DNA from: Stenotrophomonas maltophilia
Lineage (GTDB): Bacteria; Pseudomonadota; Gammaproteobacteria; Xanthomonadales; Xanthomonadaceae
NCBI RefSeq assembly: GCF_006974125.1
Contig: NZ_CP037858.1
Span: 62,001 to 126,000, forward strand
DNA: 64,000 nucleotides
Direction: 5' to 3'
Shown piece after piece: positions 1 to 64,000 of this stretch. The notes below the pieces were generated by a model that was given only the letters and a program-made list of their open reading frames with translations, did not search any database and had not been told where the DNA came from. A program made the position numbers and the translations under genes. How positions within the stretch are numbered: the stretch's first letter is position 1; each line of letters begins with the position of its first letter.

Positions 1-223
1 TGCGCAACGCCACGTCGGGTGCGTGGAGGCGCTTCGATGCGGTATCCGGACCACTCTGGATCTGGACGCGATCGGTCCATGCGGCGCCCTTCGTGACGGG
101 GGCGGGGGGAGCGCCCGGAGCGGCCTGCGGCGGTGCTGGCACGCCGGCAGCGGTTGCCGCCAGCGGGGCCAGCAGAGCGGCCGCCAGCAGCGACGGTTGG
201 TTACGGAAGAGACGCAGGGCCAT
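1..223 (-). CDS. Secreted or periplasmic protein of unknown function (3' end outside window)
   Basis: The ATG is at 223-221, preceded by a good AAGGAG ribosome site at about 228-233. Only the first 74 codons are visible and the frame runs off the window edge. The N-terminus (MALRLFRNQ followed by an Ala/Leu-rich stretch and an AAG-type cleavage region) looks like a Sec signal peptide. It is followed by a Pro/Ala-rich linker of about 20 residues and then the start of a possible folded part (AAWTDRVQIQSG). It lies 93 bases downstream of cheB on the same strand, past a possible hairpin. I do not recognise the family, and no function can be assigned from this fragment. Confidence 0.7.
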   Translation of the reverse strand, partial: MALRLFRNQPSLLAAALLAPLAATAAGVPAPPQAAPGAPPAPVTKGAAWTDRVQIQSGPDTASKRLHAPDVALR

Positions 224-255
224 GGTCAAACTCCTTGGAAAAACACGACAGCCGT

Positions 256-278
256 GCCGGCCCTTCCGGGGCCGGCAT
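256..278 (-). terminator. Possible weak terminator after cheB
   Basis: A GC-rich inverted repeat (gccggccc / gggccggc, 4-5 base loop) lies between cheB and the next gene. On the minus strand it is followed after about 11 bases by a run of T (complement of 239-244). The distance to the T-run makes it a poor intrinsic terminator. Confidence 0.3.
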
Positions 279-316
279 TTGAAAGAGGGAATGAGACGGT
301 GCGATGCCGCGGACGA

Positions 317-1390
317 TCAGCCGCGGGCGAGCGCCAACAGTCGTTCGGCAATACGTTCCAGCGGAACCTGTTCGTCGGCCGCCCCAAGCTTGAACGCGGC
401 ACCGGGCATGCCCCAGACCACGCTGGTGGCTTCATCCTGGACCAGCGTCGGCGCGCCGGCCTGGCGCATTTCCAGCAGGCCGCGCGCGCCGTCGTCACCC
501 ATGCCGGTGAGGATGGCGCCGATGGCGTTGCCGCCCGCGCTCTGCGCGACCGAACGGAACAGCACGTCGACCGCGGGCTTGTGACGGTTCACCGCCGGGC
601 CATCGTCGACGCGGCAGCGCCAGCGCGCACCGTCGCGGATGATGCGCAGGTGCTTGCCGCCAGGAGGCAGGTAGGCATGGCCGGGCAGTACCGCCTCGCC
701 GTCGCTGGCCTCGCGCACGGCCATCGCCGAGTGCCGATCCAGTCGTTCGGCAAAGGCGCTGCTGAAGCTGGCGGGCAGGTGCTGGGTCATCACCACGGCG
801 GGAGCATCCGCAGGCATGCCTTCCAGCACCACGCGCAGTGCTTCGGTGCCGCCGGCCGAAGAACCAATCGCGATCAGGCGGTCGGTGGTGCGGAACTGTG
901 GTGAGGCAGGGCGCATCGAGGGGGCTGTGTCCAGCGTGAGCTTCGGGACTGCAGTCCGCACCAGCGGACGTACCCGTGAGCGCGCCGCCATCTTGACCTT
1001 GGCGATGATCTCATCGGCGTAGCCCTGCAGGCCGCGCGCGACGTCCAGCTTGGGCTTGGAGACGAAGTCCACTGCGCCCAATGCCAACGCCTGCAGCGTG
1101 GTGTCGGCGCCGCGTTCGGTCAGCGACGAGATCATCACCACTGGCAGCGGGTGCAGCCGCATCAGGTTTTCCAGGAAGGCCAGGCCGTCCATGCGTGGCA
1201 TTTCCACGTCCAGCGTGATCACGTCCGGGGCCAGGCGCTTGATCTTCTCGCGCGCCAGCAGCGGGTCGGCGGCGGTGCCAACCACGTCGATGGTCGGGTC
1301 GCTGGACGGGATCTCGGTGAGCATCTGGCGCACGACGGCGGAGTCGTCGACGATCAGGACCCGGCAGGGGGCGTTGCCGGTCAGGGTCAT
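317..1390 (-). CDS. cheB: CheB, chemoreceptor glutamate methylesterase/deamidase with receiver domain
   Basis: This is a 357-residue protein. The receiver domain (about 8-125) has the acidic pair in LIVDDS and the phosphorylated Asp61 in [10 protein letters not shown] linker of about 40 residues leads to the methylesterase domain. Its catalytic triad is visible and correctly spaced relative to Salmonella CheB: Ser178 (GSSAGG), His204 (MTQHLP) and Asp300 (GMGDDG). Phosphorylation by CheA would relieve autoinhibition, so that the enzyme demethylates MCP glutamates and closes the adaptation loop with CheR. The ATG at 1390 overlaps the cheD stop (ATGA), which argues for this start over longer open-frame extensions. 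It is the last gene of the mcp-cheR-cheD-cheB run. It is the only cheB in the window although two CheA proteins are encoded. Confidence 0.97.
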
Positions 1391-1983
1391 TCGAACAGCT
1401 CCACGCCACCGGTGACCGGGGCCTTGGACAGGCGCGCACGCACCGCCGATTCGGTGGCAGCCACCTCGGCCTCGTGGGCGTGCGGCAGGCGCTGCACCAC
1501 CACGCGGCCGGTATCGGCGAAGAACCAGATCTTGCGCGGATGGATGCCGCAGAGGTCCTCGGCGATGATCGGAATATGCTCGGCCTGCAGGTATTGGCGC
1601 ACGAACTCGGCGTTGCGGGTGCCGACCGGATTGCTGGTGAAGCCCTTCAGTACGTTGGCGCCGCCGAACACCTTTGCCTCGATGCGCTTGCGGTGCGCGC
1701 CGCGCTTGAGCATGTCGTTGATCAGCAGCTCCATCGCATAGCTGCCGTAGCGTGCGGGCGCACCGTCGCCAGCGTTGCCTTCCGGCAGCAGGAAGTGGTT
1801 CATGCCGCCGATCTTCAGCACCGGGTCGCGCAGGCAGGCCGCCACGCACGAACCCAGGGTGGTGGTCAGCGCGGTGGTGTCATCGACCACCAGGTACTGG
1901 GTCGGCAGCAGCTTGGCGGCAATGGTCTGGAAGCGCGCATCCTGGTAGCGCATCACATCGTCAGTACGCAGCGAGGCGTTCAT
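1387..1983 (-). CDS. cheD: CheD, chemoreceptor glutamine deamidase
   Basis: This 198-residue protein carries the CheD active site: Cys46 in LGSCVAAC and His63 in [11 protein letters not shown]. Their 17-residue spacing is the same as in the characterised Thermotoga enzyme (Cys27/His44). CheD hydrolyses specific receptor glutamines to glutamates. In some species it also binds CheC, but no cheC is present here. ATGA overlaps with cheR upstream and cheB downstream indicate translational coupling, and the upstream overlap fixes the start at 1983. Having cheR, cheD and cheB adjacent makes this a complete receptor-modification module. Confidence 0.96.
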
Positions 1984-2849
1984 GCGCCGGCCTTTGCCGC
2001 GCGGCGGTACAGGGTGCGCCCGCAGGGCTGGATCAGGTCGGCGGCGTGCAGGTAGTTCTCCGAGTGTCCGGTGTAGAGCAGGCCATCGTCGGCAAGGTGC
2101 TGCACAAGGCGGCCGAGGATGGCGCGCTGGGTCGGCTTGTCGAAGTAGATCATCACATTGCGGCAGAACAGGGCATCGAACGGGCCGCCGACGTCGTAGC
2201 GTGGGGCGAGCAGGTTCAGCGGACGGAACTCGATCAGCTCGCGCAGCGCCGGCAGCACGCGGCACTGGCCCTCGTTGGGACCGCTGCCACGCTGGAAGTA
2301 GCGGCGGCGCAGGTCCGGGTCGAGATTGGCGACACGGTCGATGTTGTAGACGCCACGGCCGGCGGTGGCCAGTACCTGGGTATCGACGTCGGTAGCAACG
2401 ATGCGCACCGGCGGCTTCAGCGTACCGAAGGCCTCGCAGGCGGTAATCGCCATCGAATAGGGCTCTTCACCGGTGGATGCCGCGCACGACCACAGCAGCA
2501 GCGGCGTGTGGCCGGAGCGCTGCTGCAGCTCTTCGCGCAGCTTGTCGAAGTGGTGTGGCTCGCGGAAGAACGAGGTCAGGTTGGTGGTCAGGGCGTTGGT
2601 GAACGCCTGCCATTCGTCACCATCTTCCTGCTCCAGATGGTCCAGGTACTGCTGGAAGCTGCGCATGCCCAGCGTGCGCAGGCGGCGCGACAGGCGGCCA
2701 TAGACCATGTCGCGTTTTGCCGGGGCAAGGGCGATGCCCACGCGCTGGTAGATCAGGTCGCAGACGCGGCGGAAATCACGGTCGGCGAACTCGAATTCGC
2801 GCGGACCGGTGACGATGGGAGTAGGACTTTGCACGGGGGACGTGTCCAT
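1980..2849 (-). CDS. cheR: CheR, SAM-dependent MCP methyltransferase
   Basis: This 289-residue protein has an N-terminal helical CheR domain (about 18-75), then the Rossmann-fold methyltransferase with the SAM-binding segment [12 protein letters not shown] and the late signature [13 protein letters not shown]. The beta-subdomain between these (around REL.EF.PLNLL) is present. In enteric CheR this part docks a C-terminal receptor pentapeptide. That fits the DWQEF tails on all three MCPs in this cluster. The gene starts 37 bases downstream of the MCP1 stop and overlaps cheD by ATGA. No separate promoter is seen, so it is probably cotranscribed with MCP1. Confidence 0.96.
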
Positions 2850-2886
2850 CGGCGAGGGCGGTGGCCGAAGCCACCGCAGGTGGGTC

Positions 2887-5157
2887 TCAGAATTCCTGCC
2901 AGTCGCTGTCGCTGGCGACGAAGGTGCTGGCGTTGCTGCTGCGGCGGACCGGCGCGGGCGCGCGGGTCGGCTGCGGACGTGCCATGGTGGTGATGCGTGC
3001 CGGTTCCACGCGTTCCGTCGCAGCCTTCACTGCAGCGGAGACCTGGTTGTCGAGGCGGAAGATCGCCACGGCGTCGGCGAGCTGCGCTGCCTGGTCTTCC
3101 ATCGCGCGTGCGGCAGCAGTGGCTTCCTCCACCAGCGCAGCGTTCTGCTGGGTGGTCTCGTCCATCTGCACCACGGTCTGGTTGACCTGCTCGATGCCGG
3201 CCGACTGCTCCTGCGAAGCCGCAGAGATCTCGGCCATGATGTCGGTCACGCGCTGCACCGAGGCGACGATCTCGCCCATGGTGCTGCCGGCCTGGTGGAC
3301 CAGGCTGGAGCCTTCGGCGACCTTGCCGACCGAATCGTCGATCAGGCCCTTGATCTCCTTGGCGGCGGCAGCCGAGCGCTGGGCCAGGGTGCGCACTTCA
3401 CTGGCGACCACGGCAAAGCCACGGCCCTGTTCCCCGGCGCGCGCAGCTTCCACCGCAGCATTCAGCGCCAGGATGTTGGTCTGGAAGGCGATGCCGTCGA
3501 TGACCGAGATGATCTCGGCGATCTTCTTCGAGGAGGCTTCGATGGCCGACATGGTGGTGACCACCTGGCCGACCACATCACCGCCCTGCGAGGCGACACC
3601 GTGCGCGCCGATGGCGAGCTGGTTGGCCTGGCGGGCGTGCTCGGCGTTCTGGCGCACGGTGGAGGTCAGTTCCTCCATCGAGGCGGCGGTTTCTTCCAGG
3701 TTGGCGGCCTGCTGCTCGGTACGGCGCGACAGATCACTGTTGCCCGAAGCAATCTCGCCGGCGGCCAGGGTGATGCTGCTGGCGCTGGCCTGGATCTGGC
3801 CGACGATCTGGGTCAGCTGCGCGACCGTGGTGTTGGCGTCGTCGCGCATGCGCGCGAACACGCCCTGGTAGTCGCCGTGCATGCGCGCGGTCAGGTCACC
3901 TTCGGCGATGGCCGACAGCAGCTGCGAGAGCTTGCCGAGGTTGTCATCGCTGACCGCCATCATCGCGTTGAGGTTTTCCAGCATCAGGCGGAAATCGTGA
4001 TCGAAGCGCTGTGCATCGCCACGACGGCTGAAGTCGCCGGCAGCGGCGGCACTGGCCAGTTGCTTGATTTCGGCGTTGATGCGGCCGAGGTTGGCCTTGA
4101 CGGTGTCGACAGTGGTGGTCATCGCTGCCTTTTCGCCAGGGTAGCGGGCGATGTCGCGGCTCAGATCGCCGACTGCATACTGCTGTACCACGTCCAGCAC
4201 GTCATGCAGGGTCTGCACGTGGCTGCCGACCAGGGTATTGGTCTCCTGCACCATCAGCCCGTACTCGCCAGGGAAGGCGCTGGCGTCGATGCGGTAGCTC
4301 AGTTCGCCGGCATCGTGACGGCGGGCCATTTCGCGCTGGCCGCCGATCACCGCGTGCAGCTGCTGCTGCATGCCGGACATGGCCTCCAGCAGGCGGCCCG
4401 GTTCGTCATGCGCCTGCGGACCGATATGGCTGTCCAGCTTGCCATTGGCGATGCCTTCGGCGACGGCGGTGGCCTGCTTCAGCGGGCGCGCGATGCGATT
4501 GCCGATGACCCAGCTCAGGGCCAGGACGATCAGCACCAGCACGCCACCGGAGACCGCCATGATGGCGGTGAACACCAGCGCCTGCTGCTGGACGTCGTCC
4601 ATGTAGACGCCGCTGCTGACCACCCAGTTCCAGGGCGCGAACAGGCCGGCGTAGGCGACCTTCTCGACCTCGCCCTTGCTGCCGGGCTTGGCCCAGCGGT
4701 AGTTGACGAAACCGCCGCCGGCCTTGGCCGCTTCGACCTGGTCGTAATAGATGCGCACGCCGTCGTCGGTACGGAAGTCCTTCATGTCCTTGCCGACCAG
4801 GTCCTTGCGGAACGGGTGCATCAGCAGGCGGTAGCCGGTGTCGTAGATGTTGAAGTAGTACGCATCGTTCTCGGCACGCATCACCTCCAGGGCCTGCAGC
4901 GCGGCGCTCTTCGCGGCGTCCTCGCTGAGCTCGCCGGTGCCGGCCAGGCGATGGTAGTGCTGGAGGATGCCGTAGCTGAGTTCGACCTGGGTCTTCAGCG
5001 CGGTCTTGCGGGTCTCGGTGAGGTCCAGGTACTGCATGCGGGCGGCGATCACCGAGAGCGCGATCACGCCGAGCGCGATGAGCAGCGTCAGCAGGTTGAG
5101 CTTGCGCCGGACGGAGAGATTGCTGAAGTAGTGTTGCCAGCGATGCAGGAGATTCAT
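2887..5157 (-). CDS. Methyl-accepting chemotaxis protein (MCP1), single-Cache type
   Basis: This is a 756-residue transmembrane chemoreceptor. There is one membrane segment at about 20-40 and a periplasmic domain of about 150 residues. Motifs such as [17 protein letters not shown], the GGGFVNY.W..PG segment and SSGVYMDDV are typical of a single Cache domain, which often binds small carboxylates; the ligand here is unknown. A second membrane segment (about 190-215) precedes HAMP, a further HAMP-like helical stretch and the signalling hairpin. The hairpin tip carries [20 protein letters not shown]. The protein ends in DWQEF, a CheR-tethering pentapeptide type. The 3' 700 bases are almost identical to MCP2 and MCP3. 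A sigma28-type promoter lies 73 bases upstream at 5230-5256. Confidence 0.95.
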
Positions 5158-5229
5158 CGAGCAGGACCAGGTCGAAGCGGGCGGGCGGCGCCGAGCCGGT
5201 CAGCGGCGGGACAAGCCGTGACAACCCCG

Positions 5230-5256
5230 TTATCGGCCGCTGGGGCGGGGGATTGA
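5230..5256 (-). promoter_or_regulatory. Sigma28 (FliA) promoter of MCP1
   Basis: On the minus strand this reads TCAATCCC-N11-GCCGATAA. The -10 octamer is a perfect match to the FliA consensus and the N11 spacing is exact. The -35 is weaker (TCAA against TAAA). It lies 73 bases upstream of the MCP1 ATG. Confidence 0.7.
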
Positions 5257-5328
5257 GGTGTCGTGTCCGAACGTATTCAGGTTTCCTTGCAGCGGCGGCT
5301 GCGGCGCTGCCTGCGGCAGGCTTTTGAA

Positions 5329-5387
<59 letters not shown>

Positions 5388-5443
5388 CGCAACGGCAGCA
5401 GCAACGGCGGTTGGTCGGCGGTCACGGGTTGCGAAAAGGGCCA

Positions 5444-5539
5444 GGCCAGGGTGGGTTGGCGGGGGACGCCGTAAACCCGTCCCTGGGGGCTTGGCCGCGG
5501 CATCCATGCCGCGGACACCCCCGCCAACCCACCCTGGCC
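5444..5539. repeat. Long hairpin element, copy 1
   Basis: The arms ggccagggtgggttggc (5444-5460) and their complement (ending at 5539) enclose a core (gggacgccgtaaacccgtcc ... ccgcggcatccatgccgcgg). That core recurs at 46347-46405 next to fliE, but the arms there differ. The element would fold into one extended stem with inner hairpins. It is non-coding. Confidence 0.85.
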
Positions 5540-5598
5540 CGGCCCATTCGATATCCCGGTGTCGGACGGCAAGAGTGTTGGGTTTCCAAGTGGAAAGA

Positions 5599-5639
5599 GG
5601 GGTCAGATCCGTTTTCCTGCGGAAAACGGATCTGACCCC
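5599..5639. repeat. GGGGTCAGATCC palindrome, copy 1
   Basis: This is a near-perfect 41-base palindrome: ggggtcagatcc, then gttttcc / ggaaaac around a 3-base loop, then ggatctgacccc. Related copies lie at 10551-10589 and 13107-13145. It resembles short intergenic repeats common in Xanthomonadaceae genomes. Confidence 0.85.
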
Positions 5640-5709
5640 GTGAGCAATGCAGGTGCTGCTTTTGCTTTTCTTTCTTCAATCCGGGGTGGACGCGCGGGAA
5701 ACTGTCCGG

Positions 5710-5813
5710 GGCCGGGTGGGTGGGTTGCGCGGGGGCGCAGGCGCCATGGATGGCGCCTACGAGCTTACAGGGACGTACTTGCAGCGTCCCCCGCGCGGCC
5801 CACCCGCCCGGCC
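5710..5813. repeat. Long hairpin element, variant core
   Basis: The arms ggccgggtgggtggg and cccacccgcccggcc (some G-T pairing) enclose a different core with an inner hairpin, ggcgccatggatggcgcc. Its size and architecture match the elements at 5444-5539 and 46329-46430, but the core sequence is another subtype. Confidence 0.75.
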
Positions 5814-5887
5814 AACCTCAATAGCCCACGCCTTTCGCGACCACCCCGAGGGGCTCTGCCGTTGGCTGGAACCCGGAACCCCCGTAA

Positions 5888-5919
5888 ACGAAAACGCCCC
5901 GGCACGGGGCCAGGGCGTC
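5888..5919 (-). terminator. Intrinsic terminator after MCP2
   Basis: On the minus strand a GC-rich stem (GACGCCC paired with GGGGCGTT) is followed by TTTTCGTTT. It starts 24 bases after the MCP2 stop. Confidence 0.7.
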
Positions 5920-5942
5920 TTCAAAGCGTGCAGCCGCAGGAC

Positions 5943-8321
5943 TCAGAACTCCTGCCAGTCTCCGTCGGCCAGCTCGGTGGCCATCGGGCGACCACCCGCA
6001 GTGCGGCGGGCGGGCGGGGCAGCCGGAGCCGGTGCTGCCGGTGCAGCAGTACGCGGGGCCGGGGCAGCGGCGCGCGGCGGGGCGACCACGGCTTCGGCTT
6101 CGTCGACCACGAAGATCGACACGGCCTCGCTGAGGTGGCCGGCCTGTTCTTCCATCGCACGTGCGGCGGCGGTGGCTTCTTCCACCAGCGCAGCGTTCTG
6201 CTGGGTGGTCTCGTCCATCTGCACCACGGTCTGGTTGACCTGCTCGATGCCGGCCGACTGTTCCTGCGAAGCGGCGGAGATCTCGGCCATGATGTCGGTC
6301 ACGCGCTGCACCGAGGCGACGATCTCGCCCATGGTGGCGCCTGCCTTGTGCACCAGTGCCGAGCCGTCGTTGACCTTGCCGACCGAATCGTCGATCAGGC
6401 CCTTGATCTCCTTGGCGGCGGCAGCCGAGCGCTGGGCCAGGGTGCGCACTTCACTGGCGACCACGGCAAAGCCACGGCCCTGTTCACCGGCACGCGCGGC
6501 TTCCACCGCAGCATTCAGCGCCAGGATGTTGGTCTGGAAGGCGATGCCGTCGATGACCGAGATGATCTCGGCGATCTTCTTCGAGGAGGCTTCGATGGCC
6601 GACATGGTGGTGACAACCTGGCCGACCACATCACCGCCCTGCGAGGCGACACCATGCGCGCCGATGGCGAGCTGGTTGGCCTGGCGGGCGTGCTCGGCGT
6701 TCTGGCGCACGGTGGAGGTCAGTTCCTCCATCGAGGCAGCGGTCTCTTCCAGGTTGGCGGCCTGCTGCTCGGTACGGCGCGACAGGTCGCTGTTGCCGGA
6801 GGCGATTTCGCCGGCGGCCGAACTGATCGCGCGGCTGGACTGCTTGATGCGGGTGACGATCTCGCTCAGCTGCGCGGCAGTGGCGTTGGCGTCGTCGCGC
6901 ATGCGGGCGAACACACCCTGGTAATCGCCGTGCATGCGCACGGTCAGGTCACCCTGCGACAGCGCGGCGAGCAGGCCGGAGATCTGTTCGATGCTGCCGG
7001 CGTTGGCGTCGAGCAGGCCGTTGATCTGCTGTGCCAGCTGCAGGAAGAAGCCTTCCTTGTCGCTGGCATCGATGCGGCCGGACAGGTCGCCGGCAGCCGC
7101 CTGGGCGATGACGCGCGCCACTTCGGCTTCGACCAGGGCTTCCTGGGTGCGGTCGCGCCATTCCACCACGTAGCCAACGGTGTCGCCGCCTTCATTGCGG
7201 ATGGTCGACACCACCTGTGCGAACTGGGCATCGCCGTACTGCATCGGGCGACGGGCAACGCCGTGCGCCTTCAGGTTGCCCAGCAGGGTCTGGTCCATCT
7301 CGCCGCGGTGTTCCAGCACGGTGACCGGCTTGCCGATCAGCGAGGCCTGGGCGTCGAAGTCCGGCAGGTCGCGGCGCACTTCATCCTGGTACTGGCTCAG
7401 GGTCTGCTGCAGGGCGCGGTTGCTGTAGACGATGGTGTTGCTGGTATCGGTCAGGTAGACGCCGGTCGAACTGTAGTCCAGCGCGGTGCGGATGCGCAGG
7501 TTCTCGCGGGCAACGGCCTGGTCGGTTTCGATGCGCTCGCGCAGGTCGCGCTGCATGCGCTGCATGGCCTGCATCAGCTCGCCTACTTCGTCCTGGCGGC
7601 TGACGTCGATGTGGCCATCGAGCTTGCCGCCGGCGACGTCGTTGGCGACCGAAACGGCGCCACGTACGCTGCCGACCAGGGCGCGGGCGAACAGCCAGAC
7701 CAGGACCAGGCCGAGTGCGGCGCCGCCCAGCAGGGCGATCACGGTCAGCACGGCGGAGGCGGAATAGGTGGACGCGGCCTCTTCGCGCGAGGCGCGGGCG
7801 AGGCGGTTGTCTTCGGCGATCAGCGCTTCCAGCGCCGAAGCAGCCTTGCGGTGCTTGGTGCGGGTCTCGCCCACGAAGGTATCGATGGCATCGTCCGGCA
7901 GGTCCAGCTCCAGCATCTCGGTGACGCTGTCGTAGGAGGCCAGGGCGTCCTTCCACTCCTTGGCGAAGGTATCGAACAGCTTCTTCTGCTGCGCGTTGTC
8001 GACCAGCTTCGGGTAGTCCTTGATCGACGTGTCCATGCTGGTGCGCAGGTCGACGGCCTGCTTGCGCGCGTCGGACTTGACGTCATCGCTGGCGCGGATC
8101 AGCTGCTGGTAGGCGGCATTGCGGTACTCGCCCAGCATGCCGCGCATCTCGCCGGCCATGCGGATGCTTTCCATGCGCGAACCGGCCAGCTCGGTGGTGA
8201 CGTTGTTCAGCGAATGCAGTCCGCGATAGGCGACGATGCCCTGCAGCAGCATCACCAGCAGGAGGACACCGAAGGTCAACAGCAGCTTCGGCATCAGTTT
8301 CAGGTTGTTGATCCACGGCAT
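5943..8321 (-). CDS. Methyl-accepting chemotaxis protein (MCP2), four-helix-bundle sensor with PAS-like insert
   Basis: This is a 792-residue receptor. It has a membrane segment at about 12-33, a periplasmic all-helical region of about 150 residues typical of the 4HB_MCP domain, and a second membrane segment at about 190-213. HAMP follows ([25 protein letters not shown]). A PAS-like stretch of about 110 residues comes next ([22 protein letters not shown] ... VVEWRDRT), so it may also read a cytoplasmic cue. After a second HAMP-like part comes the signalling hairpin, almost identical to MCP1 and MCP3. A long Ala/Pro linker leads to the C-terminal DWQEF. No sigma28 site lies immediately upstream. 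It may be read from the promoter of the small upstream gene. Confidence 0.95.
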
Positions 8322-8378
8322 GGGCGTTGCGATCTCCTAAGGCAGACGCGTCCGGGCATCGGGCCCGGTTGCAGCAGA

Positions 8379-8408
8379 AACCACGCCGGCACAAGCTCCG
8401 GCGTGGTT
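8379..8408 (-). terminator. Stem-loop after the small periplasmic gene
   Basis: An 11-bp perfect stem (aaccacgccgg / ccggcgtggtt) follows the 127-residue gene. Only a short T-run follows on the minus strand, so it may attenuate rather than stop transcription into MCP2. Confidence 0.5.
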
Positions 8409-8422
8409 CGACGGACAGCGGA

Positions 8423-8806
8423 TTACTTGATGTTGGCCAGCTTCAGGCCCGCCGGCGAGCTGACTTCGATTTCCGCGCGCGAGGCGTCGCGCTGGATCTT
8501 GCCGATCACGCACACGGTCTTGCCTTCCAGGGTTTCCAGCGGGAAGGAGAACTTGCCGCGGTTCTCGCCGGCGATGCGGGCCGAGAAGGTGTGGCGCGGG
8601 AAGGCGCCGCCCATGTACAGGAAGGTCGGCTGGCCTTCGGAACCTTCTGCGTAGCGGGCCTTTTCGACCTTGCCACAGACCATGCCGTCCTTGCCGACCG
8701 AACGCGGGGCCAGTTCCGGCGGGATCATGTCGGCCGCCTGGGCGAACGCGGAGGAAGCGGTGGTGGCCAGGACAGCGGCCGAAACGAACGCAAGCAGGGA
8801 CTTCAT
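8423..8806 (-). CDS. Small periplasmic protein of unknown function inside the chemotaxis cluster
   Basis: This is a 127-residue protein with a clear Sec signal peptide (MKSLLAFVSAAVLATTASSAFA, cleavage near residue 22). The mature part is about 105 residues and has two Cys (MVCGKVEK and KTVCVIGKI). These could form a disulphide and flank a small beta-barrel-like fold. It contains segments such as TFLYMGGAFPRHTF and KFSFPLETLEGKTV. I do not recognise a named family; the pattern is loosely reminiscent of OB-fold periplasmic proteins. It sits between cheW and MCP2, both in the same orientation. A good sigma28-type promoter at 8879-8905 suggests expression with late motility genes. A role as a periplasmic partner of a chemoreceptor is a guess. 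Confidence 0.85.
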   Translation of the reverse strand: MKSLLAFVSAAVLATTASSAFAQAADMIPPELAPRSVGKDGMVCGKVEKARYAEGSEGQPTFLYMGGAFPRHTFSARIAGENRGKFSFPLETLEGKTVCVIGKIQRDASRAEIEVSSPAGLKLANIK

Positions 8807-8878
8807 CGAGGTGTATCTCCGGGGATGGTGATGGTCGTTCCGGTTCCGCGCGCTCCTGCGCGACCGGCTTCTGTCCCC

Positions 8879-8905
8879 CTATCGGCACTGCCGGGGGGAA
8901 CTGAA
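8879..8905 (-). promoter_or_regulatory. Sigma28-type promoter of the small periplasmic protein gene
   Basis: The minus strand reads TTCAGTTC-N11-GCCGATAG. The -10 matches 7 of 8 positions and the -35 matches 5 of 8, with exact N11 spacing. It is 73 bases upstream of the ATG at 8806. Confidence 0.55.
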
Positions 8906-8942
8906 GGGTTTTGTGACCAGAACGTGAAGCAGGTCCGCTGGG

Positions 8943-9434
8943 TCAGGCGGCAGCGTCTTCGGCGAGGGTGGTCTGGCCCATGTCGGCGCTGTCGAGCAGG
9001 GTCTCGATGTCCAGCAGGATCAGCATGCGGTCGTCGTGGGTGCTGATGCCGGAGATGAAGCGGGTATCGACCGCAGCGCCGAACTCCGGGGTCGGGCGGA
9101 TCTGCTCGGCCGACAGCGGGATCACGTCCGACACGCTGTCGACCACGATGCCGACCACGCGGTCTTCGACGTTGAGCACGATCATCACGGTGAAGGCGTC
9201 GTAGCGGGCGTTGTCCAGGCGCAGCTTCAGGCGCAGGTCGATGACCGGGACGATGGTGCCGCGCAGGTTGATCACGCCCTTGATGTAGTCCGGGGCATCC
9301 GGCACGCGGGTGACCGCATCGTAGCCACGGATTTCCTGCACCTTGAGGATGTCCACGCCGTAGTGTTCGGCGCCGAGGGTGAAGCTGAGGAATTCGCCAC
9401 CGGCGCTGGCGGCGGAGCTGGTCTTGTCGTTCAT
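8943..9434 (-). CDS. cheW: CheW, chemotaxis coupling protein
   Basis: This 163-residue protein is made of a single CheW domain. Signatures are visible: FTLGAEHYGVDILKVQEIRG at the start of the fold, GVINLRGTIVPVIDLR and a VDSVSDV strand. CheW bridges MCP tips to CheA at the membrane array. The gene lies between the ycgR-like gene and the small periplasmic gene. It has its own sigma28-type promoter 43 bases upstream, one of the best in the window. Together with CheA (13228-15219) it is the likely coupling protein of the F7-like system. The second CheW-like protein (ParP) belongs to the other cluster. Confidence 0.97.
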   Translation of the reverse strand: MNDKTSSAASAGGEFLSFTLGAEHYGVDILKVQEIRGYDAVTRVPDAPDYIKGVINLRGTIVPVIDLRLKLRLDNARYDAFTVMIVLNVEDRVVGIVVDSVSDVIPLSAEQIRPTPEFGAAVDTRFISGISTHDDRMLILLDIETLLDSADMGQTTLAEDAAA

Positions 9435-9476
9435 CGAGGGGTCCTGGTTCTGCCGGAAGTCCCGGTGTCAGGCTCG

Positions 9477-9503
9477 ATATCGGCCCCGCGTGGGGGGACT
9501 TTA
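9477..9503 (-). promoter_or_regulatory. Sigma28 promoter of cheW
   Basis: TAAAGTCC-N11-GCCGATAT on the minus strand: six of eight -35 positions, seven of eight -10 positions and exact spacing. It is 43 bases upstream of the cheW ATG. Confidence 0.8.
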
Positions 9504-9590
9504 GGTGTGGCGCCTGGGGCATCCACGCAGGGCGTGGATCTGCCGGGGCGGGGTGGGCATCCGCAAATGGCGTGGATCCGCCGAAGATCG

Positions 9591-9653
9591 GTAGTGCCGG
9601 CCGCTGGCCGGCAACGGCAATGTGCAGGTTGCCGGCCAGCGGCCGGCACTGCC
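9591..9653. repeat. Inverted pair of GTAG-headed REP (SMAG-type) elements
   Basis: GTAG followed by tgccggccgctggccggca is mirrored at 9628-9651, giving two hairpins head to head just downstream of the ycgR-like gene. GTAG-headed repeats of this type are characteristic of Stenotrophomonas maltophilia. Two further hairpins with an atccacg..cgtggat-like form lie just before it (about 9519-9582). Confidence 0.8.
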
Positions 9654-9665
9654 GGTCGGGCGGTC

Positions 9666-10439
9666 CTACAGTTCGCCGTTGCGGCGGGCCTTGCGCTGGC
9701 GGTCGATGCGGAAGATGTAGCGCTGGATGGCGCTGTCGCCACCGCGCGGCAGGCTGTCAAAGCGCATGCCCACGCGCTTGACCTCGATGCCGTTGGGCTG
9801 TCGCTGCGGCAGCAGGTTGCAGACCACCAGTTCGATGTCCAGGTCCGGGCCATCGGGCAGCGACAGCTGCGCCGTGTAGCGCTTCTGCAGGCCGAACACG
9901 GCGCAGTCGTTGGGCACCACCACGGCCAGGCCACCACCGCTGATGTCCACCACCCGCATTGAAAGTGCTTCGGCGCGGGCTTCGCCGGGTGGCAGCAGCA
10001 GCTGTGGCGAGTCGGTGACGGGGGTCTCCAGCCGGTACAGCTCGCGGCGCTGCAGGTGCACCAGTTCGTCCGGCAACGGGGCGCGGAAGGCGACGTGGCC
10101 ATCGTTGTCCACGCGCTGCAGCGCGTGCAGGCGGAACCGCACAAGGACACGTTCAAGCTGGGCGAAGCAGAGCAGATGGTCGGCCTGCTCGGCGGCACGG
10201 TTCGATGCCTCCTGCGGGCTGCCGTCGAGCAGCAGGTAGTCTTCGTCCTCGTCGAGATCAAGCAGGGCGGTCGGGAACGAACGGTCCCGGCCGTCGATAT
10301 GCGCATTGATCAGTGATCGCTGGTCGATCAGCGAGCGCAGCAGCTGCCGCAGCTGGCGGGGGTTGCGGACCAGGAAGCGTTCGTCCGCGGCGTCGGCCGC
10401 GTGGACATCGTGCAGTTCAGTGTCGTGGCCGTCGGACAT
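9666..10439 (-). CDS. ycgR: YcgR-type flagellar brake, cyclic-di-GMP-binding PilZ protein
   Basis: This 257-residue protein has an N-terminal YcgR/PilZN domain (about 20-130: [19 protein letters not shown] ... [11 protein letters not shown]). A C-terminal PilZ domain follows with both cyclic-di-GMP motifs intact: the R..R motif in QRRELYRL and DxSxxG in DISGGG. In enterics, YcgR bound to cyclic-di-GMP acts on FliG/FliM or MotA to slow the motor; the same role is inferred here. It lies between MCP3 and cheW. A possible sigma28 -10 box (GCCGATAT, complement of 10495-10502) lies 56 bases upstream, but I find no matching -35. The locus also encodes a GGDEF-EAL protein and a second PilZ-like protein. 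Confidence 0.92.
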
Positions 10440-10550
10440 GGAATCTGTGATCAGGGGCGGGCGCCAGCACGCGTTGGCGCGAGGCTCGATGGGGATATCG
10501 GCCTCTGCATTGGATTATGAAGTGAGATTTGCATCACTTTCCATGCGTAG

Positions 10551-10589
10551 GGGGTCAGATCCCTTCCCGTGGGAAGGGGATCTGACCCC
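10551..10589. repeat. GGGGTCAGATCC palindrome, copy 2
   Basis: A near-perfect palindrome, ggggtcagatccc...gggatctgacccc, with cttcccgtgggaag in the centre. It lies immediately after the MCP3 stop and may work as a bidirectional terminator. Confidence 0.8.
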
Positions 10590-10596
10590 GGGTACA

Positions 10597-12846
10597 TCAG
10601 AACTCCTGCCAATCACCCTCGGCAGCCAGCGCCGGCTGGGCGGCCGATGCGCGCAACGGTCGTGTCGGTGCTGCCTTGGTGGCGGGCAGAGCGGCCGCGA
10701 CCTGGCGTGGCTGCGGCGCATTTGCCAGCCGTGCCGGTGCAGCGGCGACGCCCTGCGATGCCAACCGGAAGCGCGCCACTGCCTCGCCCAGCTGCACGGC
10801 CTGGTCTTCCATCGCGCGTGCGGCCGCCGTGGCTTCCTCCACCAGCGCAGCGTTCTGCTGGGTGGTCTCGTCCATCTGCACCACGGTCTGGTTGACCTGC
10901 TCGATGCCGGCCGATTGTTCCTGCGAAGCCGCAGAGATCTCGGCCATGATGTCGGTCACGCGCTGCACCGAGGCGACGATCTCGCCCATGGTGCTGCCGG
11001 CCTGGTGCACCAGGCTGGAGCCTTCAGCGACCTTGCCGACCGAATCATCGATCAGGCCCTTGATCTCCTTGGCGGCAGCGGCCGAGCGCTGGGCCAGGGT
11101 ACGCACTTCGCTGGCGACCACGGCGAAGCCGCGGCCCTGTTCACCGGCACGCGCGGCTTCCACTGCAGCATTCAGCGCCAGGATGTTGGTCTGGAAGGCG
11201 ATGCCGTCGATGACCGAGATGATCTCGGCGATCTTCTTCGACGAGGCTTCGATGGCCGACATCGTGCTGACCACCTGGCCGACCACTTCACCGCCCTGCG
11301 AGGCGACGCCATGCGCGCCGATGGCGAGCTGGTTGGCCTGGCGGGCGTGCTCGGCGTTCTGGCGCACGGTGGAGGTCAGTTCCTCCATCGAGGCGGCGGT
11401 TTCTTCCAGATTGGCGGCCTGCTGCTCGGTACGGCGCGACAGATCACTGTTGCCCGAAGCAATCTCGCCGGCGGCCAGGGTGATGCTGCTGGCGCTGGCC
11501 TGGATCTGGCCGACGATCTGGGTCAGCTGTGCAACGGTGGTGTTGGCGTCGTCACGCATGCGTGCGAACACGCCGTTGAACTGGCCGTCCATGCGTGCGG
11601 TCAGGTCGCCGGCGGCGATCGACTGCAGCAGCTGCGAGAGCTGGCCGAGGTTGCCGTCGGCCACCTGCATCATGCTGTTGAGCTGCTCGATCATCACGCG
11701 GAAATCGTGATCGAAACGCTGCGCATCACCGCGCTGGCTGAAGTCGCCGGCGGCGGCGGCCGAGGCCAGCTGCTGGATCTGCGTGTTGATGGCCAGCAGG
11801 CTGGCCTTGGCCGCATCCATCGACTCGTGCAGGATCGCGCGGCTGCCCGGCAGGCGGCGTGCGTCCGGGGCAAGGTTGCCGGTGGCGTACTGGTTGAGCA
11901 CGTCGATGGCATCGCGGATCGAGTCGAGATGCTCGAAGATGACCGTGTTGATGCCGCTGGCCAGCTGCCCGTAGACGCCCGGGAAGTCTTCCGGAATGCG
12001 GTGGCTGATGTCCGGGCCGGCGTGCATCTGCGCCATCAGCTGGGTCTGCTCGGAGAAGCGGCGCAGCATCGCGGTCATTTCGGTGGTGGCCGCCAGCATG
12101 CGGCCAGCCTCGTCCTTGCCGGTGCTCTGGGTGGTGACGCTGAGGTCGCCGCGTGCGACGGCCTGGATGGCGTTCACGGCCTTGCCGAGCGGGCCGACCA
12201 CGGCGCGTGAGATGACCACCGCCAGGGTTGCGGCGACCACAACCAGCAATACGACGGCGGCAATGATAGCCAGCATGCTGTTGCGGTGGGTGGCATTGGC
12301 GTTGTCGATCTTGCCCTGCATCAGCGAGCTGCTGTACGCGCCCAGTGCCTTGAGGTCTTCAAAGGCTTTGCGGCGCAGTGGGCGCGACTGGTCGTCGGAG
12401 ATCTGCCGTGCGACGACGCCATCGCCGGCGGTGGCCGCTTCGCGCAGCTTGGCATTGGCTGCGAAGTAGCCATCGACGTCGGCCTGCACGGCGCGGTAGA
12501 GCTCGCGCTCCTTGGCGCCGGCCGGCAGCTTGGCGTACGCGGCCAGCTGTTCGCGCACGACGGCGGCGGTGTCGTCCATGCGCTTGTTGTAGTCGGCCAC
12601 CTTCTCGGGCTGGTCCAGCATGCTCAGCTGGGCCAGCTCATAGGTACGGAACTCACCCAGCTGCGAGCGCACTTCGCCGAGGTACTGCACGGACGGAATA
12701 TCGTTGGAGGCCATGGCGCTCAGCTGCGCGTTGGCCTCGGACAGGCGGACCAGGGCGAAGGCACCCAGTACGACGGTCATCAGGGTGGTGAGGGTGAACC
12801 CCACGGCCAGCTTGCGGGCGATGGGCAGATCGTGGAACCACTTCAT
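10597..12846 (-). CDS. Methyl-accepting chemotaxis protein (MCP3), four-helix-bundle sensor
   Basis: This is a 749-residue receptor. It has a membrane segment at about 12-33, a periplasmic all-helical region of about 150 residues (4HB_MCP type) and a second membrane segment at about 190-212. HAMP follows ([23 protein letters not shown]), then a second HAMP-like stretch ([22 protein letters not shown], shared with MCP1) and the signalling hairpin with the conserved tip. The C-terminus is DWQEF. The ligand is not predictable. A strong sigma28 promoter lies at 12956-12982. The cheA terminator region lies further upstream, so MCP3 is probably its own transcription unit. Confidence 0.95.
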
Positions 12847-12955
12847 GCAGGATGCTCCAGGTGGGCAGGGCGCCGGCGCTGTTGCGTCGGCTGGGGGTGG
12901 TTGCAGAGCGAACGGTGGTGCCCGGTGGGGGTTCGGTGACGGCCGTCATTGCGGA

Positions 12956-12982
12956 ATAACGGCGTGACCTGCGCGGACTTTA
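12956..12982 (-). promoter_or_regulatory. Sigma28 promoter of MCP3
   Basis: TAAAGTCC-N11-GCCGTTAT on the minus strand, with exact spacing. It is 110 bases upstream of the ATG, implying a leader of about 100 nucleotides. Confidence 0.75.
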
Positions 12983-13106
12983 TGGACGCAGGTCACATTC
13001 GGATGCGTAGGGATGAAGGCGCGAAAGTCGCGTAGTGACGGGGCTTTCGCTTGCGTGACGTGGTTGTATGCGCAAGCGCGGCACCGACAGAGTTCACAGA
13101 AGGGAT

Positions 13107-13145
13107 GAGGTCAGATCCCTTTCCCTTGAAAAGGAATCTGACCCC
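13107..13145. repeat. GGGGTCAGATCC palindrome, diverged copy 3
   Basis: gaggtcagatccctttccc...aaaggaatctgacccc: the same family as 5599 and 10551, with mismatches in both arms. It lies just past the cheA terminator. Confidence 0.75.
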
Positions 13146-13173
13146 GGGTGGGACCCCTTGCCATAGCGTGCAC

Positions 13174-13206
13174 AAACAAAAACCGCCGCCCCGAGGGGCG
13201 GCGGTT
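13174..13206 (-). terminator. Rho-independent terminator of the STAS-cheY-cheA operon
   Basis: The minus strand has a perfect 12-bp stem (AACCGCCGCCCC / GGGGCGGCGGTT) with a minimal loop, followed by a TTTGTTTG tract. It lies 22 bases after the cheA stop. Confidence 0.9.
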
Positions 13207-13227
13207 CTGGACAGCCTGCAAGGGAAA

Positions 13228-15219
13228 TCAGGCGGCCTGCGGCATCCGCAGCGAGCGTACCAGGCCGCCGATGTCGACGATCAGAGCCACGCGGCCATCG
13301 CCGAGGATGGTGGCGCCGGACACCCCGCCGATGCGGCGGTAGTTGTTCTCGATGTTCTTCACCACCACCTGCTGCTGGCCGACCAGCTCGTCCACTTCCA
13401 GTGCGATCTTCTGGCCATCGCCTTCGACCACAACCACCAGCGATTCGCTGCCCGGTGCACGGTTGCCGTAGCCGTAGTACTCGCTCAGCGAGAGGATGGG
13501 CAGGTACTCGCCACGTACGCGCAGCACGCGGCCTTCGCCGGCCATGCTGCGGATGTCCTCGGCCTGCGGCTGCAGGGCCTCCAGAACGTAGGCCAGTGGC
13601 AGGATCAGCGTCTCGCCCGCCACCGCTACGGTCATGCCATCGAGGATGGCCAGGGTGAGTGGCAGGCGGATCAGCGTGCGGGTGCCGGCGCCGAGGCTGC
13701 TTTCGATCTGCACCTCGCCACCCAGCGCCTGGATGTTGCGGCGGACCACGTCCATGCCGACGCCGCGCCCGGACAGATCGGTGACCGCATCGGCGGTGGA
13801 GAAGCCGGGTTGGAAGATCAGGTCCCAGACCTGCGAATCGGTCGGGTTGTCCGGCACCGCCAGGCCGCGTTCGTGGGCCTTGGCCAGGATCTTGGCCCGA
13901 TCCAGGCCGCGGCCGTCGTCGCTCACTTCGATGACGATGTGCCCGCCCTGGTGCGATGCGGCCAGGGTGATCGTGCCGGTCTCGTCCTTGCCGGCGCCGC
14001 GACGCACGTCGGGCATTTCCAGGCCGTGGTCGATCGAATTGCGCACCAGGTGCACCAGCGGATCGGCGATCTTCTCGATCAGGCCCTTGTCCAGCTCGGT
14101 GCCTTCGCCGACGGTGCGCAGGCGCACCTGCTTGCCCAGGCGGCTGGACAGGTCGCGGACCAGGCGCGGGAAGCGGCGGAACACCGCATCGACCGGCAGC
14201 ATGCGCACGCCGATCACCGCTTCCTGCAGGTCGCGGGTATTGCGTTCCAGCTGGTCCAGGCCGGCGAACAGGCTCTCGGCGTGGACCGGGTCCAGCGCGT
14301 GCGAGACCTGCTTGAGCATGGCCTGGGTGATGACCAGTTCGCCGACCAGGTTGATCAGCGCATCGACCTTGTCGACGCTGACGCGGATCGAGGTCTCGGC
14401 TTCCTGGCTGGCCGTGCCGCTGGCAGCGGGTGCAGCAGGCGCTGCCGGTGCGACGGCAGCAGGTGTGGAAGGGGCTGCTGCAACGGGTGCCTGGGTAGCC
14501 AGGCTCGGCGGCGCTGCCGGACGGATGTCCAGCTCGCAGTCGTCCAGTACCCAGGCGAAGGTGTCTTCGATTTTGCTGCGCGGCACCTTGCCGACCAGGC
14601 CGAGGTCCCATGCCAGGTGGGCCTCGAGCGGGTCGAGCTGGGCAAAGCCGGGCAGGCGCTCCATGCGCGCGGCCACCTGCAGCGAACCGAGGTGTTCCAG
14701 TTCGCGGATGATGCGCAACGGGTCGTTGCCGCTCATGAACAACGACGGTGCCGGGGTGAAGCCGATCTGCCAGGCTTCCGGCGTATCGTCCACTTTGGCT
14801 GCGACAGCGGCCGGCGCGCTCGCTGCGGCCTGGCCGGAGAGAACGGCTTCCAGGCGTGCCTTCACCGCGGCAACAGCGGCGGGGTCGGCGGCCTGTCCGT
14901 GTTCGGCTTCGCGCAGCAGGGCGCGCAGCACGTCCACCGATGACAGCATGGCATCGACGGCGTGGCCTTCCAGGGCCCGCTTGCCGGCACGCAGCTCATC
15001 GAGCAGCGTTTCCAGCACGTGGGTCAGGCCGGCGATGGCATCGAAGCCGAACGTGCCTGCGCCGCCCTTGATGGAGTGGGCGGCGCGGAACACCGAATTG
15101 ATGATCTCCGCGTCCTGCTGCCCCGATTCCAGGGCCAGCAGGCCAGCCTCCATCGCGTCGAGGCCTTCGCGGCTCTCCTCGAAGAAGGTGGCGTGGAAGC
15201 GTTGCAGGTCCATGCTCAT
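13228..15219 (-). CDS. cheA: CheA histidine kinase of the F7-like chemosensory system
   Basis: This is a 663-residue kinase with the full P1-P5 layout. P1 has the phosphorylated His48 in AAHSIKGGAGTFGF. A CheY/CheB-docking P2 domain is present (about 160-240, including GNDPLRIIRELEHLG). After an Ala/Pro linker come P3 (dimerisation), P4 (ATP binding, with LVRNSIDHGLE, DDGRGL, GFSTADAVTDLSGRGVGMDVV) and P5 (CheW-like, ending at VRSLRMPQAA). It phosphorylates CheY and CheB. It differs from the other CheA (20103-21932), which has no obvious P2. It follows STAS and cheY in one operon and ends at a strong terminator. Confidence 0.96.
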   Translation of the reverse strand: MSMDLQRFHATFFEESREGLDAMEAGLLALESGQQDAEIINSVFRAAHSIKGGAGTFGFDAIAGLTHVLETLLDELRAGKRALEGHAVDAMLSSVDVLRALLREAEHGQAADPAAVAAVKARLEAVLSGQAAASAPAAVAAKVDDTPEAWQIGFTPAPSLFMSGNDPLRIIRELEHLGSLQVAARMERLPGFAQLDPLEAHLAWDLGLVGKVPRSKIEDTFAWVLDDCELDIRPAAPPSLATQAPVAAAPSTPAAVAPAAPAAPAASGTASQEAETSIRVSVDKVDALINLVGELVITQAMLKQVSHALDPVHAESLFAGLDQLERNTRDLQEAVIGVRMLPVDAVFRRFPRLVRDLSSRLGKQVRLRTVGEGTELDKGLIEKIADPLVHLVRNSIDHGLEMPDVRRGAGKDETGTITLAASHQGGHIVIEVSDDGRGLDRAKILAKAHERGLAVPDNPTDSQVWDLIFQPGFSTADAVTDLSGRGVGMDVVRRNIQALGGEVQIESSLGAGTRTLIRLPLTLAILDGMTVAVAGETLILPLAYVLEALQPQAEDIRSMAGEGRVLRVRGEYLPILSLSEYYGYGNRAPGSESLVVVVEGDGQKIALEVDELVGQQQVVVKNIENNYRRIGGVSGATILGDGRVALIVDIGGLVRSLRMPQAA

Positions 15220-15264
15220 GGCAGTGGTGGTCCGGAAGCGAAGAGGGGGAGCGGTGCGGGGCGA

Positions 15265-15630
15265 TCAGCCCAGCACTTTCTGCACGGTGGCGACCAGCTG
15301 TTCCGGATTGAACGGCTTGACCAGCCAGCCGGTGGCGCCGGCGGCCTTGCCTTCGGACTTCTTGTCGGCGGCCGATTCAGTGGTCAGCATCAGCAGCGGG
15401 GTGAACTTGTAGTCCGGCAACTGGCGCAGTTCGCGGATCAGCGCGATGCCGTCCATGTTCGGCATGTTGACGTCGGTGACCACCGCATTGAAGCGCTGGC
15501 CCTTGGCGCGACCGAGCGCGACCGCGCCGTCTTCGGCTTCTTCGACGGCAAAACCGGCCGAGGTGAGGGCGAAGGAAACCATCTGGCGCATCGACGCCGA
15601 ATCGTCCACCACCAAGATACGTGCGCTCAT
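15265..15630 (-). CDS. cheY: CheY-family response regulator (F7-like system)
   Basis: This 121-residue single receiver domain has the acidic pair in ILVVDDSASMRQM, the phosphorylated Asp in VVTDVNMPNMDG (about residue 53), Thr in MLTTESA and Lys in LVKPFNPEQL. It lies between the STAS gene (ATGA overlap) and cheA (45-base gap). It resembles the receivers that accompany E. coli-type CheA with a P2 domain more than the motor-binding CheY at 22540-22932. It may therefore serve as a phosphate sink or act on the STAS protein or CheB branch rather than the motor; that is inference. Confidence 0.93.
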   Translation of the reverse strand: MSARILVVDDSASMRQMVSFALTSAGFAVEEAEDGAVALGRAKGQRFNAVVTDVNMPNMDGIALIRELRQLPDYKFTPLLMLTTESAADKKSEGKAAGATGWLVKPFNPEQLVATVQKVLG

Positions 15631-15935
15631 GCAGCGTTCTCCACAGATTTCAGGTTGTCATGGGTTACGTCCAGGCCCAGGGCCTGGGTGACGCCCAGCA
15701 GGCGTGCGGCGTCACGGAAGGTTGCGGTGCAACCGTGGAAGCCGGTGCCCAGGCCTGCCTCGCGGCGGGCCTGCACGAATGCACACAGCACCTGCACGGC
15801 GGCCGTGTGGATGCGGGCGACCTGGCTTGCATCCAGGGTCAGCTCGCCTGCCTGCGCCACCAGCGGGGCGAGGCGGTTCTTGAGCTCGGTGCTGCTCTCG
15901 ATGCCGAGATCCTCACCCAGTTCGACAGTGCTCAT
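15627..15935 (-). CDS. STAS-domain protein, first gene of the cheY-cheA operon
   Basis: This is a 102-residue protein consisting of one STAS (anti-sigma factor antagonist-like) domain. The segment LDASQVARIHTAAVQVLCAF aligns with the SpoIIAA signature around its regulatory Ser; here the corresponding residue is Thr44. The ATG at 15935 is preceded by a GGAG ribosome site 5 bases away, which favours it over a TTG 15 bases upstream. The stop overlaps cheY by ATGA. A sigma28 promoter lies just upstream. Which switch or anti-sigma partner it has is not visible; no HPK-type kinase (RsbW/SpoIIAB) gene is nearby. Confidence 0.88.
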   Translation of the reverse strand: MSTVELGEDLGIESSTELKNRLAPLVAQAGELTLDASQVARIHTAAVQVLCAFVQARREAGLGTGFHGCTATFRDAARLLGVTQALGLDVTHDNLKSVENAA

Positions 15936-15965
15936 CGTTGCTCCGGACAAACGGTTCCGTGATCC

Positions 15966-15992
15966 ATAACGGCACCCCGGCAGGGTTCTTTA
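15966..15992 (-). promoter_or_regulatory. Sigma28 promoter of the STAS-cheY-cheA operon
   Basis: TAAAGAAC-N11-GCCGTTAT on the minus strand. It lies 31 bases upstream of the STAS gene ATG. Confidence 0.75.
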
Positions 15993-16029
15993 GAAGAATC
16001 GACGCGGTGCGTCGTTGCGGTCGCTGCTG

Positions 16030-16216
16030 AAAAGGGGACGGAGGGGATTAAGTCGCAAATTCCCGCGTCCCTCTGCGACTGCCAGTAGCAACGGCGACCG
16101 CGCAGTGGGGACGTAAGGTGTTGATCCAACGGATCAACTCCTTGCGTCCCCGACAGACACCGCGTCGGCGCAAAGCGCCGAGCCAGTTGCGACTTAATCC
16201 CCTCCGTCCCCTTTTT
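16030..16216. repeat. MITE-like element with about 29-base terminal inverted repeats
   Basis: Left arm 16030-16058 (aaaaggggacggaggggatt, then aagtcgcaa) is the exact complement of right arm 16188-16216. The 187-base element contains a strong inner hairpin, ggggacgtaagg.gttgatcc / ggatcaac.cctt.cgtcccc (16107-16151). It has no coding capacity. Its right end lies 6 bases from the parP stop and may serve as parP's terminator. Elements with such ends recur in Xanthomonadaceae genomes. Confidence 0.8.
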
Positions 16217-16222
16217 TTCCGC

Positions 16223-17458
16223 TCAACTCAACAGCCGTGTGGCGTCCAGCAGGATCATCGGGCGCTGGCTGACCCGGGCGACGCCGCGGAACAGATCATT
16301 GGAGATCTGGCAGATGCGGGCGGTATCCGGGGGTTCGATCTGCGAATCGGTGAGGTTGGCGACATCTTCCACGGCCGACACACGCAGGCCGATGGTCTCG
16401 CCATCCTCTTCCAGCACCACGATGCGGGTCTGGGCATCGTCTTCCGCCGCCGCGGCGCCGAGGTGCAGGCCGAGGTCCATTACCGGTACCACCTGGCCAC
16501 GCAGGTTCATGATCCCGAGCATCGCCGGTGCGGTGCCGCGCAGCGGCAGCAGCGGCACCGGCAGCACGACCTCCTGCACCTTCAGCAGTTCCAGTGCATA
16601 GGCCTGGGTGCCGCAGCGCAGGCGCAGCCAGCGCGAAGTACGCTCGCCGGCGCGACGGTTCTGCGGATGCGGACTGCTGGCGGGCTGGTGCGCCTGTGCC
16701 TGCAGCTCCTGCCAGGTGCCGGGACGGCTGGTGGCCGGAGCATCCACGGCAACGCGCGGGGGCGGCGCGGCGGCGGCGCGTGCTGCTGGGACAGCCGGAG
16801 CGGGTGCAGGGCGCGGTGCCGGGGGGGCGACCACGGCCGGTGGCGGCGTGGGGACATCCTCGCCACCGGCGGCGGCTTCGAATGCTGCCTGCAGGCCAGG
16901 GCTGTCAGTGTGGGCGAGGTGATGGCTGTCGGCCGCGTCGGTCTCGTAGATCACTTCGTCGGGCAGGTCGTCCCAGGTGGGCTCTGGGCCACTCGTTGCC
17001 GCCGGAGCTGCTACGGGCTCCGTTTCGTGGATTACCTCATCGGGCAGGTCGTCCCAGGTCGGTTCGCGCTCGGGAGCGGCGACCGGCATTGCGGCGGCCT
17101 CGAATGCGGCTTCCAGTGCTGCGTTGTCCTCTGCCGGGGCAGCGGCAACAGTCTCCGTTTCGTAGATCACCTCGTCCGGCAGATCGTCCCAGGTCGGCTC
17201 GCGTTCGGGTGCAACAGTGGCGGCCTCGAATGCGGCTTCCAGTGCTGCGTCGTCCTCTGCCGGGGCGGCAGCAACAGTCCCCGTCTCGTAGATCACTTCG
17301 GCCGGCAGATCTTCCCATGTCGGCTCGCGTTCGGCGTCCGCTGCAATCGCCGGGCACGCTTCGTCGCTGGCCGGCGGCGGTGCAGCCGGTGGCGCCACGG
17401 CAATCGCTTCGCCCAGCAGTTCGTCCAGGTAGTCGTCCAGTACACCGGTGCTATTCAT
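16223..17458 (-). CDS. parP: ParP-like protein: CheW domain with a long repeated N-terminal extension
   Basis: This is a 411-residue protein. Residues about 270-411 form a CheW-like domain (LRLRCGTQAYALELLKVQEV, MLGIMNLRGQVVPVMDL, VSAVEDV). The N-terminal part is acidic and Ala/Pro rich. It carries four copies of a 14-residue motif, EPTWDDLPDEVIYE (one variant TWEDLPAEV). Three of the copies are followed at varying distance by an AALEAAFEAA-type helix. The gene follows the ParA-type ATPase gene with an ATGA overlap, which fixes the start. In Vibrio, ParP joins ParC to CheA through a CheW-like domain and holds arrays at the pole. The motif repeats are the likely contact site for ParC or another polar factor, but that is inference. 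Confidence 0.85.
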   Translation of the reverse strand: MNSTGVLDDYLDELLGEAIAVAPPAAPPPASDEACPAIAADAEREPTWEDLPAEVIYETGTVAAAPAEDDAALEAAFEAATVAPEREPTWDDLPDEVIYETETVAAAPAEDNAALEAAFEAAAMPVAAPEREPTWDDLPDEVIHETEPVAAPAATSGPEPTWDDLPDEVIYETDAADSHHLAHTDSPGLQAAFEAAAGGEDVPTPPPAVVAPPAPRPAPAPAVPAARAAAAPPPRVAVDAPATSRPGTWQELQAQAHQPASSPHPQNRRAGERTSRWLRLRCGTQAYALELLKVQEVVLPVPLLPLRGTAPAMLGIMNLRGQVVPVMDLGLHLGAAAAEDDAQTRIVVLEEDGETIGLRVSAVEDVANLTDSQIEPPDTARICQISNDLFRGVARVSQRPMILLDATRLLS

Positions 17459-18237
17459 GCGGCCTGCTCCAGCGCGCGGGCATCCTCGCCGAGGATCCAG
17501 TTCAGGGCGCGGCGGTAGGCGGCCAGGCCACGGCCCGGGTAATCTTCGCCGACGCTGGGCAGGGTGAGGCCTGCGGCATTGCTGATGCGGGTGTCGATCG
17601 GAATCGCGTCTTCCCACACCCGGGTGCCGTGACGATCCTGCATGGTGCGCAGCGATTCGTTGCCGGCGCGGGTGCGGCGGTCGAACAGGGTCGGCAGGAT
17701 CGAGATCGGCAGGGGGCGGCGGCGCGAGCGCTCGACCATCTCGCCGGTGCGGACCATGCCGTCCAGGCCATGCAGGGCCAGCGGCTCGGCCTGGGTGGGG
17801 ATGATCAGGCGGTCGGCGGCGGCCAGCGCGTTGATCATCAACAGGCCAAGGGTGGGGGCACAGTCCAGCAGGATGTAGTCGTGCTGGCCCTGGTGACGCG
17901 CCAGTGCGTTCTGCAGGGCCAGGCCGAGGCCGGGTTGGTTGGCGCTGCGGCGCTCCAGCGTGGCCAGCGCCGACTGCGCGCAGACATAGTCCAGGCCGTG
18001 GATGTTGCTGGCATGGCACAGGCTGGAAAGATCCGCCGGCGGGGCGCCGAACAGTTCCAGTACGCCGGCCGGCGGCGGATCCACCGGCACGCCGAAAGCG
18101 CGGCTGAGCGAGGCATGCGGATCAAGGTCGATCAGCAGCACGCGATGGCCAAGCGCGGCCAGGCCACGGCCGAGGGCGAGGGTGGTGGTGGTCTTGCCGA
18201 CTCCGCCCTTCTGGTTGGCGACTGCCCAGATGCGCAT
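17455..18237 (-). CDS. parC: ParC-type ParA-family ATPase for polar placement of chemosensory arrays
   Basis: This 260-residue protein has the deviant Walker A motif KGGVGKTTTTLAL (residues 10-22). It also has LLIDLDPHASLS (Walker A') and the Walker B-type YILLDCAPTLGLL. It lacks a DNA-binding helix-turn-helix extension. No parB partner is nearby, so plasmid or chromosome partition is unlikely. Its position after motC-motD and before a CheW-like gene is the arrangement of Pseudomonas PA1462 and Vibrio ParC, which localise chemotaxis arrays to the pole. It starts 4 bases after the motD stop. Confidence 0.9.
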   Translation of the reverse strand: MRIWAVANQKGGVGKTTTTLALGRGLAALGHRVLLIDLDPHASLSRAFGVPVDPPPAGVLELFGAPPADLSSLCHASNIHGLDYVCAQSALATLERRSANQPGLGLALQNALARHQGQHDYILLDCAPTLGLLMINALAAADRLIIPTQAEPLALHGLDGMVRTGEMVERSRRRPLPISILPTLFDRRTRAGNESLRTMQDRHGTRVWEDAIPIDTRISNAAGLTLPSVGEDYPGRGLAAYRRALNWILGEDARALEQAA

Positions 18238-18241
18238 CGGT

Positions 18242-19258
18242 TTACTCCTTCATTGCCGGGGGAACGGCGGCGCCGACACGGCTGCCAGCCGGCACCGGCG
18301 GCAACTTCACCGGTGCGATGGGGGAGGTGGGGGCGGCAGCCGGAGTTGCGGCGGCTTGTTCGGTGGCGCTGTTGTCGGCGGCGCCGGTGGCCGCATTGAG
18401 GCGCTGGCCAAGTGGATCCACCGAATGCGAGGTGTCGGCCAGGATGATGACCATCACCCGGCGGTTGCGGTTGCGCCCCTGCGCGCTGTCGTTCTCTTCG
18501 CGCGGACGGAACTGGCCATAGCCGACCATTGCCAGTCGCGACGGCTGCACGCCCTGGTCGGCGAACAGGTGCACCACGCTGGCTGCGCGTCCAGCCGACA
18601 GCTCCCAGTTCGACGGGAAGGTGGCGGTGGCGATCGGCACGTTGTCGGTATGGCCTTCCACGCGCACGCTGTTGGGCACGTCACGCAGCACCTCGGCCAG
18701 GCTGGCCAGCGTCTGCCGTGCATGCACGTCCAGCGCGGCCGAGCCGGTGGGGAACAGGATGTCGCTGTTGATCTCCACTTCGATCCACAGTTCGGTGCGG
18801 CGCACGCTGATCATGCCGCGGTCGATCAGTGGCGCCAGCGCGGCGGTGAGGCGGTCGGCGATGCTGTTGAGCTGGCGCTCGGCACGGGCGATCTGTTCCT
18901 GGTTGTGCACCGAAACAGGCATGCGCATCTGCGAGGCCATCGACGGCAGCAGGGTCGGGTCGTGCGAGGGTGCCGGCGCGGACGGGCCGACCTTGGTGCC
19001 GGACTTGATCACCGACGGGCTGTCCCAGCCGCCGCCCTGCACCTGCTTGTTGCCGACCTGCACCGGGTTGATCGTGCGCGGCGCACCACCAAAGGCATCG
19101 GTGAGCGCGTCGGCCATGATCCGGTACTTGCCCTCGTTGACCGAGGAGATCGCGTACATGACCACGAAGAAGGCGAGCAGCAGCGTCATCAGGTCGGCAT
19201 AGGGGATCGCCCATGCTTCATGGTTGGCGTGCTCTTCGTGGTGCTTGCGGCGGGCCAT
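18242..19258 (-). CDS. motD: MotD, flagellar stator B-subunit
   Basis: This 338-residue protein has a short basic cytoplasmic N-terminus and one membrane helix (about 20-42). The helix carries the conserved proton-binding Asp22 in PYADLMTLLLAFF. A plug or linker region follows, then an OmpA/MotB peptidoglycan-binding domain (about 140-260, with VEGHTDNVPI and the NRNRRVMVIIL end). A low-complexity Ala/Pro tail of about 60 residues is an addition relative to E. coli MotB. It forms a proton-driven stator with MotC. The sequence and the parC neighbourhood match the MotC/MotD type of Pseudomonas rather than MotA/MotB. Confidence 0.94.
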   Translation of the reverse strand: MARRKHHEEHANHEAWAIPYADLMTLLLAFFVVMYAISSVNEGKYRIMADALTDAFGGAPRTINPVQVGNKQVQGGGWDSPSVIKSGTKVGPSAPAPSHDPTLLPSMASQMRMPVSVHNQEQIARAERQLNSIADRLTAALAPLIDRGMISVRRTELWIEVEINSDILFPTGSAALDVHARQTLASLAEVLRDVPNSVRVEGHTDNVPIATATFPSNWELSAGRAASVVHLFADQGVQPSRLAMVGYGQFRPREENDSAQGRNRNRRVMVIILADTSHSVDPLGQRLNAATGAADNSATEQAAATPAAAPTSPIAPVKLPPVPAGSRVGAAVPPAMKE

Positions 19259-19259
19259 G

Positions 19260-20000
19260 TCAGTGCAGGAAGCCGGAGAGGTTGGTTTCGATGTTGCGCG
19301 GGTTCTCGCCCTGGGCGATCGAGATCAGGCCTTCGATGACCATCTCGCGATCGCGGGTGTTGTGCGAGATCACACTCTTGAGCTTGGCCGCGATCGGCAG
19401 GAACAACAGGTTGGCCGAGGCGATGCCGTAGATGGTGGCGGTGAACGCAGCGGCGATGCCGTGGCCCAGCTTGCTCGGGTCGGCCAGGTTCTTCATCACG
19501 GCAATGAGGCCGAGGACCGCACCGATGATGCCCAGCGTGGGTGCGTAGATGCCCATCGCTTCGAAGACCTTGGCGCCGGCCTGGTCCTGGTGTTCCTGGC
19601 TGCCCAGTTCGATCTCCAGCATGTGACGCATCGATTCGGGTTCAACGCCGTCCACCAGCAGCTGCAGGCCCTTGCGCAGGAACGGGTCCTGCTGCGCTTC
19701 CACCTGCGATTCCAGGCCCAGCAGGCCCTGGCGACGGGCGATGTTGCTCCACTCGACGATCTGCTGGATCAGTTCGCGGCGATCACTGTGTGGCGGGCGC
19801 ACGACCCAGCGCACGATCTTGAAGGCATGCTTGAACACCGCCGGCGAGGTATGCAGCAGGATCGCGGCGACGGTGCCGACGATGACGATCACGAACGCCG
19901 CAGGCGACCACAACGACGCCAGGCCGGCGCCCTTGAGGATGCTGCCACCGACCAGCGAGGCCAGGGCGAGAAAGAGTCCAATGAGGCTGAGTCTATCCAT
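19260..20000 (-). CDS. motC: MotC, flagellar stator A-subunit
   Basis: This 246-residue membrane protein has the MotA-family layout: two N-terminal helices, a cytoplasmic loop of about 100 residues (SNIARRQGLLGLESQVE), then two helices with the conserved APTLGIIGAVLGL and GIASANLLFLPIA. The ATG at 20000 has no clear ribosome site. A good sigma28 promoter ends only 7 bases before it, so the transcript may start at or within a few bases of the ATG. A GTG 39 bases upstream lies within the promoter and is unlikely to be used. It begins the motC-motD-parC-parP operon, with 1-base spacing to motD. Confidence 0.94.
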   Translation of the reverse strand: MDRLSLIGLFLALASLVGGSILKGAGLASLWSPAAFVIVIVGTVAAILLHTSPAVFKHAFKIVRWVVRPPHSDRRELIQQIVEWSNIARRQGLLGLESQVEAQQDPFLRKGLQLLVDGVEPESMRHMLEIELGSQEHQDQAGAKVFEAMGIYAPTLGIIGAVLGLIAVMKNLADPSKLGHGIAAAFTATIYGIASANLLFLPIAAKLKSVISHNTRDREMVIEGLISIAQGENPRNIETNLSGFLH

Positions 20001-20007
20001 GGTTCCG

Positions 20008-20034
20008 GTATCGGCTTGTATGAATGGGACTTGA
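20008..20034 (-). promoter_or_regulatory. Sigma28 promoter of motC-motD-parC-parP, abutting the ATG
   Basis: TCAAGTCC-N11-GCCGATAC on the minus strand. The -10 octamer ends 7 bases before the motC ATG, implying an almost leaderless mRNA. Confidence 0.65.
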
Positions 20035-20078
20035 GACACCGGGAGAGCGCGTACAGACGGTAGTCACAGTTTTCGGGT

Positions 20079-20097
20079 CGCCGGGCCATGCCCGGCG
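20079..20097. repeat. REP-like hairpin between cheA and motC
   Basis: A perfect hairpin, cgccgggc-cat-gcccggcg, 5 bases after the cheA stop. It may end or attenuate the upstream transcript. Confidence 0.6.
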
Positions 20098-20102
20098 GGG
20101 TT

Positions 20103-21932
20103 TCAGCGTATGCCGTCCACGTCCAGGATCAGTGCCATGCGACCATCGCCGATCAAGGTTGCACCGGCATAACCGCGCAGGCCGCGCAGGGCTTTGGGCA
20201 GTGGCTTGATGACCACTTCCTCGCGCCCGCGCACCTGGTCCACGACCAGTCCGAAGCGCGCTTCACCGGCCTGCAGCACCACGATGGTCAGCAGGGTCGA
20301 CGCGGCGGGCGTCACATCCAGCCACTGGCGCAGGTCGACCAGCGGCAGGGTGTGCGAGCGGCGATCGAGCACGGCGCGGCCATCGAACCAGCCCAGCGAG
20401 GTGCGCGGCGCGTGAAGCACTTCCATCACGCGTGCCAGCGGTAGCGCGTAGACGTCCTCGCCGGCCTGCACCAGCAGGGTCGGCAGGATCGCGAGGGTGA
20501 GCGGCACGCGGATCAGGAAGCGGCTGCCACGGCCCAGCTCCGACTGGATCTGGATCTGGCCGCTCAGTTCGCGGATGCGTGACTGCACCACGTCCATGCC
20601 CACGCCGCGGCCGGAGATGTCGGTGACCTGCTGCTTGGTCGAGAAGCCGGGCAGGAACACGAGATGCAGGCATTCCTCGCTGCTCAGGCGGGCAGCGGCC
20701 TCCGGGTCGATCAGGCCCTTCTCGCGCGCCTTGGCACGCAGCTTCTCGGGGTCGATGCCGGCGCCATCGTCCTGCACCTCGATGCTGACGTAGTCACCTT
20801 CCTGCTGGGCGGACAGGCGCACATGGCCCATCCGCGGCTTGCCCTGTGCTTCACGCAGGTCGGGCATTTCCACGCCGTGGTCGATGGCGTTGCGGACCAG
20901 GTGCACCAGCGGGTCGGCCAGCGCTTCGACCAGGTTGCGGTCGAGCTCGGTCTCGGCACCGACCAGCTCAAGGTCCACTTCCTTCTTCAGCGAGCGGGCG
21001 ACGTCGCGGGCGACCTTGGGGAAGCGCGAGAACACTTTGCCCACCGGCTGCATGCGGGTACGCATCACCGCCGACTGCAGGCGCGCAGTGGCGATGTCCA
21101 GCGTCGATACGGCGCGATCCAGCTCCTCGTCGCGCAGGCGTGCACGGAGGGTCTTCAGGCGGTTGCGGGAAAGCACCAGTTCGCCGATCAGGTTGACGAT
21201 CGCATCCAGGCGCTTGGTGTCCACGCGCACGGTGTGCTCGGCCTCGGCCATCGGCTTGGCCGCTGGCTTGGCTGCGGGCGCCGGGACAGGTGCCGGGCGC
21301 GGTGCGGCGGCGGGTGCCGCCGCGATGGCGGCAGCAGGCTTCGCGCCTGGCGCAGCACCGCCGTGCAGCTGGTCCAGCAGGGCTTCGAACTCGTCTTCGC
21401 TGATCAGGCCGTCGTCGGCCTTCTTCGCTGGCGCGACCGCGGTCGGCGCGTTGCCGCCGTGCAGCTGATCGAGCAGGGCCTCGAATTCGTCGTCGGTGAT
21501 CAGGTCGCTGCCGCCTGCCGCAGGCGCGGCCGCAGCGACCGGCGCGGCAGTGCCACCGTGCATGTCGAACTGCGCGATCAGGTCCGGCGGCGCATAGCCC
21601 GGCTCGGTACCGGAGGACACGGCGTCCAGCATCGACTGCAGGTAGTCCAGCGACTGCTGGGCGGCGTCGAAGTGGTGGGCCTGCAGTACCGCCTGCCCGG
21701 CACGCGCGATGCCCAGGGCTTCTTCAGCGGCGTGGCACAGCTCGACCATGGCGGTGACGCCAAGGAAGCCGGCGCCGCCCTTGAGCGTGTGGTAGCCGCG
21801 GAACACCGCGTTGAGTTGCTCGGTGTCCTGCGGTGCCTGCTCCAGCGACACCAGCTGTTCGCCCAGGCGATCCAGGATTTCCTGGGCCTCGATGATGAAA
21901 TCGGCAGTGATGTCGTCGGATACCGCGCTCAT
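20103..21932 (-). CDS. cheA: CheA histidine kinase of the F6-like flagellar chemosensory system
   Basis: This is a 609-residue kinase. P1 contains His48 in GYHTLKGGAGFLG. In place of a recognisable P2 domain, the P1-P3 linker (about 140-235) carries two copies of a short acidic motif, DEFEALLDQLHGG, preceded by LITD and LISE. P3 follows (TVRVDTKRLDAIVNLIGEL), then P4 with LVRNAIDHGVE, DDGAGI and GRGVGMDVV, and P5 ending in ALILDVDGIR. This is the layout of the Pseudomonas and Vibrio flagellar CheA. A part of the Vibrio CheA linker (LID) binds ParP, and the doubled motif here is a candidate for that role. The ATG at 21932 lies 2 bases after the cheZ stop. Confidence 0.95.
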   Translation of the reverse strand: MSAVSDDITADFIIEAQEILDRLGEQLVSLEQAPQDTEQLNAVFRGYHTLKGGAGFLGVTAMVELCHAAEEALGIARAGQAVLQAHHFDAAQQSLDYLQSMLDAVSSGTEPGYAPPDLIAQFDMHGGTAAPVAAAAPAAGGSDLITDDEFEALLDQLHGGNAPTAVAPAKKADDGLISEDEFEALLDQLHGGAAPGAKPAAAIAAAPAAAPRPAPVPAPAAKPAAKPMAEAEHTVRVDTKRLDAIVNLIGELVLSRNRLKTLRARLRDEELDRAVSTLDIATARLQSAVMRTRMQPVGKVFSRFPKVARDVARSLKKEVDLELVGAETELDRNLVEALADPLVHLVRNAIDHGVEMPDLREAQGKPRMGHVRLSAQQEGDYVSIEVQDDGAGIDPEKLRAKAREKGLIDPEAAARLSSEECLHLVFLPGFSTKQQVTDISGRGVGMDVVQSRIRELSGQIQIQSELGRGSRFLIRVPLTLAILPTLLVQAGEDVYALPLARVMEVLHAPRTSLGWFDGRAVLDRRSHTLPLVDLRQWLDVTPAASTLLTIVVLQAGEARFGLVVDQVRGREEVVIKPLPKALRGLRGYAGATLIGDGRMALILDVDGIR

Positions 21933-21934
21933 GC

Positions 21935-22540
21935 TTACAGCCCCAGATCCGACAACAGGTCGTCGGCGTCGTTCTGCGAGACCGCGTGGCGGTCCAGTCC
22001 CTTCAGTGCCGGCCCGGCCAGTTCCGGATCGGTGCGATGCTGTTCCGGCGGCAGGCCGAGTGCGCCAAAGCCCTCGTGCACGCGGCGGACGATGCCGACC
22101 ACGCGACGGATGATCTGCCCGGTCAGGTCCTGGTAGCTCTGGGTCAGGGCGATCTCGGTCAGGTTGTGGCGGATGCGCTCGAGCTGCGTGTCCTGGCCCG
22201 GCTGCAGGCCTTCGGCGCGCAGTTGTTCGGTCAGGCTGCGGCATTCCTCGGCCAGGTCCAGGGTGCGGTGCGTGGCCTGTTCGGTCATCGCCACCACGTG
22301 GTCAAGGCGTGCGCAGGCGTCGTCCAGTTCACCGGCCTCGCTGGGTACGGTCGGCAGTTCACCCAGTGCCTGTCCCAGCTCGCGGGCCAGCCGCGAGAGG
22401 CCGCTCATCATCGGCTGCGTACGCAGCGCGACCAGTCCGTCGATGCGTTGCCGCCAGGCGGCTTCGTCACCGGACTCCAGGGCGTCCAGGGCTTCCTGCA
22501 GGCGCAGGGCGAGGGCGTTCTTGTCGACCGTGGTATCCAT
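21935..22540 (-). CDS. cheZ: CheZ, phosphatase of CheY-phosphate
   Basis: This 201-residue, mostly helical protein has the CheZ active-site segment IALTQSYQDLTGQIIRRVVGIV, where the Gln of the QDLTGQ core hydrolyses CheY-phosphate. The C-terminus DDLLSDLGL matches the amphipathic CheY-binding tail. The start codon overlaps the cheY stop by one base. Its presence gives this cluster (but not the F7-like one) a dedicated signal-termination enzyme. Confidence 0.95.
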   Translation of the reverse strand: MDTTVDKNALALRLQEALDALESGDEAAWRQRIDGLVALRTQPMMSGLSRLARELGQALGELPTVPSEAGELDDACARLDHVVAMTEQATHRTLDLAEECRSLTEQLRAEGLQPGQDTQLERIRHNLTEIALTQSYQDLTGQIIRRVVGIVRRVHEGFGALGLPPEQHRTDPELAGPALKGLDRHAVSQNDADDLLSDLGL

Positions 22541-22932
22541 CAGGCGCTGGCCGCCAGGCGTTCGAAGATCTTGCCGAGCTTCTCTTCCAGCGTCTGCGCG
22601 GTGAACGGCTTGATGATGTAGCCGTTCACGCCGTTCTGGGCGGCTTCGATGATCTGCTCGCGCTTGGCTTCGGCGGTGACCATCAGTACCGGCAGGGTCT
22701 TCAGCTTGGCATCGGCGCGGATCGCCTTCAGCAGTTCGATGCCGGTCATCACCGGCATGTTCCAGTCGGTGACCACGAAATCGAACGGCTGGCTCTGCAG
22801 CAGCGACAGCGCGGCATGCCCGTCCTCGGCTTCGGCGGTGTTGGTGAAGCCCAGATCGCCCAGCAGGTTCTTGACGATTCGACGCATGGTCGAGAAGTCG
22901 TCGACGATCAGGATGCGCATGTTCTTGTTCAA
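22540..22932 (-). CDS. cheY: CheY, motor-binding chemotaxis response regulator
   Basis: This 130-residue receiver has the acidic pair in [14 protein letters not shown], the phosphorylated Asp56 in [12 protein letters not shown], Thr in [11 protein letters not shown] and Lys in [10 protein letters not shown]. The DFSTMRRIV and TDWNMP segments are those of E. coli-type motor-switching CheY, which binds FliM. FliM is encoded at 37769-38773 and has the N-terminal CheY-binding region. It lies between fliA (57-base gap) and cheZ. Confidence 0.96.
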
Positions 22933-22989
22933 AGCAGAGTTCCTTTGTTGTTCATTCCGGGCGGCCGGGGGCAGCCGCCTCGGGCATGT

Positions 22990-23733
22990 TCATTCTTCCA
23001 GGCCGGCGTCGGCGGCCTCGAAGATTTTCAATCGGCCACGCAGGCGCAGTACCGCCTGGCCATGGATCTGGCAGACCCGCGACTCGCTCACGCCGAGCAC
23101 CGCGCCGATCTCCTTCAGGTTCAGTTCCTGCTCGTAATAGAGCGAGAGCACCAGCTGTTCGCGCTCGGGCAGGTGGCCGATGGCCTTGCCCAGCTCGCGG
23201 CCGAACTCGCCGCGCTCCAGCACCTGCTGCGGGGTCGGGCCGCCCTGGGCGACGGTGTCCAGCTCGCCCTGGTCCTCGATGCGCGACTCCAGGCTCAGCA
23301 CCTGGCCGCGTGCGGCGTCTTCCATCAACCGCAGGTATTCGGGCAGCGGCATCTCCATCGCGGCGGCCACTTCGGTGGCGCTGGCGGCGCGGCCACTGCT
23401 CTGTTCCAGGCGGCGGATGGTGGCGGCGGCATCGCGGGCACGCCGGTGCACCGAGCGCGGCACCCAGTCGCCACGGCGGATCTCGTCGATCATCGAACCG
23501 CGGATGCGGATCGAGGCATAGGTTTCGAACGAGGCGCCCTGGTCGGCGTCGTAGCTGCGCGAGGCTTCGATCAGGCCCATCATGCCGGCCTGGATCAGGT
23601 CGTCCACTTCAACGCTGGCCGGCAACCGCGCAGCCAGGTGGTGGGCGATGCGCCGCACCAGGTCCGAGTGCTGGGCGATGACCTCGTTGGCCGCCGAGCG
23701 CTGGACCTCCCGGTACTGGGCTGCGCCTTTCAT
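22990..23733 (-). CDS. fliA: FliA, sigma28 factor for late flagellar genes
   Basis: This 247-residue sigma70-family protein has region 2 (VDDLIQAGMMGLIEASRSYD, FETYASIRIRGSMIDEIRRGDWVPRS), a short region 3 and region 4 (LPEREQLVLSLYYEQELNLKEIGAVLGVSESRV). It lacks region 1.1, as FliA does. It directs RNA polymerase to TAAA-N15-GCCGATAA-type promoters, of which eight candidates are seen in this window. It would be held inactive by FlgM, not encoded here, until the hook is complete. The start overlaps the flhG stop (ATGA). Confidence 0.97.
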   Translation of the reverse strand: MKGAAQYREVQRSAANEVIAQHSDLVRRIAHHLAARLPASVEVDDLIQAGMMGLIEASRSYDADQGASFETYASIRIRGSMIDEIRRGDWVPRSVHRRARDAAATIRRLEQSSGRAASATEVAAAMEMPLPEYLRLMEDAARGQVLSLESRIEDQGELDTVAQGGPTPQQVLERGEFGRELGKAIGHLPEREQLVLSLYYEQELNLKEIGAVLGVSESRVCQIHGQAVLRLRGRLKIFEAADAGLEE

Positions 23734-24617
23734 GCGGCCACCCCGCGCTGCTTGAGGATGCGCTCGAGGAAGAACTCGACGCCGCCACGCGGTTCGGTCG
23801 GCGCCTGCCAGCGTGCGGTGCGGCGCGCGATCTCGGTGATCGCCAGCGCGGCCGGGCTGGACGGATAGGCCTTCACCACCGGCTGCTGGCGCTGCACCGA
23901 CAGGCGCAGCCAGTCATCCTGCGGCACGCAGCCCAGGTAGTTCAGCGAGACATCGGCGAGGAACTTCTCGCAGACGCGGGTCAGCTTTTCGTACAGCACG
24001 CGGCCCTCGTTCGGGTCGCGCACCATGTTGGCCACCACCTGGATGCGGTCCACGCCGCGCTCGCGCGAGAGCACCTTGATCAGCGCATAGGCGTCGGTGA
24101 TCGAAGCCGGTTCGTCACAGACCACCACCACGGTGTCCTGCGCGGCCTGGCAGAAGGTCAGTACGCCGTCGGTGATGCCCGCGGCGGTGTCGACCACCAT
24201 GATGTCCAGTTCACGTTCCAGCTCAGAGAACACGTTGACCAGGCCGACGTGCTCGGCCGGGGCCAGCTCGGCCATGTGCCGGCGGCCGGATGCGGCCGGC
24301 ACCACCAGCACGCCGTTCGGGCCTTCGACGATGACGTCGTCCAGCGAGCAGCGACCGGCGACCAGGTCGGCCAGCGTAAAGGTGGGGTTCAGCCCCAGGA
24401 TCACGTCGATGTTGGCCAGGCCAAGGTCGGCGTCCAGCAGCAGCGTGCGCTTGCCCATGCCGGCCAGTGCCACGGCCAGGTTCGCGGACACATTCGTCTT
24501 GCCCACGCCGCCCTTGCCGCCGGTCACGGCAATGGTGCGCACAGGGCCGAGCGGCTCGCTGCGGGTCGCCGACAGCGGGAAGGTCTTGGTCAGCTTGGCG
24601 TACTCACGCGACGGCAT
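23730..24617 (-). CDS. flhG: FlhG/FleN, MinD-like ATPase controlling flagellar number
   Basis: This 295-residue protein has the deviant Walker A motif GGKGGVGKTNVSANLA and LLLDADLGLANIDVILGL (Walker A'). It also has the MVVDTAAG Walker B region and a C-terminal amphipathic helix region. FlhG opposes FlhF and the FleQ-type master regulator to keep one polar flagellum. The N-terminus (MPSREYAKLTKTFPL) does not show the DQAxxLR motif that activates FlhF GTPase in some species. It overlaps flhF by 14 bases and fliA by ATGA. Confidence 0.94.
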   Translation of the reverse strand: MPSREYAKLTKTFPLSATRSEPLGPVRTIAVTGGKGGVGKTNVSANLAVALAGMGKRTLLLDADLGLANIDVILGLNPTFTLADLVAGRCSLDDVIVEGPNGVLVVPAASGRRHMAELAPAEHVGLVNVFSELERELDIMVVDTAAGITDGVLTFCQAAQDTVVVVCDEPASITDAYALIKVLSRERGVDRIQVVANMVRDPNEGRVLYEKLTRVCEKFLADVSLNYLGCVPQDDWLRLSVQRQQPVVKAYPSSPAALAITEIARRTARWQAPTEPRGGVEFFLERILKQRGVAA

Positions 24618-26226
24618 GGTTCAACTCCGGGTTGCAGGGCATATCGGCCGCTCGGCGCAAATCTTCAAGGCGAAGTACAAGATTGGCTGCACTGGCCCGG
24701 TGCAGGTCGTCCGGAACGTCCTGGCCATCGGTCACCCAGGTGATCGGCAGGGCGTGGTCCACGGCCACCGACAGGGCGTTGCCGAAGCGGCCGGTCTCGT
24801 CCAGCTTGCTCAGCACCAGGCCCTGCAGGTTGGCGGCGCCGAAGCGGCGGACCACCTCGTCCATGTCGCCGAAGCTGGTGTTGGCCGGCAGCACCAGCAG
24901 GGTGCGCACCTGGCGGGCGGCGCGCAGCCACTGCAGCTGGGCGGCCAGTGCGCGGTCGCGCGGGCCCAGCCCGGCGGTGTCGATCAGCACCAGCTTGTAG
25001 TCCTTCAGGCGTTCCAGCAGCTGGTCCAGGTCGGTGCCGCTGTTGGCTTCGTGCACGGCGATGCCGAGCTGGCGGCCGTAGCCGTACAGCTGCTCGCGGG
25101 CGCCGATGCGGGTGGTGTCGGTGGTCACCAGGGCGACGTCACGCGGCGCGTGTTTCTCGGCGAAGCGCGAGGCCAGCTTGGCGATGGTGGTGGTCTTGCC
25201 GGCGCCAGTCGGGCCGACCAGGGCGATCACGCCGCCTTCTTCCAGCGGGTCGACCGGGGCGATCGGCAGCTTGCGCGAGATCAGCCCCAGCATCAGGCCG
25301 CGACCACGGTGGGCTTCGGTCTCCAGCGGAATCTGCATGGCCACGTCGCGGGCCAGGCCGGCATCAAAGCCGTACTCGTCCATCAGGTCCAGCGCGGTGG
25401 CGCGTACCGGGCAGCCTCGCAGGCGCTCGTCGGTGAAGCGGTTCATCTCGCGCTCGATCACCTGGCGCATGCCGGCCACTTCCTGGCGCAGCTGGCGGAT
25501 CTCGGCGTCGTCCTGGGCGACCACGGTCAGCGTCGGTGCCGGGGCCAGCACGGGGGCCGGACTGGCTTCGGCGACGGCTTCGAGCGCTGCCGGTTCGCTG
25601 GCGGCGATGTCAGGCTGGACATCGGCCATGGCAGCGCCCGGCAGCGGCGGCGGCTGCACGGCGGGGGGCACGCTTTCGTGATGCGTGTCGTGCGGCGGGT
25701 CGATCTGGAAGCGGGCGCGGTTGGCCGGCGCGGTGACGGCCGGGCCCGGTGCGACGATGGCCTCGGCGAACGGGGCGAAGATCTGTTCGGGCAGCGCCGG
25801 TTCGTTGACGGCGGCGCGCGCCAGGGTGGCTGCGAAGCCGGTGCTGCCGCGGGTCGGCACGATCTCGTCGGCGCTGTCCAGGGTGCGGCCGGTGGCACCC
25901 ACGGCCGCACGGGCGAGGGCGGCCACGGCCGAGGTGGTGGCGGCCACCGGCTCCGGCGCCGGGGCAGCGCTGCGGCGGCGGGTCACCGCAGCGATCACAG
26001 CATCGGCGGCGGTACGCGGCTTGGGTGCCGGCGGAGGAGCGACGTCACGACGCGAGGCTTCCAGTGCGCGCTGCACGGCGCTCTCGTCGTAGTTGGCGGC
26101 GGCGACGATCTCGATGCCTTCCTCGATCCGGCGGTTGGACAGGATCACGGCGTCAGGACCATGTTCCTTGCGCACCAGGTTCATGGCCGAGCGCATGTCG
26201 GCGGCGACGAATCGTTTGATTTTCAT
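24604..26226 (-). CDS. flhF: FlhF, SRP-type GTPase setting the polar site of the flagellum
   Basis: This 540-residue protein starts MKIKRFVAADMRSAMNLVRKE, the typical FlhF N-terminus; this decides the start over an in-frame ATG 66 bases upstream. An Ala/Pro-rich low-complexity B-domain (about 60-220) leads to the NG GTPase domain. The GTPase motifs are GPTGAGKTTTIAKLA (G1), TTDTTRIGAREQL, LIDTAGLGPRD (G3) and LSKLDETGRFGN (G4). FlhF recruits the first basal-body parts to the pole. The gene is 145 bases downstream of flhA; I see no sigma54 or sigma28 site in that gap. Confidence 0.95.
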   Translation of the reverse strand: MKIKRFVAADMRSAMNLVRKEHGPDAVILSNRRIEEGIEIVAAANYDESAVQRALEASRRDVAPPPAPKPRTAADAVIAAVTRRRSAAPAPEPVAATTSAVAALARAAVGATGRTLDSADEIVPTRGSTGFAATLARAAVNEPALPEQIFAPFAEAIVAPGPAVTAPANRARFQIDPPHDTHHESVPPAVQPPPLPGAAMADVQPDIAASEPAALEAVAEASPAPVLAPAPTLTVVAQDDAEIRQLRQEVAGMRQVIEREMNRFTDERLRGCPVRATALDLMDEYGFDAGLARDVAMQIPLETEAHRGRGLMLGLISRKLPIAPVDPLEEGGVIALVGPTGAGKTTTIAKLASRFAEKHAPRDVALVTTDTTRIGAREQLYGYGRQLGIAVHEANSGTDLDQLLERLKDYKLVLIDTAGLGPRDRALAAQLQWLRAARQVRTLLVLPANTSFGDMDEVVRRFGAANLQGLVLSKLDETGRFGNALSVAVDHALPITWVTDGQDVPDDLHRASAANLVLRLEDLRRAADMPCNPELNHAVA

Positions 26227-26371
26227 GCTGTGGTCACGGGACGAAGACGGCGGGGTGGCGGTCGGAGAACTCGGGTGGTCGGTGGTCTGCACGGTGCGGG
26301 TTCCCCTTGGTATCTGTCTGTTGCGTTGGTTCGAAAGTGGTGTCTGTTTTCTGGCGCATCGGCGGGCGGCG

Positions 26372-28480
26372 TCAGCTGATCGTTCCGACCAGCTTCAGGC
26401 GCTTGTCCTCCGGCACCTCGCTGTAGGCCAGGACCGACAGCGACGGAACGCTGTGGCGGACCAGACGCGCCAGCGCGGCGCGCACCGGGCCCGGTACCAG
26501 CACGACCGCCGGCTCGTTTCGCGCTTCCTGCTTGCTGACACATTCGGCCAGGCTCTGGTGCAGTCGCTCCGCGAGTCCGGGTTCCAGCGCGGCGCCGTTG
26601 CCCTGCGTGGACTCCTGCAAGACACGTTCCAATTGCGGGTTGAGGGTGAACACCGGCAGCTCCGCCGACATTCCGGCGATCTCCTGCACGATGAAGCGGC
26701 CCAGTGCGGTGCGCACGGCAGCGGTCAGCACTGCCGGGTCCTGGCTGCTGGGCGCGTGTTCGACCAGTGCCTCGGCGATCTTGCGCAGCTGGCGGATCGG
26801 AATGCGCTCCACCAGCAGGTTCTGCAGCACGCGCACCACCGCCGACAGCGGCAGCGCCTTCGGTGTCAGATCTTCGACGAGCTTGGGCGCGCTCTTGGCC
26901 AGGTTGGCCAGCAGGTGCTGCACTTCCTCGTGGCCGAGCAGTTCCGGCGCGTGTTCGCGGATCAGGTGCGAGAGGTGGGTAGCGACCACCGTGGCCGGGT
27001 CGACCACGGTGTAGCCCAGCGTCTCGGCCTGGGCACGCTGGTGCGGCTGGATCCAGGTGGCATCCAGGCCGAACGCGGGGTCCTTGCCGGCGATGCCTTC
27101 CAGCGCGCCGAGGGCACTGCCGGGGTCCAGCGCCAGTTCGCGGTCCGGGTGGATCTCGGCGGTGGCCACTGGCACGCCATGCACCAGCACGCGGTAGCCG
27201 TTGGCCGGCAGTTCCAGGTTGTCGCGGATGTGCACCGAGGGAATCAGGAAGCCAACGTCCTGGGTCAGCTTGCGGCGCACGCCCTTGATGCGCGCCATCA
27301 GTTCGCCCCCCTGGTTGCTGTCCACCAGCGGGATCAGCCGGTAGCCGACCTCCAGGCCCAGCGGATCGACCGGGCGCAGCTCGTCCCAGCTCAGTTCGGC
27401 GGTCGGTGCCGGCGCGGCCGGGCGGCCCAGCGCATTGAGTGCGGCGGCATCGGTGCCGCCGGCCGCGGCGTCGGCAGCCGGAGCCTTGCCCTTGCGATAG
27501 ACCTTCCAGGCGATGAAGCCGAGGATCGCGGACAGCGTCAGGAAAGCGACGTTGGGCATGCCCGGCACCAGGCCGACCACGCCGATGATGCCGGCGGTGA
27601 TCGCCAGCGCCCGGTACTGGCCGAACACCTGGCCGGTCATGGCCTGGGCCATGTCCTGCGAACGCGAGGCGCGGGTGACCAGCATGGCCACGGCGCTGGA
27701 GACCAGCAGGGCCGGCAGCTGCGCCACCAGGCCGTCACCGATCGACAGCAGGGTGTAGGTGGCAGCGGCCTCGCCGAACGGCATGCCATGCTGCAGCACG
27801 CCCACCGCCAGGCCGCCGAGCATGTTGATGAACAGGATCAGGATGCCGGCGATGGCGTCGCCGCGGATGAATTTGCTGGCACCGTCCATCGCGCCGTAGA
27901 AGTCGGCTTCCTCGCGGACTTCCTCGCGGCGCAGCTTGGCTTCTTCACGCGTCAGCAAACCGGCGTTGAGGTCGGCGTCGATCGCCATCTGCTTGCCGGG
28001 CATGGCGTCCAGGATGAAGCGCGCGGTCACTTCAGAGACGCGGCCGGCGCCCTTGGTGATCACCACGAAGTTGATGATGGTCAGGATCGCGAACACCACG
28101 ATGCCGACCGCGTAGTTGCCGCCGATCACGAATTCGCCGAAGGCGGCGATGACCTTGCCCGCGGCGTCGTGGCCGTTCTGGCCGTTGAGCAGGATCACGC
28201 GGGTGGAGGCGACGTTCAGCGCCAGCCGCAGCATGGTGGTGATCAGCAGCACGATCGGGAAGATGGTGAAATCCAGCGGGCGCTTCACGTAGACCACCGC
28301 CAGCAGCACCATCAGCGAGATGGCGATGTTGAAGGTGAACAGCGCGTCGAGCACCGGCGCGGCCAGCGGCACCACGACCATGGCCAGCAGGGCCAGCACG
28401 ATCAGCGGCGCGCCAAGGCCCTGGCGGATCATTTCCAGGGCGCGGCGGGTGTTGAATCCGGTGGAGGGCTGGGCGCTCAC
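26372..28480 (-). CDS. flhA: FlhA, flagellar type III export gate protein
   Basis: This 702-residue protein has an N-terminal membrane part with about eight helices (about 25-330). It includes the FHIPEP-region signatures RPLDFTIFPIVLLITTMLRLALNVASTR and the loop MPGKQMAIDADLNAGLL. A large cytoplasmic domain follows (about 360-702) and docks substrates and chaperones. It overlaps the flhB stop (ATGA). Together with FlhB, FliP, FliQ and FliR (elsewhere in the window) it forms the export gate. Confidence 0.97.
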   Translation of the reverse strand: MSAQPSTGFNTRRALEMIRQGLGAPLIVLALLAMVVVPLAAPVLDALFTFNIAISLMVLLAVVYVKRPLDFTIFPIVLLITTMLRLALNVASTRVILLNGQNGHDAAGKVIAAFGEFVIGGNYAVGIVVFAILTIINFVVITKGAGRVSEVTARFILDAMPGKQMAIDADLNAGLLTREEAKLRREEVREEADFYGAMDGASKFIRGDAIAGILILFINMLGGLAVGVLQHGMPFGEAAATYTLLSIGDGLVAQLPALLVSSAVAMLVTRASRSQDMAQAMTGQVFGQYRALAITAGIIGVVGLVPGMPNVAFLTLSAILGFIAWKVYRKGKAPAADAAAGGTDAAALNALGRPAAPAPTAELSWDELRPVDPLGLEVGYRLIPLVDSNQGGELMARIKGVRRKLTQDVGFLIPSVHIRDNLELPANGYRVLVHGVPVATAEIHPDRELALDPGSALGALEGIAGKDPAFGLDATWIQPHQRAQAETLGYTVVDPATVVATHLSHLIREHAPELLGHEEVQHLLANLAKSAPKLVEDLTPKALPLSAVVRVLQNLLVERIPIRQLRKIAEALVEHAPSSQDPAVLTAAVRTALGRFIVQEIAGMSAELPVFTLNPQLERVLQESTQGNGAALEPGLAERLHQSLAECVSKQEARNEPAVVLVPGPVRAALARLVRHSVPSLSVLAYSEVPEDKRLKLVGTIS

Positions 28481-29607
28481 GGGCGGCCTCCCTTGCCGAA
28501 TTCATCCACCTGGATGTGCGGGGCGTCCGGCATCGGGCCAGTGCGCCAGGCGCGCAGCTGGTAGACGTAGGACAGGACCTGGGCGACGGCCGAATACAGT
28601 CTCACGGGGATTTCCTTTCCGAGTTGGCCTTCCCGATACAAGGCGCGTGCCAAAGGCGGGGCAGAGACAATCGCGACCTTGTTGCCGTCGGCCACTTCAC
28701 GGATGCGCAGGGCGGTCTCGTCCACGCCCAGGGCGACCACGGTCGGGGCGTTCATGGCCCCGCCTTCGTACTTCAGGGCCACCGCGTAGTGGGTGGGGTT
28801 GACCACCACCACGTCGGCGGTGGGCACTGCTTCCATCATCCGGCGGTTGGCCAACTGCTGCTGCAGCTGGCGGATGCGGCCCTTCACCTCCGGGCTGCCT
28901 TCGCTTTCCTTCATTTCCCGGCGCAGCTCTTCACGGGTCATCTTCAGCTTGCGCATCCAGTTCCAGCGCTGGTAGGGCGCGTCGATGGCGGCCAGTACCA
29001 GCATGGCGCCGGCAGTGGCCAGCAGCAGCCGCAGGGTGAAGCCGAGGCCGTCGGTGATGGCCGTTTCCAGCGGGTGGTGGATCAGCCCGCGCAGGGTGTC
29101 GAAGCCGGTCCAGACCACCAGCCCGGCGGCGACGCCGACGAAGGCTACGCGCAGCAGCGACTTGGTGAACTCGGCGATGGCCTCCGGGCCGTACAGGCGC
29201 TTGAGCCCGCTCATCGGGTTCATGCGGTTGAAGTCCGGCAGCATCGCTTTCTGCGACCAGCGCAGGCCACCCATCACCAGCGGTGCGACGAAGCTGGCCA
29301 GCAGGCAGACCAGCACCAGCGGCGCGATCACCAGCATGAACTGCAGCAGCAGGTCGCCGAAGTGGCCGAACAGTTCCTTCGGGTTCTGCCGCAGGCTCTG
29401 TTCCGGGCTCAGCGCCTGCTTCATCCAGGTCGCGGCACCACGGCCGATCGAGCCGCTCATCGCCATCACCGCCAGCACGCCGGCGCCGAACACGGCGGCC
29501 GTGCCGAGCTCGCGCGAGCGCGGCAGGTTGCCCTGTTCACGGGCGTCGCGCAGGCGTTTTTCGGTAGGTTGTTCGGTCTTTTCGCCGGCGGATTCGTTCT
29601 CGGACAT
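28477..29607 (-). CDS. flhB: FlhB, flagellar export substrate-specificity switch
   Basis: This 376-residue protein has a charged N-terminus (EKTEQPTEKRL), four membrane segments (about 30-215) and a cytoplasmic domain. The autocleavage site NPTH (Asn270-Pro271) is intact in VVVVNPTHYAVALKY. Autocleavage together with FliK switches export from rod/hook to filament substrates. The ATG at 29607 is preceded directly by an in-frame GTG, and neither has a strong ribosome site. A sigma54 promoter lies 35-50 bases upstream. It begins the flhB-flhA unit. Confidence 0.96.
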   Translation of the reverse strand: MSENESAGEKTEQPTEKRLRDAREQGNLPRSRELGTAAVFGAGVLAVMAMSGSIGRGAATWMKQALSPEQSLRQNPKELFGHFGDLLLQFMLVIAPLVLVCLLASFVAPLVMGGLRWSQKAMLPDFNRMNPMSGLKRLYGPEAIAEFTKSLLRVAFVGVAAGLVVWTGFDTLRGLIHHPLETAITDGLGFTLRLLLATAGAMLVLAAIDAPYQRWNWMRKLKMTREELRREMKESEGSPEVKGRIRQLQQQLANRRMMEAVPTADVVVVNPTHYAVALKYEGGAMNAPTVVALGVDETALRIREVADGNKVAIVSAPPLARALYREGQLGKEIPVRLYSAVAQVLSYVYQLRAWRTGPMPDAPHIQVDEFGKGGRP

Positions 29608-29641
29608 CACGGGGCACTACGGCAGGGGATGCCGGGGTGCC

Positions 29642-29657
29642 TGCAAGAACCGTTCCG
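29642..29657 (-). promoter_or_regulatory. Sigma54 (RpoN) promoter of flhB
   Basis: The minus strand reads CGGAACG-GTTC-TTGCA. The invariant GG and GC are 10 bases apart, the -12 is perfect and the -24 matches 5 of 7. It is 35 bases upstream of the flhB ATG. Confidence 0.75.
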
Positions 29658-29878
29658 CTAGCCGTCAGTCGCGAACGGCAGCACTGTGTGTCTGCTCCTG
29701 CTCACTCTGGCGTTCGCAGTGCCCTATGCGCTGCCGCGCTATCGCATTTAGCGGGCGGGGAAGATCGTTCAACTGCTGCTGTAGAAGGGGGCAGCTAGCA
29801 GCTACATGAGGCATGATGGCAAGACACGCAGAAGAGAAGGGCGATGCTGAATGGATTGCAGGATGGGATATCGCAGCA

Positions 29879-30241
29879 ATGAGCTTTGACATAGTCGTTT
29901 TGAAGCTGGAAGACCTCGGTGAAAAAGACCTGTCCAATGTTGAGGCTGTGCAGGATATCGGGTGTCCCCAGGCCGTAATCGCATCATTGGAGTTGGTGTT
30001 CCCCGGATGTGTCCAAGGTGCATTCTCGGATGGTGAGCGCTACTCGCTCGAGTCCGCTCTAAATGGAGACCCGGTGAGCTCCATACACCTTACTCTTGGA
30101 TTCGGTCGAGCATGGTCTGAGGCAGCCAATGCTGAGTTCATGGCCCTGCTTTCAACACTTTGCCAGAGGTTGCAGTCAGTCGCTTTTGCGGTCTCCGACA
30201 ACTCGAGGCTCGCTCCTCCCTACCCGGTCACGCTGGATTGA
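29879..30241 (+). CDS. Orphan low-G+C protein of unknown function (only plus-strand gene)
   Basis: This is a 120-residue protein if the ATG at 29879 is used (MSFDIVVLKLEDLGEKDL). An in-frame ATG pair at 29813/29816, with a GAGG 4 bases before the second, would add about 20 residues, so the start is unsure. There is no signal peptide or membrane helix. The composition is that of a real globular protein, with PVSSIHLTLGFGRAW and VAFAVSDNSRLAPP stretches. The first line of the gene is only 27/60 G+C, far below its neighbours, and it is the only gene opposite to the locus. This suggests recent transfer. The size and fold-like pattern recall small immunity or cargo proteins, but I cannot name a family. 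Confidence 0.75.
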   Translation: MSFDIVVLKLEDLGEKDLSNVEAVQDIGCPQAVIASLELVFPGCVQGAFSDGERYSLESALNGDPVSSIHLTLGFGRAWSEAANAEFMALLSTLCQRLQSVAFAVSDNSRLAPPYPVTLD

Positions 30242-30423
30242 TTTGCTCACGCCGGGCTGGCCCAGGCGCGCGGCCGTGTGGGTTCATCACCCCCCACCTT
30301 CGGGCGCTTTGAAGCCAGTGGCCAGCTCCATCCACGGCCGCAGCAGGTCATGCGGCCGCGCCGGCAATACGGCTGGGGTTGCCGGGTGCACAAGAACTGT
30401 TCCGTGATGGCGGGGCGGCGGTG

Positions 30424-32670
30424 TCACCCGGTCGGCGTTACCGCCTGCAGCGGAATCGTCAGAACACTGTCGCTGTGCCAGTCCACCTGCAGCGGGGCGC
30501 CTGCATCGGCAGCCGATTCGTCGCTGACATCGCGCCCGGTGCCGTGGTTCACCTGGTGCATGGCGTCCTTCAGTACATCCACCTTCACCAGCAGGCGGCT
30601 GCCGGCGGCCAGTCGGCGCGCCACCATGCGCGTGCGGTCGAAGGGCAGGCGGGTCCATTGCCCGGGTTGCAGCAGCTGGCGCGTTGTCGGGTCGCGTACA
30701 TGGCTGGCCCGGCCCATGTAGTAGGACAGCTGCATCCGACGTCCATCGGCGAGCAACTCGTACAGGGTGACGGTGAAATCGAAATCCCGCTTGTTGATCC
30801 GGACCGTCAGGTCGCCGGAGAAGCTGCCAACCATGTCCATGGGACGGGTGAACGGGTCGGAGACGAAGGACAGCGCGGTATCCACCTCGTCCCGCGCGGC
30901 GATGATCGGAAACGGGTAATAGCCATGCCGCATTTCATTGCGGTCGGCCAGGTCCACGGTCTGCCTCAGCTGGCCCGGTACGGGTGGCTGTTCCTGCAGC
31001 CGGTGGTAACCATCGGACGATGCCTGGTCGGCGGAGAGATGGTAGCGGCGGTGATCGCCGGCCGCGGCCTCCAGCGTTGCCGCATGACCCCACGTGTTGG
31101 CGCCCATCAGCTGATAGTTCACACGGTTGGGCACCAGCGCCGGTCGCGGGGCACCGCGCAGTACATGGTCCAGCCATTGGAAGGTCAGTGCGGGCGTGTC
31201 GAACTGCGCGACAGGGTCCAGCTCATATCCACGCAGCTGCATCGGCTTGAGCGCCGACTGCGCGCCGCCATGGTCGTAGGGGCCGATCAGCAGGGCATGG
31301 TCGGCGTCGGGACGGTGCTGCAGGTGGTCCTTGAAGTACTGCAGTGCCGAGATCTGGCCATCGTCGTAGTAGCCGGTGATGGTCAGCACCGGTATGCGGA
31401 TGTCGTTGAACTGGTTGCCATGCGGGACCATCGCCTGCCAGTAGGCATCGTAGGACGGGTGGGCCAGCCAGCGCTGCAACCATGGGTTGGGTGTGCCATC
31501 GACCTGGTCGATCTGCCGGTAGGGGCGGCCGGAGGCATACCAGCGTCGGCCGAGTTGGGACCAGCGGCGGTTCTGCGCGTAGGTAGCCTTGTCCAGCATC
31601 GGGCCATTGGCCACGTAGAACGCCCAGCCATAGTTGGCGCTCAGGAAGACGTTGTTCTCCATCGGCAGGCCCTGGCCGGGGATGGCGGCAACGTAGGGCA
31701 CGATGGTCTTCAACGCAGGATGGTGGTGGCGCGCCGCAGCCCAGGCGGTGAAGCCCTCGTAGCTACCGCCGTACATCGCCACGCGGCCATCGCTCCACGG
31801 CTGGCGGCTGATCCAGTCGATCGCCGCGGTGGCATCGTTGCCGTCGTGCTCGTAGGGGGCGATGGTGCCGATACCCTGGCCCTTGCCACGGGCGTCCACC
31901 ACGATGCCCGCATAGCCATGCGCGGCAGCCAGCAGCATCTTCAGCCGGTTCTTCGGTGGATCGGTGTAGATGGTGAACAGCATGGCTGTCGGCAGAGCTG
32001 CCGATGCGGCGCGAGGACGGGCCAGCTGCGCCGACAGCACGACGCCATCGCCGGCGGGGATGCGCAACGCATCGTCGATGGCGAAGCGGCGCTGTTCTTC
32101 CGCCGCAACCAGCGGAGGGGCCAGTGTGGCGGCCAGCGTCTGTGCGCGCAGTACCGCCCGCAGGCGCAGCAGGTCCAGTGCGATGGCCTCGCCGATGGTC
32201 GCGGCACCCGCCTGCGCCGCGATGGCCTGCTCCAGCTGGGCGCGCACCGGGGCTGGCTCGACCGAGAGCGCGGCATCGGCCTGCACCGCGGCAACGTCGT
32301 CGAGTGCAGCGAAGGCGCCGTGGAAGGCACGCGCATAGGCGGCTGTGTCCCGCTCGCCGGCGGTGGCGAGCAGCAGCATCGGCACCCAGCGCTGCACCGC
32401 CGCGGTGTCACCGTCGCTTGCCAGCGATGCGCGTGCCTGCTGGATCGATTGCCGCGCTTCGGCCGTCTGGCCCACCGCCAGCAGCGCGTGGCCGCGCTGT
32501 GCATCGGTCAGGCTGGGGGACTTCAACACGCCCTTGCCGAGGGCCTGCAGGGCGGCGTCGACCTGGGCCGGGGAAGCATCGGCTGGCAATGACCAGGGCA
32601 GATCAGCGGCGGCGGCGTGGCCAACAGCAAGGGCCAGCAACAGGCCAGCAAGGGTGGTGCGTAGGGCCAC
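30424..32670 (-). CDS. Secreted CocE/NonD-family (S15-type) alpha/beta hydrolase
   Basis: This 748-residue protein has a signal peptide (MALRTTLAGLLLALAVGHAAAA). An N-terminal helical part of about 190 residues is followed by an alpha/beta-hydrolase domain. The nucleophile Ser is in MYGGSYEGFTAW, the Asp region is TITGYYDDGQ and the His is in GPYDHGG. A C-terminal jelly-roll-like X-Pro dipeptidyl-peptidase domain follows (from about 530: FTRPMDMVGSFSGDLTV). Relatives include X-Pro dipeptidyl-peptidases, cocaine esterase and glutaryl-7-ACA acylases; the true substrate cannot be read from sequence. It has no evident tie to motility and appears to be part of an insertion between flhB and fliR. 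Confidence 0.88.
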   Translation of the reverse strand: MALRTTLAGLLLALAVGHAAAADLPWSLPADASPAQVDAALQALGKGVLKSPSLTDAQRGHALLAVGQTAEARQSIQQARASLASDGDTAAVQRWVPMLLLATAGERDTAAYARAFHGAFAALDDVAAVQADAALSVEPAPVRAQLEQAIAAQAGAATIGEAIALDLLRLRAVLRAQTLAATLAPPLVAAEEQRRFAIDDALRIPAGDGVVLSAQLARPRAASAALPTAMLFTIYTDPPKNRLKMLLAAAHGYAGIVVDARGKGQGIGTIAPYEHDGNDATAAIDWISRQPWSDGRVAMYGGSYEGFTAWAAARHHHPALKTIVPYVAAIPGQGLPMENNVFLSANYGWAFYVANGPMLDKATYAQNRRWSQLGRRWYASGRPYRQIDQVDGTPNPWLQRWLAHPSYDAYWQAMVPHGNQFNDIRIPVLTITGYYDDGQISALQYFKDHLQHRPDADHALLIGPYDHGGAQSALKPMQLRGYELDPVAQFDTPALTFQWLDHVLRGAPRPALVPNRVNYQLMGANTWGHAATLEAAAGDHRRYHLSADQASSDGYHRLQEQPPVPGQLRQTVDLADRNEMRHGYYPFPIIAARDEVDTALSFVSDPFTRPMDMVGSFSGDLTVRINKRDFDFTVTLYELLADGRRMQLSYYMGRASHVRDPTTRQLLQPGQWTRLPFDRTRMVARRLAAGSRLLVKVDVLKDAMHQVNHGTGRDVSDESAADAGAPLQVDWHSDSVLTIPLQAVTPTG

Positions 32671-32702
32671 GGACGCTTCCTTGGATGACGGAGGAACGGC
32701 TC

Positions 32703-32725
32703 ATCCACGCATGGCGTGGATCTAC
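32703..32725 (-). repeat. GTAG-headed REP (SMAG-type), minus orientation
   Basis: On the minus strand GTAG is followed by the hairpin atccacg-ccatg-cgtggat. It pairs with an opposite copy at 32745 in the gap between the MHYT gene and the hydrolase gene. Confidence 0.75.
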
Positions 32726-32744
32726 CGGGGATCGACACTCAATG

Positions 32745-32767
32745 GTAGCGCCGGGCCATGCCCGGCG
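32745..32767 (+). repeat. GTAG-headed REP (SMAG-type), plus orientation
   Basis: GTAG followed by the hairpin cgccgggc-cat-gcccggcg, 17 bases after the stop of the MHYT-GGDEF-EAL gene. Confidence 0.75.
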
Positions 32768-32783
32768 GGTGCGCGCCCCGATG

Positions 32784-34916
32784 TCAGCCGGGCGGGTGTT
32801 GCCGCGGCGGGCTCTGCGCCAGTTCCACACGCGGCCGCGGCAGGTCGTGCAACTGCATGAAGCGCGCCGCATCGACCGGGCGGCCGAGCAGGTAGCCCTG
32901 CAGGTAGTCGCAGCCCAGGCGCTCCAGGTAGGCGCGCTGGGCGGCGGTCTCCACGCCTTCGGCGACGATGTCCATGTCCAGCGCGTGGCCCAGCGCCACG
33001 ATCGCCGAGACGATCACCACATCCTCGGCGCTGTGTTCCAGATCGCGCACGAAGGCGTGGTCGATCTTGATCTCGGTGGCCGGCAGCCGCTTCAGGTACA
33101 GCAGGCTGGAATAGCCGGTGCCGAAGTCGTCGATGGAAATGCCTACGCCCAGTGCCGACAGTGCCTGCAGCAGGCGCAGGCTGGTGTCGGTATCGCGCAT
33201 CACCGTGCTTTCGGTGATCTCCAGCACCAGGTGCCGTGGCGCGATGTTGTGGCGCTCGATCACCGTGCGCACGTCCTGCAGCAGGTGTGGCGAGCTGAAC
33301 TGCACCGGCGACAGGTTCACCGACATCGACCAGCCTTCATGCCCGGCGTCGTGCCAACGCCGCAGCTGCTGGCAGGCCTGGTCCAGCGCCCAGCGCCCGA
33401 TCTCGTTGATCGCACCGCTGCGCTCGGCCAGGCGGATGAATCGATCGGGCGGAATCAGGCCATGTTCCGGATGCCGCCAGCGGATCAGCGCCTCGGCGCC
33501 GGCCACCTTCTGTGTCGCCACGCGGATCTTGGGCTGGAAGTTCAGGAACAACTGGTCGCTGCCGATCGCCCGGCGCAGGTCGGCCAGCAGCCGGAACTGC
33601 TGCTCGGCACTGTCGTTCATCCAGTCGGCGAACAGCACGAAGGCGTTGCGTCCGGATTCCTTGGCCTGGTACATCGCCGCGTCGGCAAACGCCATCAGCT
33701 GCCGCTCGCTGGCGGCGTGGTCGGGGCAGATCGCCACACCGATGCTGGCGGTGACCTGCAGTTCGTTGTCCGGCAGCAGCGGTCCACTGCCGACCGCCTG
33801 CAGGATGCGCCGGGCGAGGGTAGGCAGATCCTCGTCGTGCTCGATGCGTACCACCAGCACGAACTCATCGCCGCCCAGGCGGGCCAGCATGTCGTGGGGG
33901 CGCAGCAGCTGGCGGGTGCGCTCGGCCACCGCCACCAGCAGCGCGTCGCCGGCCTGGTGGCCATAGGCATCGTTGACCTGCTTGAAGCCGTCAAGATCCA
34001 TGAACATCACTGCGAAACGGCTGCCGCCCTGTTCGGCCTCGGCCAGCGCCTGCACGATGCGCCGCTGCAGCAGCAGGCGGTTCGGCAGGCGGGTGAGCGG
34101 ATCATGCAGTGCAGCCTGGGTCAGCTCCTGCTGCGCGTCGGTCAGCGACGTGCTCAACATCGAGTTGCGCAGGCGGAGCAGCTGGGCCTCGACCCGCTGG
34201 TCCAGCCACGACACCACCAGCACCACGGCCAGGATTGCGACGGTCAGCATCACCACCAGCATGGCCAGCCATTCGCTCTGCAGGCCATCGCCGACCGCCG
34301 CGCCACAGATGCTGCCTTCCGGAAAGCGTGCGGCGGCCATGCCGGTGTAGTGCATGCCGACGATGGCCAGCCCGAGCAGGCCGGCGGCCGCGAGCCGGTC
34401 GCCGACACGGGTGCGCTGCGCGCGCAGGCGGAATGCCACATACAGTGCAGTCCACGAGGCGGCGACCGCTACCATCAGCGAAAACAGCAGCCAGCCCGGG
34501 TCATAGTCGATGCCGGGTTGCATGCGCATCGCGGCCATGCCGACGTAATGCATGCCGGCGATGCCGGTACCCATCAGCAATGCCCCGCCGGCCAGGCGTG
34601 GATGCGGCAGGGTGCGCAGTGAAACCAGCCACAGCGCGAACACCGACGAGGCGATGGCCAGGGCCAGCGAGAGCAGGGTGATGGGCAGGTCGTAGCCCAG
34701 TGGAATGGGCAGGTCGAAGGCGAGCATGCCGATGAAGTGCATCGACCAGATGCCCAGGCCCATGGCGAAGCCACCCCCCAGGCGCCACCACCACGCCGCG
34801 CCCTTGCCTGGCGCGGTGACGGTGCGTCCGGCCATCGCCAGCGCGGTGTAGGAAGCCATCACGGCGACCAGCAACGAAATCGCCACCAGCCACGGATTGT
34901 ACGTGCCTACCAGCAT
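32784..34916 (-). CDS. MHYT-GGDEF-EAL membrane protein for cyclic-di-GMP turnover
   Basis: This is a 710-residue protein. Seven or so membrane helices (about 8-245) form an MHYT sensor with three copies of the metal-binding motif: MHFIGM, MHYVGM and MHYTGM. A GGDEF domain follows (about 270-430) with an intact LGGDEF active site, then an EAL domain (about 440-690). In the EAL domain the metal and catalytic residues look intact: AEALIRW, NLSP, EITEST, DDFGTGYSS, IKIDHAFV and EGVET. It could therefore both make and break cyclic-di-GMP. MHYT is thought to sense O2, CO or NO through copper. Pseudomonas MucR has the same architecture. It lies just downstream of fliR and may feed the YcgR-type protein of this locus. 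Confidence 0.93.
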   Translation of the reverse strand: MLVGTYNPWLVAISLLVAVMASYTALAMAGRTVTAPGKGAAWWWRLGGGFAMGLGIWSMHFIGMLAFDLPIPLGYDLPITLLSLALAIASSVFALWLVSLRTLPHPRLAGGALLMGTGIAGMHYVGMAAMRMQPGIDYDPGWLLFSLMVAVAASWTALYVAFRLRAQRTRVGDRLAAAGLLGLAIVGMHYTGMAAARFPEGSICGAAVGDGLQSEWLAMLVVMLTVAILAVVLVVSWLDQRVEAQLLRLRNSMLSTSLTDAQQELTQAALHDPLTRLPNRLLLQRRIVQALAEAEQGGSRFAVMFMDLDGFKQVNDAYGHQAGDALLVAVAERTRQLLRPHDMLARLGGDEFVLVVRIEHDEDLPTLARRILQAVGSGPLLPDNELQVTASIGVAICPDHAASERQLMAFADAAMYQAKESGRNAFVLFADWMNDSAEQQFRLLADLRRAIGSDQLFLNFQPKIRVATQKVAGAEALIRWRHPEHGLIPPDRFIRLAERSGAINEIGRWALDQACQQLRRWHDAGHEGWSMSVNLSPVQFSSPHLLQDVRTVIERHNIAPRHLVLEITESTVMRDTDTSLRLLQALSALGVGISIDDFGTGYSSLLYLKRLPATEIKIDHAFVRDLEHSAEDVVIVSAIVALGHALDMDIVAEGVETAAQRAYLERLGCDYLQGYLLGRPVDAARFMQLHDLPRPRVELAQSPPRQHPPG

Positions 34917-35080
34917 TCGTCAGTCTCCCGGACCTGCCTGTCGACGGAAACCACGGTGGGGCATGCATGAGGCAGGCCGACGCAGGGCGGCGGCCACGTG
35001 CGGCATCCCCCCGGTTGCCGCGCATTCACTCTAGCGCGCAGACCCGGGGGAAGGGCAAGCAGTAAAACGTGATGATCGGG

Positions 35081-35872
35081 TCAGTGTGTGACCGCGTCCG
35101 CAGCCTGGAAGGCGGCGTTGAACAGGTGCTGCACCGGCGGGCCCATTTCGCCGGCCAGCAGGGCCAGCAGGAACAGGCCCAGCAGCAACGAGACCGGCAG
35201 GCCCAGCTGGATCGGGTTCAGTGCCGGCGCGGCGCGGGCCAGTACGCCGAACGCCAGATTGACCGCCAGCATCGCCACCGTCAGCGGTATTGCCAGGGTC
35301 AGTGCGCCGCGCAGGACCGTCAGCAGGAAGGTCGGGGCAATGCTGAAGAACGCGTGCGGGTCGGGCAGCGGGGCGCCGATCGGCAGTGCCCGGTAGCTGT
35401 CCACCACCAGCGAGATCAGCGCGAGGTGGCCATTGGCGGTGAAGAACAGCAGGCCGAACATCAGGTAGAACCACTGCCCGATCACGCCGGAGGTGCCGCC
35501 GCGCAGTGGGTCGCTCATCTGCGCGAAGGCCAGGCCAGTGCCCTGGGCGATCAGTTCGCCGGCCAGCGCACCGGCTTCGAACACCAGGCGCAGCAGGAAG
35601 CCGATGGACACGCCGATGGCCAGTTCCCGCGCGATGGTCAGCACGGTGGCGGCATCGAAGCCGGTCCAGTCCGGTACCGGTGGCAACAGCGGTGCCAACG
35701 CGATGGCAAGGGTGCCGGCCAGGATCACGCGGATCCGTGCCGGCACCGCGCGGGTGCCGACCATGGGCATGGCCATGGCCACCGCACCGATGCGCAGCAT
35801 GGTCCACAGTACGGTGCCGATCATGCCAAAGGCCTGCAGGCCGTCGGCAGCCATCTGGGTGGCAGCGTCCAT
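35081..35872 (-). CDS. fliR: FliR, flagellar type III export gate protein
   Basis: This 263-residue protein has about six membrane helices. It shows FliR signatures such as RIGAVAMAMPMVGTRAVPARIRV and LAFAQMSDPLRGGTSGVIGQ, and ends LNAFNAAFQ-like (HLFNAAFQAADAVTH). It assembles with FliP and FliQ into the export pore inside the MS ring. It is the last gene of the fliL-fliR run; fliQ is 13 bases upstream. Confidence 0.95.
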   Translation of the reverse strand: MDAATQMAADGLQAFGMIGTVLWTMLRIGAVAMAMPMVGTRAVPARIRVILAGTLAIALAPLLPPVPDWTGFDAATVLTIARELAIGVSIGFLLRLVFEAGALAGELIAQGTGLAFAQMSDPLRGGTSGVIGQWFYLMFGLLFFTANGHLALISLVVDSYRALPIGAPLPDPHAFFSIAPTFLLTVLRGALTLAIPLTVAMLAVNLAFGVLARAAPALNPIQLGLPVSLLLGLFLLALLAGEMGPPVQHLFNAAFQAADAVTH

Positions 35873-35885
35873 CGAAGCGCGTGTC

Positions 35886-36155
35886 CTAGCCGATCAGGTG
35901 CGGGATGCGCTGGAACAGCAGCGTGGTGAATTCAACCAGGTGGCCGATCAGCAGGCTGCCGAGCGCGAACAGCACCGCGGTCAACGCCGCCGCCTTGGCA
36001 ACGAAGGCGATGGTCGGTTCGTTGAGCTGGGTCGCGGCCTGCACGACGCCGACCACCACGCCCACCACCAGTACGGTGAGCAGCAGCGGGCCGGCCACCC
36101 ACAACACGGTGATCAGGCCGCCACGCAGTTCGGTCAGGGCAAGTTCGGGAGACAT
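35886..36155 (-). CDS. fliQ: FliQ, flagellar type III export gate protein
   Basis: This 89-residue protein with two membrane helices matches FliQ in length and sequence (GPLLLTVLVVGVVVGVVQAATQLNEPTIAFVAK). It is separated from fliP by 84 bases holding two tandem GTAG hairpins, an unusual interruption within an export-gate operon. Confidence 0.94.
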   Translation of the reverse strand: MSPELALTELRGGLITVLWVAGPLLLTVLVVGVVVGVVQAATQLNEPTIAFVAKAAALTAVLFALGSLLIGHLVEFTTLLFQRIPHLIG

Positions 36156-36168
36156 CGTCTTTCCATCG

Positions 36169-36223
36169 GTAGCGCCGGGCCACGCCCGGCGACGCTTGTG
36201 TAGCGTCGAGCCAGGCTCGACGG
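36169..36223 (+). repeat. Two tandem GTAG-headed REP (SMAG-type) elements between fliP and fliQ
   Basis: GTAG-cgccgggc..gcccggcg (36169-36191) is followed by GTAG-cgtcgagc..gctcgacg (36200-36222). The two stems differ in sequence but share the GTAG head and size. They lie inside the fliL-fliR operon. Confidence 0.8.
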
Positions 36224-36239
36224 CCGTTACGGGGTTGAA

Positions 36240-37019
36240 TCAGGCCGGATTGAAGCTGGCCGCCAGCGTTCCCACGGTCAACACCCAGCCATCGACCAGC
36301 ACGAACAGCAGGATCTTGAACGGCGCCGACACCAGCATCGGCGACAGCATCATCATGCCCATCGACATCAGCACGCTGGCCACCACCAGATCGATGATCA
36401 CGAACGGGATGAAGATCAGGAAGCCGATCTCGAAGGCGGTCTTCAGCTCGCTGGTGACGAACGAGGCCACCAGCACCGGGAACGGGATCGCATCGGGGCT
36501 GGCGTAGGTGCCGTGCCCGGCGATGCCGGCGAAGGTCATCAGGTCGGTCTCGCGGATCTGCGCCAGCATGAAGGCGCGCAGCGGCGTGGTGGTCAGCGTC
36601 CAGGCGGTCTGGAAGTCGATGTCGCCGTTGAGGTAAGGCGCCATGCCGGTGCTCCAGGCTTTGTCCCAGGTCGGCAGCATGATCATCGCGGTGAGGAACA
36701 GGGCCAGGCCCAGCAGCACCTGGTTGGACGGCGTCTGGCCGGTGCCCAGCGCCTGGCGCAGCAGGCCCAGCACGATGATGATGCGGGTGAACGAGGTCAG
36801 CACCAGCAGCATCGACGGGATCAGGGTGATCGCCGTCATCAACAGCAGGGTCTGCAGTGGCAGGCTGACCGGTGCACCACCGATCTTGCCGACGTTGATG
36901 TCCGGCAGTGGCGTGGTCGGTGCGCCGGGCGCGGCGAGCGCCAGTGCCGGCAACAGGCACAGGGCAAGCAACAGCAGCCACGGCATCAGGGTGGCAAGAC
37001 GGGTACGGGTGACACGCAT
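36240..37019 (-). CDS. fliP: FliP, flagellar type III export gate protein
   Basis: This 259-residue protein has a cleavable signal peptide (ending LALAAPG), as most FliP have, and four membrane helices. Signatures are LTSFTRIIIVLGLLRQALGTGQTPSNQVLLGLALFLT and FVTSELKTAFEIGFLIFIPFVIIDLVVASVLMSMGMMMLSP. The ATG at 37019 follows the fliO stop after one base, giving the correct length; longer in-frame extensions would overlap fliO and are rejected. Confidence 0.95.
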   Translation of the reverse strand: MRVTRTRLATLMPWLLLLALCLLPALALAAPGAPTTPLPDINVGKIGGAPVSLPLQTLLLMTAITLIPSMLLVLTSFTRIIIVLGLLRQALGTGQTPSNQVLLGLALFLTAMIMLPTWDKAWSTGMAPYLNGDIDFQTAWTLTTTPLRAFMLAQIRETDLMTFAGIAGHGTYASPDAIPFPVLVASFVTSELKTAFEIGFLIFIPFVIIDLVVASVLMSMGMMMLSPMLVSAPFKILLFVLVDGWVLTVGTLAASFNPA

Positions 37020-37020
37020 G

Positions 37021-37440
37021 TCAGGGGTCCTTGCGCAGCCGCTGCTGCAGCAGCTGGGCGAAATTCGGCAGGTTCTTGAAGTCCGGCACGCGTACCGGCG
37101 CCGGTGGCGGCAACGGTTCGGGCAGGGTATGCAGGGTGTTGATGCCGCCGGCGGTGACGCCCAGCAGCAGTTGCTGGCCATTGACCTCGACCACCACCAC
37201 GCGCTCCTTGGCGCCGACACTCAGGCTGGCCACCAGCTTCATGCCTTCTGCAGGACGGAAGCCGCTGCCGGGCATGCGCTTGAGCAGCCAGCCCAGGCCG
37301 ATGACCAGGGCCAGCACTGCCAGCAGCGCCAGCACTGCACCGAACAGGCTGGGTGCGGCGGCCGCATGCTGGCCGACCTGCGGGCCAACCGGGGCGGCGG
37401 CCTTGCCGACCGCCAGCAGGGTGGAGGCCAGCAGGCTCAA
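37021..37440 (-). CDS. fliO: FliO, flagellar export gate assembly protein
   Basis: This 139-residue protein has one strong membrane helix (about 32-54: SLFGAVLALLAVLALVIGLGWLLKRM). A small cytoplasmic domain follows with the FliO pattern ASLSVGAKERVVVVEVNGQQLLLGVT. FliO helps FliP assemble. It overlaps fliN by 4 bases and fliP follows immediately. Confidence 0.92.
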   Translation of the reverse strand: MSLLASTLLAVGKAAAPVGPQVGQHAAAAPSLFGAVLALLAVLALVIGLGWLLKRMPGSGFRPAEGMKLVASLSVGAKERVVVVEVNGQQLLLGVTAGGINTLHTLPEPLPPPAPVRVPDFKNLPNFAQLLQQRLRKDP

Positions 37441-37772
37441 CGCAGTCTCCGGATCCGCTCGCTCGGGCTGACCACGTCGGTCAGGCGCACGCCGAAGCGG
37501 TCATTGATCACCACCACTTCGCCGTGGGCGATCAGGGTGCCGTTGACGAACACATCCAGCGACTCGCCGGCACCACGTTCCAGTTCCACCACCGAACCTT
37601 GGTTGAGCTGCAGCAGGTTGCGGATCGGCAGGCGGGCGCGACCGACTTCCAGCGACAGCGTCACCGGCACGTCGAGGATCACGTCCAGGTTCAGGTCCGG
37701 GCCGTTCGCCTCATCGGCCTGCAGGCTGCTGAACTGGGCCGGGGTCGGTTCGAGGGCGTCGATATCGTTCAT
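37437..37772 (-). CDS. fliN: FliN, flagellar motor switch protein
   Basis: This 111-residue protein has a variable N-terminus and the SpoA/FliN domain: LDVILDVPVTLSLEVGRARLPIRNLLQLNQGSVVELE ... VVINDRFGVRLTDV. It forms the base of the C-ring with FliM and FliG. The ATG at 37772 overlaps the fliM stop (ATGA), which fixes the start and rejects longer frames. Confidence 0.96.
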   Translation of the reverse strand: MNDIDALEPTPAQFSSLQADEANGPDLNLDVILDVPVTLSLEVGRARLPIRNLLQLNQGSVVELERGAGESLDVFVNGTLIAHGEVVVINDRFGVRLTDVVSPSERIRRLR

Positions 37773-38773
37773 TGCGGGTCTTCCTGGATGACGGGTACGC
37801 GCGGGCGGGTGCCCGGCGGATGGGTAGCGGTGATCTTCACGGCGTTCATGCCGTTGGCGATGCCGAACTCGCCGGTGAACACCGGAATGTTCTCCACGCA
37901 CAGCGGCACCTGCGGGCTCAGGTCGATCGGCAGGATGTCGCCGACCTTCAGCTGGGTCAGGTCGCGCAAGGTCATGCGCTTGCTGGCCAGCACGCTGGAC
38001 AGGGTGACTTCGGCGATGTTGAGCTGTTCACGCAGGGTCTGGCCCCAGCTCTCGTCGCGATCATTGCGGTCGCTCTGGATGCCGGCATCGAGCAGCTCGC
38101 GGATCGGCTCCAGCATCGAATACGGCAGGGTCACGTGGATGTCGCCGCCACCGCCGTCGAGCTCGACGTGCAGGCGGCACACCACCACGTACTCGCGCGG
38201 CGTCACGATATTGGCGAAGTGCGGGTTGATCTCCGAGTTGATGTACTCGAAGTCGACATCCATCACCGGTGCCCAGGCCTCGCGCAGGTCGGCGAAGGTC
38301 TGCTTCAGCAGCAGGTGGATCACGCGCATTTCGGTGGCGGTGAACTCGCGGCCCTCGATGCGGGTCGGGTAACGCCCGTCGCCACCGAAGAAGTTGTCGA
38401 CAATGGCGAACACCAGGGTCGGCTCGAACACGATCAGGCCGGTACCGCGCAGTGGCTTGAAGCGGATCAGGTTCAGGTTGGTCGGCACATACAGCGAGTG
38501 CATGTAGTCGTTGAACTTGATCAGCTCGATGCCGCGCACCGACAGCTCCGCCGAGCGGCGGATCAGGTTGAACAGGCCGATCCGCCACAAGCGTGCGAAA
38601 CGCTCGTGGACCATTTCCAGGGTCGGCATGCGACCACGGATGATGCGGTCCTGGCTGGCGAAGTCGTATGAGCGCGCTTCGCCTGACGGTGGTTCCGCAT
38701 CGGTCTCGACCGCACCGCTGTCCACGCCGTGGAGCAGGGCATCGATCTCGTCCTGGGACAACAGATCATTCAT
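37769..38773 (-). CDS. fliM: FliM, flagellar motor switch protein
   Basis: This 334-residue protein starts with the CheY-binding segment MNDLLSQDEIDALLHGV. The middle CheC-like domain carries MPTLEMVHERFARLWR and GDGRYPTRIEGREFT. The C-terminal FliN-like domain shows LKVGDILPIDL. CheY-phosphate binding here switches rotation. The gene lies 10 bases after fliL and overlaps fliN. Confidence 0.97.
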   Translation of the reverse strand: MNDLLSQDEIDALLHGVDSGAVETDAEPPSGEARSYDFASQDRIIRGRMPTLEMVHERFARLWRIGLFNLIRRSAELSVRGIELIKFNDYMHSLYVPTNLNLIRFKPLRGTGLIVFEPTLVFAIVDNFFGGDGRYPTRIEGREFTATEMRVIHLLLKQTFADLREAWAPVMDVDFEYINSEINPHFANIVTPREYVVVCRLHVELDGGGGDIHVTLPYSMLEPIRELLDAGIQSDRNDRDESWGQTLREQLNIAEVTLSSVLASKRMTLRDLTQLKVGDILPIDLSPQVPLCVENIPVFTGEFGIANGMNAVKITATHPPGTRPRVPVIQEDPQ

Positions 38774-38783
38774 CGGTGGGCCC

Positions 38784-39299
38784 TTACTGGGTCACGAAGC
38801 TGGTGAACAGCAGGTCGTCGGCACCATTGCTGCCGGTCTCGGCCTTGAGCACTTTCTGCACTTCGGCCAACGACGCAGCCTGCAGCTTCTGCTTGCCTGC
38901 GACATCGGCGATCTGGTCGGGGCTGACCTGCGAGAACAGCATCAGCAGGCGCGCGCGGATGGCAGGGGTGTGGGTCTTGATCGCTTCCAGTGCGGCCGGG
39001 TCACGCGTCATCAGCTGCACTTCCAGCTGCAGGTAACGCGGGCCATCGACCGGGCCGTTGAGATTGACCACGAAGGCCGGATCCAGCGCGAAGTACTGGG
39101 CCGGAGCCGGCGTCGCCGCCTTCTTCGGCGCCTGTGCGGCCTTTTCCTCGTGCTTGGACTGGGTGAAGAACCAGACGCCGCCACCGGCGGCTGCGGCGGC
39201 CAGCACGGCCACCAGGGCAGTGATCAGGATCGGACTGCGCGGCTTGGTGGCCTTGTCCTTCTCGGCGGTCTTCTTGGTTTTGTCAGCGGCTGCGGCCAC
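38784..39299 (-). CDS. fliL: FliL, stator-associated basal body protein
   Basis: This 171-residue protein has a Lys-rich cytoplasmic N-terminus, one membrane helix (about 24-45) and a periplasmic stomatin-like domain (YFALDPAFVVNL, RYLQLEVQLMTRD). It has a GTG start at 39299; an AGGAG ribosome site 8-9 bases upstream supports it. A sigma54 promoter 36-51 bases upstream makes it the first gene of the fliLMNOPQR operon. Confidence 0.93.
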   Translation of the reverse strand: MAAAADKTKKTAEKDKATKPRSPILITALVAVLAAAAAGGGVWFFTQSKHEEKAAQAPKKAATPAPAQYFALDPAFVVNLNGPVDGPRYLQLEVQLMTRDPAALEAIKTHTPAIRARLLMLFSQVSPDQIADVAGKQKLQAASLAEVQKVLKAETGSNGADDLLFTSFVTQ

Positions 39300-39334
39300 G
39301 GGGTGAAGCTCCTGAGGGTTGCTTCACCGGGATA

Positions 39335-39350
39335 TGCAAGGGGCGTGCCG
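39335..39350 (-). promoter_or_regulatory. Sigma54 promoter of fliL-fliR
   Basis: The minus strand reads CGGCACG-CCCC-TTGCA: six of seven -24 bases, a perfect -12 and correct spacing. It ends 36 bases before the fliL GTG. Confidence 0.85.
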
Positions 39351-39460
39351 AAGGTGGGGCCAAGGGGTGCGACGGAATTCCGTCGGGTTCCCGGCATTCC
39401 GCCGGGCATGGCCCGACGCTGCCTCTGCTCTGGTGGGTGCCGACCGCCCCCTTCTGGTGG

Positions 39461-39480
39461 GTGCCAACCTTGGTTGGCAC
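39461..39480. repeat. Intergenic hairpin after fliK
   Basis: gtgccaacct / tggttggcac, preceded by tggtgg. A truncated copy of the leading part (tggtgggtgccgacc) lies at 39431-39445. A relative with changed but complementary arms (gtgtcgacc / ggtcgacac) lies at 46478-46497. It is 5 bases from the fliK stop and may terminate the fliE-fliK transcript. Confidence 0.65.
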
Positions 39481-39485
39481 GCCTG

Positions 39486-40649
39486 TCAGGCGTACGCGTC
39501 CAACAAACCGCGCTGGCGGATCAACTGCGTGGACGACACGCTGGCGTCGCCCGGCGACGGTTCTCCGTCACCGGCCATGCCGCCGGCGCCGGGCTGCCCC
39601 GACGCATTGCCGTCGCCGCCTGGCGACTGGTGGCCAACATCAGCGTGTGCCAGCTGGAAGCCCTGCTCGCCCAGCAGTTCGCGCAGGCGCGGCAGGCTGC
39701 TTTCCAGTGCCTGCCGCACGTCCACATGCGGGCTGCTGAAGCTGGCATGTACCTTGTCGCCGTTCAACTGCAGGCGAACGTCCACCGGGCCCATGTCGTC
39801 CGGACTCAGGCGGATATGGGCGTGGCCGATCTTCTGGTCCGCCAGCCAGCCCAGGCGTGCGCCGATGGCCTGGTCGAAGCCGTCGTCGCCGAACACCGGC
39901 TTCGGCGTCGGTTCGCCGTTGAAGACTGCATTGCCGGCGGTGAGCGCGGCCTTGAGATCCTGCAGGGCTGCCGGGGCAGGGGCGTGCAGGAGCGGGGCAG
40001 CGCCACGGTCGCCGATCGTGGCCGGGTCGCTGCCCTCGCCGCGGTCGCCGCGCTTGCCGCTGGGCAGGATCATCTCCGGCAGTGGCAAGGTCGTGGCATC
40101 GTCGGTGCTGGCGGCCGACGGTTTGTTGTCAGCCGCTGGTGTGGCGACGGTAGCCGGGGTGGTGGCGGGCAGTGCTGCCCCGGTCGTGGCGGGCAGCGCC
40201 GTACCGTCACTGGCGAGCGCCGGCGCACCCGCACCCGCAGCCGCGGGCAGAGCCGCCGCCGGGTCGGTGGGCGTAGGCATGGCCAACACCAGGCCCGCCA
40301 GGCCCAGGGGGGGCCATGGAGCGTCCTCTGCTGCGTTGGGCTTGTCCTTGTCGGTACCGGGGCCACCGGTCATCGATGGCAGCGGCGGCAGGGCGGTGGC
40401 GTCGCCTGGGGGAGTGTGTGCATCTGCGCTGCGCTCATCCGGCGCCTGGCCATTGCCGTCGCCGGTCGATGGTGGGCTCGGTGTGGACGTGGCTGGCGAC
40501 GCTGGCGTGGCCGGTTCCGGTGAGGCAGGCGTGCCGCCCTGCAGCAGCTGGCTGAATTCCTTGCTGCCATCACTGCGCGGCGCACGCGTTGTACTGCCGC
40601 CGGCATTCTGGGTCTGCGCATTGGCGCTGCTGGCGAGCGGGGCGGGCAT
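39486..40649 (-). CDS. fliK: FliK, flagellar hook-length control protein
   Basis: This 387-residue protein has a long Ala/Pro/Thr-rich, poorly conserved N-terminal ruler region (about 1-270). It ends in the Flg_hook domain (about 280-370: ARLGWLADQKIGHAHIRLSPDDMGPVDVRLQLNGDKVHASF). FliK measures hook length and triggers FlhB to switch substrate. The ATG at 40649 shares one base with the fliJ stop. Confidence 0.94.
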   Translation of the reverse strand: MPAPLASSANAQTQNAGGSTTRAPRSDGSKEFSQLLQGGTPASPEPATPASPATSTPSPPSTGDGNGQAPDERSADAHTPPGDATALPPLPSMTGGPGTDKDKPNAAEDAPWPPLGLAGLVLAMPTPTDPAAALPAAAGAGAPALASDGTALPATTGAALPATTPATVATPAADNKPSAASTDDATTLPLPEMILPSGKRGDRGEGSDPATIGDRGAAPLLHAPAPAALQDLKAALTAGNAVFNGEPTPKPVFGDDGFDQAIGARLGWLADQKIGHAHIRLSPDDMGPVDVRLQLNGDKVHASFSSPHVDVRQALESSLPRLRELLGEQGFQLAHADVGHQSPGGDGNASGQPGAGGMAGDGEPSPGDASVSSTQLIRQRGLLDAYA

Positions 40650-41116
40650 CACGAGCGGCCTCCCTGCTCGGTGCCGTCCTGGTCTTCAGCCTGCACCAGG
40701 CGCGCGCGGCGCGCACCAATGTCGTCCATCTCGCGCTGGTCGCGGCGGTCGGTCACCACCTTTTCCTGCGCGCGGTAGCTCGCGGCCAGCTGCTCCAGCA
40801 CCGCCTTGTCACGGCTGGCCAGGATCAGGCGGGCACGCTCGGCCTCCACTTTCTCGCGGTTGCCGTTGACCGTGGCCTGCTGCTGCTCGACGGCACTGTC
40901 CAGGCGGTCCAGGAAAGCGCGTCGGTTCAGCAGCTGCGCCGGGCTGGTCGCTGCCATCTGCGCATTTGCATACTCCTCGGCATAACGTCGCAGTTCGTCC
41001 AGTCGCGATAGATGTGTATCGAGCACGCGCTGGCGTTCGGCGAGGTCTCGGGCGACTGCGTCCTCGTGTTCCTGGGCCCGCTTGAGCAGGGGATCGATGC
41101 GCTTGGACTGGTTCAT
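40649..41116 (-). CDS. fliJ: FliJ, export ATPase stalk protein
   Basis: This 155-residue protein is almost wholly coiled coil (LLKRAQEHEDAVARDLAERQRVLDTHLSRLDEL). It matches FliJ in length and in position after fliI. It links the FliI hexamer to FlhA and escorts chaperones. It starts 3 bases downstream of the fliI stop. Confidence 0.92.
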   Translation of the reverse strand: MNQSKRIDPLLKRAQEHEDAVARDLAERQRVLDTHLSRLDELRRYAEEYANAQMAATSPAQLLNRRAFLDRLDSAVEQQQATVNGNREKVEAERARLILASRDKAVLEQLAASYRAQEKVVTDRRDQREMDDIGARRARLVQAEDQDGTEQGGRS

Positions 41117-41119
41117 GGC

Positions 41120-42505
41120 TTAACTCTCTTGTTCCACCAGGCGCTGCAGTGCCGCCTGGCTGTGCGGGAGATCTGCGGCCCTGGCAACGTCCTGGCCGAG
41201 GAACTCCATGATTTCCGGCCAGCGTTCCAGGGCTTCGTCGGTGGCCGCGTCGTTGCCGCGCTGGTAAGCACCGATCGCGATCAGGTCACGGTTGGCCGAG
41301 TAGGCCGAGACCAGTCGCTTCAACTTGCGGATGCGCAGGCGCCACGGTTCGTCAGCGATTTCCGTGACCACGCGGCTGACCGACGATTCGACGTCGATGG
41401 CCGGGTACAGACCGCTGTCGGCGACGCGTCGAGAGAGCAGGATGTGACCATCGAGGATCGCGCGTGCCGCATCGGCGATCGGATCCTGCGGATCGTCGCC
41501 CTCGGTCAGCACGGTGTAGAACGCCGTGATCGAACCACGCCCCTTGGCGCCGTTGCCGGCGCGTTCGACCAACGCCGGCAGCTTGGCGAACACCGACGGC
41601 GGGTAGCCGCGGGTTGTCGGCGGCTCGCCGACCGACAGGCCGATTTCGCGCTGTGCCTGGGCAAAGCGGGTCAGCGAGTCCATCAGCAGCAGGACGTTCA
41701 GTCCCTGGTCGCGGAACCACTCGGCGATGGCGGTGGCACGGTAGGCGCCGTGCAGGCGCGCCAGTGGCGGTCGGTCGGCGGGGCTGGCCACGACCACAGC
41801 GCGGCGCAGGCCTTCTTCGCCCAGCGTGGTCTCGACGAAGTCGCGCACTTCGCGGCCTCGCTCACCGATCAGGCCGACCACGATCACGTCGGCGGCCGTG
41901 TAGCGGGTCATCATGCCGAGCAGCGTGGACTTGCCGACGCCGGAACCGGCGAACAGGCCCACGCGCTGGCCACGGCCGATCGGCAGCAGCGCGTTGATCG
42001 CGCGCACGCCCACGTCCAGCGGCTGGGTGATCGGTTCACGTGCCAGCGGATTGATCGAGACGCCGGCCATGCCGACGTGGCCTTCGGCGCGGATCGGACC
42101 CTTGCCGTCCAGTGGCACGCCATCGCTGTCGATGACCCGGCCAAGCAGGGCTTCGCCCACTTCCACGCCGCCGCGGCGTGCCGACGGCACCACGCGGGCG
42201 TTGGGCAACAGGCCGTGCAGCTCGGCACTGGGCATCAGGTACGTGCGCTCGCCGGCGAAGCCCACCACTTCGGCATCGACCCAGCCGCCGTCGACCACTT
42301 CCACTTTGCAGCTGGCGCCCAGCGGCGCCTCGCAGCCAACCGCTTCCAGGGTCAGCCCGACCGCGCGGCGCAGCACGCCCTCGCGGATCAGGCCACGACC
42401 ATGCGCGGTATCCACGCGCAGGCCGTCGAGGCGACGGGCCAGGCGCAGGTTGCGGGCCACGGCCCAGTCGGCCGGCGGTGGTGCTGGCTGCGATTCGGGC
42501 GTCAT
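41120..42505 (-). CDS. fliI: FliI, flagellar export ATPase
   Basis: This 461-residue F1-beta-like ATPase has the P-loop GSGVGKST (residues 187-194). It also has VVGLIGERGREVRDF, Walker B LLLMDSLTRFAQAQREIGLSVGEPP and GRGSITAFYTVL. Together with FliH and FliJ it energises loading of export substrates. It overlaps fliH by 4 bases. Confidence 0.97.
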   Translation of the reverse strand: MTPESQPAPPPADWAVARNLRLARRLDGLRVDTAHGRGLIREGVLRRAVGLTLEAVGCEAPLGASCKVEVVDGGWVDAEVVGFAGERTYLMPSAELHGLLPNARVVPSARRGGVEVGEALLGRVIDSDGVPLDGKGPIRAEGHVGMAGVSINPLAREPITQPLDVGVRAINALLPIGRGQRVGLFAGSGVGKSTLLGMMTRYTAADVIVVGLIGERGREVRDFVETTLGEEGLRRAVVVASPADRPPLARLHGAYRATAIAEWFRDQGLNVLLLMDSLTRFAQAQREIGLSVGEPPTTRGYPPSVFAKLPALVERAGNGAKGRGSITAFYTVLTEGDDPQDPIADAARAILDGHILLSRRVADSGLYPAIDVESSVSRVVTEIADEPWRLRIRKLKRLVSAYSANRDLIAIGAYQRGNDAATDEALERWPEIMEFLGQDVARAADLPHSQAALQRLVEQES

Positions 42506-43143
42506 GCGCCTGCTCCGGTCTGGCGGATCACTGCATCCAGCGCGCCACGCAGGCGGGCTTCCAGGGTGCCGTCGATGCGCACGGCTTCGGCGTGCACGCG
42601 CAGGTCGCCGCGGCTGAGGCTGGTGTCGGGCACCAGTCGTTGCTGCGGCGAGAGGTTCAGCAAGGGGGCGAGGGCAGCGATGTCGTCCGGGTGCAGGCGC
42701 ACTTCGACTTCGCGGGTGCTGCCGCCGACTGCGTCGATCGCCTCACCGACCAGCTGCGCCAACAGCGCAGGGTCGGCCTCGTAGGCACGCCCGACCAGCG
42801 CACCGGCAATGCGCACGGCCAACTCGCCGAGCGCACCCACCACTTCATTTTCCAGCCGCACCAGGGGCCGGCTGAAGTTGTCGAGGATGCCCTCGATCTG
42901 CGCAGCGAGGCGACGTACCTCGGCCTGGCCCTGGCCATAACCGTCGGCATGGCCGTGCTGGAAGCCTTCCTTCTCCGCGCTGTCCTGGATCGCCTGGATC
43001 TCCTCCAGGGTCGGCAGCTGAAGCGGTGGCTCCGGCTCGTGTTCCGGGTCCGGCTCGGTGAGTTCGAACGCATCCTCCTGATCCAGCACCGGTTCGGGCT
43101 GGGCCAGCAGGTCCGGGGCAAGCCAGCGCACGACGTTGCTCAC
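42502..43143 (-). CDS. fliH: FliH, negative regulator of FliI
   Basis: This 213-residue protein has an N-terminal segment with WLAPDLL, which may bind FliN. A helical Gly/Ala-repeat region follows (AEKEGFQHGHADGYGQGQAEV) and then a C-terminal domain similar to ATP-synthase b/delta subunits. It is bounded by 4-base overlaps with fliG and fliI. Confidence 0.93.
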   Translation of the reverse strand: MSNVVRWLAPDLLAQPEPVLDQEDAFELTEPDPEHEPEPPLQLPTLEEIQAIQDSAEKEGFQHGHADGYGQGQAEVRRLAAQIEGILDNFSRPLVRLENEVVGALGELAVRIAGALVGRAYEADPALLAQLVGEAIDAVGGSTREVEVRLHPDDIAALAPLLNLSPQQRLVPDTSLSRGDLRVHAEAVRIDGTLEARLRGALDAVIRQTGAGA

Positions 43144-44141
43144 AGCATGGCCTCCGCGCTGCCACCGATGGTGACGGTGCCTTCATCGGCCATGCGCTTG
43201 ACGATGGCCAGGATCTCGCGCTGCGCGCCCTCCACGTCGGACAGGCGCACCGGGCCACGGGCCTCCATGTCTTCCAGCAGGATCTCGGCCGCGCGCTGCG
43301 ACATGTTGCGGGTGATCTTGTCGCGCACCTTGATGTCGGCGCCGCGCAGGGCCAGGCCCAGGCGCTCGCCGCTCACTTCGCGCAGTACCAGCTGCATTTC
43401 GCGATCGTCCAGATCGACCAGATCGTCGAACACGAACATCAGGTCCTGGATGCGGTTGCTCAATGGCGCGTCGATGCGCGCGATCTCGCCCAGGATCGCC
43501 TGGTCCTGGCCGCTGTCCATGAAGTTCAGGATGTTGGCCGCGCACTGCACGCCGCCGATGTTGGACGACTTCAGGTTCTGGTTGCCGGCAAACTGGCGCT
43601 CCATGATCTCGTTGAGTTCATTGAGTGCGTTCGGCGGAATGCCGTCGAGGGTGGCGATGCGCAGCAGCACGTCGACGCGGGTGCGGTCGGGCAGCAGCTT
43701 CAGCGCGTCGGCAGCCTGGTCGGTTTCCAGGTGCGCCATCACGATGGCGATGATCTGCGGGTGTTCGTTGCGCACCAGGTCGGCCACCGCGCGCGGGTCC
43801 ATCCACTTCAGTGCGTCCAGGCCGGTGGTATTGCGGCCAAGCAGGATGCGATCGATCAGGTTGCCGGCCTTCTCGCTGCCCAGTGCCTGCACCAGCATGT
43901 TGCGGATGTAGTCGTCCGAGCCCACGCCCAGCGAGGTCTTCGAACCCAACTCCTGGCCGAACTGGTCCATCACCCGTTCCACCTGCTCGCGGGTGATGTC
44001 GGTCATGGTGGCCATGGCGATGCCGATCTTCTGCACTTCCTTGGGTTCCATGTGGCGCAGCACCTCGGCCGCGTCCAACTCACCCAGGGACAGCAGCAGT
44101 ACGGCCGCGCGCTGCACGCCGGTCAATTGCGGCTCAGTCAT
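43140..44141 (-). CDS. fliG: FliG, flagellar motor switch protein
   Basis: This 333-residue protein has the three FliG domains, with GVQRAAVLLLSLGE at the N-terminus and the EHPQIIAIVMAHLE motif in the middle. The C-terminal torque helix carries the conserved charged residues (IQDLMFVFDDLVDLDDREMQLVLREV). It contacts the stators, FliF and FliM. It overlaps fliF by 8 bases. Confidence 0.97.
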   Translation of the reverse strand: MTEPQLTGVQRAAVLLLSLGELDAAEVLRHMEPKEVQKIGIAMATMTDITREQVERVMDQFGQELGSKTSLGVGSDDYIRNMLVQALGSEKAGNLIDRILLGRNTTGLDALKWMDPRAVADLVRNEHPQIIAIVMAHLETDQAADALKLLPDRTRVDVLLRIATLDGIPPNALNELNEIMERQFAGNQNLKSSNIGGVQCAANILNFMDSGQDQAILGEIARIDAPLSNRIQDLMFVFDDLVDLDDREMQLVLREVSGERLGLALRGADIKVRDKITRNMSQRAAEILLEDMEARGPVRLSDVEGAQREILAIVKRMADEGTVTIGGSAEAML

Positions 44142-45780
44142 TGGCCACCCAGCCCTTGACCACCTGGGCCACGCGCTTGGAGTCGGTCTTCACGGCTTCA
44201 CGCGCCATCCGCAGTCGTTCCTCATATGAATCCACCGGCAGGGCCAGTGCGTCTGGTCCGGCCAGGCTGGCCCGGTCGGCGCCCAGCGCCGGCAGCGGGG
44301 TGCCATCGTCATCCACCAGCTGCACGTCCGCGGTATGCGGTTCCAGTGCATGCTCGTCGTTCTTCTTGTTCTGGCCGGTGATGGCACGCAGCGCCGGGCG
44401 CAGCACGCCGAACAGCAGCGCCAGCACCACTACCGCGCCGAGCAGCATGCGGCCGGCATCGTGCACCCACGGCAGTTCCCACCAGGCCGGGCCTTCGACC
44501 GGCGTGGTATCCCGCACGAACGGGGCATTCATCACCGACACGGTATCGCCGCGCTCGGCGTTGAAGCCGACGGCCTGCTTCACCAGCGCCTCGACGCGGG
44601 TCAGTTCGGCGGCCGACAGCGGCTGCGGGGCAACCTTGCCGTTGGCACCGGCGCGCGGCACGTTGTCGACCAGCACCGCCACCGAGACGCGCTTGATGCG
44701 GCCGGCCGGTTGGCGGGTGTGCTGCAGGGTGCGGTCCAGCTCGTAGTTGCGGGTGGCGTTCTTGCTGCTTTCGGTCGGGGTCTGTGCGGTGGCCGGTGCG
44801 GCCTGCTGGCCCGGCGGGCTGTTGCTGGTCGCGCCCGGCACGCCCTGCGGGCCCGGGGTGCTGGTGGTGTTCTCGCTCATCTGCTCGCTGCGCAGCTTCT
44901 GCGGCTCGCCGTTATAGAGCTCGCGGGCTTCCTCGGTCACCGAGAAATCCATGTCCACGCTCACTTCCGGGTTGACCCGGCCAGGGCCGGTCATCGGTTC
45001 CAGCAGCTCGCGGATGCGCTGGTTGAACGAGGTTTCCTGGCGGCGCACCTGTTCGAACTGTGCAGCGTTGACCGCCGCCTCGCTGTTGGGGTCGGTGATG
45101 CTGAGCATGCGCCCGCTCTGGTCGACCACGGTGACCCGTTCCGGGGCGAGATCCGGGATGCTGGCCGCAACCATGTGCACGATGGCGTCCACCTGGCTGC
45201 GTTCCAGCTGCTGGCCGCCGCGCAGTTCCAGGGTCACCGAAGCACTGGCGACATCGCGCTGGCGGGTGAAGGCGCTGGGCTTGGGAATGGCCAGGTGCAC
45301 GCGCGAATCCCGCACCGGGCGCAGCGTGTTGATGGTGCGCGACAGCTCGGTTTCCAGCGCGTGCTGGTAGCGCGCGCTTTCCACGAACTGGCTGACGCCG
45401 AAGCCGGGGTCGCGCTCCATCAGCTCGAAGCCGAGCTTGCCGCTGTCGGTCAGGCCGGAGCCGGCCAGCTTCAGGCGGGCGTCGTGCAGGTTCTTTTCCG
45501 GCACGGTGATGCCGCCGGTGGCGGGATCGAGCGCGAACGGAATCTGTGCGGCGCGCAGCAGGTCGGTCGCTTCAGCGGTCGCCTTCTGGTCCAGGCCGGT
45601 ATACAGCGGGACCATGCCCGGCTTCTGCGACCAGAAGAACACGGACAGGCCTGCCGCCACCGCCACCGCGATCATCGCCATCAGGCCCAGCCGACGGGTG
45701 ATCTGCAGACTCTGCAGGCGGTCGAACCATTGCCCGGCCTTCTCGGCGTTCAGGCTGTCCTTGGAGAGCGTCAGTGCCAT
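44134..45780 (-). CDS. fliF: FliF, MS-ring protein
   Basis: This 548-residue protein has an N-terminal membrane helix (about 30-52) and ring-building domains (VPLYTGLDQKATAEATDLLRAAQIPF, VHLAIPKPSAFTRQRDVASASVTLEL). A disordered Ser/Pro-rich loop (about 310-340) and a second membrane helix (about 440-462) follow. The cytoplasmic tail binds FliG. It is the base on which the basal body and export gate assemble. It lies 13 bases after fliE. Confidence 0.97.
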   Translation of the reverse strand: MALTLSKDSLNAEKAGQWFDRLQSLQITRRLGLMAMIAVAVAAGLSVFFWSQKPGMVPLYTGLDQKATAEATDLLRAAQIPFALDPATGGITVPEKNLHDARLKLAGSGLTDSGKLGFELMERDPGFGVSQFVESARYQHALETELSRTINTLRPVRDSRVHLAIPKPSAFTRQRDVASASVTLELRGGQQLERSQVDAIVHMVAASIPDLAPERVTVVDQSGRMLSITDPNSEAAVNAAQFEQVRRQETSFNQRIRELLEPMTGPGRVNPEVSVDMDFSVTEEARELYNGEPQKLRSEQMSENTTSTPGPQGVPGATSNSPPGQQAAPATAQTPTESSKNATRNYELDRTLQHTRQPAGRIKRVSVAVLVDNVPRAGANGKVAPQPLSAAELTRVEALVKQAVGFNAERGDTVSVMNAPFVRDTTPVEGPAWWELPWVHDAGRMLLGAVVVLALLFGVLRPALRAITGQNKKNDEHALEPHTADVQLVDDDGTPLPALGADRASLAGPDALALPVDSYEERLRMAREAVKTDSKRVAQVVKGWVAND

Positions 45781-45793
45781 GCGTCAATGTTCC

Positions 45794-46159
45794 TTACAGC
45801 GGCATGTTCATCACGTCCTGATAAGCCTGGACGAGACGGTTGCGGACTTCCACGGTGGCGCGGAAGGCGATCTGGGACTGCTGCGAGGCGACCATCACCT
45901 TGGCCAGGTCGGCGCTGGGGTCGCCCATTTCGAAGGCCTTGGCGAGGGCGCCGGACTTCTGTTGTGCATCGTTGACGCCGGCAATCGCACCACGCAGGGT
46001 TTCGGTGAAGCTGGCCGGCTGGGCCTGCGGCGCGTCCAGCACCGTGCCCGGCAGGGCGTTGCTGCGCGGCGTTTCGCCCAGCGGGTTGAGCGCCGGCTGT
46101 CCCATCTGGGTCTGATAGGAGCGGATCTGCGAAAGGATCGAAGTGACGGAGTGGGACAT
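45794..46159 (-). CDS. fliE: FliE, MS-ring to rod junction protein
   Basis: This 121-residue protein has the conserved C-terminal half of FliE (SADLAKVMVASQQSQIAFRATVEVRNRLVQAYQDVMNM). The ATG at 46159 gives the usual family length; upstream in-frame codons cross the sigma54 promoter and a repeat and are rejected. It is the first gene of the fliEFGHIJK operon. Confidence 0.95.
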   Translation of the reverse strand: MSHSVTSILSQIRSYQTQMGQPALNPLGETPRSNALPGTVLDAPQAQPASFTETLRGAIAGVNDAQQKSGALAKAFEMGDPSADLAKVMVASQQSQIAFRATVEVRNRLVQAYQDVMNMPL

Positions 46160-46205
46160 CTGCAACGGTTCCAGAAACAGGGATGGGGTTGTCTGCTGGA
46201 GCCAG

Positions 46206-46221
46206 TGCAAGTGCCGTGCCG
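46206..46221 (-). promoter_or_regulatory. Sigma54 promoter of fliE-fliK
   Basis: The minus strand reads CGGCACG-GCAC-TTGCA: six of seven -24 positions and a perfect -12. It is 47 bases upstream of the fliE ATG. Confidence 0.87.
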
Positions 46222-46292
46222 AAACCGGTTTTCGATTCAGTGAAGTGAGGGTGTGGGGTGTGCTGGCAGGGCTGCGCCCTGCACCCGCCGAA

Positions 46293-46310
46293 TCAACGTC
46301 AACGTCAACG
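46293..46310. repeat. GTCAAC hexamer repeat (three units)
   Basis: Three tandem tcaacg units lie about 20 bases before the long hairpin. This mirrors the GGCAAC array next to the hairpin at 5444. Confidence 0.6.
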
Positions 46311-46328
46311 GCGTGGTATCCGTGGGGT

Positions 46329-46430
46329 GGCGGGGTGGGTCCGGTTACGGGGGACGCCGTAAACCCGTCCCTGGGGGCTTGGCCGCGGCATCCATGCCGC
46401 GGACACCCCCGCAACCGGACCCACCCCGCC
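46329..46430. repeat. Long hairpin element, copy 2
   Basis: The arms ggcggggtgggtccggtt and aaccggacccaccccgcc enclose the same core as 5461-5517. The arms differ in sequence from copy 1 yet remain perfectly complementary to each other. Confidence 0.85.
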
Positions 46431-46477
46431 TTCGACAGACCTCCGCGATCTGTCAGGACGGCATCCTGCTCTGGTGG

Positions 46478-46497
46478 GTGTCGACCTTGGTCGACAC
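46478..46497. repeat. Short intergenic hairpin (gtgtcgacc / ggtcgacac)
   Basis: Preceded by ctggtg, it matches the layout of the hairpin at 39461-39480 but with different arms. It lies 48 bases past the stop of the small secreted gene. Confidence 0.6.
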
Positions 46498-46545
46498 GCT
46501 CTGACCCCATTGGAGGCGCCATTTAACCGGCGTCGGTTTTCTGTC

Positions 46546-46962
46546 CTACGGCTGCAGGGCCCAGTGGCCGGAATTCTGGCGTTGGCGCGGTGCGATGGGG
46601 CCGTCGTGCTGGGTGTAGATGAAGCGGCCCTGGCGGTCGGTCTGGCAGGTCAGCAGCAGGGTGTAGCGGGCGGGGCCGGCGGGGTGGCTTTCGACCATCT
46701 CGATTTCCGCGATGTGCGGGGCCAGACGCTGGTAGCGGTATTCGCCGCCGATGCGGGTGTCGGTGCCGAGGATGTCCAGCACGTACTGGCTACCGGCGAA
46801 GCTGACCTGGACCATGCGCCCGGCGTTGGGGTTGTCGGGGGCGTACAGCGGGTCGCTGAGGTTGGTGAACTGGCGCTGGTCGAGCGTGGCGGGCAGGGTG
46901 CAGTGGGCGGCGGTGGCGAGTGCCGGGAACAGCAGGGCGGCGAGCAGGGTGATGCGTTGCAT
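46546..46962 (-). CDS. Small secreted protein of unknown function
   Basis: This is a 138-residue protein with a Sec signal peptide (MQRITLLAALLFPALATAA). The mature part is about 120 residues, contains two Cys (HCTLPATL, LLTCQTD) that may form a disulphide, and has Tyr/Arg-rich beta-strand-like stretches (GGEYRYQRLAPHIAEIEMVE). I do not recognise the family. It is separated from fleQ by about 200 bases with a terminator and from fliE by a repeat-filled gap, so it is probably its own transcription unit. A link to motility is not supported. Confidence 0.8.
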   Translation of the reverse strand: MQRITLLAALLFPALATAAHCTLPATLDQRQFTNLSDPLYAPDNPNAGRMVQVSFAGSQYVLDILGTDTRIGGEYRYQRLAPHIAEIEMVESHPAGPARYTLLLTCQTDRQGRFIYTQHDGPIAPRQRQNSGHWALQP

Positions 46963-47068
46963 GGTGGAGCCTCGTTAGGAGGTCCACTTCATCCTCCGGA
47001 ACGCGGCAACGTTGTCTGTAGGAATTTGTGCAAATGCGCGGCGTTGTCAGCGCGCGGCCACGGTCTCT

Positions 47069-47091
47069 ATCCACGCATGGCGTGGATCTAC
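47069..47091 (-). repeat. GTAG-headed REP (SMAG-type) after fleQ
   Basis: On the minus strand GTAG is followed by atccacg-ccatg-cgtggat, the same stem as at 32703-32725. Confidence 0.75.
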
Positions 47092-47102
47092 TATGGCCCC
47101 AC

Positions 47103-47133
47103 AAACACCAACGCCCGGGCAAGCCCAGGCGTT
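47103..47133 (-). terminator. Terminator of fleQ
   Basis: A stem, AACGCCTGGGC / GCCCGGGCGTT with one mismatch, is followed on the minus strand by GGTGTTTG. It starts 28 bases after the fleQ stop. Confidence 0.65.
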
Positions 47134-47161
47134 CGTGCCCCCTTCATGCTGGTGACGCGCG

Positions 47162-48667
47162 TCAGCCGGCCAGTTCTGCCTGCTCGCGCTCGATGCCGTA
47201 CTTGCGCAGCTTTTCCACCGGGGTGGTGCGGCGCAGGCCGAGCAGCTGGGCGGCGTGGGCGACCACGCCCTGGGTGCGTTCCAGTGCTTCGTTTATCAGG
47301 CCCAGTTCGATGCTGGCCATGTGGTTGCGCAGGTCCATGCCCTCGTCGGGCAGTGCGGCCGGTGCCGCCGGGCGATTGACGGCGATGCCGTGCTCCAGCG
47401 CCGGCTGGTTACCGCTGCCGGGCGTGTGGAACGAGAAGCTGCGCAGGTCCAGTCGCTCTTCGCTGGCGGCGGGCTGTGCCGGTGCCGGCGCAGCGACGGC
47501 GGCCAGTGCCGCATCGCCACGGTAGCGGGCCGGCAGGTCCTGCACGCGTACCGAGCCACCCGGGTGCAGCACCGCCAGGCGCTCGACCAGGTTGGTCAGC
47601 TCGCGCACGTTGCCCGGCCATTCGTAGCCGGCCAGTGCCTGCAAGGCTTCCGGGGTGAAGCGCACTTCGCCACGGCCGGTGCGGGCCAGCTGCGCGGCGA
47701 TGGTCTCCACCAGTGCCGGCAGGTCCTCGCGACGCTCGCGCAACGCGGGCACTTCAATCGGGAACACGTTCAGGCGGTAGAACAGATCCTCGCGGAACTT
47801 GCCTTCGGCGATGCGCGTTTCCAGATCGCGGTGGGTCGCGGCCACCACGCGCACGTTGCAGCGGATGGTCTGGTTGCCACCCACGCGCTCGAAACTGCGC
47901 TCCTGCAGCACGCGCAGCAGCTTCACCTGCATCGGCAGGCTCATGTCGCCGATTTCGTCGAGCAGCAGGGTGCCGCCCTCGGCCATTTCGAAACGTCCCT
48001 TGCGGGCGGTCAGTGCGCCGGTGAAGGCACCCTTTTCGTGGCCGAACAGTTCGCTTTCCAGCAGGTCGGCCGGAATGGCGCCGCAGTTGATCGCCACGAA
48101 CGGGCCGTCACGACGCGGCGAGCGCTGATGGATTGCACGCGATACCACTTCCTTGCCGGTACCGGATTCACCCAGCACCAGCACGGTGGTATCGAATGCG
48201 GCCACCTGCTCGATCATGGTGCGCAACGCAGTCACCGCCGCGCCGTTGCCGGTCGGGCCTTGATCCTGCGCGGCGCCGGCCTGGTGCTCGGCGTCCAGGC
48301 GCTTGAGGCTGGCGCGGCGCAGAAGGGCTTCCATCTGCGCGTGGCGCAGTGGTGTTTCAAGCGGCCAGATATTGGCTTCGTGCAGGCCGTGCTGCTGCGC
48401 GAATGCAGAGGCATCACCATCGGCCAGCAGCACCGGCGGTGGCAAGCTGCTGCCGCCCAGCCAGTTGTAGAGTGCAGTGCTGGCCGCGTTGTCGTCCAAG
48501 CAGCCGACGATCACCGCCATCCAATCGTTCTGGCGCTGCCGGCCCAGATCGAAGTCGGCCGCGTCGGAGACCCAGCGCGGGTTGAAGTCCATGAATTCCA
48601 GCAGGGCAACGGTGTGCTCTGCACGCACGGCGTCGTTGTCCAGCACCAGGATGCGCGATTCGCTCAC
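47162..48667 (-). CDS. fleQ: FleQ-type sigma54-dependent master regulator of flagellar genes
   Basis: This 501-residue enhancer-binding protein has an N-terminal receiver-like (REC) domain (about 5-120). Where a phosphorylatable Asp would stand, the strand reads AVIVGC, so it is not a normal phospho-switch, as in Pseudomonas FleQ. The AAA+ domain (about 140-375) has Walker A GESGTGKE (166-173) and the sigma54-contact loop GAFTGA (213-218). It also has Walker [12 protein letters not shown] and an arginine-finger region. The C-terminal Fis-type helix-turn-helix reads [26 protein letters not shown]. FleQ homologues bind cyclic-di-GMP. It overlaps vemR by 4 bases. Confidence 0.94.
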
Positions 48668-49041
48668 GACTGTTCCTCCCTGAGGCCTTCCAGGATCGGC
48701 ATGACTTCCTGGATGTAGGACAGCTTGCTGACGAAATTGTCGGCACCGGCACGCAGTGCATGCTCGCGGTGCTCGGCATCGTCGAAGTGGCTGGCGATCA
48801 CGATGTACGGTGCATCGTCCTGCGACTTGATCAGGCGGGTGGCCTGCAGGCCACCCATCTCCGGCATTGCCAGATCCATCAATACGACCTGCGGGCGCAG
48901 CGTTTCCGAACGCTCGATCGCTTCCAGGCCGTTGCCGGCGCTGCCGACGATCTGCAGCCAGTCGATCTTGCGGAAGTGGCGCATCGCCGCATTGATGAAG
49001 CCCTCGTGGTCATCGACCAGCAGGACCGTGAGCTTGTTCAT
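48664..49041 (-). CDS. vemR: VemR-type single-domain response regulator
   Basis: This 125-residue receiver has the acidic pair in [10 protein letters not shown], the phosphorylated Asp56 in [13 protein letters not shown] and Lys in [11 protein letters not shown]. An AAGGA ribosome site is 8 bases before the ATG at 49041. It touches the alternative ATG 9 bases upstream, so 49041 is the likely start. The order rpoN2-vemR-fleQ is that of Xanthomonas campestris, where VemR acts with FleQ on motility, exopolysaccharide and virulence. It overlaps fleQ by ATGA and follows rpoN2 by 14 bases. Confidence 0.88.
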
Positions 49042-49055
49042 GTCCAACATCCTTT

Positions 49056-50465
49056 TCAGCCCACCCGGGCCAACAGCGGTTGCCTGGCGCCGAGCCGGCG
49101 CCGTTCACGGGCCGGGGCGATGTCCAGTTGTTCTCGGTATTTTGCGACGGTTCGGCGGGCAATGTTCACCCCCTGGCGCGACAGCAGGCCGGCGATGGCC
49201 TCGTCGGCCAGCGGCCGACCGGCCGGTTCGGCGTCGATCAGGCGACGGACCATGGCCTTCACGGCCTGGCCGGAGACGCTGGCGCCCTCCAGGCGCACGG
49301 CGAAGAAGTGCTTCAGTTCGAAGGTGCCGCGCGGGGTCTGCAGGAACTTGCCGGTGGTGATGCGCGAAACGGTGGATTCGTGCATGCCGATTTCTTCGGC
49401 CACTTCCTTCAGGGTCAACGGCGCCATGGCTTCCTCGCCACGCACCAGGAACGCGGCCTGGCGCTCGACGATCACCCGCGCGGTGCGCAGCAGGGTGTCG
49501 TAGCGCATCGACAGGCCGCGGCTGAACCAGCGCGCTTCCTGCAGCATTTCGCGCAGTGCCGGGGCGGCCTCGCTGGTCTCTGCCAGGGCCTGTTCGTACT
49601 GGCTGTTGATGGAGACGCGGCGGCTGGTCGTCGGGTTCAATGCCACCTTCCACTGGCCATCGGCGTGCCAGGCGACCACGTCCGGAACCACAACGGCATT
49701 GCGTTCCGGCAGCAGGCTGTCGCCCGGGCGTGGCTGCAGCGACAGGATCAGGCGTACCGCTTCGCGCACGTCGTCGATTTCGGCGTCGTGCTGGCGGGCG
49801 AGGGCGGGGTAATCATGTGCGGCAAGCGCATCGAGCGCGCCGTCCAGGATGCGCGTGGCCAGGTGGCGGGCAGGTACCACGCCGTGCAGGCTGCGCAGCT
49901 GCGCCTGCAGGCCCTCGCGCAGGTCCTGCGCGGCCATGCCGGCCGGTTCACCGTGCAGCAGCTGCTGGCGGATGGCTTCGACGCCGTCGGCAGCGATGTC
50001 GAACTGGGCGCTGGCCAGCAACTGCAGCTGGTCCAGCGGTGCCTGCAGGTAGCCGGCCTCGTCGCAGTGATCGAGCCAGAATGCTGCGACAGCTAGCTGG
50101 CGATCGTCCATGTCCAGCGACAGGCGCTGCAGCACGCGCAGCTGCGGGTCGGTCGATTCGCCGGCGGCGATGCGCGCCATGCGATCATCGTCGCCGTCCT
50201 GCCAGCTGGTACCGGCCACGTCCCACATCGAGGACTCCGGGAGCTCATCGAACGCAGCCGTCTCCAGCGTGGTGGCGGCGACCTCGGTGGCATCGGCGGC
50301 CGGCGCTTCGGCCTCTTCGATCTCCAGCAGCGGGTTGGAGTCCAGCAGTCGCTGGATTTCCTGTTCCAGGTGCAGGCCATCGAGCTGCAGCAGCCGGATC
50401 GACTGCAGCAGCTGCGGGGTGAGGTGAAGTTGTTGGCCCAGCTGGGTCGAGAGTGCAGCCTTCAT
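49056..50465 (-). CDS. rpoN2: RpoN (sigma54), flagellar-locus copy
   Basis: This 469-residue protein starts with the Gln/Leu-rich activator-interaction region (LSTQLGQQLHLTPQLLQSIRLLQLDG). It then has an acidic stretch, the core-binding domain and the DNA-binding part with the helix-turn-helix LKEVAEEIGMHESTVSRIT. The RpoN box reads ARRTVAKYRE, one residue off consensus. It reads the -24/-12 sites seen upstream of flhB, fliE, fliL and fliD, and needs FleQ-type activation. Xanthomonadaceae usually have a second rpoN near the PTS genes; whether that is true here is outside the window. It has a 285-base upstream gap. Confidence 0.94.
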   Translation of the reverse strand: MKAALSTQLGQQLHLTPQLLQSIRLLQLDGLHLEQEIQRLLDSNPLLEIEEAEAPAADATEVAATTLETAAFDELPESSMWDVAGTSWQDGDDDRMARIAAGESTDPQLRVLQRLSLDMDDRQLAVAAFWLDHCDEAGYLQAPLDQLQLLASAQFDIAADGVEAIRQQLLHGEPAGMAAQDLREGLQAQLRSLHGVVPARHLATRILDGALDALAAHDYPALARQHDAEIDDVREAVRLILSLQPRPGDSLLPERNAVVVPDVVAWHADGQWKVALNPTTSRRVSINSQYEQALAETSEAAPALREMLQEARWFSRGLSMRYDTLLRTARVIVERQAAFLVRGEEAMAPLTLKEVAEEIGMHESTVSRITTGKFLQTPRGTFELKHFFAVRLEGASVSGQAVKAMVRRLIDAEPAGRPLADEAIAGLLSRQGVNIARRTVAKYREQLDIAPARERRRLGARQPLLARVG

Positions 50466-50750
50466 CGTGGTTCCCCGGCACCGCTCCCCGGCGCCTTGTG
50501 GAACGCATCTTGCTTTTGATCCGGCGAGGGCGGAATCAGGGGGTTCCTGAGGGGCTTCGTGAATGTCCTGACAGGGTGTGGGGGAATTCCCTACATTGAC
50601 GCGGAATGTTGACGATGATCGCCGCTAAGTTGCTGATTTCCGGTACGAGTGCAGGGTTGATCAGGCTGCGCCGTGTACGGATTCCTGTCGGGGCGTGTCA
50701 GGGTGACGGGAATTCGTCGCCGGTGCAGCGCTGACCTCATTCGCAGGCAA

Positions 50751-51389
50751 TCACTCCAGCTCGTGCTGGTGGCGCGCAGCCAGCAGCAGCAGATCGTTGG
50801 CGCGACGGCAGCCCAGTGATTCCATCATGCGTGCGCGGTGGGTTTCCACCGTCTTGACGCTGATGCCGAGGTCGGCGGCAATTTCCTTGTTGCTCTCGCC
50901 CTTGCCGATGCGGCGCAGGATCTCGCGTTGGCGTGGCGACAGTGCGGCGATGCCGGTGGGTTTCTCGCGGCCGAGCATCGGTGCCAGCATCTTGGCGGAG
51001 ATCTGCGGGCTCAGGAACACCTGGCCAGCATGCGCCGCACGCAGCGCCAGTTCCAGTTCCTGCGGCGCCGCGTCCTTGACCACGAACCCGACCGCGCCGC
51101 GGTCAAGTGCATCGCGCACGTGCGCGGCATCGTCATGCATGGTCATCATCACAACCCGGGTACCGGGCGCGCGCAGCCGGATATCGCTGAGCGCTTCCAG
51201 GCCCGTACGGCCCGGCAGTGACAGGTCCATCAGCACCACGTCCGGTGCGTGCTGCAGGGCCAGCTGCAGCGCCTGCTCGGCGTTGCTGGCCTCCGCCACC
51301 AGCTGCACGTCGGCAAACCCCTGCAGAAGCCGCGCCAGGCCGGCGCGGACCAGGGTGTGATCGTCGACGATGAGAACTCGCACAGGCAC
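50751..51389 (-). CDS. NarL/FixJ-family response regulator
   Basis: This protein of about 212 residues has a receiver domain (VRVLIVDDHTLVRAG, Asp in VVLMDLSLPG, Lys in FVVKDAAP) and a LuxR-type helix-turn-helix (LSPRQREILRRIGKGESNKEIAADLGISVKTVETHRA). The GTG at 51389 has a GGA ribosome site 8 bases upstream. GTG codons at 51416 and 51383 are alternatives. It is 86 bases downstream of the PilZ-like gene and has no sensor kinase beside it. Its target is unknown; the position suggests control of surface or motility genes. Confidence 0.9.
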   Translation of the reverse strand: MPVRVLIVDDHTLVRAGLARLLQGFADVQLVAEASNAEQALQLALQHAPDVVLMDLSLPGRTGLEALSDIRLRAPGTRVVMMTMHDDAAHVRDALDRGAVGFVVKDAAPQELELALRAAHAGQVFLSPQISAKMLAPMLGREKPTGIAALSPRQREILRRIGKGESNKEIAADLGISVKTVETHRARMMESLGCRRANDLLLLAARHQHELE

Positions 51390-51475
51390 GCAGCAGGTCC
51401 GTGTAGGGGAGTCCACCTTAACTTAGCTGAACGGGCGCGCCAAGGCTTGCCCGCCAAGCGTGATGGTGGCAGGTT

Positions 51476-52054
51476 TCAGCGCGCCCGGCGTGCCTCGGCC
51501 ACCTGGCGTCGGTGGAGGCGGAACAGGTGGCGTTCCATGGCCATTTCCAGGCCGTCGCCAAGGCGCTGGAAGCGCAGCCACAGGTAGTGGCCGCCGCCGC
51601 CATCGGCCGCTTCGGCAATCACTTCCACCGGCAGGTCGATATGGTCGGGCAGCCAGTCGCTGGGCTGCAGGCGCACCAGGCCTGCCTGGCCGGGGCTGGC
51701 GCCACTGCGCGGGCCCAGTTGCAGGCGTATCCCACGACGCGACCAGCGCACCGGGCGCAGGGTCAGTTCCTGGCCCTGCTGGCGGACCAGTCGGCCAAGC
51801 AACACCATCGCCAGATCCAGCTTCGCCTCCAGCCGCTGCAATTGCAGGCTGGCTTCATTGCGGTCGTCATGCTCGTCAACGCGGCTGTCTTCAACCAGGG
51901 CCAGGCTGCGCAGCAGGCCCTCGGCACTGCCGGTACGGCCGGCGCCACTGCCTGCCTGGAATTCGGCGGGTAGTGCAAGCTCGCAGCTGAGCGTTTCGTC
52001 GAACAGCTCGCTTTCGGCGGGATGGTGCAGCGACGTTGTCGGCAGTTGGGTCAT
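51476..52054 (-). CDS. PilZ-like protein without canonical cyclic-di-GMP motifs
   Basis: This is a 192-residue protein. The N-terminal half has a helical stretch (SRVDEHDDRNEASLQLQRLEAKLDLAMVLLGRLVRQ). The C-terminal half has the strand pattern of a PilZ barrel (LRPVRWSRRGIRLQL ... GLVRLQPSDWLPDHIDLPVEVIAEA ... HYLWLRFQRLG). The DxSxxG motif is replaced by RWSRRG and no clean RxxxR is present, so cyclic-di-GMP binding is doubtful. It overlaps the fliT-like gene by 4 bases and so is cotranslated with fliS. An atypical PilZ next to fliS is seen in Xanthomonas-type flagellar loci. Its role is probably motor- or export-related. Confidence 0.75.
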   Translation of the reverse strand: MTQLPTTSLHHPAESELFDETLSCELALPAEFQAGSGAGRTGSAEGLLRSLALVEDSRVDEHDDRNEASLQLQRLEAKLDLAMVLLGRLVRQQGQELTLRPVRWSRRGIRLQLGPRSGASPGQAGLVRLQPSDWLPDHIDLPVEVIAEAADGGGGHYLWLRFQRLGDGLEMAMERHLFRLHRRQVAEARRAR

Positions 52055-52344
52055 GCCAGCGATTCTGCCTGCAGGTAGGCATGCGCCGCGCGAAGAGAGC
52101 GTTGGCCGTCATTCATCAGTGCAGCCACTGCATCGCGGCGCTGGCGCAGCAGGCCCAGCAGGTTCTGCTGGCGCTCGAACAGCGCACTGAGGGGGGCGTG
52201 GTCGTCCACGGTCAGCGGCTGGCTGAGCAGGGCATGCAGCGTGCTGTCGTGGCCATCGAGCAGGCTGTCGGCCTGGTCGAGCGCATCTTCGCCCAGGGCC
52301 TTTTCGAAGGCGTCCAGCTGGGCGTGCAGTTCGTGCAGGCTCAT
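52051..52344 (-). CDS. fliT: FliT-like flagellar chaperone candidate
   Basis: This 97-residue helical protein (LHELHAQLDAFEKALGEDALDQAD ... LFERQQNLLGLLRQRRDAVAALM) has the size and helix-turn-helix-like coiled-coil pattern of FliT. It follows fliS with a 4-base overlap. FliT binds FliD and, in enterics, FlhDC. The sequence is too diverged to be sure, and position is the main evidence. Confidence 0.65.
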   Translation of the reverse strand: MSLHELHAQLDAFEKALGEDALDQADSLLDGHDSTLHALLSQPLTVDDHAPLSALFERQQNLLGLLRQRRDAVAALMNDGQRSLRAAHAYLQAESLA

Positions 52345-52757
52345 GGTGCCACCGCGGCCGGGCGGCGCTGTTCCATCGGGATTGCATTCCAGGCGCTGTC
52401 GATCTCGCCCAGCAGCTGCAGGGATTCGTCGAGGGCGGCACGGTCGTTGTGCAGGTTGGCCTCGGTCAGGCGCTGCAGCACGTAGTCGTAGAGCGCCGAC
52501 AGATTTCCGGCGATTTCACCGCCGGCCTCATGATCCAGCGAGCCATTGAGGTGGCCGACGATCGCGCAGACCTCACCGATCGCCTTGCCCTTGCCGGCCT
52601 GGTCGCCACGCTCGAGGCTGGCCAGGGCGCGCCGCACGCGCTCCAGCGCGCCGGCCAGCAGCATCGCCACCAGCTTGTGCGGATCGGCGTCGGCAACCGC
52701 ACTGGTCACTCCCACCTGGCGGTACTGCTCGGCATATTGACGGCTGGAACCGTACAT
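52341..52757 (-). CDS. fliS: FliS, flagellin export chaperone
   Basis: This 138-residue protein has the FliS signature near the N-terminus (YAEQYRQVGVTSAVADADPHKLVAMLLAGALERVRRA). A helical bundle follows (GHLNGSLDHEAGGEIAGNLSALYDYVLQRL). It binds the flagellin C-terminus and carries it to FlhA. A sigma28-like promoter lies 84 bases upstream. It heads the fliS-fliT-pilZ run, with NarL further on. Confidence 0.94.
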   Translation of the reverse strand: MYGSSRQYAEQYRQVGVTSAVADADPHKLVAMLLAGALERVRRALASLERGDQAGKGKAIGEVCAIVGHLNGSLDHEAGGEIAGNLSALYDYVLQRLTEANLHNDRAALDESLQLLGEIDSAWNAIPMEQRRPAAVAP

Positions 52758-52840
52758 TCGTGATTCTCCTTGCGCTGGGTGCCGCCGGCAGGTCGTGGGG
52801 ACCGTTGCCGGCGGTGCGGCGTTGATTGCTGTTGCGTCCG

Positions 52841-52868
52841 TTATCGGTGCGTTGCACGCCAAACTTGA
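52841..52868 (-). promoter_or_regulatory. Sigma28-like promoter of fliS
   Basis: The minus strand reads TCAAGTTT-N12-ACCGATAA. Both boxes are near consensus, but the spacer is 12, one longer than usual. It is 84 bases upstream of the fliS ATG. Confidence 0.6.
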
Positions 52869-52885
52869 GCGTTGTACGCCGTCCT

Positions 52886-54304
52886 TTAGCGGTTCAGCTG
52901 TGCCAGCTGCTGCTGCAGCGACGTATTGCTCTGCTGCAGCTTGCCCATCAGGCTGTCCAGCGCGATGAACTGCTTCTTGTAGCGCTCTTCCACGTTCTTC
53001 ATGCGCGTGTCGAGGTCCTTGCGGCGCTTGTCGATGTTGTCCAGCGTGGTGTTGAGGCCCTTGGTGCGGGCGACGAAGGCGCCTTCCTTGCCGACCGTGG
53101 TGCTGACGTAGCCGTCGACCATGGTGTACAGCGTGCCGGCACCACCGGTGTCGCCGGTGATCGCCGAGCGGATCTTCTCGGGCTGGCTGGCCAGCGCGGC
53201 GGCAAACTTGGTGGCGTCCAGCACCAAGCTGCCGTCGGCGTTGGGATAGCCGCGCGTCTGCAGTCCCAGCGTCTTCGGGTCCAGGCCATCGGCGGACAGC
53301 TCCTTCAACACGCCCGACATCACCGAGCGCAACTGGCTGGAGGCACCACGCATCTGCGCGTCGCCGGTCAGCGTGGCGGCTTCCTTGGTCTTGGCGTCGT
53401 ACTTGGTCTCGGTGTTGATCGCCGCGATTGCTGCGTTGTAGGCGGTCACGAACTCCTGCATCACCTTGGTGGCTGCAGTGGTATCGGTGCTGATCACGAC
53501 GGTGCTCTTGCCCTTGACCTTGAGGTTCAGGGTCAGGCCCGGCACGGCATCGGCCACGGTGTTGCTGGCGCTGACCACCGTGACGCCATCGATGGTCAGC
53601 TCGGCATCGGCTGCCGCGGTGTTCTCCTGCAGGCTGCCCACCAGTGCGCTCAGCTTCGGGTCGCTGCCGCCGTAATCGAGCTTGATGGCATTGGCGGCAC
53701 CGGTCTTTTCCTGGGCGATCGACAGGTACTGGTTGTCGCCCGAGGCGATCAAGGTCGCCTGCACGCCTTCCTTGCGGCCTGCGGCGTCGATCTTGTTGCG
53801 CACGGTGGTCAGCGTATCGCCGGCTTCCACCTCGACCTTCATCGTCTTTGCCTTGTCGCCCACGCCAACGGTCAGCGTCAAGGTTCCGGCGCCGAAGGTG
53901 TCGGTCTTCCCCACCGAGGTATTGGCAATCAGCTTGTGTGCGGTGGCAAGGGATTTCACCTCCACCTGATGCGTGCCATTGGAGGCTGCTGCCTTGGTCG
54001 TGCCCAGGTCGTACAGCGCCACCGAGGCCGTCAGCACGTCGTCGGTGTTGGCGGGCTGCGCCTTGCCGGTGGCGGTCACCGTGCGGGTATCGAAGGCGGT
54101 GGTGGCCTTCAGTGCGGTCAGTGCGGTCTTCAGCTTGTCGAAGGCCGAAGTGACGGTGCCGATCGACGACAGCTGCATCTTGGCCTTGGACTGCTGCAGG
54201 TTCAGCGCGTTGTCGGCGGGCTTGCGGTCGGCTGCGACCAGCTGGTTGACGATGTCCGAGATGTTGAGCCCCGAGCCAATGCCACCGTATCCAAAGCTTG
54301 CCAT
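52886..54304 (-). CDS. fliD: FliD, flagellar filament cap protein
   Basis: This 472-residue protein has FliD N- and C-terminal domains: GYGGIGSGLNISDIVNQLVAADR at the start and SQPEKIRSAITGD, GAFVARTKGLNTTLDNIDKRRKDLDTRMKNVEERYKKQFIALDSLMGKLQQ near the end. The ATG at 54304 begins the conserved N-terminus; longer frames upstream are not FliD-like. A sigma54 promoter lies about 96 bases upstream. fliS has its own promoter downstream. Confidence 0.96.
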   Translation of the reverse strand: MASFGYGGIGSGLNISDIVNQLVAADRKPADNALNLQQSKAKMQLSSIGTVTSAFDKLKTALTALKATTAFDTRTVTATGKAQPANTDDVLTASVALYDLGTTKAAASNGTHQVEVKSLATAHKLIANTSVGKTDTFGAGTLTLTVGVGDKAKTMKVEVEAGDTLTTVRNKIDAAGRKEGVQATLIASGDNQYLSIAQEKTGAANAIKLDYGGSDPKLSALVGSLQENTAAADAELTIDGVTVVSASNTVADAVPGLTLNLKVKGKSTVVISTDTTAATKVMQEFVTAYNAAIAAINTETKYDAKTKEAATLTGDAQMRGASSQLRSVMSGVLKELSADGLDPKTLGLQTRGYPNADGSLVLDATKFAAALASQPEKIRSAITGDTGGAGTLYTMVDGYVSTTVGKEGAFVARTKGLNTTLDNIDKRRKDLDTRMKNVEERYKKQFIALDSLMGKLQQSNTSLQQQLAQLNR

Positions 54305-54399
54305 GTGATTCTCCTGGTATCCGGGCCTGGCCGCCGTGCGGTGGCCCGTCGTCAACGAAAATAGCGGCCTGCGCCGCTGGGTCTTGAGGACTTCGTTGA

Positions 54400-54415
54400 T
54401 GCATGCGCCGTGCCA
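54400..54415 (-). promoter_or_regulatory. Sigma54 promoter of fliD
   Basis: The minus strand reads TGGCACG-GCGC-ATGCA: a perfect -24 and four of five -12 bases, with GG and GC 10 bases apart. Confidence 0.8.
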
Positions 54416-54433
54416 GTTGTCTGGCGGCGGATC

Positions 54434-54449
54434 TGGCACGCGGATTGCA
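54434..54449 (+). promoter_or_regulatory. Consensus sigma54 promoter facing rightward
   Basis: The plus strand reads TGGCACG-CGGA-TTGCA, a full match to the -24/-12 consensus. No gene follows on the plus strand; transcription would run through the intergenic region and antisense to fliC. Confidence 0.7.
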
Positions 54450-54502
54450 GGAGGGTTGGGGCAGGGTGCGGGTGGAATCACCGCAGGCTGCCGGGAGTCT
54501 GC

Positions 54503-54531
54503 AAAAAACCCTCCCCCAAGGCAGGGGAGGG
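54503..54531 (-). terminator. Rho-independent terminator of the flagellin genes
   Basis: On the minus strand CCCTCCCC / GGGGGAGG form a stem followed by GTTTTTTG. It lies about 215 bases after the fliC copy 1 stop. Confidence 0.85.
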
Positions 54532-54694
54532 ATCAGGCTACTGACAATCGGGGGGAGACGAAGCCGCCCGGTACGTACAGTCAAAGGTACAGCGCTGAAA
54601 GAGAGGTCCGCAGGAGCGGGCGATGCCAAGCCGGTTCGGGAGCGATCCCGGGCCGGGCATGGCCCGCGCCTTCGTGCACCGTGGCTTCCGGGTT

Positions 54695-54728
54695 GCCGCT
54701 ACCGTCGGTTCGATCCGACGGTAGCGGC
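54695..54728. terminator. 14-bp perfect stem-loop after fliC copy 1
   Basis: gccgctaccgtcgg-ttcgat-ccgacggtagcggc, 17 bases after the fliC stop. There is no T-run on either side except a short cttctt on the plus strand. It may protect the flagellin mRNA 3' end or stop rightward transcription. Confidence 0.5.
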
Positions 54729-54744
54729 GCCTTCTTGCCGTGGA

Positions 54745-55923
54745 TCAGCGCAGCAGGCTGAGCACGCCCTGCGGCACCTGGTTGGCCTGGGCCAGCATGG
54801 CCGTACCGGCCTGCTGCAGGATCTGGGTGCGGGTCAGCTCTGCGGTTTCCTTGGCGAAGTCGGTGTCCTTGATGCGGCTGCGCGACGCCGACAGGTTTTC
54901 CGACGAGGTCTGCAGGTTGGCCACGACCGAGGTGAAGCGGTTCTGGATCGCGCCGAGGTCGGCGCGGGTGCTGTTGATCGCACCCAGGGCCTTGTCGACC
55001 ACTTCCATTGCCTGCTGTGCACCAAGCACCGTGCTCACGTCCAGCTTCTGCACGTTGGCGGCGGTGGCGGTGCCAGCGGTGTAAGCACCGGCTGCGGTCT
55101 TCGCGCTCCACACGCCGGTCGCGGCGGTCAGATCGCTGCGCTCAAGCGCGATGTCGGCAGCGACGACGGCCTTGCCTTCCTTCACCGAGGTCAGTTTCAT
55201 CGAGCCGTCGGCATTCGCCTCGGCATAGAGGCCGGCTTCGCCGATCTTTGCGTTGATCGCCGTGGCGACAGCCTTGGACGCGTCGGCAGTGGTGGCGCCG
55301 GCCTTGATCTCGACGGTGCCGATGTCCACGCCCATTACCTTGCCGGTAATGCGCGAGCCGTCGGTACTGGCGGCCAGTACGTCAGTTGCACCGCTTGCGA
55401 AGGTCGAGGTGCCGAGCGAACCCGCTTTCGCATCGATGGTCTTGTCGATGGCGATGGCCTGGCCGGCATTGGCGCCGACCTGGAACAGCTGGCTGGAGAA
55501 CGTGCCGTCCAGCAGCTTGGTGCCGTTGAAGTCCGACTGCTTGGCGACGCGGTCGATTTCCGAGACCAGCTGGGTCACTTCGGCCTGCAGCGCCTTGCGG
55601 TCGCTGGCCGAGTTGGTGGCGTTGGAGGCCTGCACCGACAGCTCGCGGACGCGCTGCAGGTTGTTGCCGATTTCGGTCAGCGAACCTTCGGCGACCTGGG
55701 CCAGCGAGATGCCGTCGTTGGCATTGCGGATGGCAACGTCGGTACCGCGGATCTGCGTGCCGAAGCGCTCGGAGATCGCCAGGCCGGCGGCGTCGTCCTT
55801 GGCGCTGTTGATGCGCGAACCGGAGGACAGGCGCTGGATGGTGGTGGCCAGCGAGCTGCCGCTGGTGCTCAGATTGCGCTGAGCATTCAACGACATCGTA
55901 TTGGTGTTGATGACTTGTGCCAT
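54745..55923 (-). CDS. fliC: Flagellin, tandem copy 1 (392 residues)
   Basis: This flagellin has conserved D0/D1 ends: MAQVINTNTMSLNAQRNLSTS at the start and LTRTQILQQAGTAMLAQANQVPQ then GVLSLLR at the end. The central part (about 165-290) is variable. The first 160 and last 90 residues are almost identical to copy 2, including at silent positions, while the centres differ. A short SD (GGA) precedes the ATG. I find no sigma28 site in the 86-base gap to copy 2, but a hairpin lies there at 55964-55990. It may be read through from the upstream copies or from an undetected promoter. Confidence 0.96.
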   Translation of the reverse strand: MAQVINTNTMSLNAQRNLSTSGSSLATTIQRLSSGSRINSAKDDAAGLAISERFGTQIRGTDVAIRNANDGISLAQVAEGSLTEIGNNLQRVRELSVQASNATNSASDRKALQAEVTQLVSEIDRVAKQSDFNGTKLLDGTFSSQLFQVGANAGQAIAIDKTIDAKAGSLGTSTFASGATDVLAASTDGSRITGKVMGVDIGTVEIKAGATTADASKAVATAINAKIGEAGLYAEANADGSMKLTSVKEGKAVVAADIALERSDLTAATGVWSAKTAAGAYTAGTATAANVQKLDVSTVLGAQQAMEVVDKALGAINSTRADLGAIQNRFTSVVANLQTSSENLSASRSRIKDTDFAKETAELTRTQILQQAGTAMLAQANQVPQGVLSLLR

Positions 55924-55963
55924 GGTGCTTTTCCTTTGGCGAAGGTGGAACGTATTTCAGGAT

Positions 55964-55990
55964 CCGGGCGCCGCGTCATGCAGCGCCCGG
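55964..55990. repeat. Hairpin between flagellin copies 1 and 2
   Basis: ccgggcgc / gcgcccgg with an 11-base loop. It has no T-run, so it is more likely an mRNA-processing or stability element than a full terminator. Confidence 0.5.
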
Positions 55991-56009
55991 AGGTCGATCA
56001 GCGAGCGGA

Positions 56010-57185
56010 TCAGCGCAGCAGGCTGAGCACGCCCTGCGGCACCTGGTTGGCCTGGGCCAGCATGGCCGTACCGGCCTGCTGCAGGATCTGGGTGCGGGTC
56101 AGCTCTGCGGTTTCCTTGGCGAAGTCGGTGTCCTTGATGCGGCTACGCGAAGCCGACAGGTTCTCCGACGAGGTCTGCAGGTTGGCCACGACCGAGGTGA
56201 AGCGGTTCTGGATCGCGCCGAGGTCGGCGCGGGTGCTGTTGATCGCACCCAGGGCCTTGTCGACCACTTCCATTGCCTGCTGTGCACCCTTCACGGTGGA
56301 CACGTCGATCTTGTCGGCGAACTGCTTGCCCGGGACCGGGGTTGCCGCGGCGAAGCCGGCCAGCGAGCTGCCGATGGCAGTGAAAGCGCCCGCGTTGTTC
56401 ACGCTGTCCTTGACCGAGGTCAGGGTCAGTGCGCCGGCGGCATCGGTTTCGGCCAGCACGCCGGTTTCGCCGATCTTGGCGTTGATGGCGGCAGCAACGG
56501 CCTTGCCGTTTGCAGCGGTGTTGGCGGCAGCGTCACCGACGCTCTTGACCGTCATGGCGCCGAAGTTGAAGACGGTGCCCTTGCTGTCGGTGATGGTGAA
56601 CGCACCCACTGCGGTGTCGGTGTCAGCGGTACCGGCGATTGCGGTTGCGGTACCGCTGGAGAACTGTGCACCACCCAGGGCGTTGGCCTTGGCATCGATG
56701 GTCTTGTCGATGGCGATGGCCTGGCCGGCATTGGCGCCGACCTGGAACAGCTGGCTGGAGAACGTGCCGTCCAGCAGCTTGGTGCCGTTGAAGTCCGACT
56801 GCTTGGCGACGCGGTCGATTTCCGAGACCAGCTGGGTCACTTCAGCCTGCAGCGCCTTGCGGTCGCTGGCCGAGTTGGTGGCGTTGGAGGCCTGCACCGA
56901 CAGTTCGCGGACGCGCTGCAGGTTGTTGCCGATTTCGGTCAGCGAACCTTCGGCGACCTGGGCCAGCGAGATGCCGTCGTTGGCGTTGCGGATGGCGACG
57001 TCGGTACCGCGGATCTGCGTGCCGAAGCGCTCGGAGATCGCCAGACCGGCGGCGTCGTCCTTGGCGCTGTTGATGCGCGAACCGGAGGACAGGCGCTGGA
57101 TGGTGGTGGCCAGCGAGCTGCCGCTGGTGCTCAGGTTACGCTGAGCATTCAACGACATCGTATTGGTGTTGATGACTTGTGCCAT
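56010..57185 (-). CDS. fliC: Flagellin, tandem copy 2 (391 residues)
   Basis: It has the same N- and C-terminal sequence as copy 1 (for example SGSRINSAKDDAAGLAISERF and the LTRTQILQQAG end) with a distinct centre (about 165-290). A 72-base gap separates it from copy 3. No sigma28 site is seen there. A sigma54-like box on the minus strand (GGGCACG-N4-GGGCG, near 57224-57239) lacks a good -12 half. Confidence 0.96.
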   Translation of the reverse strand: MAQVINTNTMSLNAQRNLSTSGSSLATTIQRLSSGSRINSAKDDAAGLAISERFGTQIRGTDVAIRNANDGISLAQVAEGSLTEIGNNLQRVRELSVQASNATNSASDRKALQAEVTQLVSEIDRVAKQSDFNGTKLLDGTFSSQLFQVGANAGQAIAIDKTIDAKANALGGAQFSSGTATAIAGTADTDTAVGAFTITDSKGTVFNFGAMTVKSVGDAAANTAANGKAVAAAINAKIGETGVLAETDAAGALTLTSVKDSVNNAGAFTAIGSSLAGFAAATPVPGKQFADKIDVSTVKGAQQAMEVVDKALGAINSTRADLGAIQNRFTSVVANLQTSSENLSASRSRIKDTDFAKETAELTRTQILQQAGTAMLAQANQVPQGVLSLLR

Positions 57186-57257
57186 GAGGAGAGGTCCTTG
57201 AGCGGTTGCACGTGAGTTGGGTTAGACGCCCCCGACGTGCCCCGGGAGCGGCTCATG

Positions 57258-58478
57258 TCAGCGCTGCAACAGGCTGAGCACGTTCTGCGGTACCTGGTTG
57301 GCCTGGGCCAGCATGGCCGTACCGGCCTGCTGCAGGATCTGGGTGCGGGTCAGTTCGGCGGTTTCCTTGGCGAAGTCGGTATCGCGGATGCGGCTGCGCG
57401 AGGCCGACAGGTTCTCCGAGGAGGTCTGCAGGTTGGCCACCACCGAGGTGAAGCGGTTCTGGATCGCGCCAAGGTCGGCGCGCACGCTGTTGACCGACTC
57501 GAGGGCCTTGTCGACGATCGACAGCGCCTTCTGCGCGCCCTCGGCCGTGGTGACGTTCAGGTCCTTGACGAAGTTGGCCGTGGCGCCGGTCAGCAGGCCG
57601 CCGTCGGTGCTGGTCTGGGTCAGGCCCAGGCCGGCGATGGTCGCGGCGGTGGCGCCGGCCGGCGGGGTTGCGGCACTGACGCCCAGGGTGAAGGTCTGGC
57701 CGTCCTTGACCGAGGCCAGGCTGATCACACCGGCATTGACCGAGGCCATGACGCCGGTTTCGCCCAGCTTGTTGTTGATCGCGGCGGAGGTGGCCGAGGT
57801 GATCGATTCACCCGCCTTCACGGTGAAGTCGTTGATGGTGACCGTGGTCGCAGTGCCGCCCGGCGGGGTCACCGAGATCTGCAGGCCGGAGTAGGTGGTG
57901 TCGGCGGTGGCCTTGTCGGCCGCGGCCAGGCTGGTGCCGGTGTAGCCGTTGGCGAAGGTCGCCGCGCCCAGCGAATCGGCCTTGGCGTTGACCACGCTGT
58001 TGATGGCGATGGCCTGGCCGGCGTTGGCGCCGACCTGGAACAGCTGGCTGGTGAAGGAGCCGTCCAGCAGCTTGGTGCCGTTGAAATCGGCCTGCTTGGC
58101 GACGCGGTCGACTTCCGAGACCAGCTGGGTCACTTCAGCCTGCAGGGCCTTGCGGTCGCTGGCCGAGTTGGTGGCGTTGGAGGACTGCACGGCCAGTTCA
58201 CGGATGCGCTGCAGGTTGTTGCCGACTTCGCTCAGCGAACCCTCGGCGACCTGGGCCAGCGAGATACCGTCGTTGGCGTTGCGGATGGCCACGTCCAGAC
58301 CGCGGATCTGGGTGGTGAAGCGCTCGCTGATGGCCAGGCCGGCCGCGTCGTCCTTCGCGCTGTTGATGCGCAGGCCGGACGAGAGGCGCTGGATGGTGGT
58401 AGCGAGCGAGCTGCCGCTGGTGCTCAGGTTGCGCTGAGCGTTGAGCGACATCGTATTGGTGTTGATTACCTGTGCCAT
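57258..58478 (-). CDS. fliC: Flagellin, tandem copy 3, promoter-proximal (406 residues)
   Basis: This is a more diverged flagellin: SGLRINSAKDDAAGLAISERFTTQIRG where copies 1 and 2 have SGS...FGTQIRGTD, and QRIRELAVQSSN where they have QRVRELSVQASN. The centre differs again and the C-terminus is NVLSLLQR. Its RIRELAVQ segment is closer to the TLR5-recognised consensus than that of the other copies. The ATG at 58478 gives the conserved flagellin start; a longer frame is rejected. A strong sigma28 promoter lies 95 bases upstream. Confidence 0.97.
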   Translation of the reverse strand: MAQVINTNTMSLNAQRNLSTSGSSLATTIQRLSSGLRINSAKDDAAGLAISERFTTQIRGLDVAIRNANDGISLAQVAEGSLSEVGNNLQRIRELAVQSSNATNSASDRKALQAEVTQLVSEVDRVAKQADFNGTKLLDGSFTSQLFQVGANAGQAIAINSVVNAKADSLGAATFANGYTGTSLAAADKATADTTYSGLQISVTPPGGTATTVTINDFTVKAGESITSATSAAINNKLGETGVMASVNAGVISLASVKDGQTFTLGVSAATPPAGATAATIAGLGLTQTSTDGGLLTGATANFVKDLNVTTAEGAQKALSIVDKALESVNSVRADLGAIQNRFTSVVANLQTSSENLSASRSRIRDTDFAKETAELTRTQILQQAGTAMLAQANQVPQNVLSLLQR

Positions 58479-58572
58479 GGGGTCGTCTCCTCTTATATGG
58501 AACCCGTTGGTGAATGAAACGAAGCGCCGCCTGTTTTTTTGTGTGGCTGTGTGCTTCGCTGTTGCCAAATGA

Positions 58573-58599
58573 ATAACGGCGCTTTGTCAACAACCTTTA
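58573..58599 (-). promoter_or_regulatory. Sigma28 promoter of the flagellin genes
   Basis: TAAAGGTT-N11-GCCGTTAT on the minus strand, with exact spacing. It is 95 bases upstream of the fliC copy 3 ATG. Confidence 0.82.
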
Positions 58600-58841
58600 G
58601 CCGTGAATTCCGTCGAAGCTGAAATTCGGTGCCGGAGGCAGTTTTCCCGGGGTTTTTCAGCCCTGGTCGGGCGTGAAGGCAACCCCGGAAGGGGCGGTTG
58701 GGCATGCCCAACCAGCGCTGATGAAGGTATCGGCGGGGCAGGGCCGGGCTTGATGGGAAATCACGGAAAATGCGCCGGCGCAGCTTTCCGGCAGCGGCGG
58801 ACCGCGCCGGGCGAGCGCGACGGAACGGGCACGCAGGAACG

Positions 58842-58873
58842 AAAAAGGCCGCGATGCAGGGCATCGCGGCCTT
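58842..58873 (-). terminator. Rho-independent terminator of flgL
   Basis: The perfect stem AAGGCCGCGATGC / GCATCGCGGCCTT is followed by TTTTT on the minus strand. It starts 24 bases after the flgL stop. Confidence 0.92.
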
Positions 58874-58896
58874 CAGAGGGTGACGCTTGGGAAGCG

Positions 58897-60099
58897 TCAG
58901 CGGATCTTGTTGAACAACGACATCGACTGCATCTGCGAGAAGATCGTCTGTGCCGCCTGCAGTGCGGTGCTCTGCAGCTGGTACTGGCTCAGCGCATCGG
59001 CGTAGTCCAGGTCGCGCATCTGGGACAACGTGGTCTTCAAGGTCACGCTGTTGGCTTCGCGCATGTCGGCGGCATTGTCCAGTGCTTTCAGCTGCGCACC
59101 GCCGGCCGCACGCGAATCGATCATCCGCTCCGACGCACGGGCCACATCGCGCAGGGCGCTCTGCAGTTCGTTCTGCTGCGCGCTCATCTTCGCGGTGGTA
59201 CCGGTGTCGGCATCAAGCGCGGCAATCAGCTTGTCCATGGTGTCGAAGATGTCGCGGCTGGTTGCCGGCTTCACATTGAAGCTGTCACCGGCAGCAGGTG
59301 CGCCGGTGATCTGCAGGCGTACACCGTTGACTTCCACGTTGTCACCGGCCTTGAACGTGCCGGTGCCGGTCACGTTGCCAGCGCCGTCCAGTACCTGGTA
59401 CTGGTCGGCGGCGGTGAGGCGGATGCTGAAGGACTGGCCGTTCCAGCTGTCGCTGCCATCGCGGGTGATGTTGGTCAGCACGCCGCTGCCGGTATTGCCG
59501 GCCGCGGCACCGCCATCGACGAAGCCGTCGCCGGTAGGAATGCGCATGAAGATTTCACTGCCGGGCAGGGCATCCCGCACATAGGTGTCGGGGCCGACTT
59601 CAATCTGGCGCTGGGTCTGGTCGCCACGGTAGACCACCTTGCCATTGATCTTGGCGAACGGCGGATCGCCATCGTTGGTGCCGCCGAACACGTAGCGGCC
59701 GGTGCCGTCGTCGGCGTTGGCCAGCGACAACAGGCCCTCGCGGATCTGGTTCAATTCGGTGATCAGCGTTTTCTTGTCGGCGGCGCCCAGTGCCGGATTG
59801 CTGGCCTGGATGGTCAGGTCGTTGACACGCGCCATCAGGTCGTTGACCTGGGCCAGGGTGTTCTCCTGCACCCCCAGCCGGTTCTGCACGTTGCCGGCAT
59901 TGAGTTTCATCCGGTCCAGTGCGGCCAGACTGCGGTCAAGCCCAACCGCCGCACCAGCGGCGACCGGATCGTCCTTGGCGCTGACGATCTTGCTGCCGGT
60001 GGCGATCTGCTGTTCCAGGTGGCTGAGCTTGGCCTGCTTGGCCATCATCAGCGACACGGACTGGTTGAACATCATGCTGGTGGAGATACGGCTGCTCAT
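58897..60099 (-). CDS. flgL: FlgL, hook-filament junction protein 3
   Basis: This 400-residue flagellin-like protein has N-terminal MSSRISTSMMFNQSVSLMMAKQAKLSHLEQQIATGSKI and the C-terminal helical end (LSQYQLQSTALQAAQTIFSQMQSMSLFNKIR). It links FlgK to the filament. It overlaps flgK by ATGA and ends the flg run before a strong terminator. Confidence 0.95.
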   Translation of the reverse strand: MSSRISTSMMFNQSVSLMMAKQAKLSHLEQQIATGSKIVSAKDDPVAAGAAVGLDRSLAALDRMKLNAGNVQNRLGVQENTLAQVNDLMARVNDLTIQASNPALGAADKKTLITELNQIREGLLSLANADDGTGRYVFGGTNDGDPPFAKINGKVVYRGDQTQRQIEVGPDTYVRDALPGSEIFMRIPTGDGFVDGGAAAGNTGSGVLTNITRDGSDSWNGQSFSIRLTAADQYQVLDGAGNVTGTGTFKAGDNVEVNGVRLQITGAPAAGDSFNVKPATSRDIFDTMDKLIAALDADTGTTAKMSAQQNELQSALRDVARASERMIDSRAAGGAQLKALDNAADMREANSVTLKTTLSQMRDLDYADALSQYQLQSTALQAAQTIFSQMQSMSLFNKIR

Positions 60100-61976
60100 C
60101 GGCGGACGGCTCCCAGGATGGTCTGGAACATGCTGTCGGCGGTGGAGATCAGCTGCGAGGCGGCCTGGTAGGCCTGCTGCAGGCGCAGCATGTCGGCCGC
60201 TTCCTCGTCCAGGTTGACGCCGGACACTTCATCGCGCGCTTCCTGCGCCTTGTCATTGATCACCAGCTGCGCTTCCAGCGAATACTCGGCCGAGCGGGCG
60301 GCTGCACCGACCTGGGTGGTCAGGCCGCCCAGAGCGCCGTTGAGGGTGACTGTGCCACTGTTGAATGCCTTGGTGCTCTCCACCTTGGACAGCCTGGAGG
60401 CGTTGCTGTTGTCCGAAGAGCCCGCCGGGGTCGGGGTGATGTTGAAGGTGTCGCCGACCTTCGGCGCACCGTCCAGCACGAAGCTCCAGCCATTGGCGCT
60501 GATGGTCTGGCCGGGCGTGTAGGTCTGCGGCGGGCCACCATCGATGGTGTAGGTGGTGGCCGAGGTGAACACGATCGCGGCAGGATTGCGCAGGTTGGCG
60601 TTGGTCGAATCGCTGACGGTGACACCGCTCAGCTTGCCGGTGCCGGTGTTGGACGTCGCCGCCGCGCCCTTCACCGCCGCTGCGGCGGCGATGCGCGAGG
60701 GATCGGTGATCGCCACTTCCATGCTGCCAGCCACGCCTGCGGTCGGCTGCAGCAGGAAGCGGTCGTTGGCTGCCGGGGTACCGCCGACCACCAGCTTGAC
60801 GCCGTTGATCACCAGTGGATCGGCGGCCGTGCCGGTGCCGGTCAGCGGAACGTTGGCGCCGGTGTCGGCACGGCTGGCCTTCCAGTTGCTGCCATCGAAC
60901 TGCAGCACCACGTTCTGCGCGTCCAGCTTGCCGAGGTCGCCGTAAGTGGCGCTGAGGCTGGCGGTACTGGTGTTGGCACTGTTGGCGGTGACGCGTGGGT
61001 TGCCGATGTTGAAGAAGTCCCCCCCCAGCTGGCCATACAGGTCCACGCCCTGGTGATGCACCTGGTTGAAGCTCTCGGCCAGCCCTACCGCCAGCTTGCC
61101 CAGTTCGGCCTGGGCGGGCGTCAGCACGGTGTCGCGGAACTCCAGCAGGCCGCCGATCTGGCCACCGACCGCCTTCGGGTCCAGCCGGATGGTGTTGCCC
61201 TGCGTTTCCAGCGCCAGCTGCAGCCGCTCCGGCTGGTACGGGTCGGCAACGGTGGTGACCTTGGTCGACGTGGTGCCCACCACCAGCGCGTTTCCGCCGG
61301 CGGTGTAGACATTCATGATGCCGCCGTCCTGGATCACGGCGGTGCCACCGGTGTAGCCGATCAGCTGGGTGATCAGCTGGTCGCGGCGATCGAGCAGGTC
61401 CGGTGCGGCGGTAGCGATGTTGGTGCCGATCGCACCGTTGATCTGCGCGATCTCCTGCGCCAACCGGTTGACCTCGGTAGCGCCGGCCAGCAGGCCGTTG
61501 TTGACCTCGCTGTTGAGGTTGTTCAGGTGCGTGTTGAGCTGCACGAAGCGGTTGGCCAGGGCCTTGCCACCGTCCAGCATGTTCTGGCGGTCGGCGGTGC
61601 CGGCGGCATTGGAGGACAGGCCGCTGACCGAATCGAAGAACTTCGACCAGACGCCGGACACGTTGGTTGCCGCGTCGGAGAACAACGAATTGACCCGGTC
61701 GGCCATGCCGGAGAGCTGCTTCAGGCGCGCCAGCTCGCCGCTGCTGTCGAGCAGGCGCGAGATCGCCAGCTGGTCGGCGGTACGGCGGATGTCGGTGATG
61801 CGCGTGCCGTTGCCGACCGTGCCGTAGCCGTAGTTCTGGGGATCAGCCGTGGCGAAGTTGACCTTCTGCCGGCTGTAGCCCGGGGTATTGAGGTTGGCCA
61901 CGTTGTGGCTGGTGGTCGCCAACGCACGCTGGAAGGCGAGCAGGGCACCGGTACCGGTGGAAAGTACGCTGGACAT
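60096..61976 (-). CDS. flgK: FlgK, hook-filament junction protein 1
   Basis: This 626-residue protein has a FlgK-type N-terminus (MSSVLSTGTGALLAFQRALATTSHNVANLNTPGYSRQ). It ends in the conserved SGVNLDEEAADMLRLQQAYQAASQLISTADSMFQTIL. The ATG at 61976 begins the family N-terminus; a longer frame reaching into flgJ is rejected. It lies 8 bases after the flgJ stop. Confidence 0.96.
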   Translation of the reverse strand: MSSVLSTGTGALLAFQRALATTSHNVANLNTPGYSRQKVNFATADPQNYGYGTVGNGTRITDIRRTADQLAISRLLDSSGELARLKQLSGMADRVNSLFSDAATNVSGVWSKFFDSVSGLSSNAAGTADRQNMLDGGKALANRFVQLNTHLNNLNSEVNNGLLAGATEVNRLAQEIAQINGAIGTNIATAAPDLLDRRDQLITQLIGYTGGTAVIQDGGIMNVYTAGGNALVVGTTSTKVTTVADPYQPERLQLALETQGNTIRLDPKAVGGQIGGLLEFRDTVLTPAQAELGKLAVGLAESFNQVHHQGVDLYGQLGGDFFNIGNPRVTANSANTSTASLSATYGDLGKLDAQNVVLQFDGSNWKASRADTGANVPLTGTGTAADPLVINGVKLVVGGTPAANDRFLLQPTAGVAGSMEVAITDPSRIAAAAAVKGAAATSNTGTGKLSGVTVSDSTNANLRNPAAIVFTSATTYTIDGGPPQTYTPGQTISANGWSFVLDGAPKVGDTFNITPTPAGSSDNSNASRLSKVESTKAFNSGTVTLNGALGGLTTQVGAAARSAEYSLEAQLVINDKAQEARDEVSGVNLDEEAADMLRLQQAYQAASQLISTADSMFQTILGAVRR

Positions 61977-61984
61977 GGGGTTCC

Positions 61985-63184
61985 TCAACGACGGGTGATA
62001 CCCAGCGCCGCAGTTGCGGTGCTGGCGAAGGTCTGGCCAAGGCGCGCGCCGGCGTCTGCCACGGCGCTGACGGCGCGCTCGATGGTCGGTCCGCCGGCGA
62101 TCGCGGCGATCTTTGCTGCGTAGCGCGGGTCGGTGGCATAGCCGGCGCGCTGCAGGCCACTGGCGAAGCCCTGCACATCGGTGCCGGCCTGCAGGGCCTG
62201 CTGGTAGCGCGGGCTGGTCTTCAGCAGGCGCACATAGTCGGCAAAGCTCTCGGCCGGCGAACTGTAGGCGCGGAAGCTGGCGGTCTCGTTGCGGCGCACG
62301 CCATCGACATACTCGTGGGTGCCGGCCACGGCGCGCTGGCCGTTCCAGCCATTGGCCTTGATGCCGAACAGGTTGTGCGATGTGCTGCCGTCGGCATGCT
62401 TGATGTGGCGCTTGCCCCAGCCGGTCTCCAGCGCTGCCTGGGCGACCAGGGCGCGGGCATCCACGCCCAGTTCCTTTGCCGCACGCTGCGCGTGCTGCCA
62501 GATGCTGGCGACGAAACCTTCGGGGGTGTGCTCGCCCAGCTGGGCGACCGCGGTGCGGGTAGCCATCGCATCGGCCGGGCTGATGGCCGTGCCGCGATTG
62601 CTGGCGGTGGCCGACCACTGATCGCTGTTGGCGGCCCAGTCCTCGCCCTGCAGGCTGCCGATGTACGGATCTTCGGTGCCCAGCGAGCGGTGCATGCTGC
62701 TGCTTTCGCGACCGGCGATCAGGTCCAGCGCCTGTTCCATCGGCGCAACCGCCGCGTGTGCGCCCGACTGGGCGCCGGCGGCCATCTGCTGCAGCAGGCG
62801 CACGGCCTGGCTGCCGTCTTCCAGCGGCAGCGATGGCGCAGGCTTGGCCGGTGCATTGAGCTGATAGGCACGACTGGCCTTGGCCGGGTCCACGCGGGTA
62901 TCCAGCGCCGGGCCATCGGCGGCCTGGCCGGACAGCTGCCGGCTGATCATGCCGGACAGGCCCAGGCCCTTGCCGCGGGTCATCGCCTCGGCGATCTTCT
63001 GGTCGTACATGTCGCGGAACATCTTGTTCTCGCCGGGGAACAGCGAGTCGCCGAAGCTGGCGTCACGCATGCTCTTGACCAGCATCTGCGCGAACTGGCC
63101 TTCCAGCTGTCGCGCGACCTTGTCGATCTTGGCCGGATCGTTCTGTGGCGCCGGGTGCAGATCGAATGCGGGATTGATGCGCAT
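61985..63184 (-). CDS. flgJ: FlgJ, rod cap with peptidoglycan hydrolase domain
   Basis: This 399-residue protein has an N-terminal rod-cap domain (about 15-85: ARQLEGQFAQMLVKSMRDASFGDSLFPGENKMFRDMYDQKIAEAM). A linker of about 120 residues follows, longer than in enterics. The C-terminal glucosaminidase domain (about 225-375) has catalytic Glu253 in QAALETGWGKRHI and the NLFGIKAN segment. It opens the wall for the rod. It lies one base after the flgI stop. Confidence 0.95.
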   Translation of the reverse strand: MRINPAFDLHPAPQNDPAKIDKVARQLEGQFAQMLVKSMRDASFGDSLFPGENKMFRDMYDQKIAEAMTRGKGLGLSGMISRQLSGQAADGPALDTRVDPAKASRAYQLNAPAKPAPSLPLEDGSQAVRLLQQMAAGAQSGAHAAVAPMEQALDLIAGRESSSMHRSLGTEDPYIGSLQGEDWAANSDQWSATASNRGTAISPADAMATRTAVAQLGEHTPEGFVASIWQHAQRAAKELGVDARALVAQAALETGWGKRHIKHADGSTSHNLFGIKANGWNGQRAVAGTHEYVDGVRRNETASFRAYSSPAESFADYVRLLKTSPRYQQALQAGTDVQGFASGLQRAGYATDPRYAAKIAAIAGGPTIERAVSAVADAGARLGQTFASTATAALGITRR

Positions 63185-63185
63185 G

Positions 63186-64000
63186 TCAGATCACCTCGAG
63201 CTCGGCACTCAGGGCGCCGGCCTGCTTCAGGGCTTCCAGGATCGCAATGAGATCGCCCGGTGCCGCGCCTACCGCGTTCACCGCGTGCACGATCTCGTCC
63301 AGGGTGGTGCCGCCGCTGAACTTGAACATGCGGCTGCCGTCATTGGTGGCGGTGATGGTCGACTGCGGGCTGGCCACGGTGCGGCCGCCGGACAGCGCGT
63401 TGGGCTGGCTGACATTGGTGTTTTCCTGGATCGTCACGGTCAGCGAACCATGCGAGATCGCGGCAGGTCCGACCCGCACCTGCTGGCCGATGACCACGGT
63501 GCCGGTACGCGAATTGACCACCACCTTGGCCGGGGCGCTGCCCGGGGTCAGTTCCAGGTTCTCGATGCGAGCCAGCAGGCCGATGCGTGCGCCCGGATCG
63601 GTCGGTGCGGTGACCGCCACGGTCACGCCATCGACCGCGCGTGCCGCACCTTCGCCGAACGCATTGTTGAGCGCCGCGACCATGCGCGAGACGGTCGTGA
63701 AGTCATTGTTGTGCAGGTTCAGGGTGATCTCGCCGCCATTGGCCAGCGGGTCGGGCAGGGCACGTTCCACGGTGGCGCCATTGGGAATGCGGCCGACACT
63801 GGGTACGTTCACCGAGACGCGCGAACCATCCTTGCCCTGCGCGCCAAAGCCACCCACGATCAGGTTGCCCTGGGCGATGGCATAGATCTGGCCATCGGCG
63901 CCGCGCAGCGGGGCCATCAGCAGCGAACCGCCGCGCAGCGACACCGCGTTGCCGATCGAGGACACCGTGATGTCGATCGGCTGGCCCGGCTTGGCGAACG
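63186..64000 (-). CDS. flgI: FlgI, flagellar P-ring protein (5' end outside window)
   Basis: The C-terminal 271 residues are visible; the frame is open to the window edge ([24 protein letters not shown]). Conserved FlgI stretches are [51 protein letters not shown] and the C-terminus [21 protein letters not shown]. The signal peptide is not in the window. FlgI forms the periplasmic P ring around the rod. Confidence 0.96.

Follow-up and report, generated by a model that had tools for sequence, protein, structure and literature searches.

What does a perfect sigma-54 promoter do when it lies in the gap between fliD and a flagellin gene, points away from fliD and is followed by no gene? The window, by which we mean the whole stretch of 64,000 nucleotides of Stenotrophomonas maltophilia DNA that was analysed, contains TGGCACGCGGATTGCA (TGGCACG-CGGA-TTGCA) on the plus strand at 54434-54449, with no mismatch to the consensus TGGCACGNNNNTTGCW (Table 1). 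An earlier note on this DNA had described a full -24/-12 consensus at this place, and the site is in fact the only exact match in the window. GG at -24 and GC at -12 stand at the standard spacing, and genes for sigma-54 itself (rpoN) and for a fleQ-type activator both lie inside the window. With GG and GC fixed, five sites with one mismatch occur elsewhere in the window. Degenerate matches of up to three mismatches number 120 in the window against a mean of 147 in shuffles, and because there is no excess of them, only the exactness and the conservation of the site count as evidence. In the 4.55-Mb genome, TGGCAYGNNNNTTGCW (TGGCAYG-N4-TTGCW) occurs seven times including this site, and the reversed control not once. 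Two of the other six sites have ORFs 35 and 40 bases behind them, which we take to be flgA and glnA, and the remaining four had no gene start by a crude ORF test. Transcription from the site is predicted to start near 54460. The opposed fliD site that the earlier note placed 19 bases away is present, but the gap between the two sites is 18 bases (17-20 across 51 loci). A pattern scan with the sigma-28 consensus, which was taken from general knowledge, found the minus-strand boxes given in Table 1 before fliD and the first flagellin, and more such boxes on the minus strand at 9478-9504, 15967-15993 and 20009-20035.

Table 1. Positions in the window of the genes, promoters and RNA elements discussed in the text.
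Feature	Position	Strand	Evidence
Gene of the fleQ-type activator	47162..48667	-	Pfam FleQ, Sigma54_activat
rpoN (sigma-54) gene	49056..50465	-	Pfam Sigma54_DBD, CBD, AID
fliD	52886..54304	-	Pfam FliD_N, FliD_C
Sigma-28-like box before fliD, CTCAAG-N14-GCCGCTA type	54362..54388	-	pattern scan
Opposed fliD sigma-54 site	54400..54415	-	one mismatch; retained in 51 aligned loci
Sigma-54 promoter (-24/-12), faces away from fliD	54434..54449	+	exact match; conservation
Possible 5' hairpin of the plus-strand RNA, arms 54460-54464/54488-54492 and 54467-54471/54481-54485	54460..54492	+	arms kept
Putative trailer small RNA, about 96 nt: closing stem UCAGCGCU/AGCCUGA, C-rich stem-loop, intrinsic terminator	54503..54598	-	alignment, covariation, covariance model
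Terminator stem and T-run, small RNA / flagellin mRNA	54503..54531	-	terminator scan
Invariant loop of the small RNA, UUCGUCUCC (GGAGACGAA on the plus strand)	54554..54562	-	identical in 31/31, alignment A1
Stem-loop just behind the stop of flagellin copy 1, part of the trailer	54695..54728	-	two-sided changes stay paired
Flagellin copy 1	54745..55923	-	Pfam Flagellin_N, Flagellin_C
GGAGACGA, ribosome-binding site of the first flagellin (ATG 58478), candidate target of the small RNA	58483..58490	-	complementarity, co-occurrence
Sigma-28-like promoter of the first flagellin, CTAAAG..GCCGTTA	58574..58600	-	pattern scan

The fliD-flagellin gap was searched by DNA in 91 genomes of the genus, and 52 loci were gathered. 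One of them, L052, was excluded from the 51 class-1 loci that were counted because its stretch is duplicated and contains an N; judged by eye, it also has the plus-strand sigma-54 site. The earlier note had named a loss of the dinucleotides at -24 and -12 from close relatives as evidence against it; none was seen, and GG and GC are retained in 51/51 aligned loci while the spacer drifts. Within TGGCACG the T, both first G, the first C and the last G are found in all 51 loci, the A in 50 and the remaining C in 49, and TTGCA is intact in all 51. Counted along a tree built from fliD DNA, changes numbered 2 in the 12 consensus letters, 27 in the four-base spacer and 170 in the 18 bases separating the opposed sites. 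Twelve columns drawn at random from 54416-54500 were never as low as the consensus letters (0/100,000 draws). A sliding comparison found stretches of the same shape with equal or fewer changes in the fliD leader (54351-54362) and in the small RNA described below (54523-54550), and such equally conserved stretches had at most nine spacer changes, against 27 at the promoter. The five bases at the predicted start, 54461-54465, took 1 change altogether in the 51 loci. Identity to the window falls to about 70% in the most distant class-1 gaps. Since the consensus letters were kept and the spacer was free in gaps down to this identity, the alignment indicates that the site is under selection at -24 and -12, beyond general similarity. 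A consensus match by chance is extremely improbable. The size of the genome, the four of six other exact sites without a gene by the crude test and the missing surplus of degenerate matches in the window would all suit chance, but seven exact sites against none in the reversed control would not, and conservation with a free spacer across the 51 loci led us to rule it out.

The promoter is present in all 52 members of the genus that have the fliD type of the window, and in 0/60 gaps with other fliD types. A fliD match was found in 89 of the 91 genomes of the genus, where it forms two classes, 52 at an identity of at least 68% and 37 at 36-40%; one class-2 fliD is split into two pieces of 36 and 43% identity. 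The split would fit a replacement of the filament cassette in one class. Class-2 gaps were compared in 20 of the 37 genomes, and the fliD sigma-54 site was found in all 20 (at most two mismatches), the plus-strand site in none; the sole plus-strand match near these gaps, in L058, has two mismatches and lies 1.1 kb off. Forty gaps from other genera, taken out of a larger set of matches, had the fliD site in 29 cases and the plus-strand site in none; L102 has a plus-strand site with two mismatches, but inside the flagellin gene. A scan of a collection of species genomes for back-to-back sigma-54 pairs yielded 33 loci. The trailer small RNA adjoins the pair in 29 of them, and in two (L129 and L133) the available sequence stops short of where the small RNA would lie. 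L129 (JAHREJ010000076.1) is labelled Bacillus subtilis SK7B5, but its promoter pair is that of Stenotrophomonas, and the assembly is probably mislabelled. Pairs in the same layout without the small RNA occur at L135:7020-7075 and L151:2906-2957 (Herbaspirillum, Leptothrix bin). We read the plus-strand promoter as the gain of a single Stenotrophomonas lineage.

A conserved sigma-54 site does not have to make a useful RNA. It could bind sigma-54 polymerase or another protein, and hold polymerase near or compete with the fliD promoter. In E. coli, intragenic and orphan sigma-54 sites are conserved, common off ordinary gene starts and in some cases antisense, and the available text describes neither a small-RNA partner nor a flagellin target for them (PMC4591121). 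Binding of this kind would be consistent with the close placing of the opposed sites in 51/51 aligned loci. However, the fliD site does without a plus-strand partner in 20/20 class-2 gaps and in 29/40 gaps of other genera, and the bases at the predicted start have hardly changed, so that we regard binding without a useful RNA as rather improbable.

The region from the flagellin stop (54745) to about 54500 is conserved far above an ordinary trailer. Alignment A1, with 31 sequences (17 of the 52 class-1 loci, three copies from L052 and 11 of 13 from the genera g17 and g32), retained on the minus strand a terminator stem and a stem-loop whose loop, TTCGTCTCC, is invariant; alignments A2 and A3 covered 23 of the 51 loci, A5 24 loci and A6 10. 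Covariation exceeded 500 shuffles on three of five measures, namely paired cells (97.3% against 91.5%, 0/500), cells changed on both sides (39 against 15, 0/500) and covariation score (0.277 against 0.161, 0/500). The number of pairs with two-sided changes was weakly raised (5 against 3.7, 12/500), and pair types were not raised over shuffles (500/500). G-U, which fits the minus strand only, was found in 12 cells, against 4 cells of C-A, which would fit the plus strand only; a second count in the helices gave 7 and 0. The minus-strand terminator has its stem at 54531-54509, followed by a T-run to 54503. At L052:252-722 three copies of the element stand in tandem, about 180 bases apart and each with its own terminator, in an assembly with 10% contamination. 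The element is thus conserved and structured and has an intrinsic terminator on its own strand; coding was looked at in the plus frames only. From the polarity of the terminator, the covariation, the G-U pattern and the tandem units of L052 we conclude that the conserved trailer element probably encodes a minus-strand small RNA.

A covariance model of the small RNA gave strong matches (at least 72 bits) in 52/91 genomes of the genus and in 22/297 genomes of a family sample, all at the flagellin-fliD locus, and matches at other places were weaker, below 37 bits. Rfam covariance models gave no match up to E = 1 in 54250-56200. Homologues at the equivalent place, without the plus-strand promoter, are present in 12 genomes of g17 and one of g32. 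An antagonist is therefore not essential to the small RNA, and we conclude from these homologues that the small RNA is older than the plus-strand promoter. No sigma-70-like promoter for the minus-strand RNA was found in 54200-57300. The box GCCCGCYCCTGCGG upstream of the small RNA was rejected as a sigma-54 promoter because its spacing is wrong. The block at 54606-54650 to which this box belongs is conserved in the genus, and might act as an unfamiliar type of promoter or belong to a longer RNA.

From 54460 the plus strand is complementary to the whole small RNA and, having no terminator, its path would continue antisense into flagellin copy 1. The earlier note had offered two fates for this transcript, to end near the stem-loop at 54695-54728 or to be antisense to flagellin copy 1. 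The first is not borne out: the scan found no plus-strand terminator at the stem-loop, the stem-loop has no plus-strand T-run in the window, and the sequence behind the stem-loop is not kept in relatives. The antisense path of the second stands, but the conserved minus-strand small RNA would be covered first and is the likelier partner. The earlier note is right on the promoter and wrong on the end of the transcript, and it missed the small RNA. It also had nothing protein-coding behind the promoter, and no coding signal was found in the plus frames tested in the 51 loci. A small plus-strand ORF at 54623 was rejected as not coding on its changes by codon position (109/146/116), and 54464-54544 in the frame of 54410 (60/55/70) gave no coding signal. 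A start codon for the long plus frames at 54336 and 54403 is present in 30/51 loci, and no stop codon interrupts these frames up to the flagellin end in 2/51 and 11/51, respectively. Over 54450-54743 their changes were 276/259/228 and 259/228/276, the last with a slight third-position excess, and both were rejected.

It is conceivable that the promoter fires and that the act of transcription matters rather than the RNA, with convergent polymerases disturbing the end of the flagellin operon or the small RNA. The promoter stands head-on to the flagellin terminator 60 bases away, nothing terminates transcription on the plus strand, and interference is also discussed in the available text on CJnc180/190 (PMC8687705). 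We consider this unlikely; it does not need the match between the loop and the flagellin site described below, although it is compatible with that match.

The plus strand of 54460-54745 folds far below shuffles (z -5.4). Together with the conserved first bases, this would agree with a regulator in its own right, one that targets other mRNAs in trans and whose overlap with the trailer RNA is of secondary importance. The minus strand of 54503-54742, however, folds equally well (z -5.0), and the terminator of the core, its G-U pattern and its older homologues are all on the minus strand, which makes an independent regulator improbable. The first 33 bases of the predicted plus-strand RNA might form a 5' hairpin, whose arms are kept and whose loop is variable in two clades; a distant clade has a different sequence at this position that can pair too. 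In 33 near relatives the pair 54467-54485 is U-G in 19, U-A in 12 and C-G in 2. Covariation of the hairpin is not over shuffles, and short 5' folds of the RNA are no more stable than shuffles (z -1.3 to +0.7). The 5' fold energy is lower on the plus strand in 39/39 distinct sequences, which may reflect only G-richness. An alternative 5' pairing from RNAalifold was dropped, being the best fold in some sequences only. The 5' hairpin is suggestive only.

The sequence GGAGACGA is the exact complement of the invariant loop core, and is also found at 54554-54561, inside the loop stretch. In the leader of the first flagellin, GGAGACGACCCCATGG, it forms the ribosome-binding site. It stands a few bases before a flagellin start in 52/91 genomes of the genus and 22/297 of the family, once in each. 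The genomes with GGAGACGA at flagellin are exactly those with strong matches to the model and, in the genus, also those with class-1 fliD. An eligible flagellin start was found in 88/91 genomes of the genus, and GGAGACGA in 0/36 of those with the start but without the RNA. Most other leader bases vary among 29 aligned leaders (28 loci, one genome twice, and the window), all of which were picked for having GGAGACGA. The duplex of loop and leader had an energy of -22.3 kcal/mol, compared with -14.8 (sd 3.4) for shuffled leaders, of which 5/200 were as low. For ten other starts the corresponding numbers out of 200 were 9 for flgL, 20 for fliF, 30 for fliS, 58 for rpoN and at least 99 for the other six, the flgL and fliS starts being our own assignment. 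In raw duplex energy rpoN (-25.6) was below the first-flagellin leader. The small RNA, the flagellin site and the fliD type may travel as one cassette, and the co-occurrence would therefore rest on few independent events. In g17 (L073-L084, position about 230-320) the fliD leader contains GGGAGACGGAGA within a long inverted repeat, a possible further target of the small RNA.

Cis-encoded small RNA antagonists and RpoN-dependent flagellar small RNAs are both already known. CJnc180 of Campylobacter jejuni antagonises CJnc190, a precedent for the logic proposed here, and CJnc190 has its 3' end a short way upstream of the promoter from which CJnc180 is read on the opposite strand, a layout like that of this locus (PMC8687705). 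Unlike here, the target is ptmG and not flagellin, and a sigma-54 promoter is not mentioned in the available text (PMC8687705). As read from the DNA of this locus, the predicted plus-strand RNA resembles CJnc180 in having its own promoter on the opposite strand and in overlapping the small RNA. FlmE (CJnc230) and FlmR (CJnc170) of C. jejuni are RpoN- and FliA-dependent small RNAs with opposite flagellar effects, but they are not mutually antisense, and FlmE is cut from hook-gene mRNA and represses flgM, as far as the available text describes them (PMC11187230). The small RNA of this locus lies in a flagellin trailer, and a flagellin sigma-28 box was found only before the first flagellin. FliX is likewise located in the trailer of fliC. 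This sigma-28-dependent, UTR-derived small RNA of the flagellar regulon of Escherichia coli differs in pairing inside coding sequences and acting on ribosomal protein mRNAs, and an antisense sigma-54 partner is not described in the available text (PMC10578931). Within the Xanthomonadaceae, the C-rich loops of sX13 of Xanthomonas act on G-rich motifs near translation starts (PMC3771888, available text). The trailer small RNA has a C-rich apical loop too, but lies between fliC and fliD, whereas sX13 is always downstream of polA (PMC3771888). The gene order was drawn on the available part of PMC5550985. Neither the trailer RNA nor the promoter is described in the titles and abstract openings returned by searches of openly available literature, and the terms flagell, fliC, antisense and strand-specific are all absent from the main text of an RNA-seq study of S. 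maltophilia (PMC5700063). The trailer small RNA is apparently unreported so far.

The reading that we prefer, with a probability of about 0.5, is a working sigma-54 promoter whose RNA, starting at about 54460, is antisense to and an antagonist of a trailer small RNA that represses flagellin. It builds on the conservation of the promoter, of the RNA and of its strand, and on the complementarity and co-occurrence described above; that both RNAs are made, that flagellin is the target and that repression, antagonism and their timing are as follows would be predicted from these. The loop UUCGUCUCC of the minus-strand small RNA would pair with GGAGACGA of the sigma-28-driven first flagellin, and this pairing would repress its translation. 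The predicted sigma-54 RNA, a full-length complement of the small RNA, contains GGGGGGAGACGAAGCC, including the flagellin ribosome-binding sequence, and would thus also display GGAGACGA. It might capture the small RNA or drive its cleavage, and flagellin would be relieved. In flagellar hierarchies of this kind, sigma-54 and FleQ act ahead of sigma-28. Because of this order, the antagonist would be made early, during building of the hook-basal body, and the repressor late, once flagellin is transcribed. We propose more tentatively, at somewhat less than even odds, that both arms of a flagellin timing switch come from a single stretch of DNA, the late, sigma-28 strand a repressor and the earlier, sigma-54/FleQ strand an antisense decoy, and that the repressor is the older arm, common to two other genera, to which the promoter was added in one Stenotrophomonas lineage.

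If this is true, the two flagellar sigma factors would each drive one strand of a single locus and affect the same gene in opposing ways, which would make for compact control of the hierarchy. In the related genera g17 and g32 the small RNA is present without the antagonist promoter, and they offer a direct comparison for the gain of an antagonist. A flagellin-directed small RNA would also be added to a bacterial family that is met in plant work and in clinics.
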